Part shown: piece by piece, positions 1 through 33,337 of the stretch | Position numbering within the stretch: position 1 is the stretch's first letter | Layout of the letters: each line of letters begins with the position of its first letter | Source of the DNA: Kiritimatiellia bacterium | Lineage (GTDB): Bacteria; Verrucomicrobiota; Kiritimatiellia; PWTM01 | DNA length: 33,337 bases | Direction: 5' to 3' | Assembly (NCBI GenBank): GCA_017996315.1 | Contig: JAGOHE010000006.1 | Coordinates: 1-33,337 of the forward strand | Notes under the pieces: generated by a model | Database searches by the model: none | Told to the model about the DNA's origin: nothing | Seen by the model: the letters and a program-made list of their open reading frames with translations, nothing else | Program-made: the position numbers and the translations under genes

Positions 1-70
1 CGCGCGTGCCTTCCCCCGCATCATAGGAAGCCACGATTCGCTCCCGAAGGTCCAAGGATAGGGCTTTCAT
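1..70 (-). CDS. IS630-family transposase, N-terminal fragment (runs off the window)
   Basis: Read on the minus strand from an ATG at 70, the edge encodes a 23-residue fragment that starts MKALSLDLRERIVASYD and continues AGEGTR. This is the characteristic opening of IS630/Tc1-type transposases, whose N-terminus is a helix-turn-helix DNA-binding domain; the DDE catalytic part would lie beyond the left edge. Upstream (71-121) is unusually AT-rich for this window, with a run near 102-120, as expected for an IS end and its promoter. No terminal inverted repeat can be confirmed because the other end is missing, and whether the element is intact cannot be judged. Confidence 0.75.
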   Translation of the reverse strand, partial: MKALSLDLRERIVASYDAGEGTR

Positions 71-338
71 GCCCCCAACCTATCATGAGCCCGTGTCGGC
101 TACAATATAATTTAATACGCTCTAATTTACAAAGCCGTGTCCGGCGTCAGGTCGGTCCGACAAAGTGCCTCTGGCGGTAGTTCCGATGCGCTTGCGCGCT
201 CGGGATAAAGGCGGGCCGGACGCGTGACATTCTGCAAGAAAGCTATTTCCGGGATCTGTTTGGAGCCGGAATGACACCGAACCGTAAGCCATAGTCCCCG
301 ATTCCGGGCGGGATCGCCGATTTCCGCAAAGATGAATC

Positions 339-427
339 GTGCCTGGCACCAGCGCGAGAGGTGGGAACACGGAACTAAACCTGTTGGCAATCAATGTGAT
401 GCGGATTTAGCTTTTCGTGCCTGGCAC
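339..427. repeat. Pair of REP-like GTGCCTGGCAC palindromes in a gene-free stretch (71-452)
   Basis: The perfect palindrome GTGCC-T-GGCAC occurs at 339-349 and again at 417-427, 78 bp apart and in the same context (TC before, C after). Short palindromes of this type often mark REP or RAYT-associated sequences, but no REP transposase is visible here. The rest of 71-452 holds open frames with no recognisable protein features, so I see no gene in it. Confidence 0.5.
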
Positions 428-452
428 CCAACGAGATCCGAATGGCGAGAAT

Positions 453-1373
453 TCAGTCACCCCAGGCATCGCGGAGGGTTTGAAGGGCTTGTTTCAAGTC
501 TTCAGCTGGGGCGTCTCGCATGGGTTCAATGACGCGCGGCCATTCGGGGTGGGCGCGGATGAGGTCCCGATATTGCGGGAAATGAATCATGCCCTGTCCC
601 GGCGGAACATGGTCGGTGGCCGGCGGGTCCACATCATGGACGTGCAGGCCGAACATCCAAGGCGCGAGTCGCTCGAGCATTTTGTAGGCGTTCACATATC
701 CGAGGTTTTCGCGAATCTGCCCGTGCCCCAGGTCATACCACAAGCCAATCCACGGGGAATCCACCGATTTGAGGAAGTCGGGCGCCTCCGCCTCCGAGGG
801 TACGCATTCGAGATTGGGCAGGTTTTCCAGCGCCACCCGCACCTTCAGCCGTTCCGCATCGGCTTTGAGTGCGTTCAGCCCTTCGCGCAGGCGGTCGAGC
901 GCGGCGGGCGCCAGTTTCTCCCGGCGATTTTCCAGCCGGCGCCAGGACCAATTCCACCAGCCGCGGCCTTCCCGTCCGCGTTCCAAAATGCGGATCAGGC
1001 GGGGGGTGAGCGGGCGCATGGGAACATAGCCGCCGTGGACTACCATCCGGCCGGCGCCCATTTCGGCCGCGAATTCCATGGTGAGCCGGAGATTCTCGAC
1101 CGCTTTGCGTCGCATGAACGGATCGGGATGGGCCAGCGTCCAGATTTCAGGGTGCCCGCGCGGCACACTCATGGGAACGGGGCAGAAACTGTGTACGCTG
1201 CAGACGCGGATCGCTCCCTCCCGCACGCGGCGAAGTACGCCCTCGGCCAGATCGCGCCGGAAATCGTAACCCAACTCCACGGCGTCGAATCCGAGTTCAC
1301 GAATTTCATCCACCAGCGCCGCGCCATCGTTGTGCCGCCGCCCGTTCCACCGGGAAGATAACGCCCAATTCAT
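453..1373 (-). CDS. Sugar phosphate isomerase/epimerase-like TIM barrel (AP endonuclease 2 fold)
   Basis: The 306-residue protein starts MNWALSSRWNGRRHNDG; a GGTGA box sits about 4 bases before this ATG, so I prefer it to a longer frame that would run back through the rpsU terminator. It has the xylose isomerase-like TIM-barrel layout. An early ELGFDAVELGYDF strand-helix unit is followed by MVVHGGY, ALENLPN (metal-binding Glu), LWYDLGHG (Asp, His), GLHVHDVD (His-X-His-Asp) and a C-terminal VIEPMR (Glu). These are the positions of divalent-metal ligands in this superfamily, so it is probably an active isomerase or epimerase on a sugar or sugar phosphate. The substrate cannot be told from sequence. 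It lies downstream of the rpsU terminator on the same strand, so it is probably transcribed separately. Confidence 0.8.
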   Translation of the reverse strand: MNWALSSRWNGRRHNDGAALVDEIRELGFDAVELGYDFRRDLAEGVLRRVREGAIRVCSVHSFCPVPMSVPRGHPEIWTLAHPDPFMRRKAVENLRLTMEFAAEMGAGRMVVHGGYVPMRPLTPRLIRILERGREGRGWWNWSWRRLENRREKLAPAALDRLREGLNALKADAERLKVRVALENLPNLECVPSEAEAPDFLKSVDSPWIGLWYDLGHGQIRENLGYVNAYKMLERLAPWMFGLHVHDVDPPATDHVPPGQGMIHFPQYRDLIRAHPEWPRVIEPMRDAPAEDLKQALQTLRDAWGD

Positions 1374-1465
1374 GTCGTCACCAATAACATACCCCGATCC
1401 GATTTGCACGACAGGATACGCGCCGTGGCATCCAATCCGGAGGCGCCGTTTCAGTTCGGAGGGCC

Positions 1466-1498
1466 AAAAAAACGCCCTCCGGGGAGACCCGGAGGGCG
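1466..1498 (-). terminator. Rho-independent terminator of rpsU
   Basis: On the minus strand GCCCTCCGGG, a short loop and CCCGGAGGGC are followed directly by a run of seven T. The hairpin begins about 20 bp after the rpsU stop codon. The stem is nearly perfect and GC-rich, a textbook intrinsic terminator. Confidence 0.92.
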
Positions 1499-1518
1499 CA
1501 CAAGAGCTGGCGAGGAGA

Positions 1519-1692
1519 TCAGGGCCGGCGACTGCGGGCGCGCGCCGACTTGCGCCGCGCTTTCTCCGACGGCTTTTCGAAATGACGCCGCGCACGGATC
1601 TCGCGCATGAGACCCTCGCGGTCGAGCTTCTTCTTCAGCCGCCGCAGCGCCTTATCCACTGTCTCGCCTTTGCGAACTTTAACTTCGCTCAC
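1519..1692 (-). CDS. rpsU: 30S ribosomal protein S21
   Basis: This short gene encodes 57 residues from a GTG start: [20 protein letters not shown], then [24 protein letters not shown] and a basic C-terminus. This is the full S21 pattern (V+V+.GE..+.AL+R+K+...+.G...E...R.+FEKPS.+++R+). S21 sits on the 30S platform and helps initiation. An in-frame TGA lies two codons before the GTG, so GTG is the only possible start in this region; a purine-rich GGAGAGGGG lies 15-20 bases upstream. A sigma70-type promoter lies upstream (1761-1790) and a strong terminator follows, so it looks monocistronic. The length is normal for the short S21 forms. Confidence 0.95.
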
Positions 1693-1760
1693 TAAAAATC
1701 ACGCCCCTCTCCACGTTGTGCGTACCCGGAGCCGAATGCCCCGGGGGGTGCAAGGCAAGG

Positions 1761-1790
1761 AGGATATTCGAGTTTCTGCCGAAAAGTCAA
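1761..1790 (-). promoter_or_regulatory. Sigma70-type promoter of rpsU
   Basis: On the minus strand TTGACT (1790-1785), an 18-bp spacer and TATCCT (1766-1761) lie about 70 bp before the rpsU start. The -35 differs from consensus at the last base only. Confidence 0.55.
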
Positions 1791-1843
1791 CAAAGTTGGC
1801 GCCCGAGGTCGCCTGAATCGAACATTCCGGGGCCATCTCCCAC

Positions 1844-1872
1844 TTGCGCGGCGCAGGGGCGCGAAGTAATTT
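1844..1872 (+). promoter_or_regulatory. Promoter of msrA, abutting its start codon
   Basis: TTGCGC (1844-1849), a 17-bp spacer and TAATTT (1867-1872) stand only 5 bp before the ATG at 1878. If used, transcription would start at or next to the A of the start codon, giving a leaderless mRNA; no Shine-Dalgarno sequence is visible before the ATG. Confidence 0.45.
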
Positions 1873-1877
1873 CCCTT

Positions 1878-2543
1878 ATGAATAGACTTCATACAAACTG
1901 GGCGCGCGGGAGCTTGGGGCTTATCGGACTGGTCGCCGCTTCCGTCGCCATGATCACGCTGGCGCGCGACCGGTCTCCCGTTGCGGCCGAAGGAGAAGCG
2001 CCGATGAAATCCGAATCCACTGCTGAGCGCACCGAGTTGGCCACCTTCGCCGCGGGGTGTTTTTGGTGCATTGAAGAGGCCTTCCAGCAGCAACCGGGTG
2101 TGATCCAGGCGGTATCGGGCTACACCGGCGGGCGGACGCCGAATCCCACCTACCGGGAGGTCTGCACCGGACAGACCGGACACGCCGAAGCGGTGCAGGT
2201 CACCTTCGATCCCGCGCGCATTTCCTATGAACAATTGCTGGCGCTGTTCTGGAAACTGCACGATCCGACCCAACTCAACCGGCAGGGGGCGGATGTGGGG
2301 ACGCAATACCGGTCGGCGATTTTCTATCACGGCGCGGAGCAGCAACGCCTCGCCGAAAAGTCGCTCGAGGAGGAGAGCATCTCCGGCCGGCACCTGAAGC
2401 CGATCGTGACGGAAATCGTGCCGGCGCCGGTGTTCTATCCGGCGGAGAAGGATCATCAGGAATACTATCGCAGGAACAAGTCCGCGCCCTATTGCCGGGC
2501 GGTGATCCAGCCCAAGCTGCGCGCGCTCGGACTCGAACCCTGA
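1878..2543 (+). CDS. msrA: Peptide methionine-S-sulfoxide reductase MsrA, membrane-anchored or exported
   Basis: MsrA reduces the S-epimer of methionine sulfoxide in proteins. The 221-residue product has the signature GCFWCIEEAF with the catalytic Cys at residue 61, then VSGYTGGRTPNPTY, TGHAEAVQVTFDP, LFWKLHDPTQLNRQGADVG and KDHQEYY. A Cys near the C-terminus (about 206, in PYCRAVI) is a likely resolving residue. Residues 10-30 form a hydrophobic segment (SLGLIGLVAASVAMITLA) absent from cytoplasmic MsrA, so the enzyme is probably tethered to the membrane or exported. I chose the ATG at 1878 because it gives this N-terminus; a longer frame back to 1716 would overlap the rpsU promoter region. 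The next gene, ftsH, has its own promoter. Confidence 0.93.
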   Translation: MNRLHTNWARGSLGLIGLVAASVAMITLARDRSPVAAEGEAPMKSESTAERTELATFAAGCFWCIEEAFQQQPGVIQAVSGYTGGRTPNPTYREVCTGQTGHAEAVQVTFDPARISYEQLLALFWKLHDPTQLNRQGADVGTQYRSAIFYHGAEQQRLAEKSLEEESISGRHLKPIVTEIVPAPVFYPAEKDHQEYYRRNKSAPYCRAVIQPKLRALGLEP

Positions 2544-2585
2544 GCGGTGAAGGAGCGCGGATTGGCGCGAAAAATGCGGGATTTA

Positions 2586-2614
2586 TTGCAGGCACGCGCG
2601 GCGGATGGTACAAT
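2586..2614 (+). promoter_or_regulatory. Promoter of the ftsH-folP-cdaA-cdaR operon
   Basis: TTGCAG (2586-2591), a 17-bp spacer and TACAAT (2609-2614) end 8 bp before the ftsH ATG at 2623. The expected transcription start is about 2621, leaving no room for a ribosome binding site. Confidence 0.5.
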
Positions 2615-2622
2615 AAAACATA

Positions 2623-4629
2623 ATGTCTAATTCTTTCAAACCCCGTCCGCGCCGTCGTCCCGGGCCGCCCAACCTGCCCGCGGGCGGCATGGGCCCTCAA
2701 ACTCCAGCGCGGCAGCTGATCGTGTGGATGCTGCTGCTCATGCTGTTCTTCGCGATGTTCCACCTCAGCGCGCAGCGTCGGGCGTCCGCCCCCGAAAAGA
2801 TCCGGTTCAATCCCGAGTTCATGGAACTCGCGAAGCAGAAGGTGATCCATGAAGTGGAGGTGGTGGCCGAGGTCTCCGGTCAGCAGTATATCAAGGGCAC
2901 GCTGACCGAGTTGGATGACCGGGGCCAGCGCAAGCGGTTTCGCACCGACGTGTTCATGTACGACGGGTTGCCTGGATTGCTGACCGAGATGGGCATTCCC
3001 TTCGCGTTCAAGTCCGAGAATCCCGTGTTCTGGCAGCTCTTTTCGGGCGTGGTTCCCTTCCTGCTGGTCATGGGCCTGTTGTATTTCCTGATCTCCCGGC
3101 AGATGCGCGCGGCGGGGCGGGGGGCGATGAGTTTCGGCAAGAGCCGGGCCCGGCTGCTTTCGCGCGAGAAGAACCGGACGACGTTCAAGGATGTCGCCGG
3201 GGTGGACGAGGCGCGGGAGGAAGTGCAGGAAATCGTCGAATTTCTCAAAGACCCCAAGCGCTTCCAGAAACTGGGCGGGCGGATTCCCAAGGGGGTGTTG
3301 CTCGTGGGTGCGCCGGGTACGGGCAAGACGCTGCTGGCGAGGGCGATTGCCGGCGAAGCCGACGTGCCGTTCTTCAATATCAGCGGGTCGGATTTTGTGG
3401 AGATGTTTGCCGGCGTGGGCGCGTCGCGCGTGCGCGATATGTTCGAGCAGGCGAAGAAAAACGCCCCGTGCATCATTTTCATTGATGAAATCGACGCGGT
3501 CGGCCGCAGCCGGTTCAGCGGCATCGGCGGCGGGCATGACGAGCGCGAGCAGACGCTCAACGCCCTGCTGGTGGAAATGGACGGATTCGACACGCAGGAG
3601 GGGATTATCATCATCGCCGCGACCAACCGGCCCGACGTGCTTGATCCGGCGCTGCTGCGCCCGGGGCGGTTCGACCGGCAGATCGTGGTGGATCTTCCCT
3701 CGCTGGAAGGCCGGGAGAAGATTCTTCAGATTCACAGCCGCCGCATCAAACTGGCCGAGGGCGTGGAGCTTCGCCGGGTGGCCCGGGGAACGCCCGGATT
3801 TTCCGGCGCCGATCTCGCCAATCTGATCAACGAAGCCGCCCTGCTGGCGGCCCGGCGGGGCGCGGAGGCCGTCACGATGCCGGACCTTGAGGAAGCGCGC
3901 GACAAGGTGCGCTGGGGCCGCGAGCGGCGCAGCCGGATTCTTGACGATAAGGAAAAGCGCCTGACCGCCTACCACGAGGCGGGGCATGCGCTGCTGTTGC
4001 TGTTGCTCGAAGCGGACCCGTTGCACAAGGTCACCATCATTCCACGCGGCCAGGCGCTCGGGGCCACCATGCAGTTGCCCGAGAAGGACCGGTACACCGA
4101 AAGCAAATCCAAGCTGCTGAAGATGATTACCGGAATGATGGGCGGGCGCGTGGCGGAAGAGCTGGTGTTTGGGGACGTCACCACCGGCGCGCAAATGGAT
4201 TTCCGGCAGTCCACGCATCTCGCGCGGATGATGGTGTGCGAGTGGGGCATGAGCGATCTGGGGCCGCAGTCGTTCGCCGAGCGCGAGGAATTGCTCTTTC
4301 TCGGCCGGGAGGTTCAGCGCACCCAATCGCACAGCGAAGAGACGGCGCGCCGCATTGACGCCGAGGTGTCGCGGATTCTGAACACCGCCCATGACGAAGC
4401 GCGCTCGCTGCTGCAGACCCATCTCGAGCGGTTGCATGCCATCGCGCAGGCGTTGCTCGAGCGGGAAACGCTCGACGGTCCCGAGGTGGAGGTGCTGGCT
4501 CGCGGCGGCACGCTCCCGCCGCGCCCGGAACAGGTCCCTGCACCCGCGGCCGATTCCGTTCCGGCGCCGGCACCGGCGCCCGCCCCGGAGCAGGGGTCGG
4601 GAGCTTCGCCCGATCCGCTTCCGGCCTGA
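2623..4629 (+). CDS. ftsH: ATP-dependent zinc metalloprotease FtsH
   Basis: FtsH is a hexameric membrane AAA+ protease that extracts and degrades membrane and regulatory proteins. The 668-residue product has a Pro/Arg-rich N-terminus and a first TM segment at about 33-50. A periplasmic region follows, then a second TM at about 140-158 and the AAA+ module: Walker A GAPGTGKT at 229-236, Walker [11 protein letters not shown] around 287-291, and the second region of homology [19 protein letters not shown]. The zinc site HEAGH is at 451-455, and Asp526 in GAQMDFRQ is the likely third ligand. The last 40 residues are a Pro/Ala-repeat tail, probably flexible. There is no clear Shine-Dalgarno sequence; the promoter lies immediately upstream. 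folP starts 10 bp after the stop, so the two are probably cotranscribed. Confidence 0.97.
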
Positions 4630-4639
4630 CGGCCCCGGT

Positions 4640-5521
4640 ATGGCCATCGCCCCCCGACCTGAATATGCGTGGACATTCCGGGGGCGTTCGCTTCGTGTCG
4701 GCGGGGCGCGCACCCGGGTGATGGGCATCCTGAACTGCACTCCGGACTCCTTTTCCGACGGCGGCCGTTTTGCCGATGCGCGCGCGGCGGTGGAGGCGGG
4801 GCTTCACATGGCGAGCGACGGCGCGGATATCATCGATATCGGCGGGGAATCCTCCCGTCCGGGGGCGGAGACGATTCCCGCCTCCGAGGAGATCCGGCGG
4901 GTGGCTCCGGTGATCGAAGGGTTGCGCGCGGCGGGGTGTGCGACGCCGATTTCGATCGATACCTGCAAGGCGGACGTTGCGCGCGCCGCGCTGGAAGCGG
5001 GCGCGGATATCATCAACGACATCCGCGCGCTGGCCGATCCCGGCATGGCGGCGGTGGCGCGCGCGACGGGCGCGGGTGTGGTGCTGATGCACATGCGGGG
5101 CGAGCCGCGCACGATGCAGGACGATCCGCGCTACGGCGATGTGCTCGCCGATGTGGGCGCCTTTCTGGCCGCGCGCGCCGCCCACGCCTGCGCGGAGGGC
5201 ATGGCCGCGGATGCGCTGGTTCTGGATCCGGGCATCGGATTCGGCAAGACGTCGGAGCACAACTGGGCGCTGCTGGAAGGGCTGGCGCGCATTCCGGCCC
5301 CCCCGCGTCCCTGGCTGATCGGCGCATCCCGCAAACGGTTGATCGGGGACGCGCTGGGGCGTCCGCCGGAGGAGCGGATGGCCGGAAGCCTCGCCGTGGC
5401 GGTGTGGGCGGTGCTGCGCGGCGCATCCATCATTCGGACGCACGACGTAAAGGAAACTTGCGATGCAGTGGCTCTGGCCGATAGGATGAGGCAAGTCGAG
5501 GCGACGCATGGCGTGGATTGA
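4640..5521 (+). CDS. folP: Dihydropteroate synthase
   Basis: FolP condenses p-aminobenzoate with hydroxymethyl-dihydropterin pyrophosphate in folate synthesis and is the sulfonamide target. The 293-residue TIM barrel shows MGILNCTPDSFSDGG (pterin/diphosphate site), IDIGGESSRPGA, PISIDTCKADVARAA, GADIINDI, LDPGIGFGKT and IGASRKRLIG, all family signatures in the expected order. The ATG at 4640 follows the ftsH stop by 10 bp; a longer in-frame extension into ftsH is unlikely. Its end overlaps cdaA by 14 bp, which suggests translational coupling. The ftsH-folP adjacency is also found in Escherichia coli, where glmM follows; here cdaA takes that place. Confidence 0.96.
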   Translation: MAIAPRPEYAWTFRGRSLRVGGARTRVMGILNCTPDSFSDGGRFADARAAVEAGLHMASDGADIIDIGGESSRPGAETIPASEEIRRVAPVIEGLRAAGCATPISIDTCKADVARAALEAGADIINDIRALADPGMAAVARATGAGVVLMHMRGEPRTMQDDPRYGDVLADVGAFLAARAAHACAEGMAADALVLDPGIGFGKTSEHNWALLEGLARIPAPPRPWLIGASRKRLIGDALGRPPEERMAGSLAVAVWAVLRGASIIRTHDVKETCDAVALADRMRQVEATHGVD

Positions 5522-6401
5522 ACACATTCTGGGCATCGGCATTCCCGGAGCGATCGAGATCCTGATCCTCTGGATCGCGTTCTATTACACCATTTTCTTC
5601 TTCCGCGGGACGCGGAGCGCGCAGGTGCTCAGCGGCCTGGTGGCGCTGGTGCTGCTGCTGGCGCTGGTGACGCGGTTCCTGCACCTGGATATCCTGAACT
5701 GGATCCTTCAGCGATTTTCCGTCTATATCGCCATCGCCCTGCTGATCATCTTCCAGCCGGAAATCCGCCGGGCGCTGGCCGAGCTGGGCAAGCAGAACAA
5801 GTTCGGCACGTCGGCTCCCGAACGCGAGACCGTGGATGCGATTGTCGAGGCCGCCACGCTGCTGTCTTCCCGGAAAATCGGCGCGCTGATCGCCGTCGAA
5901 CGGAAGATCGGCACGCGGGGCATCATGGAAACCGGCAAGCCGATTGACGCGCGCGTCACGGCGGAACTGCTCTCCGGATTATTTTTCCCGCGAACTCCGC
6001 TGCACGACGGCGGTGTCATCATCCGCAACAACCGCATCGCCTATGCGGGGTGTGTTTTTCCCTTGAGCCATCAGTCGCAGCTCAGCCGCTCCGTGGGCAC
6101 CCGGCACCGGGCCGCGGTCGGAATCACGGAGGAATCCGATGCGCTGGTGGTCGTCGTTTCCGAGGAAACGGGCGCCATATCCATCGCGTTCAATGGCCGC
6201 CTGACCCGGGGGGTGGATGAGGACCGGTTGCGCCGTACGCTGACCGGAGTATTGCTGCGCGCCCAACGGTCCGCGCCCCGCCGGTGGGCCCGCGTCCGCC
6301 GGTGGATGAACGGATCGCGCGGCGGATCCTCCATTTCTGTTTCCCCCGCGCCCCCGCCGCCGCCCATATCGAAGGATCCTCCGCATGCGATTTCCCTCTG
6401 A
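5508..6401 (+). CDS. cdaA: CdaA-type diadenylate cyclase (c-di-AMP synthase)
   Basis: The enzyme joins two ATP into cyclic di-AMP. The 297-residue protein has the CdaA layout: three N-terminal TM segments (about residues 8-28, 38-58 and 60-80), the linker FQPEIRRALAELG, then the DAC domain. The key DAC motifs are PLHDGGVII (Asp167) and TRHRAAVG (Arg199-His200-Arg201). The usual DGA reads DGG here, a conservative change. The C-terminal 50 residues are basic then Pro-rich. The start overlaps folP by 14 bp and a GAGG box precedes it. The 3' end overlaps the YbbR-domain gene by 17 bp, matching the common cdaA-cdaR pairing in which the YbbR protein regulates the cyclase. Confidence 0.94.
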   Translation: MAWIEHILGIGIPGAIEILILWIAFYYTIFFFRGTRSAQVLSGLVALVLLLALVTRFLHLDILNWILQRFSVYIAIALLIIFQPEIRRALAELGKQNKFGTSAPERETVDAIVEAATLLSSRKIGALIAVERKIGTRGIMETGKPIDARVTAELLSGLFFPRTPLHDGGVIIRNNRIAYAGCVFPLSHQSQLSRSVGTRHRAAVGITEESDALVVVVSEETGAISIAFNGRLTRGVDEDRLRRTLTGVLLRAQRSAPRRWARVRRWMNGSRGGSSISVSPAPPPPPISKDPPHAISL

Positions 6402-7347
6402 CCCGCTCGCCGCCAATCCTTCGCCGGTGTCGCGCCGATGGACGCGGGTGCTGGCGCTGGGGTTGGCGATCGCCGTGTGGATTGTGATTCGAGAAGCCAT
6501 CAGCCAGGAATCGGTGGTGTACGACGTGCCGGTGGAGTTCCTTCACAATCCGGAGTACGCCGTGCTGGATCGGTCTGTCGAGACGGTTGATGTCCGGTTC
6601 CGCGGCGCGCGCGGGGATCTGGTCCGGCTCCAACCGGATGAGATCCGAGTGACGGCGGATGTTCGGGAGATCCGGGAATCCAAGGCGGACGTTCGAATCA
6701 AGCTGCGCACGAACATGGTGCGCGCCCCGGGCGCCGCCCGGGCCATCAGCATTACGCCAGGCGAAATTACGCTGAGTATGGACCGGCAGGGGTCGCTCGA
6801 TATTCCGGTGCGCGCCGAGTTGCAGGATCATCCTCCGGACGGGTTCGCGGTGGAGCGCGTCGTGTGCGATCCGGCCACCGTCAAACTCATCGGGCCGATG
6901 AGCAAGGTGGGCGAAATCGAAGCGCTGTCCACGTCCGCAATTGAATTGGAGGGCCGGACCCGTTCGTTCAAGGCCCGCGCGACCATGCAGCCGCCGCCGG
7001 GGCTGACCACGGTTCGCATTGAACCCGAGCGGGTGCAGGTTGAGGTTGTCATTACCGAACATTCCGCGACCCGCCGCATGGAGCAGGTGCCGGTGCGCCT
7101 GATGAGCATGCCGGTGGCCGGAGGGGCGCGCCGCATCACGGTCACGCCCGCGGCCGTCGCGGTCACACTGCAGGGCCGGGAATCCGCGCTGGCGGCGGTT
7201 TCGCCGGAGAACATCATGGCGTTTGTGGATTGTTCGAGACTGACCGGGCCGGGCAAATACGATTTCACGGTGCAGTGGGTGGCGCCTTCGGGGGTGAGGG
7301 CGGTGCAGGTGGAACCCGCATCCGTGACCATTGGAGTTTCCGAATGA
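6385..7347 (+). CDS. cdaR: YbbR-domain protein, CdaR-like regulator of the diadenylate cyclase
   Basis: The 320-residue protein has one N-terminal TM anchor (WTRVLALGLAIAVWIVI, about 14-30), then repeated beta-rich YbbR modules outside the membrane. Recurrent features are VPVEF.HNPEY, VDVRFRGARGDL, ITPGEITLSMDRQG, DIPVRAELQDHPPDGF and TVKLIGPMSKV. Its position directly behind cdaA, with a 17-bp overlap, is the arrangement seen in Bacillus, where CdaR binds CdaA and modulates its activity; the function here is inferred from that. In Bacillus glmM follows, but here a TPR protein gene follows with a 4-bp overlap. Confidence 0.88.
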   Translation: MRFPSDPLAANPSPVSRRWTRVLALGLAIAVWIVIREAISQESVVYDVPVEFLHNPEYAVLDRSVETVDVRFRGARGDLVRLQPDEIRVTADVREIRESKADVRIKLRTNMVRAPGAARAISITPGEITLSMDRQGSLDIPVRAELQDHPPDGFAVERVVCDPATVKLIGPMSKVGEIEALSTSAIELEGRTRSFKARATMQPPPGLTTVRIEPERVQVEVVITEHSATRRMEQVPVRLMSMPVAGGARRITVTPAAVAVTLQGRESALAAVSPENIMAFVDCSRLTGPGKYDFTVQWVAPSGVRAVQVEPASVTIGVSE

Positions 7348-8081
7348 TGAAAACATGCGCAGGATGGCTGGCGGGATTCGGAGTCTGGGCGGTCGCAGGC
7401 GCCTTCGCGCAGACCGTTTCCCTGCGCGAACCCGCATCGAATCCGCCCGCGCAAACGCCGGCTGAAAAAAATTCCGCACAGGAAACTCCCATCCTGGAAG
7501 GCGGATCTCCGGTGGCCGACCTGTCCATCGGACCGATGGAGGCGGCCACGTTGGACGATGTGCCCATCGCCGCGCGGCAGCACATGGAAGACGGATTTTT
7601 TGAACTCCGGGTGGGCAACGCCGATAACGCCATCCGCGCGTTTCAGCGAGGACTGGATATCGCTCCCGGGCATCCCCGCCTGCTGTTCGGATTGGGCACG
7701 GCGCTGGTGACCGCCAAGCGCCACGAGGAAGCGCTGGAGCAATTCCGTCTCGCCCTGAAGTCCCGGCCGAAGGACCACCTCATCCTGAACAACACGGCCT
7801 GGGTGTATGCGACCACCCCGGATCTCCGATTGCGGAACGGGGAGAAGGCGCTCGACTTCGCCCGCCGGGCGCTGCTTATCGCCCCGGAGGATCACCACGT
7901 GTGGAGCACGCTGGCCGAGGCCTATTTTGTGTCGGGGAATTACGAACGCGCCGAGCATTGCGCGGGCGAGGCGATCCGGCTCGCGCAGAACGCCGGAGTG
8001 CCGCCGGAACAAGTCGAGGATTATCGCCGTCAGTTCCAGCGCTGCGCCGCGGCCGCGCAGGCCATGTCCCTGCTGGACTGA
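7344..8081 (+). CDS. Secreted TPR-repeat protein
   Basis: The 245-residue product starts MMKTCAGWLAGFGVWAVAGA, a signal peptide ending near AFAQ. A Pro-rich linker and two to four TPR units follow (for example DGFFELRVGNADNAIRAFQRGLDIAPGHP, read in sections from residue 75). No catalytic motif is visible; it is probably a periplasmic scaffold protein. The ATG overlaps the upstream stop as ATGA, so it belongs to the ftsH-cdaR operon. An alternative ATG is one codon later. Confidence 0.75.
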   Translation: MMKTCAGWLAGFGVWAVAGAFAQTVSLREPASNPPAQTPAEKNSAQETPILEGGSPVADLSIGPMEAATLDDVPIAARQHMEDGFFELRVGNADNAIRAFQRGLDIAPGHPRLLFGLGTALVTAKRHEEALEQFRLALKSRPKDHLILNNTAWVYATTPDLRLRNGEKALDFARRALLIAPEDHHVWSTLAEAYFVSGNYERAEHCAGEAIRLAQNAGVPPEQVEDYRRQFQRCAAAAQAMSLLD

Positions 8082-8088
8082 ACCGGCC

Positions 8089-8117
8089 TTGTCATCCCGT
8101 CCGCCCCGGCGTAGCCT
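8089..8117 (+). promoter_or_regulatory. Promoter of the exbB-exbD-TPR operon
   Basis: TTGTCA (8089-8094), a 17-bp spacer and TAGCCT (8112-8117) lie in the only sizeable gap of this gene run. The predicted start is near 8124, giving a short leader that contains the CAGGAG ribosome binding site at 8133-8138. Confidence 0.5.
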
Positions 8118-8147
8118 AGCGCTGATATGCCGCAGGAGAATATACCG

Positions 8148-8888
8148 ATGAAAAGTATTCGGATGGCGTATGCCATCACTTTGGGGCTGGGATGGAGCGT
8201 GGCGGTCCGCGCTCAGGATCTCGCGTCCGCCGCGACCGCCGATCCGAATCCGGCCGGACCGGTCATGACGCTGACGGAAATTGTCAAAGCCGGCGGCCCG
8301 CTGATGTACGCGCTGGGAGCGCTTTCGGTGATCGCGCTGGCGCTGGTCGTCTATCTCGCCCTGATTCTCCGGCAGGAAGCGGTCGTGCCCCGCGAGCTTC
8401 TGCACGATCTCCGCGATCACCTCGGCGCCGGCCGTATGGACGAGGCCCGCGCGGCCTGCCGGGGCGGACGCTCCCCGCTGGCGGCCATCGCCGATACTGC
8501 GCTGGTGTACCAGCCCCGGACGGTTGTGGCGCCGGAGCTGCTCAAGGAATTTATCGAGGGCGAGGGCGGACGCCAGGCCTCGAATCTCCAGAATCAGGCG
8601 CAATACCTCCTCGACATTGCCGTCATCGCCCCGATGGTGGGACTGCTCGGCACGGTCACCGGCATGCTGCAAGCGTTCAACGCCGTCGCGCTCGACCTGG
8701 CGCGCGCGCGGCCGATGACCCTCGCCGGCGGCGTGGCGCAGGCGCTCATCACGACCATCGCCGGATTGATCGTCGGCATTCCCGCAATGGGATTCTACGC
8801 CTACTTCCGGTCCCGCGTGGCCCGGCTGACCGCGTTGCTTGAACAGGCCTCCGCTGAAATTCTCACCCTCCTGCTGCCGCGGCGGTGA
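8148..8888 (+). CDS. exbB: MotA/TolQ/ExbB proton channel family protein
   Basis: ExbB-type proteins form the proton channel that, with ExbD, powers TonB- or Tol-like work across the envelope. The 246-residue product has a signal-like N-terminus ending RAQDLASA, a TM segment at about 55-75 (LMYALGALSVIALALVVYLA), and a cytoplasmic loop. Two TM helices follow in the conserved end, LLDIAVIAPMVGLLGTVTGM and GVAQALITTIAGLIVGIPAMG, the diagnostic MotA_ExbB region. I chose the ATG at 8148 because CAGGAG stands 9 bp before it; an ATG at 8127 lacks such a site. exbD follows after 3 bp. Confidence 0.93.
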   Translation: MKSIRMAYAITLGLGWSVAVRAQDLASAATADPNPAGPVMTLTEIVKAGGPLMYALGALSVIALALVVYLALILRQEAVVPRELLHDLRDHLGAGRMDEARAACRGGRSPLAAIADTALVYQPRTVVAPELLKEFIEGEGGRQASNLQNQAQYLLDIAVIAPMVGLLGTVTGMLQAFNAVALDLARARPMTLAGGVAQALITTIAGLIVGIPAMGFYAYFRSRVARLTALLEQASAEILTLLLPRR

Positions 8889-8891
8889 CCC

Positions 8892-9347
8892 ATGAATTTC
8901 CGCGCCAAACTCCGTCCCGAACCGGTTGGGTTCCAACTGGCGCCCATGATTGATGTCGTGTTCCTCCTGCTGTGCTTCTTCATGACCAGCCAGCTCTTTG
9001 CCCAGTGGGAACAGGAGATCGGAATCACCCTGCCCACCGCATCCACCGCGGAAACCCCCCGGCGGCTTCCGGGTGAGGTCATTCTCAACATCACCCGGGA
9101 GGGGCAGGTGGTGATCAATGCGCAGGTGCTGACGGAAGCCCGGCTGGCCAGCCAGCTCTCCCGCCTTTCGAATCTGTTTCCGGGACAGCCCATCGTTATC
9201 CGCGCCGACCGGCAGACGCCCTACGATCACGTCATTCGAGTGCTCGATCTGTGTCGGAAGTCCGGCATCTGGAACATTTCCTTTGCCACGGCGGTCCCGG
9301 AGGTGGGCGAATCCGCCCCGGCGTCCGGCGAGGCCGTCCGACCGTGA
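8892..9347 (+). CDS. exbD: ExbD/TolR biopolymer transport protein
   Basis: ExbD is the partner of ExbB and carries the proton-responsive Asp in its single TM segment. The 151-residue protein shows the family's FQLAPMIDVVFLLLCFFM, where the Asp of MIDVVF is that residue (about 19). A periplasmic domain follows with RADRQTPYDHVIRVLDLC. The normal length and the 3-bp distance to exbB make the call firm. Its stop codon overlaps the GTG start of the following TPR gene (GTGA). Confidence 0.94.
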   Translation: MNFRAKLRPEPVGFQLAPMIDVVFLLLCFFMTSQLFAQWEQEIGITLPTASTAETPRRLPGEVILNITREGQVVINAQVLTEARLASQLSRLSNLFPGQPIVIRADRQTPYDHVIRVLDLCRKSGIWNISFATAVPEVGESAPASGEAVRP

Positions 9348-11791
9348 TTCGCTTCCGGTCCACCCCTCGCGCGATTCAGGCCTGTGTACTGCTGGCCGCG
9401 GGTCTCGGGTTGAGCGGCGCATCCCGCGCCCAGGATGGGGCACTACCTTCTCCGGGCCAGGCCGAGCCGTCGCCCGCGGTCTCCCCGAAAGTCGGGGTTC
9501 CGGCGCCCGGATCGCAGTCCACCGTCGCCGGATCGGCGGAGGATCAGGTCCAGTTTGCCGACGGGCTGTTCGCCCGGGGTTTGTACGACCTGGCGTTGAG
9601 GGAATACATGAACGCGCTCCGGGATCATCCCGGCTACGCGAGCATGGACCAGATCCTGTATCGCATCGGCGAATGCTACCGGGAGCAGAACAATCTCCCC
9701 GCCGCCGCGCTTTTCTACCGACGCGTTCTTTCCGAGCACCCGGCTGGAAGCGCCCGTCCCCGCGCCGAATTCCGGTTGGCGGAATCGCTGGCCTCGGCTG
9801 AGAAATGGGCGGACGCCCTCGCGGCCTTCGAAGCCTTGGCCGCCGGGGATCCGCCGCCCGAAATTCGGGCCGCGGCGGGCTATCACATCGGGCATTGCCT
9901 GCAGCAGTTGGGGCGGACGGCCGATGCCGGGGCCGCCTTCCGCGCCGTGCTCGATCTGACCACGCCCAGCGATTACGCGCCCCTTGCCGCGCTGGAGCTG
10001 GCCGCGGCCCGACGCCGCGCCGGGCAGGATGACGATGAGCAGGCCCGGTACTACATCCTCGCGCTGGCCCGCCCCCTGTCCCCCGATCTGGCGGCGGAAG
10101 CGCGATTTCAACAAGCCGAACTCGCGTTCCGGCGCGGCCGCTTCGGCGACGCCGACACGGCCTATGCCGCCTTGCGCAAAGAGCACGCCGGGCATCCGCG
10201 CGCCCGCGATGCGCGACTGCCCGCCGCATGGGCCGCCTGCCGCAACGGCCGGTTCGCGGATGCGCTGACCGAGGCCGAAGCGGCCCTCGCGGATTCGCCC
10301 GCCGAACTCGCGCCCGACTGGCTGTATCTCAAAGCCAACGCCCTGCGCCAGCTGCTCCGCCCCGCCGATGCCGTGGCGGTTTACGAAGAACTCGCGCGCG
10401 CCCATCCCCGGCATTCGCTCGCCGCCGCTTCAGCCTATGAGCGCGCCCTGATGGCGTTTCAGGAACGGCGGTTCGATGAAGTGATCGCGCTGCTGCGCGA
10501 GGTCTCCGACGAACAGGCCGCGGCGGCGGGCATGGGACCGGATCGCCTGTGGCTGCTCGCGGAATCGGCGGCGGGAGCGGGACAGCGCGACCTCGCGGTC
10601 CAGTATTACCGGCGGCTGGCCGACGGCGCGGATTCCGAGCGCGGGCCCGACGCGGCGTATCGGCTGGCGCGGCTGCTCGAGGAAGCCGGAGATGTTGCGG
10701 GCGCGGCGGATCGCTACCGGAAACTCGCCGCGCAATTTCCCAGGCATGAAGCCGCCGCGCAGGCCCTCAGCGCCGCGGCCGCCGGATTCGCCCGGTCGGA
10801 CCGCCTCCCGGAGGCCGTTGCCGAATGGGCCCGTCTGATCCGCGAATATCCGGATTCTCCGCTGGCGGAAGAGGCGTGGTTCCAAAAAGGATTGGCGGAG
10901 ATCCGGCTCGAACGGGCCGCCGTGGCCCGCGACACTCTCCGGGGACTGCTAAAAAAATATCCGAAAGGACGGTGGGCGTCCGACGCGCGGCTCTGGCTGG
11001 CCGTCCTACTCGAAAAATCCGATGAATTCGCCCTCGCCGAAACCGAGTTGCGCGCGGCGCTGAAGTCCGGCCCCGCGCCTGAGCTGGAGCGGCAGATCCG
11101 GTTTCGGCTGGCGGCCGTGCTCCAACGGTTGAACCGGCTCGATGAATCCGCCGACCTGCTCCAGGCGCTGCTGGCCACGCCGATGCGCGCCGAGATGACC
11201 CCCGCTTTGCTGGAATGGCTGGCCCGGAGGCGATTGGACCAGGGTCAGTCCGATCCCGCGGCGGCCGCCGCGGAAGCGTTGATCGAATCCGCCGCGAAGG
11301 ATCCCGTGCGACTCGGCACGGGTCATTTCCTGCTCGGGCGCGCTCGACTCGCCCAGAACCGCCGCCCGGATGCGGCCGCCGCCTTTGCCCGGGCGGCCGA
11401 GGGCGCCGCGGCCCAACCGGAGAGTATTGCCGCGCTGATCGCCCTGGGCGACCTTGCGCGGGAAGACGCGCAGCCCGACACCGCCCTCGAACGGTATCAG
11501 TCCGCCGCCGAACGCGCCGGCGCGCCCGGGCTCGACCGGTTCAAGGCGGAAGCGTTGCGCGGATTGGGGCTTGCGCATGAGTTGAAGAAGGACGACGACG
11601 CGGCGGTTCGCTTTTTTCTCGCGGTGGCAATTCTATACGACGACCCGGACCTCACCCCGGAGTGTCTCTGGCGCGCCGCTGCCGGCTGCGAACGCATGAA
11701 CCAGACCGAACGCCGGGATCAGCATCTCGCGGAGCTCAAAGAGCGCTATCCCAAAAGCGAGTGGGCCGCCCGTCCGCTCTCCGCCCCGTAA
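9344..11791 (+). CDS. Large secreted TPR-repeat protein coupled to ExbBD
   Basis: The 815-residue protein starts at a GTG overlapping the exbD stop (GTGA). A signal peptide (RAIQACVLLAAGLGLSGASRA) ends before QDG. Residues from about 60 to the end are a long series of TPR units typified by FADGLFARGLYDLALREYMN, YRIGECYREQNNLPAAALFYRRV, YRLARLLEEAGDVAGAADRYRK and WFQKGLAEIRLERAAVARDT, resembling the YbgF/BamD-like tetratricopeptide families. Tight coupling to exbB-exbD suggests a periplasmic adaptor of that energy-transducing complex, as CpoB (YbgF) is for Tol-Pal; this role is inferred. It is far longer than CpoB. No ATG start gives a better signal peptide. Confidence 0.82.
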   Translation: MIRFRSTPRAIQACVLLAAGLGLSGASRAQDGALPSPGQAEPSPAVSPKVGVPAPGSQSTVAGSAEDQVQFADGLFARGLYDLALREYMNALRDHPGYASMDQILYRIGECYREQNNLPAAALFYRRVLSEHPAGSARPRAEFRLAESLASAEKWADALAAFEALAAGDPPPEIRAAAGYHIGHCLQQLGRTADAGAAFRAVLDLTTPSDYAPLAALELAAARRRAGQDDDEQARYYILALARPLSPDLAAEARFQQAELAFRRGRFGDADTAYAALRKEHAGHPRARDARLPAAWAACRNGRFADALTEAEAALADSPAELAPDWLYLKANALRQLLRPADAVAVYEELARAHPRHSLAAASAYERALMAFQERRFDEVIALLREVSDEQAAAAGMGPDRLWLLAESAAGAGQRDLAVQYYRRLADGADSERGPDAAYRLARLLEEAGDVAGAADRYRKLAAQFPRHEAAAQALSAAAAGFARSDRLPEAVAEWARLIREYPDSPLAEEAWFQKGLAEIRLERAAVARDTLRGLLKKYPKGRWASDARLWLAVLLEKSDEFALAETELRAALKSGPAPELERQIRFRLAAVLQRLNRLDESADLLQALLATPMRAEMTPALLEWLARRRLDQGQSDPAAAAAEALIESAAKDPVRLGTGHFLLGRARLAQNRRPDAAAAFARAAEGAAAQPESIAALIALGDLAREDAQPDTALERYQSAAERAGAPGLDRFKAEALRGLGLAHELKKDDDAAVRFFLAVAILYDDPDLTPECLWRAAAGCERMNQTERRDQHLAELKERYPKSEWAARPLSAP

Positions 11792-11817
11792 CCGGCGCAT
11801 GGGGATCCGGCCAACGC

Positions 11818-12609
11818 TCAGGTCTTCCGGTGGTCGGGAGCGGGCCGGCCGAGTTTTTGAAGCACCTGGAGCATGTCTTCCCAAACCAGCCAGTACCGCT
11901 GTTTTTCATCGCCTCCGCCGCGCAATAAATACGACGGATGGAACGTCGGCATGAGTGGAATGCCCTCGTACTCGTGCCAGCGGCCGCGCAGTTTGCTGAT
12001 GCCGGTCAATCCCAGCAATCCCTCCACCGCCGTGCCTCCGAGCGCGACGATCACCCGGGGCCGGATGAGCGCGATTTGTCGCCGGAGATACGGCAGGCAT
12101 GTGCTCATCTCCGTCGCGTCCGGTTTGCGATCGCGCTGGCCGGCGCCGTCTTCTGTCGGGCGGCATTTGACGATGTTGGCGATGAACACCTCGTCGCGGG
12201 TGAATCCCATGCGCGTGATCAGTCGCGTGAGCAACTGGCCGGCGGGGCCGACGAACGCCTGCCCGGAGCGGTCTTCGGCATAGCCCGGCCCTTCGCCGAT
12301 AAACATCAATTCGGCGCGCGGATGGCCCTGGCCGGGCACGGTGCGCGTTCGGGTGGTGTGCAGCGGGCAGAGCGTACATGCCTCGATGTCGCGTTCGATG
12401 TCCCGCAGGGATTCGCCCGTGGAACTTGAGGCGGCCGCCGCCGCGCGCGAACGGGGCGCCGGCGCCGGAGCGGCGAGGGCGGCGAGGGTCTCCGGCTCGA
12501 GATCCGCACTTCGCTCTCCATTCGTCCGCTGATATTCCAAGTAGTCGACCAGATGATCCAATGTCCGGGCGAAATCGGCGGGCCGCACAGTATGAGGCAA
12601 GGGGGGCAT
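11818..12609 (-). CDS. Family 4 uracil-DNA glycosylase
   Basis: This enzyme removes uracil from DNA to start base-excision repair. The 263-residue protein has an N-terminal helical and Ala/Pro-rich region (1-85), then the UDG4 core: IEACTLCPLH (two Fe-S cysteines), ELMFIGEGPGYAEDRSGQAF (motif A; family GEAPG reads GEGPG), GPAGQLLT, IANIVKCRPTED (third Cys) and STCLPYLRRQI (fourth Cys). VIVALGGTA and the motif B equivalent TFHPSYLL complete it. The four-Cys 4Fe-4S set and order match family 4 well. The ATG at 12609 was chosen; a TTG at 12645 is possible. It converges with the TPR gene 26 bp away, and I see no clear terminator between them. Confidence 0.92.
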   Translation of the reverse strand: MPPLPHTVRPADFARTLDHLVDYLEYQRTNGERSADLEPETLAALAAPAPAPRSRAAAAASSSTGESLRDIERDIEACTLCPLHTTRTRTVPGQGHPRAELMFIGEGPGYAEDRSGQAFVGPAGQLLTRLITRMGFTRDEVFIANIVKCRPTEDGAGQRDRKPDATEMSTCLPYLRRQIALIRPRVIVALGGTAVEGLLGLTGISKLRGRWHEYEGIPLMPTFHPSYLLRGGGDEKQRYWLVWEDMLQVLQKLGRPAPDHRKT

Positions 12610-12700
12610 GAGGGCAGCATAGCGCAGAAGGCCGGTCGCGGACAAAAAAATCCGCGCGCGCCCTGCCGGGGAGGGGGATGCGCGCGGCGCGGCGCGGGGT

Positions 12701-12729
12701 TTGTGAAGAACGGGAAACTGGGGTATTCT
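12701..12729 (+). promoter_or_regulatory. Promoter of the pseudopilin gene
   Basis: TTGTGA (12701-12706), a 17-bp spacer and TATTCT (12724-12729) lie in the divergent gap between the glycosylase and the pseudopilin gene. They predict a leader of about 67 nt that contains AAGGAG at 12789-12794. Confidence 0.55.
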
Positions 12730-12803
12730 GCGATGGCGCGAGAACTGCGCGGGACGACGCGCCGGGCCTCAAGCCCGAATTCATGCGCAAGGAGCAGTCG
12801 GCC

Positions 12804-13457
12804 ATGAAGAGCACAGCCCACGAACGATCGAACGCCCGGCACGGATTCACGCTGGTGGAGTTGCTGGTGGTGATGGTGATCATCGGAATTCTCATCAGCC
12901 TGCTTCTGCCCGCGATCGCCTCCGCCCAGCGGCGCGCGCAAACGCAATCCTGCTCGTCGAATCTGCATCAAATGCAGCTGGCCCTGTTGACCTACGCGAG
13001 CGAGCACACCTTTGTATTGCCCGCGAACGACGCCCAGTCCAAATGGTTTGAAAAGATCAGCCCCCATCTCGGCAAGAAGGCTACAACGTCCCAGGCCGGA
13101 ATTGGCCGCATCTTCCGGTGCCCCTCGGGAGAAGTGATCCGTAAATTCGGAGCCCGACTGGTGACCACGAGTACGCCCGGCGCCATCGATCTCGTCACTT
13201 TGCAATGGGGTAAATCCGGCAATCCCGCCCGGATCGACCAGATTAGTACTCCGGCGTCTCATGTCGGATTTCTGGATTTCCTGCCCGAATATCAGGATGG
13301 ACTGTCATCCAAGGGGGACTACCAGAGCGTCATGGGCAACAACGCGCAGAAAGTACGGCTGTTGCGCCATTCCGGCCGGTCCCTGAACGTGGTGTTCATG
13401 GACGGCCATGCCGGCAACTTCAAGGGCGGGGCGGAGATCGAACAGATTTGGCCCTGA
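12804..13457 (+). CDS. Type II secretion-like pseudopilin (prepilin N-terminal cleavage/methylation protein)
   Basis: The 217-residue protein has a short basic leader and the class III signal HGFTLVELLVVMVIIGILIS, cleaved after the Gly with Glu at +5, followed by the amphipathic pilin helix. The C-terminal RHSGRSLNVVFMDGHAGNF is the H-X9-DG motif of the pseudopilins that are very abundant in Planctomycetota and Verrucomicrobiota. The ATG at 12804 has AAGGAG 9 bp upstream; an ATG at 12783 has none. It would be processed by the prepilin peptidase encoded at 28735-29562. No other type II secretion genes are nearby, so it is an orphan pseudopilin. Confidence 0.9.
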   Translation: MKSTAHERSNARHGFTLVELLVVMVIIGILISLLLPAIASAQRRAQTQSCSSNLHQMQLALLTYASEHTFVLPANDAQSKWFEKISPHLGKKATTSQAGIGRIFRCPSGEVIRKFGARLVTTSTPGAIDLVTLQWGKSGNPARIDQISTPASHVGFLDFLPEYQDGLSSKGDYQSVMGNNAQKVRLLRHSGRSLNVVFMDGHAGNFKGGAEIEQIWP

Positions 13458-13478
13458 GGACCTTCTTCCCAAAAGGCG

Positions 13479-13507
13479 AAAGCCGTGGCGCTGTGCGCCG
13501 CGGCTTT
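13479..13507. terminator. Bidirectional terminator-like hairpin between convergent genes
   Basis: AAAGCCGTGGCG, a 5-nt loop CTGTG and CGCCGCGGCTTT form a 12-bp stem with one wobble pair, with A/T bases at both ends. It sits between the 3' ends of the pseudopilin gene and the HTH gene and could serve both. Confidence 0.7.
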
Positions 13508-13535
13508 CTGATTTTCATCGGAATGAAGGACCGAT

Positions 13536-14048
13536 TTAGGAGGTCTTCTTGGGTGTCCGCCGGGCTTTCCGGACGTTCTTTCGGGGGCCGAGCTTCTTGG
13601 AAGCCCTGGCCTTTTTCGCCGGCGCTTTCTTGGTTTCGGCCGTGGCGGCCGGCTTGCGGCCGGGACGGTTCTTAACATAACCCATATCGGTCAGGGCCTG
13701 GCGCGCATCCCGGATACCCATGCCGCGTACGGCTTGCAGCCGGGCTTCGGTGGTCGCGCGCAGACGGAGGCGTCCGGTCTTGCTTTCCCAGAGCATGACC
13801 GCTTGCGGGGTGACTCCCGCGAGTTTGCCGAGTTCCACTTGCGACAGTTTCAGCTTTTTGCGCAGGGAGCGAATGCCCTTGGCCAGAAACCACTGGCGCT
13901 CCTCCGGTTGTTCAGCGGTTGGCCGTGCGGCCGGCGTGCGGACGGATCCCCGGGGCGCGGCTGGCGCGGCGGGAAAGCGGAATGATTTCAGCGCGCGGGC
14001 GACGGCGCGTTCCACGATATGGGCGATACGTTGTTCCAATGTTGGCAT
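13536..14048 (-). CDS. HTH (XRE-like) DNA-binding protein with histone H1-like basic tail
   Basis: The 170-residue protein has three parts. Residues 1-22 form a charged helix (LEQRIAHIVERAVARALKSF). Residues 57-95 are an XRE-type helix-turn-helix (IRSLRKKLKLSQVELGKLAG, then VTPQAVMLWESKTGRLR). The last 46 residues contain 19 Lys/Arg among Ala, Pro and Thr (KKAPAKKARASKKLGPRK), like the tail of histone H1 or bacterial H1-like proteins. A site-specific binding module joined to a non-specific DNA-compacting tail suggests a nucleoid-associated protein; this is inference. AGGAAAA stands 6-7 bp before the ATG and a promoter lies at 14099-14127. The gene stands alone. Confidence 0.75.
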   Translation of the reverse strand: MPTLEQRIAHIVERAVARALKSFRFPAAPAAPRGSVRTPAARPTAEQPEERQWFLAKGIRSLRKKLKLSQVELGKLAGVTPQAVMLWESKTGRLRLRATTEARLQAVRGMGIRDARQALTDMGYVKNRPGRKPAATAETKKAPAKKARASKKLGPRKNVRKARRTPKKTS

Positions 14049-14098
14049 AAGTATTTTCCTATTGCGAACAGGGTTTCGGTTGATCTCAATACACCGTC

Positions 14099-14127
14099 AG
14101 TATGGACAATTCACAAACATAAATCAA
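14099..14127 (-). promoter_or_regulatory. Promoter of the HTH/H1-tail gene
   Basis: On the minus strand TTGATT (14127-14122), a 17-bp spacer and CATACT (14104-14099) give a leader of about 45 nt before the ATG at 14048. The surrounding DNA is AT-rich compared with the rest of the window. Confidence 0.5.
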
Positions 14128-14315
14128 GCGCGCGGGCGACTATGAATTGCTGGATTGAAAGTCCGGTTTCGGAAACTTGATGCGTTTTCAGACCTCTGTT
14201 TCAGGCTGCGCGGGGGTAGTACCGGCGGGAGCGGGCGGGCCGCACATGCGATTCATCCGGGGCGCCGGGGCCATCGGGATCCCGCGCGCGGCGGGGCCGG
14301 TTTTCATCTTTGCGC

Positions 14316-14345
14316 TTGAATGGCGAAGAAATGGGCCGATAATAT
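14316..14345 (+). promoter_or_regulatory. Promoter of thrS-infC
   Basis: TTGAAT (14316-14321), an 18-bp spacer and TAATAT (14340-14345) predict a 42-nt leader. That leader carries a GC-rich hairpin-forming stretch (about 14362-14390) and no clear Shine-Dalgarno sequence. The rest of 14128-14315 shows no gene; a GC-rich dyad near 14265-14300 followed by TTTT could be a weak terminator. Confidence 0.55.
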
Positions 14346-14393
14346 GCTCCGGGCTCGAAAGCCGGCGTCGGCGTCGGGGCCGACCGGCAACAC

Positions 14394-16148
14394 ATGTCAG
14401 AACAGCAACCGATACTATTGGAGCATCGAAGGCACAGCGCGGCGCATGTCATGGCTGCGGCGGTGTGTCGTCTGTTTCCCGGCGCCCGGCTGGACATCGG
14501 CCCCGCGACCGAGGACGGGTTTTACTACGATTTCGAGCTGCCGCACCGGCTGCAACCGGAGGATTTTCCCCGCATTGAGGCCGAGATGGCGCGTCTGGTG
14601 TCGGAGCGCATCCCGTTCCAGCGCGAGGAGCATTCGCGGGAAGAAATCCGGACGATGCTTGAGGCGTCGGGACAGACCTTTAAACTCCAGCGGTTGGCCG
14701 AGATTCCGGAGGGCGAGCCGATCACGATTTATCGCACGGGCGACTTTTTCGACCTGTGCCGCGGGCCGCATGTGCCCACCACCGCGGAGATCGGCGCGTT
14801 CAAGCTGTTGAGCGTGGCGGGTTCGTATTTTCATGGCGACGAGCGCAATCCGATGCTCCAGCGCGTCTACGGCACCGCGTACGCGACGGCGGAGGAAGTG
14901 ACCGCGCACCTGGCCCGGATGGAAGAGGCGCAGCGCCGGGACCACCGCAAGCTCGGCCGCGAACTCGGGCTGTTCAGCCTCGAGGAAAACATCGGGCCCG
15001 GACTCGTGCTGTGGCATCCGCGGGGCGCGCGGGTGCGCGTGGCGATCGAAGATTACTGGCGATCCGAACATCTGCGGCGCGGATACCAGATGCTGTTCAC
15101 CCCCCATATCGGCCGCGCGTCGCTCTGGGAAACCTCCGGCCACCTCGGTTTCTACCGGGGCAGCATGTACGCTCCGATGGACATTGACGGGCAGGAATAT
15201 TTCATCAAGCCGATGAATTGCCCGTTCCACATTCACGTATACCAGTCCGGCCGGAAGTCCTACCGCGATCTCCCCGTGCGCTATGCCGAACTCGGCACGG
15301 TGTATCGCTACGAGAAAACGGGCGTCCTGCACGGGCTGCTCCGCGTGCGCGGGTTTACGCAGGATGACGCCCACATCATCTGCACTCCGGAGCAGGTCGA
15401 GGACGAAATCCGCGAGGTGATTCGCTTCGCGCGCGAAGTTTGGAGCGCGTTCGGGTTTCCGGAGATCCGGGCGTATCTGGCGACCCGCCCCGCGGAATCG
15501 GTGGGCGATCCGGAGCGTTGGGATCAGGCCATCGCCGCGCTGCGCGGCGCCCTCGACCGCGAAGGAATGACGTACGAGAACGATGCCGGCGGCGGCGCGT
15601 TTTACGGGCCCAAGATTGATTTGAAAGTGTTGGATGCGATCGGACGGGAATGGCAGATGAGCACCGTCCAGTTCGATTTCAACCTGCCCGAACGGTTCGA
15701 TATGACCTACACCGGGTCGGACGGCCAGATGCACCGGCCGTACATGATTCACCGCGCGTTGTTTGGAAGCCTCGAACGGTTTTTCGGGATTCTTGTGGAG
15801 CATTACGCGGGCGCGTTCCCGCTGTGGCTGGCGCCCGAACAGGCCCGGGTGCTGCCGCTGACCGATGCTCAGATGGACTACGCGCGTACCGTTGCCGCGC
15901 GGCTACGCGAGGCCGGGCTGCGCGCGGAAGTGGATGCGAGCGCGGATAAGCTGGGCGCCAAGATCCGTCTGGCGCAGACGGAAAAAGTGCCCTACATGTT
16001 TGTATGCGGAGGCCGGGAAGCGGCTGCCGGGCAGGTTGCCCTGCGCCACCGGACCGCCGGGGATTTGGGCCCCATGCCGGTGGACGCCGCGATCGAGCGG
16101 CTCCGGCAGGAGGCTGTCGCGCGGGCGCTGGCCCCATTGACGGCCTGA
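14394..16148 (+). CDS. thrS: Threonyl-tRNA synthetase lacking the N-terminal TGS domain
   Basis: ThrRS charges tRNA-Thr. The 584-residue protein starts directly at the editing domain: HRRHSAAHVMAAAVC holds the HxxxH pair and CRGPHVP the Cys/His of the editing zinc site. The class II core follows with GPGLVLWHP, MFTPHIGRASLWETSGH (motif 1/2 region), MNCPFHI (zinc Cys), YRYEKTGVLHGLLRVRGFTQDDAHI (read in two parts) and MIHRALFGSLERF (motif 3). The anticodon-binding domain comes last (WLAPEQARVLPL, EVDASADKLGAKIR). Typical bacterial ThrRS is about 640 residues with a TGS domain of about 60; no TGS-like sequence is found upstream in any frame, so it is a true short form. infC follows. Confidence 0.95.
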   Translation: MSEQQPILLEHRRHSAAHVMAAAVCRLFPGARLDIGPATEDGFYYDFELPHRLQPEDFPRIEAEMARLVSERIPFQREEHSREEIRTMLEASGQTFKLQRLAEIPEGEPITIYRTGDFFDLCRGPHVPTTAEIGAFKLLSVAGSYFHGDERNPMLQRVYGTAYATAEEVTAHLARMEEAQRRDHRKLGRELGLFSLEENIGPGLVLWHPRGARVRVAIEDYWRSEHLRRGYQMLFTPHIGRASLWETSGHLGFYRGSMYAPMDIDGQEYFIKPMNCPFHIHVYQSGRKSYRDLPVRYAELGTVYRYEKTGVLHGLLRVRGFTQDDAHIICTPEQVEDEIREVIRFAREVWSAFGFPEIRAYLATRPAESVGDPERWDQAIAALRGALDREGMTYENDAGGGAFYGPKIDLKVLDAIGREWQMSTVQFDFNLPERFDMTYTGSDGQMHRPYMIHRALFGSLERFFGILVEHYAGAFPLWLAPEQARVLPLTDAQMDYARTVAARLREAGLRAEVDASADKLGAKIRLAQTEKVPYMFVCGGREAAAGQVALRHRTAGDLGPMPVDAAIERLRQEAVARALAPLTA

Positions 16149-16177
16149 GCCCGGGCATGTCAGAGTAAACCCACCAT

Positions 16178-16192
16178 GGAGGACCCATCATA
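16178..16192 (+). promoter_or_regulatory. Shine-Dalgarno and non-AUG start of infC
   Basis: GGAGG at 16178-16182 precedes two in-frame near-cognate codons, ATC (16187, 4-nt gap) and ATA (16190, 7-nt gap). The first in-frame ATG (16202) is 19 nt from the box, too far. A rare start codon is the known basis of IF3 self-regulation. Confidence 0.55.
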
Positions 16193-16807
16193 AATCCGAG
16201 AATGCCCAATCCCAGGGGCGGTCGCGATAACCGTTTCACCACCCGAGTCAATCTTCGCATCCGTGTGCCCGAAGTGCGCGTCGTGGACGACGACGGAACC
16301 GCGCTGGGCATCATGCCCACCTCCAAGGCGCGCGCGCTGGCGGACGCCAAGCAGCTCGACCTTGTGGAAATTTCCCCCACCGCGCAGCCGCCCGTCTGCC
16401 GGATCATGAATTTCGGGAAGTACAAGTACGAGCAGGAAAAACGCGGCCGCGACGCGAAGAAAAACCAGTCGCAAACGCGGGTCAAGGAAGTGAAATACCA
16501 CGCCAACGTGGAGGATCACGATTACCAGACCAAGCTCCGGCATGTGCGCGACTTCATCACCGAAGGCAACCGGGTCAAAGTTTCGCTGTTTTTCCGCGGC
16601 CGGGAAAACGCCCACCACGAGCTGGGATTCGAGGTGATGCAGCGTATTCTCAAGGATTGCGCCGATATCGCCACGCCGGAACAAATGCCCAACCTGATGG
16701 GCAAGCTGCTGACCATGATGCTTGGCCCCCGGCGCGGCGTGCGCCCGGCGCCGGCTCAGCCGCCGTCCCGTCCGCCCGTGTCGTCCGCGTCCGCGCCCGC
16801 GCGCTGA
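16190..16807 (+). CDS. infC: Translation initiation factor IF-3, probable AUA (or AUC) start
   Basis: IF3 keeps the 30S subunit free and checks the start codon. The product has the N-domain VRVVDDDGTALGIMPTSKAR, ALADAKQLDLVEISPTAQPP and the signature CRIMNFGKYKYEQEKR, then the C-domain (RVKEVKYHANVEDHDYQTK, RVKVSLFFRGRENAHHELG). A 30-residue Pro/Arg/Ala-rich extension ends it. Start choice: ATA at 16190 gives 205 residues with ideal spacing to GGAGG; ATG at 16202 gives 201 but is 19 nt away. infC of many bacteria starts at AUU, AUC or AUA and is autoregulated. It follows thrS as in many genomes, but rpmI and rplT, which usually come next, are absent. Its 3' end overlaps the opposite-strand permease gene by 52 bp. 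Confidence 0.93.
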   Translation: MNPRMPNPRGGRDNRFTTRVNLRIRVPEVRVVDDDGTALGIMPTSKARALADAKQLDLVEISPTAQPPVCRIMNFGKYKYEQEKRGRDAKKNQSQTRVKEVKYHANVEDHDYQTKLRHVRDFITEGNRVKVSLFFRGRENAHHELGFEVMQRILKDCADIATPEQMPNLMGKLLTMMLGPRRGVRPAPAQPPSRPPVSSASAPAR

Positions 16808-17838
16808 GCCCCGCTTTCTCCCTGGAGTTCGAGCAGGCTGATCACCGCCGCGGCGATCACCGGACCGAGCACCAGGCCGAGAAAACCGAAGGCGAGCACT
16901 CCGCCGAACAGGCTGATGAACACCACCAGCCCGTTCATGGAGGCTCGTCCGCTGACCAGCATGGGACGCAGCAGGTTGTCCACCCCGCCGACCACCACGA
17001 GCCCGATGACCAGCATCAGCGTTCCCCGCGCCCATGATCCATTGATGATCATCGCCACGCCGGCCGGCGCCCAGACCAGCGATGTTCCGAACATCGGCAA
17101 CAAGGCCAGAAATCCCATCACCACGCCCCAGAATACCGGCGCGCGAAGGCCGAAGGCGGCGAACATCAGGCCGCCGGCCAGTCCCTGAATTGCCGCCACC
17201 GTGAGCATCGCCAGCGTGCCCGCGAAGATCATCTCCCGCGTGCGGGAGATCAGCTCGTCGTTACGCCGGGGCTCGAAGGGAAGAATTTTGCGAATGATGC
17301 GGGCCAATTGCGGCCCGTCGCGCAGGAAGAAGAAGAGCGCGAACAGCGTAATGAACACCTTGAAGGCGAACACCGAGGAGGTTTGCAGGATGACGCCGGC
17401 CTGTCCGGCCAGATACCGCGTCAACGTCGCGGCGCGGTCCGCCATCTGCCGGCTGAGTTCCTCCCGGGAGAGCAGGGGAGCATGCTCCTCGATCCATGCC
17501 CAAATCCGCAGGGTCCGCTCGTGTTCCCGGAGGGATAAAATCGTATCCTGCAGGCCGCCCAGCGCGACGGTCGCTTCGCGGACCAGCGCGATGGTCAGGA
17601 AGATGGCCGGTCCGATGAGCAGCAATGCCACGGCGATGGTGGAGATCGCCGATGCGAAGACCGGTCCGCGCCGCGCCTGCAGGGGCTGATAGATGGGCTG
17701 CGCGCACAGGGCGAGAATGCCGGCCCAGGCCAGCGGGACGAGGAACGGTTGCGCGACGCGGTAGGCGAGATACGCCAGCAGCAGAATAAAGGCGTAGAAG
17801 ACCACCAATCTCAAGCGCTGGGCTTCATGCTGCATCAT
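16756..17838 (-). CDS. AI-2E family transporter (PerM/TqsA-like permease)
   Basis: The 360-residue membrane protein has the family layout: a paired N-terminal TM block (FYAFILLLAYLAYRV and FLVPLAWAGILALCAQPIY), a third TM with IGPAIFL, a long amphipathic region (about 90-150), then LFALFFFLRDG. The conserved C-terminal block follows (GLAGGLMFAAFGLRAPVFWG, MGFLALLPMFGTSLVW, RPMLVSGRASMNGLVVFISL, GGVLAFGFLGLVLGPVIAA). Members export varied solutes (AI-2, Na+/H+ and others), so the substrate is unknown. A GGAG box stands 5 bp before two consecutive ATGs. The last 17 codons overlap the 3' end of infC in antisense. Confidence 0.9.
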   Translation of the reverse strand: MMQHEAQRLRLVVFYAFILLLAYLAYRVAQPFLVPLAWAGILALCAQPIYQPLQARRGPVFASAISTIAVALLLIGPAIFLTIALVREATVALGGLQDTILSLREHERTLRIWAWIEEHAPLLSREELSRQMADRAATLTRYLAGQAGVILQTSSVFAFKVFITLFALFFFLRDGPQLARIIRKILPFEPRRNDELISRTREMIFAGTLAMLTVAAIQGLAGGLMFAAFGLRAPVFWGVVMGFLALLPMFGTSLVWAPAGVAMIINGSWARGTLMLVIGLVVVGGVDNLLRPMLVSGRASMNGLVVFISLFGGVLAFGFLGLVLGPVIAAAVISLLELQGESGAQRAGADADDTGGRDGG

Positions 17839-17858
17839 GCGTCTCCGGGGGCGACCCC

Positions 17859-17887
17859 AGTGTAGTCTCCCCGCCCGTGATTGTCAT
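17859..17887 (-). promoter_or_regulatory. Promoter of the AI-2E transporter gene
   Basis: On the minus strand ATGACA (17887-17882), a 17-bp spacer and TACACT (17864-17859) give a leader of about 14 nt that holds GGAG. Confidence 0.5.
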
Positions 17888-17904
17888 ACCGATTTCACCG
17901 CCCC

Positions 17905-17937
17905 GCCCGGCCGCGCGCGTTCGCGCGGGCCGGCCGG
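17905..17937 (-). terminator. Strong GC hairpin downstream of the beta-galactosidase gene
   Basis: CCCGGCC, GCGCG, a TT turn, CGCGC and GGCCGGG form a very stable stem 14-45 bp past the galactosidase stop on the minus strand. There is no T tract, so it may protect the transcript end or act with Rho rather than terminate by itself. Confidence 0.45.
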
Positions 17938-17950
17938 GTCGGCGGGCGCC

Positions 17951-20863
17951 CTATTCCGCGCGCAGCGCCACCGTCGCCGGAGGCAGCCCCGGAGATTCCA
18001 CGCGCAGGCGGATGTCCCCCGGCTCGCCGGCCCGGGTGCGGATGATGGCCAGGCACAGCCCGTTGAAGGCCTTCATCTCGCGGCTCTGGAACGGCACGTG
18101 GCTGGTCGGATCGCCGTTGTCCACAGCGACCAATTCTCCCGCGCCTTCGATGGTGAAGCGCAGGGGCGGATGGGAGCGAGGCACCAACTGACCCGCGGCG
18201 TCGCTGACCTGCACGGTCACGAACGCCAGGTCCTGTCCGTCGGCCCGCAACGCCGGGCGGTCCGCGGTGACCTGCAGTTGCGCGGCGGGGCCGGTGGTGC
18301 GCACGGTGTTCTCGGCCCACTTCGCCCCCTTCCGGTAGGCGACCACGCGCAGCTCGCCGGGCGCGTAGACGACGTCGTCCCAGTGCAGACGATATTCGAA
18401 CGGCCCGCGCTGTTTGCGGCCCAGCGATACGCCGTTGAGAAACAGCTCGGCTTCATCGCCCGAAGTGAACACATGCACGGGGGTGACCTGGCCGACGCGT
18501 TCCGGCCAGTTCCAGTGCGGCAGGATGTGGGCCATCGGCAGCTCCGGCCGCCAGCGGGCCTGGAACAGATAGAAGGCGTCTTTCTTGAAGCCGGCGAGGT
18601 CCAGAATGCCGAAATAGCTGCTGCGTGACGGCGCGCGGTTTCCAAGTTTGGCCATGTCCGCCATAGCCGCCTTGCGATCTTCCTCGTTGGAGAAATTCAG
18701 CGCGTTGGTCGAATCCAGATTGTACGGCGTGGGTTCGCCCAGATAATCGAAGCCGGTCCAGACAAACTCGCCCGCGTACCGCGGGTGCCGGTCCAGCGCC
18801 TCGAACTGCAGGTCCGGCCGGTAGGCCCAGCCGGGCGCGTAGAGCGCGTAGGCGCTGACTTGGAAGTTGAAGAATCCCCGGGATTTGTCCCAGTCCACCG
18901 GGAAGAAGTACTCGCCGCGCGTGCCGACGCAGGACGTGGTTTCCGACGCGTACAAGGCCTTCCCCGGAAGGTCGGATTGCACGGTGCCGTAGCTGCCGAG
19001 GTGGTAGTTCAGCCCGAACACATCCACAAATTTCTGGAATCCGTTGCGCGACGCCGGGGGATGATTCGAGCCCGCGGTGATGGGCCGCGTGAGATCGTAG
19101 GTGCGCATGAGATCGTACAGCCGCTGGGGCACCGCATGGTGATCGGTCCGGCTCAGCTCTGGAATCTCGTTGCCGGTGCTCCAGGCAATGACGCAGGGGT
19201 GATTGCGGTCGCGCAGCATGAAATTGCGCACATCCCGCTCATGCCAGTTGTCCCAATAGCGGTGATAATCGTTCGGCTTCTTCGAAAGTTTCCAGGCGTC
19301 GAACAGTTCGTCGATGACCACAAAGCCCATTTCATCGCACAGCTCGAGCAGCTCCGGCGCGGGAGGATTGTGCGAGGTGCGGATGGCGTTGCAGCCCATC
19401 TCGCGCAGCAGCTCCAACTGCCGCTCGATCGCCCGGCGATGCACCGCCCCGCCGAGGGCGCCCAGGTCATGATGGTTGCAGACCCCCTGCAGGATCACCT
19501 TGCGTCCGTTCAGCAGGAAGCCCCGGTCCGCGTGCCACTCGATCTCCCGCACGCCGAATCGGGTTTCGACGCAATCCCCGTTTTCCAGCGTGGTCCGCAG
19601 CGTGTACAGGTGCGGCGTATTCAAATCCCAACGCCGGGGAGATGGAAGGCGCAGGTCGTGACGGACCACCGCGGTTCCTCCGGCGGCCACGGGTTCGGGA
19701 TTCGCGATGCGCGCGCCGGCGACCACGGTCGCGCCGTCCAGAATCTCCAGACGCACCGGCGCGATCGCCGGCGCGCGGGTCGTGTTGACGAGCGTCACTT
19801 CCGCCCGCACGACGGCGTCGGTGTCGCGGATCTCCGGCGTGGTGACCAGGACGCCCCAGTGCGCGATGTGCACCGGCGCGCAGCGGACCATCCACACATG
19901 CCGGTAAATTCCGCCGCCGGGATACCAGCGCGACGAGCGATCGGGATTGTCGAGCCGGACGGCGACGATATTTTTCGCGCCGGGACGGATCTGGTCGCTG
20001 ATGTCCACGCGGAAAGAGGTGTAGCCGTATTTCCACTCGCCCGCGAGCGTCCCGTTCACGTACACCTGCGGTTGCGACATGGCGCCGTCAAAGTCGAGAT
20101 ATACCTTCCGCCCCGCGTCCGAGGCCGGCAGCGAAAAGGTCTTCCGATACCAGCCAATTCCGGGCCATGGCAGTTTGCCCGTCTCGTTTTCGAGGTCCAT
20201 GCGGAACGGACCTTCCACCCCCCAGTCGTGCGGGAGGTTCAGCGCGCGCCACCCGCGATCGTCAAATTCCGGCGCGGCGGGCGAGAGCCCGGCGGCGATT
20301 TCCATGTTCGGGTAGGGCGCGCCGGACGCGTCCAGCACCCGCCACTCGCGAACGCTCGCCCATGAGTTCTGCGGCAGGCTCGTGACGCGAAGACGCAGGA
20401 ACCGCGCTTTTGTTCCGGCGGCAAAACGGATCGGGGTGTTGCCCCGGCCTTGTCCGCCCAGCGGGGTCCACTCGCGGCCATTCGCGCTCGTGTCCACCGC
20501 GAACGCATAGGGCCGGTCATGCTCCCACGTGATTTCCATGCCGCCCAGGGGCCGCACCGTTCCGAGATCCACGGCAAGCCATTGGTTCGCGTCCGGGCCC
20601 GAGGCGCACCAGCGCGTGGCGCGATCGCCATCCATGGCATGGGCGGGAACGTTGCCCGCTTCGTTGGAGGAGGCTTGGAGCGTAAATGCGCGCCGGGGCT
20701 GGTGCGGTTCAGGCCGGACGCTTCCGTCCGGCATGGCCCCAAACCGGGCAAACCGCCAGCCGTCGTCGAACAGTTCCCGCGTGCGCGGCGCATCCGCGAC
20801 GGCATTCCCCGCCAAGGCCATTCCCGCCACGCCGGCCAGTCCTGCGATCCATGTCTTCTTCAT
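17951..20863 (-). CDS. Secreted GH2 beta-galactosidase with an inserted discoidin (CBM32-like) domain
   Basis: The 970-residue protein starts MKKTWIAGLAGVAGMALAG (signal peptide to about 24) after a GGAGG box 6 bp upstream. The GH2 sugar-binding domain begins LFDDGWRFARFG and is then interrupted at about 45-190 by an F5/8 type C (discoidin) module: ASSNEAGNVPAHAMDGDRAT, RWCASGPDANQWLAVDLG and RFLRLRVTSLPQNSWASVREW. It resumes at FDDRGWRALNLPHDWGVEGP. The immunoglobulin-like and TIM-barrel domains follow. Catalytic residues are Glu566 (AWSTGNEIPE, acid/base) and Glu641 (LYASETTS, nucleophile), 75 apart, close to the 76 of LacZ. C-terminal beta domains finish it. Likely a periplasmic or outer-surface exo-galactosidase or related glycosidase; the exact sugar is unknown. 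Confidence 0.92.
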   Translation of the reverse strand: MKKTWIAGLAGVAGMALAGNAVADAPRTRELFDDGWRFARFGAMPDGSVRPEPHQPRRAFTLQASSNEAGNVPAHAMDGDRATRWCASGPDANQWLAVDLGTVRPLGGMEITWEHDRPYAFAVDTSANGREWTPLGGQGRGNTPIRFAAGTKARFLRLRVTSLPQNSWASVREWRVLDASGAPYPNMEIAAGLSPAAPEFDDRGWRALNLPHDWGVEGPFRMDLENETGKLPWPGIGWYRKTFSLPASDAGRKVYLDFDGAMSQPQVYVNGTLAGEWKYGYTSFRVDISDQIRPGAKNIVAVRLDNPDRSSRWYPGGGIYRHVWMVRCAPVHIAHWGVLVTTPEIRDTDAVVRAEVTLVNTTRAPAIAPVRLEILDGATVVAGARIANPEPVAAGGTAVVRHDLRLPSPRRWDLNTPHLYTLRTTLENGDCVETRFGVREIEWHADRGFLLNGRKVILQGVCNHHDLGALGGAVHRRAIERQLELLREMGCNAIRTSHNPPAPELLELCDEMGFVVIDELFDAWKLSKKPNDYHRYWDNWHERDVRNFMLRDRNHPCVIAWSTGNEIPELSRTDHHAVPQRLYDLMRTYDLTRPITAGSNHPPASRNGFQKFVDVFGLNYHLGSYGTVQSDLPGKALYASETTSCVGTRGEYFFPVDWDKSRGFFNFQVSAYALYAPGWAYRPDLQFEALDRHPRYAGEFVWTGFDYLGEPTPYNLDSTNALNFSNEEDRKAAMADMAKLGNRAPSRSSYFGILDLAGFKKDAFYLFQARWRPELPMAHILPHWNWPERVGQVTPVHVFTSGDEAELFLNGVSLGRKQRGPFEYRLHWDDVVYAPGELRVVAYRKGAKWAENTVRTTGPAAQLQVTADRPALRADGQDLAFVTVQVSDAAGQLVPRSHPPLRFTIEGAGELVAVDNGDPTSHVPFQSREMKAFNGLCLAIIRTRAGEPGDIRLRVESPGLPPATVALRAE

Positions 20864-20953
20864 GTCGTCCTCCGTCCGTTGGTCCATGTGCTTCGAAACC
20901 CGGGTGAACCCGCATAACGGGCCGCCGCCCGCGGGTATTGTCCGGCGCGCCGC

Positions 20954-22629
<1,676 letters not shown>

Positions 22630-22633
<4 letters not shown>

Positions 22634-23151
22634 GAGGGGTTCTCCTTCGGGGGGTTTGAAGGCGCGCCACGGTCCGTGCGCAGCGCCAGCACCAGATCCG
22701 CCATGGCCGCGTCCATGCGATCGCGGATTCGGCGATATACAAATGTATCCAGGCCGACCGGATCGCCCAGGTCCGTCGGCGGGGCGTCGCCAAAGGAAGA
22801 CAGCATCCGGATTCGGTCCGACAGCGCCGGAAACCGGCGCTTCATTTCGTCCACGTGATCCCGGGTCATTCCGACGATCAAATCCGCGCGCTCCGCGATC
22901 TCGCCGCGCAAGGCGCGGCTGCGGTGATCCGTCAGGTCCGCCCCCAGTTCCCGCATGATCTGGATGGCGCCCTGTGAAGCGGGGGCGCCGTTGGCCGCGT
23001 AGAGTCCCGCTGACGCCGCCTGCCATCCGCAATTCGGACCGGCCCGCAGGCGGAACAGGGCTTCCGCCATCGGGCTGCGGCACGTGTTGCCCGTGCAGAC
23101 GAAAAGAATCGTCCGCGCGCGGGGTGCTTCGCTGGAAGAATCCGGGCTCAT
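22630..23151 (-). CDS. Low-molecular-weight protein phosphatase, YwlE-like (predicted protein-arginine phosphatase)
   Basis: The 173-residue protein has the P-loop [17 protein letters not shown] (C-X5-R-S), the helix region [20 protein letters not shown] and the general acid loop [17 protein letters not shown]. The second Thr of CTGNTCRS marks YwlE-type arginine phosphatases; tyrosine phosphatases usually have Ile or Leu there. The gene order ywlE, rpiB, glyA is also that of Bacillus subtilis, which supports orthology. I chose the ATG at 23151; a start at 23205 would add 18 unlikely residues. No McsB arginine kinase gene is in the window, so its substrate is open. The stop overlaps the fusion gene's start. 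Confidence 0.88.
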
Positions 23152-23244
23152 GACCGAGGCTGCGAAAAGAGACGATGATATCACAATGCCGGAGGTTCGG
23201 GGCAACCCCGCCGGACGCCGGCGGACGGGCGCGCCGCCTCCGGG

Positions 23245-24909
23245 TCAGGACGCCGGAGGCGGAGACGGCGCGGGCTCGGACTCCGCGGCTTCGCGCGCCT
23301 TCCGTTGCTGGCGAATGATATCCAGCGCGAGACGCGCGCGGTCGGAAAACTGCGGCAGCGTATTGGAGAACTCGTCCACGAACGTCTGCATGCAGTTCTC
23401 GGCTTCCGGCAGCCGGTCCAGCCGGTGCAGGGTCAACCCGAGGTTGTACAGCGCATGCGTGCTCGATTCCTTGTCCTGCAGGGCGATGCGATACTGCGTT
23501 TCCGCCTCCGCGTACCGGCCCTGCCGATACAGCGTATTGCCCAGCAGCATGTGCGCCACACCGTGGGTCCCGGGCACCCGTCGGATGAAATCCCGCAAAT
23601 GCATTTCCGCCTGATCAAGCCGGCCCGCCTGCAGCGATTCCCGGCCCAGCAGGATGAGCGATTCCATGGACGAGCCGGGAAGCATCGTGCGTTGGCGGAA
23701 ATACACGACCGTTCCGATCAGGGGCAGGATGATCAGGGCCAGCGCGCCGCCCAGCAGGGCGCGGCGGTGGCGTTCCAGCCATGCGCCCCGCGCGCTCTGC
23801 CGCGGGGTGCCCTCCATCGGCGGAGCCGCGAGCGCCGCCGCCGCGATCAGGTCCGGACCCTGCGCGGGTTCCGGCGCGGGAGCCCCGGACGTCAGGTCGG
23901 CGGGGAACATTCCCCGGGCGGCCCAGGTGCGTTCCAGCAGGGAGCGCAACGCCGCGGCCGCGCGGCGCGCGGATCCCCGGTCCGCGCGTTCCCACGCGCC
24001 CAGGATGAAGAGCTGGAGGGCGGGGGACACGGGCGGGGGCGCGGGATCATCCGCCCATGGCTCCCAGGAATACAGTCCGCCGTCCGCGCACGCGCAGGGT
24101 CCCATTTCCAGATGACTCGCCAGCCGCTCCCGGGTTTCCGGCGCCAGACCGTCGAGCCATAGGGGAAAATAGCAGGACAGGGTGATGCGCTGCGCGATCC
24201 GCCCGTCGAAATACCGGTCCCGAAACGGAGGGGCGCCATCCACCGCGCAGGAGGCCAGCGCGCGCTGCAGGACCTGTTCCATTTCATCCAGATCGTGCGG
24301 TCGTCGCAGGACCAAGCCATCGGCGCACAGGCCGCGCAGGACGGAAATTTCCGACAGCAGCAGAATCGTCAGGTCAACGCTGGACAGGCCGGGCTCCCAT
24401 GATTCGGGAATCAGCGCGCCGTGCGCGGAAGGCCAGTGAGGACGGCCGTTGCGGTCGGGATCGAAAACCGCGTACGCCCAGCGCACGTACGCCTCGGCTT
24501 TCGGCAGGAGAGCGTCGGCAAGGTCGGCGGAGGCCGCGAAGCGCGGCGCCGCGGCCGTGAGCAGCGCCGGCCAGGGGGCCGTGCCGTCAAGGACGCGGCC
24601 ATCGCTGCCGAACCGCCGGTGCAGCGCGCCGCCGGGGTCCTGCAGGGCGAACGCGGATTGAATCAACTCGTCCGCCAGCGACGGATCCCGCGGGATCCAG
24701 TAATGCAGCGCGGCGAAGATCGCGTTCAGGTCGGTGCATGGCGGTTGATCCGCCCCGGCGGTATTCAGCCATCGCCGGGCGAATATCCCCTCCGGCGCGC
24801 GGATCCGGCCCTGCAAGATTCGCTCCGCCGCCTCCGCCGCCGGACCGGCGGGAGGGAGCGGCGGTTTCGCGTCTCTTGGTTCCGGGAATTGTGCTTCGTG
24901 TTCCGCCAT
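23245..24909 (-). CDS. Glycosidase-like (alpha/alpha toroid) domain, TM segment and TPR domain protein
   Basis: The 554-residue protein has a Pro-rich N-terminus with no signal peptide. Residues about 44-345 resemble the (alpha/alpha)6 toroid of GH63/MGH1-like glycoside hydrolases: [68 protein letters not shown] and [13 protein letters not shown]. One TM segment follows at 384-404 ([20 protein letters not shown]), then TPR units at 412-515. The motif where such enzymes hold the catalytic acid (typically GxDNS) reads WEPGLSS, so catalysis may be lost; this is inference. An inside/outside arrangement with the toroid in the cytoplasm is expected. It lies upstream of the phosphatase gene on the same strand, 93 bp away. 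Confidence 0.6.
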
Positions 24910-24966
24910 GGGACCCCATGTTCATCTGATCGATGGTCGAAGGACAAGGAAAATTGCGGTAGGGGA

Positions 24967-24995
24967 TTGACTTGATCCCGCGTGGACTTCAGTCT
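24967..24995 (+). promoter_or_regulatory. Possible promoter of the Imm5-like gene
   Basis: TTGACT (24967-24972), a 17-bp spacer and a poor -10 CAGTCT (24990-24995) lie in the 115-bp divergent gap. The -35 is good and the -10 weak. Confidence 0.3.
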
Positions 24996-25024
24996 GGAAG
25001 CGGAGTGATTCGGGAAGATGGAAC

Positions 25025-25543
25025 ATGAAAGCGGATGTATTGAGCGAACATGAGATGAACCATCAGCGGATGGCGCTCTGGGCCGCGGACTGCGCCGCCC
25101 ATGTGCTGGCGATTTTTGAAACGCGCCACCCCGAAGACGTACGTCCGCGGGAGGCCATTCACGCGGCCCGCGGCTGGGCCCGGGAAACCGTGTCCATGCG
25201 GCAGGCGCACGAAGCCGCGCTGGCCGCGTATGCGGCGGCGCGCGAAACCGGCCATCTGGCCGCCGCGCAGGCCGCGCGGGCCGCTGCGCACGCCGCCGAG
25301 TCCGCGCAGGCCATGGAACATGCCCGCCATGCCGCCGCCTACGCGATCACCGCCGCCACCCGCGCGGCGGAGTCCGGCGGGGATCCCGCCGCCGCGGCCA
25401 TCGCTGAACGCAACTGGCAATACCGCGACCTGCACAAACGGATCGGCCCGTCCGAATCCCCGCCCGACGCCGGTCGCGCCCGGACGCCATCCCCAAAACA
25501 GCCTGCGCCCCGGAAACGACGGACGGCGGGGAGGAAACCCTGA
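25025..25543 (+). CDS. Imm5-like putative immunity protein with basic tail
   Basis: The 172-residue protein is almost all helical and Ala-rich. It opens MNHQRMALWAADCAAHVLAI, then PEDVRPREAIHAARGWARE, HEAALAAYAAARE, AARAAAHAAESAQ, HARHAAAYAITAATRAA and ERNWQYRDL. This is the pattern of the Imm5-like family found in bacterial polymorphic-toxin immunity sets and widely annotated as putative immunity protein. Residues 140-172 add a Pro/Lys/Arg tail (PKQPAPRKRRTAGRKP) that is not part of the usual domain. No toxin gene is next to it; the neighbours are a TPR protein and an oxidoreductase, so an immunity role is unproven. GGGAAG stands about 9 bp before the ATG. Confidence 0.7.
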   Translation: MKADVLSEHEMNHQRMALWAADCAAHVLAIFETRHPEDVRPREAIHAARGWARETVSMRQAHEAALAAYAAARETGHLAAAQAARAAAHAAESAQAMEHARHAAAYAITAATRAAESGGDPAAAAIAERNWQYRDLHKRIGPSESPPDAGRARTPSPKQPAPRKRRTAGRKP

Positions 25544-25572
25544 GCCCGGAGACGGATGCGCCGGGGATCCGG

Positions 25573-26823
25573 GTGGCCTCCATCGCGGCGGGCGTGCGTG
25601 GAAGTCATCTGGCCGCGCAGCTCGGGGCCGGCCCTCATTCGGCCCGCATCGTGGCGGTGGCGGAACCGCGGGCGGATCGGCGCGAGGCCTTCGCCGCACG
25701 GCACGGGATTCCCGTGGCCGCGCGATTTGAATCCTGGGAAGACCTCTGCGCGCGCGGGCCGGAATTCGACGCCGCCATCATCGCCACCATGGATAACCAG
25801 CACACCGGACCCGTGCTCGCCTGCCTGGGTCTCGGCCGTCATGTGCTGGTGGAAAAACCGCTCGCGGATACGATGGACGGCGCCCGCCGGATCGTCCGTG
25901 AACAACGGCAGAGCGGACGAATCGTCGCGGTCTGCCACACGTTGCGGCACATGTCCGCCTTCCGGAAGGTCCAGGATATCGTGGCGGGCGGCGCGCTGGG
26001 CCGGGTGATTCACGCGGAGCACATGGAGGCCATCGGCCACCTGCGGTTCACCCACAACTACGTGCGCGGACGCTGGGCCCGCGAAGCCGGGAACACGTCC
26101 CTCCTGCTCCACAAATGCAGCCACGATATTGATTTCCTCGCTTGGCTCATCGGCGCGCCCTGCCTCCGCGTCTCATCGTTCGGATGCCTTGCCCATTTCA
26201 AACCCGAATGCGCGCCCCCCGGCGCCGCGCTCCGGTGCCTCGACGGCTGTCGCCGGCTCGATACCTGTCCCTATTCGGCGGTGCGCCTGTATGTGGACAA
26301 CGACCTGACCGGTCGCCTGGAAGACCTGGGCGGCGCGCGCACCCGTGAAGAGCGGAGAGAAGCGGTCCGGCAGGGGCCGTTCGGCGTGTGCGTCTGGCAC
26401 GCGGGAAACGATGTGGTCGATCACCAGATCGTATCCATGAAATTCGACGGCGGCATCATCGCCACCTGCGCCATGACCGGATACTCCGCCTCGCATGGGC
26501 GCCGCACACGCCTGCAAGGCGACGAGGGCGAGCTGCTGTTTGACGAGGCCGCCGAAACCATCACGATCCGCCGGTTTTCCAGCGGGGACGCGGAGGTCAT
26601 TCACGCTCCGCGCCCCGGAGCCTATCATCCCGAGGATCGCGGCATCGTCGCCGAATGGCTCTCCGCCATCCGGGACGCTTCCCGCGGCGTTACGGTTGAT
26701 GCCGGGGAGGCGGCGCGCACCCTGGCCCTTGTGCTGGCCGCGGAGCAGTCCCGGAGGGAGAACCGAACCGTCGAAATGTCCGAGGTGGACTTCAACGGGC
26801 CACCGGTGAAGGATGGCGCATAA
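25573..26823 (+). CDS. Gfo/Idh/MocA family NAD(P)-dependent oxidoreductase
   Basis: These enzymes oxidise or reduce sugars and cyclitols with NAD(P). The protein (416 residues from GTG 25573) has an N-terminal Rossmann fold (RVASIAAGVRGSHLA, VAVAEPRADRREAFA), the signature HVLVEKPLADTMDGARR and the catalytic-region LLLHKCSHDIDFLAWLIG. A Cys-rich insert follows (PECAPPGAALRCLDGCRRLD and TCPYSAVRLY, five Cys) that is typical of one subgroup and may bind a metal. The start is uncertain: GTG removes two residues of the first strand, whereas an in-frame CTG at 25540, overlapping the previous stop, has a strong GGGGAGGAA box 4-6 bp upstream. The substrate is unknown. It is probably cotranscribed with the Imm5-like gene. 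Confidence 0.9.
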   Translation: MASIAAGVRGSHLAAQLGAGPHSARIVAVAEPRADRREAFAARHGIPVAARFESWEDLCARGPEFDAAIIATMDNQHTGPVLACLGLGRHVLVEKPLADTMDGARRIVREQRQSGRIVAVCHTLRHMSAFRKVQDIVAGGALGRVIHAEHMEAIGHLRFTHNYVRGRWAREAGNTSLLLHKCSHDIDFLAWLIGAPCLRVSSFGCLAHFKPECAPPGAALRCLDGCRRLDTCPYSAVRLYVDNDLTGRLEDLGGARTREERREAVRQGPFGVCVWHAGNDVVDHQIVSMKFDGGIIATCAMTGYSASHGRRTRLQGDEGELLFDEAAETITIRRFSSGDAEVIHAPRPGAYHPEDRGIVAEWLSAIRDASRGVTVDAGEAARTLALVLAAEQSRRENRTVEMSEVDFNGPPVKDGA

Positions 26824-26991
26824 ACAGTCGCTGAAATTCCGCGCCCGCATGGGCCGGGAACTTCGCGCGACCGGCCGCCTTCTCTTCGGCGGACGCTGAG
26901 GCTGCCGCGCGGAGGGATGGAGTTCGATTCCGTCCGATCGCCCATTCCATGATCTCCCCGCTGTCCGTATTCCGCAGGGCCTGATGGGCGC

Positions 26992-27074
26992 TCATCCAAA
27001 GGTTGGATGAACTCTGCCGCGTTCCATCCAAGGGTTGGATGAAACCGATGGCATTTCATCCAAGGCTTGGATGA
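26992..27074. promoter_or_regulatory. Three palindromes at exact 32-bp spacing (operator-like array)
   Basis: TCATCCAA-AGG-TTGGATGA (26992-27010), CATCCAA-GGG-TTGGATG (27025-27041) and TCATCCAA-GGC-TTGGATGA (27056-27074) are centred at 27001, 27033 and 27065. Only the 3-nt centre and the intervening 13 bp differ. A 32-bp period is three helical turns, so all face the same side. The remainder of the gap 26824-27193 holds no gene; AT-rich DNA with a 9-bp inverted repeat GAATTTTTT/AAAAAATTC (27097-27105, 27123-27131) lies between the array and the next gene. Confidence 0.7.
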
Positions 27075-27193
27075 GACCCCCGATGCGTGGGCGCCTGAAT
27101 TTTTTCTAAAAAAATATCCGGAAAAAAATTCGTCCCGATTCTGTATCGGAATGGACGGCGTCATGGGGACGCGGTTCCGAAGGAGATCAGACC

Positions 27194-27808
27194 ATGCAGA
27201 GCACACGAAACGGACGGACGAATGGAACGAGCACGGAAGCGGGCGGCGACGCGCGGGCGTACGCGCCGCGGCTGGCTTTTTATCGGGCGAACGGTCAGGG
27301 AACAGGCGCGGTGGCGCAGTTCAACCTCAAGCTCGAACGCGCCGGGAACGAACGGGGAGGCAACTGCCTTTTCCTGTCCATGGCGCGGCAACTGCCGGCC
27401 GAGGCGCCGGTCGAGAACGGCCGGGGCACCGGCCGGTTTGACTGGCAGAATCGGGCCGCGGTGAAGCTCGATTTTTTCGATGCCTCGGAAATTCTCGCCG
27501 TGCTCGAGGGACGCCAGCCCAGCGCGGGCGGGGAGAAGGGGGTGTATCACGTCTCGCGCGGGATGAACACCATCATCTCCTTCAAGCGGCGCGAGGATGG
27601 CGGCTATTGGCTGGGCGTGTCGCGGCGCGACGAGGCCAAGCAGCCGGTATTCAAGGCGCAGATCGGGCTGAGTGATGCCGAAGGCGTCGGGCTGCGGTGC
27701 GCGCTGCAGGGCATTATGCCCATGCTGGCCTTCTTCCCGTTCGAACGGCCGGAAACGCCGGACGCGGGTCGGCCGGACCGCAAGGACGCCCGGCGAGAGG
27801 AAGACTGA
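27194..27808 (+). CDS. Hypothetical beta-rich protein, possibly nucleic-acid binding
   Basis: I cannot name a family for this 204-residue protein. It has a short Gly/Asn-rich N-terminus, then a core from about 25 to 175 made of alternating beta strands and a helix: PRLAFYRANGQGTGAVAQFN, CLFLSMARQLP, FDWQNRAAVKLDFFDASEIL, GVYHVSRGMNTIISFKRR, YWLGVSRRDE and LSDAEGVGLRCALQGIMPML. The tail is charged (RPDRKDARREED). The strand-rich core with basic residues reminds me of Whirly/MRP-type single-strand DNA/RNA-binding proteins, but that is a weak impression. AAGGAG stands 8 bp before the ATG. Upstream is the three-palindrome array; downstream a repeat element starts right after the stop codon. Confidence 0.6.
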   Translation: MQSTRNGRTNGTSTEAGGDARAYAPRLAFYRANGQGTGAVAQFNLKLERAGNERGGNCLFLSMARQLPAEAPVENGRGTGRFDWQNRAAVKLDFFDASEILAVLEGRQPSAGGEKGVYHVSRGMNTIISFKRREDGGYWLGVSRRDEAKQPVFKAQIGLSDAEGVGLRCALQGIMPMLAFFPFERPETPDAGRPDRKDARREED

Positions 27809-28111
27809 GCAGAGAGCGGAGAGCAGAGAGCGGAGAGCGGAGAAGGCGGAGGATAGAGGACGGAAGTCCGAGGTCCGAAGTCCGAAGTCCGAGCGGGAAC
27901 CGCATTCGCGCTATTCGCGTGATTCGTAGTTTCTTCCCTACCGACTTTTACTACGAATATCGCAAATCACGCGAATCCGGAGGGCCGAGGTCCGAAGTCA
28001 GAAGACGGAGGACGGAGGACAGAGGGCGGACGACAGAGGACGGAGGGAGGAACGAAGAGCGAAGAGCGTAGAACCCAGCGCCCAGGACTCAGGACCCAGA
28101 ACCTGGAGCGC
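27809..28111 (+). repeat. Heptamer-phased repeat element with hairpin core, copy A
   Basis: From the base after the stop codon, the sequence reads in strict 7-nt units (GCAGAGA, GCGGAGA, AGTCCGA, GGTCCGA and others, 13 units to 27899). The core (27904-27976) has a 27-nt left arm built of 9-mers ATTCGCGCT, ATTCGCGTG and ATTCGTAGT, a 19-nt pyrimidine-rich loop, and a right arm that is its inverted match at 22 of 27 positions. Then 7-nt phasing resumes (GAGGACG, GAGGACA, GAGCGAA, GGACTCA and others, about 20 units) up to the last base before the tRNA gene. A second copy in opposite orientation is at 32905-33208. Any reading frame here is spurious. Confidence 0.85.
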
Positions 28112-28197
28112 TGGTGCCCGGGGCGGGACTCGAACCCGCACGACCTTTCGGTCAACAGATTTTAAGTCTGTTGCGTCTGCCATTTCGCCACCCGGGC
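28112..28197 (-). tRNA. tRNA-Leu (anticodon UAA)
   Basis: On the minus strand the acceptor GCCCGGG pairs with CCCGGGC, followed by A and an encoded CCA. The anticodon arm is ACAGA-CTTAAAA-TCTGT with anticodon TAA, then a long variable arm (GACCGAAAGGTC) and the T arm GCGGG-TTCGAGT-CCCGC. The 86-nt length and long variable arm fit a class II leucine tRNA. It begins 7 bp after the aroK stop on the same strand. Confidence 0.97.
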
Positions 28198-28204
28198 CGG
28201 GGTG

Positions 28205-28738
28205 TTATTCCATCAGCGATGCTCGAAGGGCCAGAATGAGGTCCGCCGTGCGCTCGGGCGTCTGGCCGTCGGTCTGAATCCGGTAGCGCACACGTTCGTA
28301 CATCGGACGGCGCGTCTCGAGCAGGGCGCGAATCCGATCCAACCGGTCGGGCGCCTGCAGCAGCGGACGGTGTGTTTCGTTCCGCACACGTTCGAGAATG
28401 CATTCGGGTGAAGCTTCGAGGCAAACGACCAGGCCGGACGCTTCCAGATCACGGATGTTGTCCGGATCCAGCACCAGACCGCCGCCCGCGGCGATGATCA
28501 GCTCGCTCCGGGCCGCCAGCTCCCGCGTCAGTGCGCGTTCGAGCCCGCGGAAATGCGGTTCGCCCGAATCCCGGAAGATATCGGCGATGGGGCGGCCTTC
28601 GCGGCGCTCGATTTCGGCGTCCATATCGAGTAGCGGACGCCCCAGCCGCTCCGCCAGCACGCGGCCCGTGGCGGTCTTGCCCGTGCCCATGAACCCCACG
28701 AGTGTGATGTGATCGCGCGCGCCCGGCTTCGTGTTCAT
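28205..28738 (-). CDS. aroK: Shikimate kinase
   Basis: It phosphorylates shikimate at the 3-hydroxyl in aromatic amino acid synthesis. The 177-residue protein has Walker A GFMGTGKT (15-22), the substrate-site DMDAEIERREGRPI and FRDSGEPHFRGLE, the AAGGGLVLDPDN loop, and the lid RNETHRPLL. Length and motif order are normal. The ATG at 28738 overlaps the prepilin peptidase stop by 4 bp, so it is translated within the operon. tRNA-Leu(UAA) follows after 7 bp. Confidence 0.96.
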   Translation of the reverse strand: MNTKPGARDHITLVGFMGTGKTATGRVLAERLGRPLLDMDAEIERREGRPIADIFRDSGEPHFRGLERALTRELAARSELIIAAGGGLVLDPDNIRDLEASGLVVCLEASPECILERVRNETHRPLLQAPDRLDRIRALLETRRPMYERVRYRIQTDGQTPERTADLILALRASLME

Positions 28739-29562
28739 GACGGGCCTCCCGCGCCGGACGCCCAGGTCCAATAGGCGAAAAACGCCTCCCGGCCGCCCAG
28801 CGCCCAGAGCATCGCCGCCGCGGCGATAAAGGGCCCGAAGGGCAACCGGCTCTGCCATTTCCGTTTCCCCGCCAGGATGAGCGACAAGCCCACGAGCGAT
28901 CCGAACAGCGACGATACCGTGACCGTGAACACGACCGCCGGCCAGCCCATCAGCGCGCCCACCGCGCCCATCAGCTTCACATCGCCAAATCCCATCGCTT
29001 CTTTCTGGAAAATCATCCGACCCGCCCATCTCACGGTCCACAGCCCGAAGAATCCCACGGCGAAGCCGGTCAGCGACGATATGAAGCCTTCCCGCATCGT
29101 ACTCGCGCCGTGGAGCAGGGGAATCCACGGGCTGACCAGCAGGCCGAGGAGGATGCCTCCCACCGTGACCCGGTCGGGCAGGATGTAATATCGGAGATCC
29201 ACGCCTGAACCGAAGATCAGCCCCGCGGCCATCAACGCGAAGACCGGGGTGCGCAGGTCGAAGCCGTACTTCATCCAGATCCCGAGAAAGAGCAGGGCGG
29301 TCAGCAACTCCACGATCGGATAGCAGGCGCTGATGCGCTGCGCGCAGTGACGGCACCGGGCGCCCAGCAGCAGCCAGCTCATCACGGGAATGTTGTCGTA
29401 CCACGCGATAGCCCGTCCGCATTTCGGACAATGCGACCCGGGGCGGACGATGGATTCCCCTCGCGGAATGCGCCAGATGCAGACGTTGAGAAAGCTGCCC
29501 GTCACGCCGCCGTAGGCGAACGCCAGCAGGGCCCAGAAGGCATTCCAGGCTTCGAGGCTCAT
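28735..29562 (-). CDS. pilD: Type IV prepilin peptidase / N-methyltransferase
   Basis: The enzyme cleaves and N-methylates prepilins and pseudopilins. The 275-residue membrane protein has an N-terminal TM, GSFLNVCIWRIPRGESIV, and the zinc-type four-Cys motif CPKC (45, 48) and CRHC (70, 73) around YDNIPVMSWLLLGA. Six or more further TM segments carry the catalytic Asp pair in GVDLRYYILPD and GFGDVKLMG. Its ATG overlaps the aroE stop by 4 bp. A candidate substrate is the pseudopilin at 12804-13457. Its place inside an amino-acid biosynthesis operon is not explained by function. Confidence 0.95.
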   Translation of the reverse strand: MSLEAWNAFWALLAFAYGGVTGSFLNVCIWRIPRGESIVRPGSHCPKCGRAIAWYDNIPVMSWLLLGARCRHCAQRISACYPIVELLTALLFLGIWMKYGFDLRTPVFALMAAGLIFGSGVDLRYYILPDRVTVGGILLGLLVSPWIPLLHGASTMREGFISSLTGFAVGFFGLWTVRWAGRMIFQKEAMGFGDVKLMGAVGALMGWPAVVFTVTVSSLFGSLVGLSLILAGKRKWQSRLPFGPFIAAAAMLWALGGREAFFAYWTWASGAGGPS

Positions 29563-30440
29563 CCGTACACCGCCCGCTCCAGCGCCCGGCGCATCAGGTG
29601 CGTGGGCGGCGCGCAACCGGTCCATAGTTCAAAGGCCAGCGCCCCCTGGCCCAGCAGCATGCCCAGTCCGTTGGCGGCGCGCCCGCCCGCCCGGCGCGCG
29701 GCGGCCATGAACGGCGTTTCCGGCCGCACATACACCAGGTCAAAAACCGCCTGGCCCGGCCGAAACGCCTCCGTCGGCAGAGGGGAGGGATCCGATTCTT
29801 TCATGCCCAGCGGGGTGGCCTGAACAATCAGATCGCAGGTCGCGGCCGCCGCGGCGGCTTCAGCGGCGGGGAGAACCCGGACCGCGGCGGCGGGCGCGGC
29901 GGCGCGCAGTTCTTCCGCCACGCGGCTCGCGCGCGCGAGATCGGTGTCGCACAGGATCACCTCTCCGGCGCCGCCGCGCGCGCTGAAGAGGGCGATCGCC
30001 CGGCCCGCGCCGCCCGCGCCGCATACCATCATGCGCGATCCGGCGGGCGCCCAGTCCAGCTCCTCCCGCGCCGCGCGCAGAAATCCCGGAGCGTCGGTGT
30101 TGTGGCCGACCAATCCGTCCGGCGCGAATACCACCGTGTTGACCGAACCCGCCCAGCGGGCGGATTCGTCCAGCCGATCCATCGCCCGGAACGCCTCCTC
30201 CTTGTGGGGCACGGTGACGTTCGCGCCGCCGCATCCCAGGGCGGCCAACCCGCGCAGCGCCGCCTCAACCCGGCCGGGAGCCACATCCCACGCCATATAC
30301 ACCGCGTCCATCCCCAACGCCCGGAACGCGGCGTTGTGCATCGCCGGCGAAAGCGAATGGGCGACCGGATGCCCCAGCAGCCCGAACAGCCGCGTGCGGG
30401 AGTCCGGCGGGGACGCGCCCGTCTCGGCGTCGGTGAGCAT
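29559..30440 (-). CDS. aroE: Shikimate 5-dehydrogenase
   Basis: It reduces 3-dehydroshikimate to shikimate with NADPH. The 293-residue protein shows LLGHPVAHSLSPAMHNAAF (substrate site), GGANVTVPHKEEAF (catalytic Lys), GHNTDAPGF (catalytic Asp), the nucleotide loop CGAGGAGRAIA, and QATPLGM. A C-terminal helix GLGMLLGQGALAFELWTG ends the fold. An extra 15-residue N-terminal tail precedes the fold. Its ATG shares one base with the leuA stop (TGATG), so it is coupled to leuA. It works one step before AroK, encoded two genes downstream. Confidence 0.96.
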   Translation of the reverse strand: MLTDAETGASPPDSRTRLFGLLGHPVAHSLSPAMHNAAFRALGMDAVYMAWDVAPGRVEAALRGLAALGCGGANVTVPHKEEAFRAMDRLDESARWAGSVNTVVFAPDGLVGHNTDAPGFLRAAREELDWAPAGSRMMVCGAGGAGRAIALFSARGGAGEVILCDTDLARASRVAEELRAAAPAAAVRVLPAAEAAAAAATCDLIVQATPLGMKESDPSPLPTEAFRPGQAVFDLVYVRPETPFMAAARRAGGRAANGLGMLLGQGALAFELWTGCAPPTHLMRRALERAVYG

Positions 30441-32056
30441 CAGGGCTGCTCCTTCCGGGCGGGAGCCTTCCGGCGCCGCTGGGCGCCCGCCCGCCCGCCG
30501 ATGTACATGCGGCGGTTGACCGCGTTGAGATACGCCCGGGCGCTCGCCTCCACCACGTCGGTGCCCGACGCGCGCCCCGCCACCGGCTCGCCGCCGTCAA
30601 ACGCCACTTTCACGCTCACCTCGCCGAGGGCGTCCTTGCCCTGCGATACGGCGCGGATTTGATATTCCAGCAGCTCGCCCTGCAACCCCGTGATGCGGTC
30701 GGTGGCCTTGAGCGCCGCGTCCACCGGCCCGTCTCCCGTGGCCGCTTCCTGAATCGGTTCCTTCACATCGCGCCCCGGCGACGACTTGTGCAGCCGTACC
30801 GTGGCGGTGGGCACGAGGCTGTTGCCGCTCGTGACGCCGATGTAATCCAGCGTCCACGTCGGCGGCACCTCCGCCAGCCGGCCTTCCACCAGCGCCGCGA
30901 GGTCGTCGTCATAGACGAATTTCTTCTTGTCGCCGATGGTCTTGAACCGCGCGAAGACCTCGATCATATCCGCCTCATCGAGTTTGAAGCCGAGATGCTT
31001 CAGACGCGCCGCGACCGCGTGCCGTCCGCTGTGCTTGGTCAGCGGCAACTCTGTCTGGCCCCAGCCCACATCGCACGGGTCCATGATCTCGTAGGTCTCG
31101 CGCTTCTTGAGGATGCCGTCCTGATGAATGCCGCTGGAGTGCGCGAAGGCGTTCTCTCCCACGATCGCCTTGTTGCGCTGGACCATCAGCCCGCTCATGC
31201 GCGACACCAGCCGCGACGCTTTGACGATTTCGCGCGCCTGGATCGCCGTATCCGTCCCGCCAAAGAAATCGCTCCGGGTGCGCAGCGCCATCACGATCTC
31301 CTCCATCGCCGCGTTGCCTGCGCGCTCGCCGATGCCGTTCACGGTGCATTCCACCTGCCGCGCGCCGTTCCGGACGGCCGCCAGCGAGTTGGCCACGGCG
31401 AGGCCGAGATCGTTGTGGCAATGCACGCTGATCATCGCCCGCCCGTCCTGGAACTCCGGAATCGCGGCATGCAAACGCGCGATCAGCGCCCCGTACTCCT
31501 CCGGAATCGCGTAGCCGACCGTGTCGGGGATGTTCAGCGTGGTCGCCCCCGCGTCGATCACCGCGCGGCAGACTTCAATCAGGAATTCGGGTTCGGTGCG
31601 CGAGGCGTCCTCGGGCGAGAACTCGACGTCGCTCACGAATCCGCGCGCGAGCTTCACGCCTTCCACCGCGAGGCGGACGATTTCCGCCTGAGCCTTGCCC
31701 AATTTGAACTCGCGGTGAATCTTCGATGTGGCGAGGAAGACATGAATCCGCCCGCGCGCCCCCGCGGGCTGCACCGCCCGCCCGGCCGCTTCGATATCCT
31801 TGGACACGCACCGCGCGAGGCCGGCAATGATCGGACGCGACAGCTCGCGCGCCACCGTATGCACCGACTCGAAATCGCCGGGGCTGATCACCGGGAACCC
31901 GGCCTCGATCACGTCCACGTTCAGCCGCTCGAGCTGGCGGGCCACCTCCATCTTCTCGCGCAGCGTCATCGCCGCGCCGGGGCACTGCTCCCCGTCTCTC
32001 AACGTCGTGTCGAAAATTCGCACCTGCCGGTCCGGCCGGATTGCTCGCTTTTTCAT
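30440..32056 (-). CDS. leuA: 2-isopropylmalate synthase
   Basis: LeuA condenses acetyl-CoA with 2-oxoisovalerate, the first step of leucine synthesis, and is usually inhibited by leucine. The 538-residue protein has the DRE-TIM barrel with [13 protein letters not shown] (Arg20-Asp21), [26 protein letters not shown] with metal His212/His214, [14 protein letters not shown] and [10 protein letters not shown]. It is followed by the C-terminal regulatory (LeuA dimer) domain from about 390, including [12 protein letters not shown]. The ATG at 32056 was chosen because the protein family starts here; a longer frame runs through the leader terminator. It is the first gene of leuA-aroE-pilD-aroK and stands behind a Leu attenuator. 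Confidence 0.96.
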
Positions 32057-32126
32057 AATCTGCCTGCCTTTTCTTTCGCCCGGCGCCGGAAGCGGGCCCC
32101 GTGCCCGATCCCCCGGTCCGTGCCGG

Positions 32127-32157
32127 AAAACAAAAAACCCACCGCGCGCGGTGGGCC
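32127..32157 (-). terminator. Attenuator terminator in the leuA leader
   Basis: CCCACCGCGCGCGGTGGG (32155-32138) is a perfect 18-bp palindrome followed on the minus strand by TTTTTTGTTTT. It lies about 70 bp before the leuA ATG, between the leader peptide and leuA, so it must be bypassed for leuA expression. Confidence 0.9.
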
Positions 32158-32222
32158 GTTCCATCCCGGAACCACAAGAGCTACGCGCGGTCTCCACCGC
32201 TTGCCGCGCGCAGCGCGGTAAG
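32138..32222 (-). promoter_or_regulatory. Ribosome-mediated leucine attenuator (alternative pairing segments)
   Basis: Four segments can be drawn on the minus strand. Segment 1 is ACCGC (32219-32215), inside the Leu codon cluster. Segment 2 is GCGGTGG (32200-32194), near the end of the leader peptide. Segment 3 is CCACCGC and segment 4 is GCGGTGGG, together the terminator. Segment 2 is complementary to both segment 1 and segment 3. Stalling at Leu codons would cover segment 1, allow pairing of 2 with 3 and prevent the terminator, as in the classic trp and leu leaders. A small extra hairpin GTTCC/GGAAC (32172-32158) lies between 2 and 3. Confidence 0.7.
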
Positions 32223-32288
32223 TCGCAGAGTCCGTAACAGGCCCGCCGGGCCCGCGGCAAATGCTTGTGGTTTCCAGTTCACGATCAC
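32181..32288 (-). CDS. Leucine-rich leader peptide of the leuA operon
   Basis: A 35-codon frame from GTG 32288 (or 33 codons from GTG 32282) ends at TAG 32181. A GGGGGA box lies 5 bp before the first GTG. Five of ten consecutive codons are leucine, in the pattern L L R T L R L T A L, using CTG, TTA, CTG, CTT and CTG. TTA and CTT are unusual in this GC-rich DNA. The peptide itself probably has no function; its translation senses charged tRNA-Leu. It lies directly between the proposed promoter and the terminator. Confidence 0.7.
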   Translation of the reverse strand: MIVNWKPQAFAAGPAGLLRTLRLTALRAASGGDRA

Positions 32289-32310
32289 CAGTATCCCCCA
32301 GGACGCCCGG

Positions 32311-32338
32311 ATTGCAAGATTTTTCCCCGAAGTTCCAA
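32311..32338 (-). promoter_or_regulatory. Promoter of the leuA operon
   Basis: On the minus strand TTGGAA (32338-32333), a 16-bp spacer and TGCAAT (32316-32311) predict a start near 32304, about 16 nt before the leader peptide start, which leaves room for its GGGGGA box. Confidence 0.45.
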
Positions 32339-32403
32339 CGGACCGGGGCGAGGCGTCTCACCGGGTTCGAATCCGCACCCGCCCGGAACGAACGCTTCCG
32401 CGC

Positions 32404-32432
32404 TTGAAAAACATCCGCGCACGGCCTAGGGT
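32404..32432 (+). promoter_or_regulatory. Promoter of the zinc-ribbon gene
   Basis: TTGAAA (32404-32409), a 17-bp spacer and TAGGGT (32427-32432) lie 40 bp before the ATG at 32473, divergent to the leuA promoter. Confidence 0.5.
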
Positions 32433-32472
32433 GAAGAACAGCGGGCGACGGCGCGTCCGCGGGAGGTGGTTC

Positions 32473-32898
32473 ATGAGCGAGAATAACGCCCCGAGTCCCT
32501 CGGGCGAAACCGATATCATCTTCGATTGCCCCCGCTGCGGCAAAAGCCTGTGCATTGAAGAATCGGGCGCGGGCCGCGTGGTTCCCTGCCCGGACTGCGG
32601 AACCCGGATGCAGGTGCCCATTCCCGAGCGTATGACCCGGCTGCTGAAACCCGGAATGACCACGATCGCCGATTACACCGCCGCCCAGGAAAGCCCGGCG
32701 GAAGACTCCGACGTCCTGCGCGAACGAGTCCACCAGCTCGAAGGCACCATGGAAGAGGTCCAGGCGCGCAAGAGGGAACTCGAGAAACTACGCATCGACA
32801 ACGCCCTGCGGTTCCAGCGCGTACGGGATGAATTGACCCTGATCCAGTCGGCCCTCGACCGCATCACCGATATCCTCCAGAACGCAACCGGCCCCTGA
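32473..32898 (+). CDS. Small zinc-ribbon and coiled-coil protein
   Basis: The 141-residue protein has an N-terminal zinc ribbon with two CxxC knuckles, FDCPRCGKSLCIEE and VPCPDCGTRMQVPIP (residues about 19-49). A linker follows, and then a long coiled coil from about 80 to 137 (LRERVHQLEGTMEEVQARKR, ELEKLRIDNALRFQRVRDEL). Such ribbon-plus-coil proteins are common in planctomycete and verrucomicrobial genomes without a known role; I cannot assign a function. GGGAGGTGG stands 4 bp before the ATG. It is transcribed away from leuA and ends just before repeat copy B. Confidence 0.75.
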   Translation: MSENNAPSPSGETDIIFDCPRCGKSLCIEESGAGRVVPCPDCGTRMQVPIPERMTRLLKPGMTTIADYTAAQESPAEDSDVLRERVHQLEGTMEEVQARKRELEKLRIDNALRFQRVRDELTLIQSALDRITDILQNATGP

Positions 32899-32904
32899 CG
32901 TCCC

Positions 32905-33208
32905 CGCCCTCGGACCTCGGACCTCGGACTTCGGACCTCGGTCTTCCGTCTTCCGTCTTCCTCCGCTCCACGCTCTATGTCCTACGCTCTGTACTCAGGC
33001 CTCGGCCCTCTGGATTCGTGATATTTGCGATATTCGTAGTTAAAAATCGGTAGGGATGAAACTACGAATCACGCGAATAACGCGAATGCGGTTCCCGCCA
33101 CCGGACCTCGGACATCGGACCTCGGACTTCGGACTTCGGTCTTCCGTCCTCCGTCTTCCAACCTCCGTCTTCCTCCGCTCCCCGCTCTATGCTCCCCGCT
33201 CTTCCCTT
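32905..33208 (-). repeat. Heptamer-phased repeat element with hairpin core, copy B (inverted to copy A)
   Basis: Read on the minus strand, this repeats the plan of copy A. Strict 7-nt units (GGGGAGC, ATAGAGC, GACGGAG, GTCCGAA, GTCCGAG, 16 units) lead to GGCGGGA and a core with left arm 33087-33061 (ATTCGCGTT, ATTCGCGTG, ATTCGTAGT). A 20-nt loop (33060-33041) and a right arm (33040-33014) follow, then 7-nt units again to about 32905. From GCGGGAACC through GAGGGCCGAGG (33098-33000) it matches copy A nearly base for base. The stretch 32899-33256 has no gene. Confidence 0.85.
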
Positions 33209-33214
33209 CGCCAT

Positions 33215-33244
33215 TTGCGCATTCCCCCTGCGATCCGCTACACT
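33215..33244 (+). promoter_or_regulatory. Promoter of the gene at the right edge
   Basis: TTGCGC (33215-33220), an 18-bp spacer and TACACT (33239-33244) predict a start near 33251, only about 6 nt before the ATG at 33257. Confidence 0.45.
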
Positions 33245-33256
33245 TCCCGCCGCACG

Positions 33257-33337
33257 ATGAGCCCGTCCCTTTCCATCGGATCGTGGTCGCTGGGCGATGA
33301 GCAGCGTTCCGATCCGCGGGGCGCCTGGCATTCCGCC
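33257..33337 (+). CDS. Start of an unidentified protein (cut by the window edge)
   Basis: Twenty-seven codons are visible, beginning MSPSLSIGSWSLGDEQRSDP and running open to the edge. Too little is present to assign a family. The promoter-like sequence at 33215-33244 and lack of a stop support a real gene start; no Shine-Dalgarno sequence is visible. Confidence 0.5.
   Translation, partial: MSPSLSIGSWSLGDEQRSDPRGAWHSA

Follow-up and report, generated by a model that had tools for sequence, protein, structure and literature searches.

Among the intergenic tandem repeats of prokaryotes, heptamers are reported to be the most abundant, and they offer no clear clue to their function (PMC6344855). 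Heptanucleotide arrays of the STRR or SSR type have been described in Calothrix, Nostoc, Xanthomonas (GGGAATC) and Beggiatoaceae (TAACTGA) (PMC4692102; PMC4679880; PMC6344855). Heptameric repeats are over-represented in bacteria, and their arrays can be heterogeneous, as in the (GGGANTN)n arrays of Xanthomonas (PMC4692102) and the mixed heptamers of Microcystis (PMC4679880). Strains have been reported to differ by 7-nt indels (PMC4679880). S1, Csp or Csr proteins have been proposed for the TAACTGA repeats (PMC4679880). A different class, the REP/REPIN/BIME elements, comprises short intergenic palindromic modules that are present many times over, as singlets or inverted pairs (PMC3733652; PMC3116915), with REP super-families bearing GTAG or CGTC tags in several phyla, including Verrucomicrobia (PMC3733652).

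The locus described here lies in a 33,337-nt stretch of DNA from a Kiritimatiellia bacterium (contig JAGOHE010000006.1), which we call the window. It is a new composite of known repeat kinds, in which two heptad arrays flank an inverted pair of 9-mer arms and the whole takes up the entire gap, no more and no less, between an ORF of 204 aa and a converging tRNA gene. The features are as follows.

27194..27808, plus strand: ORF of 204 aa, no match in a Pfam search, stop codon inside the first heptads
27800..27897, plus strand: left heptad array, 14 GA-phased units, no phase break
27898..27903, plus strand: junction AACCGC between the last heptad and the first 9-mer, common to many copies in the genome
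27904..27930, plus strand: left arm, 27 nt, three 9-mers ATTCGCGCT ATTCGCGTG ATTCGTAGT
27931..27949, plus strand: loop TTCTTCCCTACCGACTTTT, 19 nt, conserved between copies to the same degree as the arms
27950..27976, minus strand: right arm, 27 nt, three 9-mers ATTCGCGTG ATTTGCGAT ATTCGTAGT on the other strand
27978..28111, plus strand: right heptad array, about 19 GA-phased units
28112..28197, minus strand: tRNA-Leu(TAA), its 3' end abutting the right array
32880..33210, minus strand: second window copy (heptads, core, heptads), core at 33006-33091, in the opposite orientation to the first

The left array begins a little before 27809, within the final codons of the ORF, and passes in order through zones of GAGCRGA, GAGGACG and GARGTCC to a final unit, GAGCGGG. 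The zones of the right array are CCGAGGT, CGGAGGA, AAGAGCG and CAGGACC. Taken as 27900-27930 and 27950-27980 on either side of the loop, the inverted pair is 81% complementary. Upstream, at 26992-27078, a self-complementary 32-bp unit (TCATCCAAGGGTTGGATGAAACCGACCGCATT) is present in 2.7 repeats; this unit also adjoins heptad arrays on other contigs of the same genome (L031, L035, L036 and L037).

As in heptanucleotide STRRs, the tandem 7-nt period is above chance. In the comparison with shuffles that an earlier note on this DNA had proposed, the left array (27809-27893) has a lag-7 identity of 0.756 and the right array (27978-28111) one of 0.709, against 0.33 and 0.32 in dinucleotide shuffles, with 0 of 2000 reaching the observed value in either array. 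Lag-9 identity in the core (27900-27980) is 0.486 against 0.253 in shuffled sequence (0/500); neither heptad array has a raised lag 9, and the core shows no significant rise at lag 7. The 7-nt phase reported in both flanks is thus borne out, as is the inverted pair of 27-nt arms with three 9-mers each, but the two periods that the note had called nested are adjacent, and come from two distinct families of repeats that are joined here. The phase consists of a GA dinucleotide every 7 nt, unbroken in the left array from 27800 onward and kept throughout the right array except in one unit that lacks GA. Its description as strict holds for this copy and fails for the sister copy at 32.9-33.2 kb, in which each array contains one +1 phase step.

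The heptad arrays share with STRRs their intergenic 7-mer tandems, variable unit number, possible heterogeneity of units, broad and patchy distribution, and a period whose cause is unexplained. Unlike STRRs, their unit types shift in ordered zones within one array around the GA anchor, and a fixed junction connects the end of the array to the 9-mer inverted module. Their units are also not near-identical, a property that the earlier note had ascribed to known heptanucleotide arrays, although published ones can be heterogeneous. The core, for its part, resembles REP/REPIN/BIME elements in its dispersed intergenic inverted modules, mosaic combination and conserved end motif, so the earlier statement that standard repeats do not explain the element was too strong. 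Unlike in REP/REPIN elements, the arms are tandem 9- or 10-mers ending in GGTTTC and apparently not a short stem tagged with GTAG or CGTC, no cognate RAYT was found beside the copies, and the conserved ends of the window pair face inwards. Arms end in CGTAGTTTC in the window and mostly in CGTGGTTTC or CGCGGTTTC elsewhere, and the stem layout differs from that of described REPs. Bacterial MITEs are similarly non-coding, about 80-130 bp long, inverted at their ends and dispersed in copies, but no parent transposon was found for the window element. A CRISPR array was rejected, there being no layout of identical repeats with unique spacers, as was a retron-type element or known RNA family, for which neither the layout nor any Rfam match except the tRNA was found.

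We favor, with a probability of roughly 0.6, a composite intergenic repeat of two independent families, a slipping heptad array and a REP/REPIN-like arm module. The data below show directly the two periods, the further copies, indels of whole units, the gradient of unit similarity with distance and the occurrence of the arms in many phyla. In a heptanucleotide array of STRR or minisatellite type, slipped-strand mispairing or unequal recombination would add and remove whole 7-nt units, slippage being the presumed biochemical step, while the units would diversify by substitution. Phase would persist because copying moves whole units and indels inside a unit are rare. The second family would be a widespread, non-coding, REP/REPIN-like inverted-arm module of 9-mers. 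Heptads, junction and arm may move together as one block, reaching further intergenic sites and entering tandem super-repeats, with the arms mobilized in trans, perhaps by a Y1/HUH-type transposase. The preference for period 7 is left unexplained by slippage.

The search for further copies that the earlier note had proposed was run on the one draft genome of the species (2.2 Mb, fragmented, 83.9% complete), where the 303-bp element as a query gave 34 BLAST matches and the arm ATTCGCGTGATTCGTAGT occurred at 36 sites with three or fewer mismatches (reversed control, 0). Among copies read closely, the common order is heptads, GCGGGAACCGC or GCGGGCGTCGC, arm, loop and second arm, followed by heptads in both window copies and on contig C195 or by further hairpin modules in the other copies. 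Several copies have the left arm alone, without a second arm. The composite recurs about every 320-470 bp along contigs C41, C218, C114 and C87. Gene orientation around the copies is mixed, the window copy lying between converging genes. The tandem super-repeats of about 320-470 bp at L030, L031, L032 and L033 are made up of heptads, arms and several differing short hairpin modules, and super-repeats on several contigs keep these components in the same order. Modules with TGGGGACACTGAARCAG, of which the genome has 8 sites in all, are found in L030, L033 and L040, in the last close to an arm; they resemble the GGGGWSAS motif of tyrosine-transposase terminal inverted repeats (PMC3733652).

Comparison of these copies reveals how the heptads change. 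Read back from the shared junction, copies in this genome carry 1 to 15 heptads upstream of it, and unit number varies in 7-nt steps, as in STRRs. Two neighboring copies on C41 are near-identical save for an exact 21-nt indel, equal to three heptads, and homologous arrays on different contigs (L028 and L031) differ in unit number and by substitutions. The arm 9-mers likewise vary by whole units, two or three, between copies, as seen from the distance of 22 or 13 nt between the end of the array and the core motif. In 54 arrays from several genomes, which had been selected by lag-7 identity, adjacent units are 0.739 identical against 0.588 with unit order permuted, and identity keeps declining as units lie further apart, reaching about 0.48 at six units (51/54 arrays); in arrays selected by GA phase alone the values are 0.686 and 0.641, a weaker effect that still declines with distance. 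This gradient argues, less strongly in the GA-selected arrays, against a conserved consensus maintained without local copying. Together, the whole-unit indels and the distance gradient suggest that the phase is kept because units are gained and lost whole and otherwise change by substitution, in the manner of degenerate minisatellites. The earlier note had proposed ongoing growth by slippage or templated copying; slippage is supported by the whole-heptad differences, the 21-nt indel and the gradient, and templated copying has no evidence of its own.

Ribbon-helix-helix proteins on DNA, and CsrA on GGA in RNA, are models for contact of one heptad per subunit. If the arrays were binding sites for a protein of this kind, selection would act on spacing and tolerate change within units. 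Such arrays would be consistent with a GA anchor each 7 nt followed by five freer bases, with a most conserved column that averages 0.93 within arrays, with GGA in many units, and with the S1, Csp or Csr proposal for TAACTGA repeats (PMC4679880). However, units differ widely between arrays of one genome and change steadily along the length of an array, with no single consensus, unit number varies freely, and the orientation of neighboring genes is mixed. We therefore consider selection by a binding protein unlikely.

A functional hairpin, acting as a terminator or small RNA between the converging ORF and tRNA with the heptads as passengers, is a somewhat poorer candidate. Its predicted RNA fold of -31.9 kcal/mol (z -3.5) and the convergence of the genes fit such a role, but covariation between the arms was not above shuffles in the copies compared, the mismatched dinucleotide tails of the arms are kept between copies, and the loop is conserved as strongly as the stem. 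In addition, no T-run terminator was found at the hairpin, an Rfam search of the window matched the tRNA alone, and several copies have only the left arm. A conserved RNA hairpin was rejected on the absence of covariation. None of these results points to a role for the host. The best-supported reading is a mosaic that expands by itself and is dispersed between genes, and the element would have no specific host function, being mostly selfish or neutral intergenic filler.

The arms belong to a family that extends far beyond this genome. Their signature is a series of ATTCGYG 9-mer units ending in GGTTTC or GTAGTTTC, and the pattern ATTCGYGTN{1,2}ATTCGYRGTTTC was found on more than 100 genome contigs from at least a dozen phyla, a lower bound. 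These include Verrucomicrobia, Planctomycetes, Chloroflexi, Calditrichota, Bacteroidota, Acidobacteria, Cloacimonadota, Spirochaetes, Gemmatimonadota, Armatimonadetes, Hydrogenedentota, Sumerlaeota and several proteobacterial groups. A slightly shorter pattern gave 557 copies in a Calditrichota genome (G048), 389 in Candidatus Thiosymbion (G058) and 201 in an Opitutaceae genome, with 0 control matches in all 57 genomes searched, most of which had been picked because they contain the arm pattern. Units are spaced by 10 nt in 87 of 127 arms and by 9 nt in the other 40. An upstream inverted partner, with GAAACC/GGTTTC ends outwards, accompanies 47/127 arms (3 control positions), and the inward-facing arrangement seen in the window accompanies 6/127 (3 control). 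The window hairpin may thus be two arms set tail to tail and not the usual unit. Searches of the open-licence literature by sequence string and by topic returned no description of an ATTCGYG family, which looks undescribed there. A plasmid or phage origin was rejected, since plasmid and phage collections gave no match to the element and only 7 viral-contig stretches carry the arm. RAYT linkage was also rejected: the three Y1_Tnp genes of this genome have no core copy beside them and only one heptad match, and tblastn with their proteins against loci around arms in other phyla, a weak check, gave no relative. Neither of these searches yielded a mobilizing enzyme for the arms.

Heptad arrays next to arms show no clear enrichment outside the window's own genome (6/127 arms against 43/1721 control positions), and an obligate coupling across phyla was rejected on this result. 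That the arm family, with the layout GAAACC-ACGAAT, loop, ATTCG-GGTTTC, is one cross-phylum mobile non-coding element, and that it and heptads made by a shared 7-nt copying process spread as one repeat system, has little chance of being right. The 303-bp query does match heptads in one Verrucomicrobia and one Chloroflexi genome, and the core in Thiosymbion.

In stretches unselected for repeats, period 7 itself leads among the periods that are not multiples of 3. Counts at period 7 against periods 5, 8, 10, 11 and 13 were 4 vs 0 in the window's genome, 12 vs 1 in the family member G003 and 12 vs 0 in classmates. Within Verrucomicrobiota, an RpoB tree built from members of the family and class puts the family next to a named Kiritimatiellae genome (support 85/87); the draft genome itself gave no RpoB match. 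For scans of GA repeated every 7 nt (nine times), period 8 was used as the comparison, because the arrays also carry AG every 7 nt and a reversed pattern is not a valid null. GA-every-7 occurs in 121/241 genomes of the phylum and GA-every-8 in 56/241; the site counts are 70 vs 0 in the window's genome and 201 vs 0 in G003, and a Chloroflexota sample has GA-every-7 arrays in 28/151 genomes. As in STRRs, the position is intergenic and there are many arrays per genome, with unit sequence differing widely between them. Some Verrucomicrobiota lineages (G139, G143, G137, G157 and G239) are rich in degenerate period-8 arrays (GATGGTTTGATGGTTGG..., GAAAGTTTGAAGGTTTGA...). Period 7 is thus preferred and not universal, and the preferred period differs by lineage.

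The recurrence of period 7 with very different units in the lineage, the phylum and Chloroflexota might instead reflect a dedicated enzyme that copies in 7-nt steps, by templated or primed synthesis in a 7-nt register, and the literature gives no cause for heptamers (PMC6344855). Degenerate period-8 arrays are nonetheless common in some other lineages, no candidate gene was found, and slippage produces the same pattern, which makes such an enzyme very unlikely. Decayed coding sequence or an assembly artefact is the least probable of all: open frames do run through arrays and the draft is fragmented and incomplete, but a 7-nt period shifts the frame, many differing copies lie on separate contigs, other organisms have repeats of these kinds in long contigs, and in most samples the majority of period-7 arrays fall outside long ORFs (long-ORF share 0.05 vs 0.86 in the window's genome, 0.35 vs 0.78 in classmates and 0.17 vs 0.62 in multi-phylum loci). 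G003 is the exception (0.85 vs 0.90, no shift out of long ORFs), probably owing to the frequent spurious frames of GC-rich DNA.

Because so many related arrays in this lineage have the same junction, the gain, loss and substitution of units can be followed in them without intermediates. The arm family, which has a clear signature and reaches hundreds of copies per genome in some cases, provides a handle on how distant phyla come to share small non-coding repeats.
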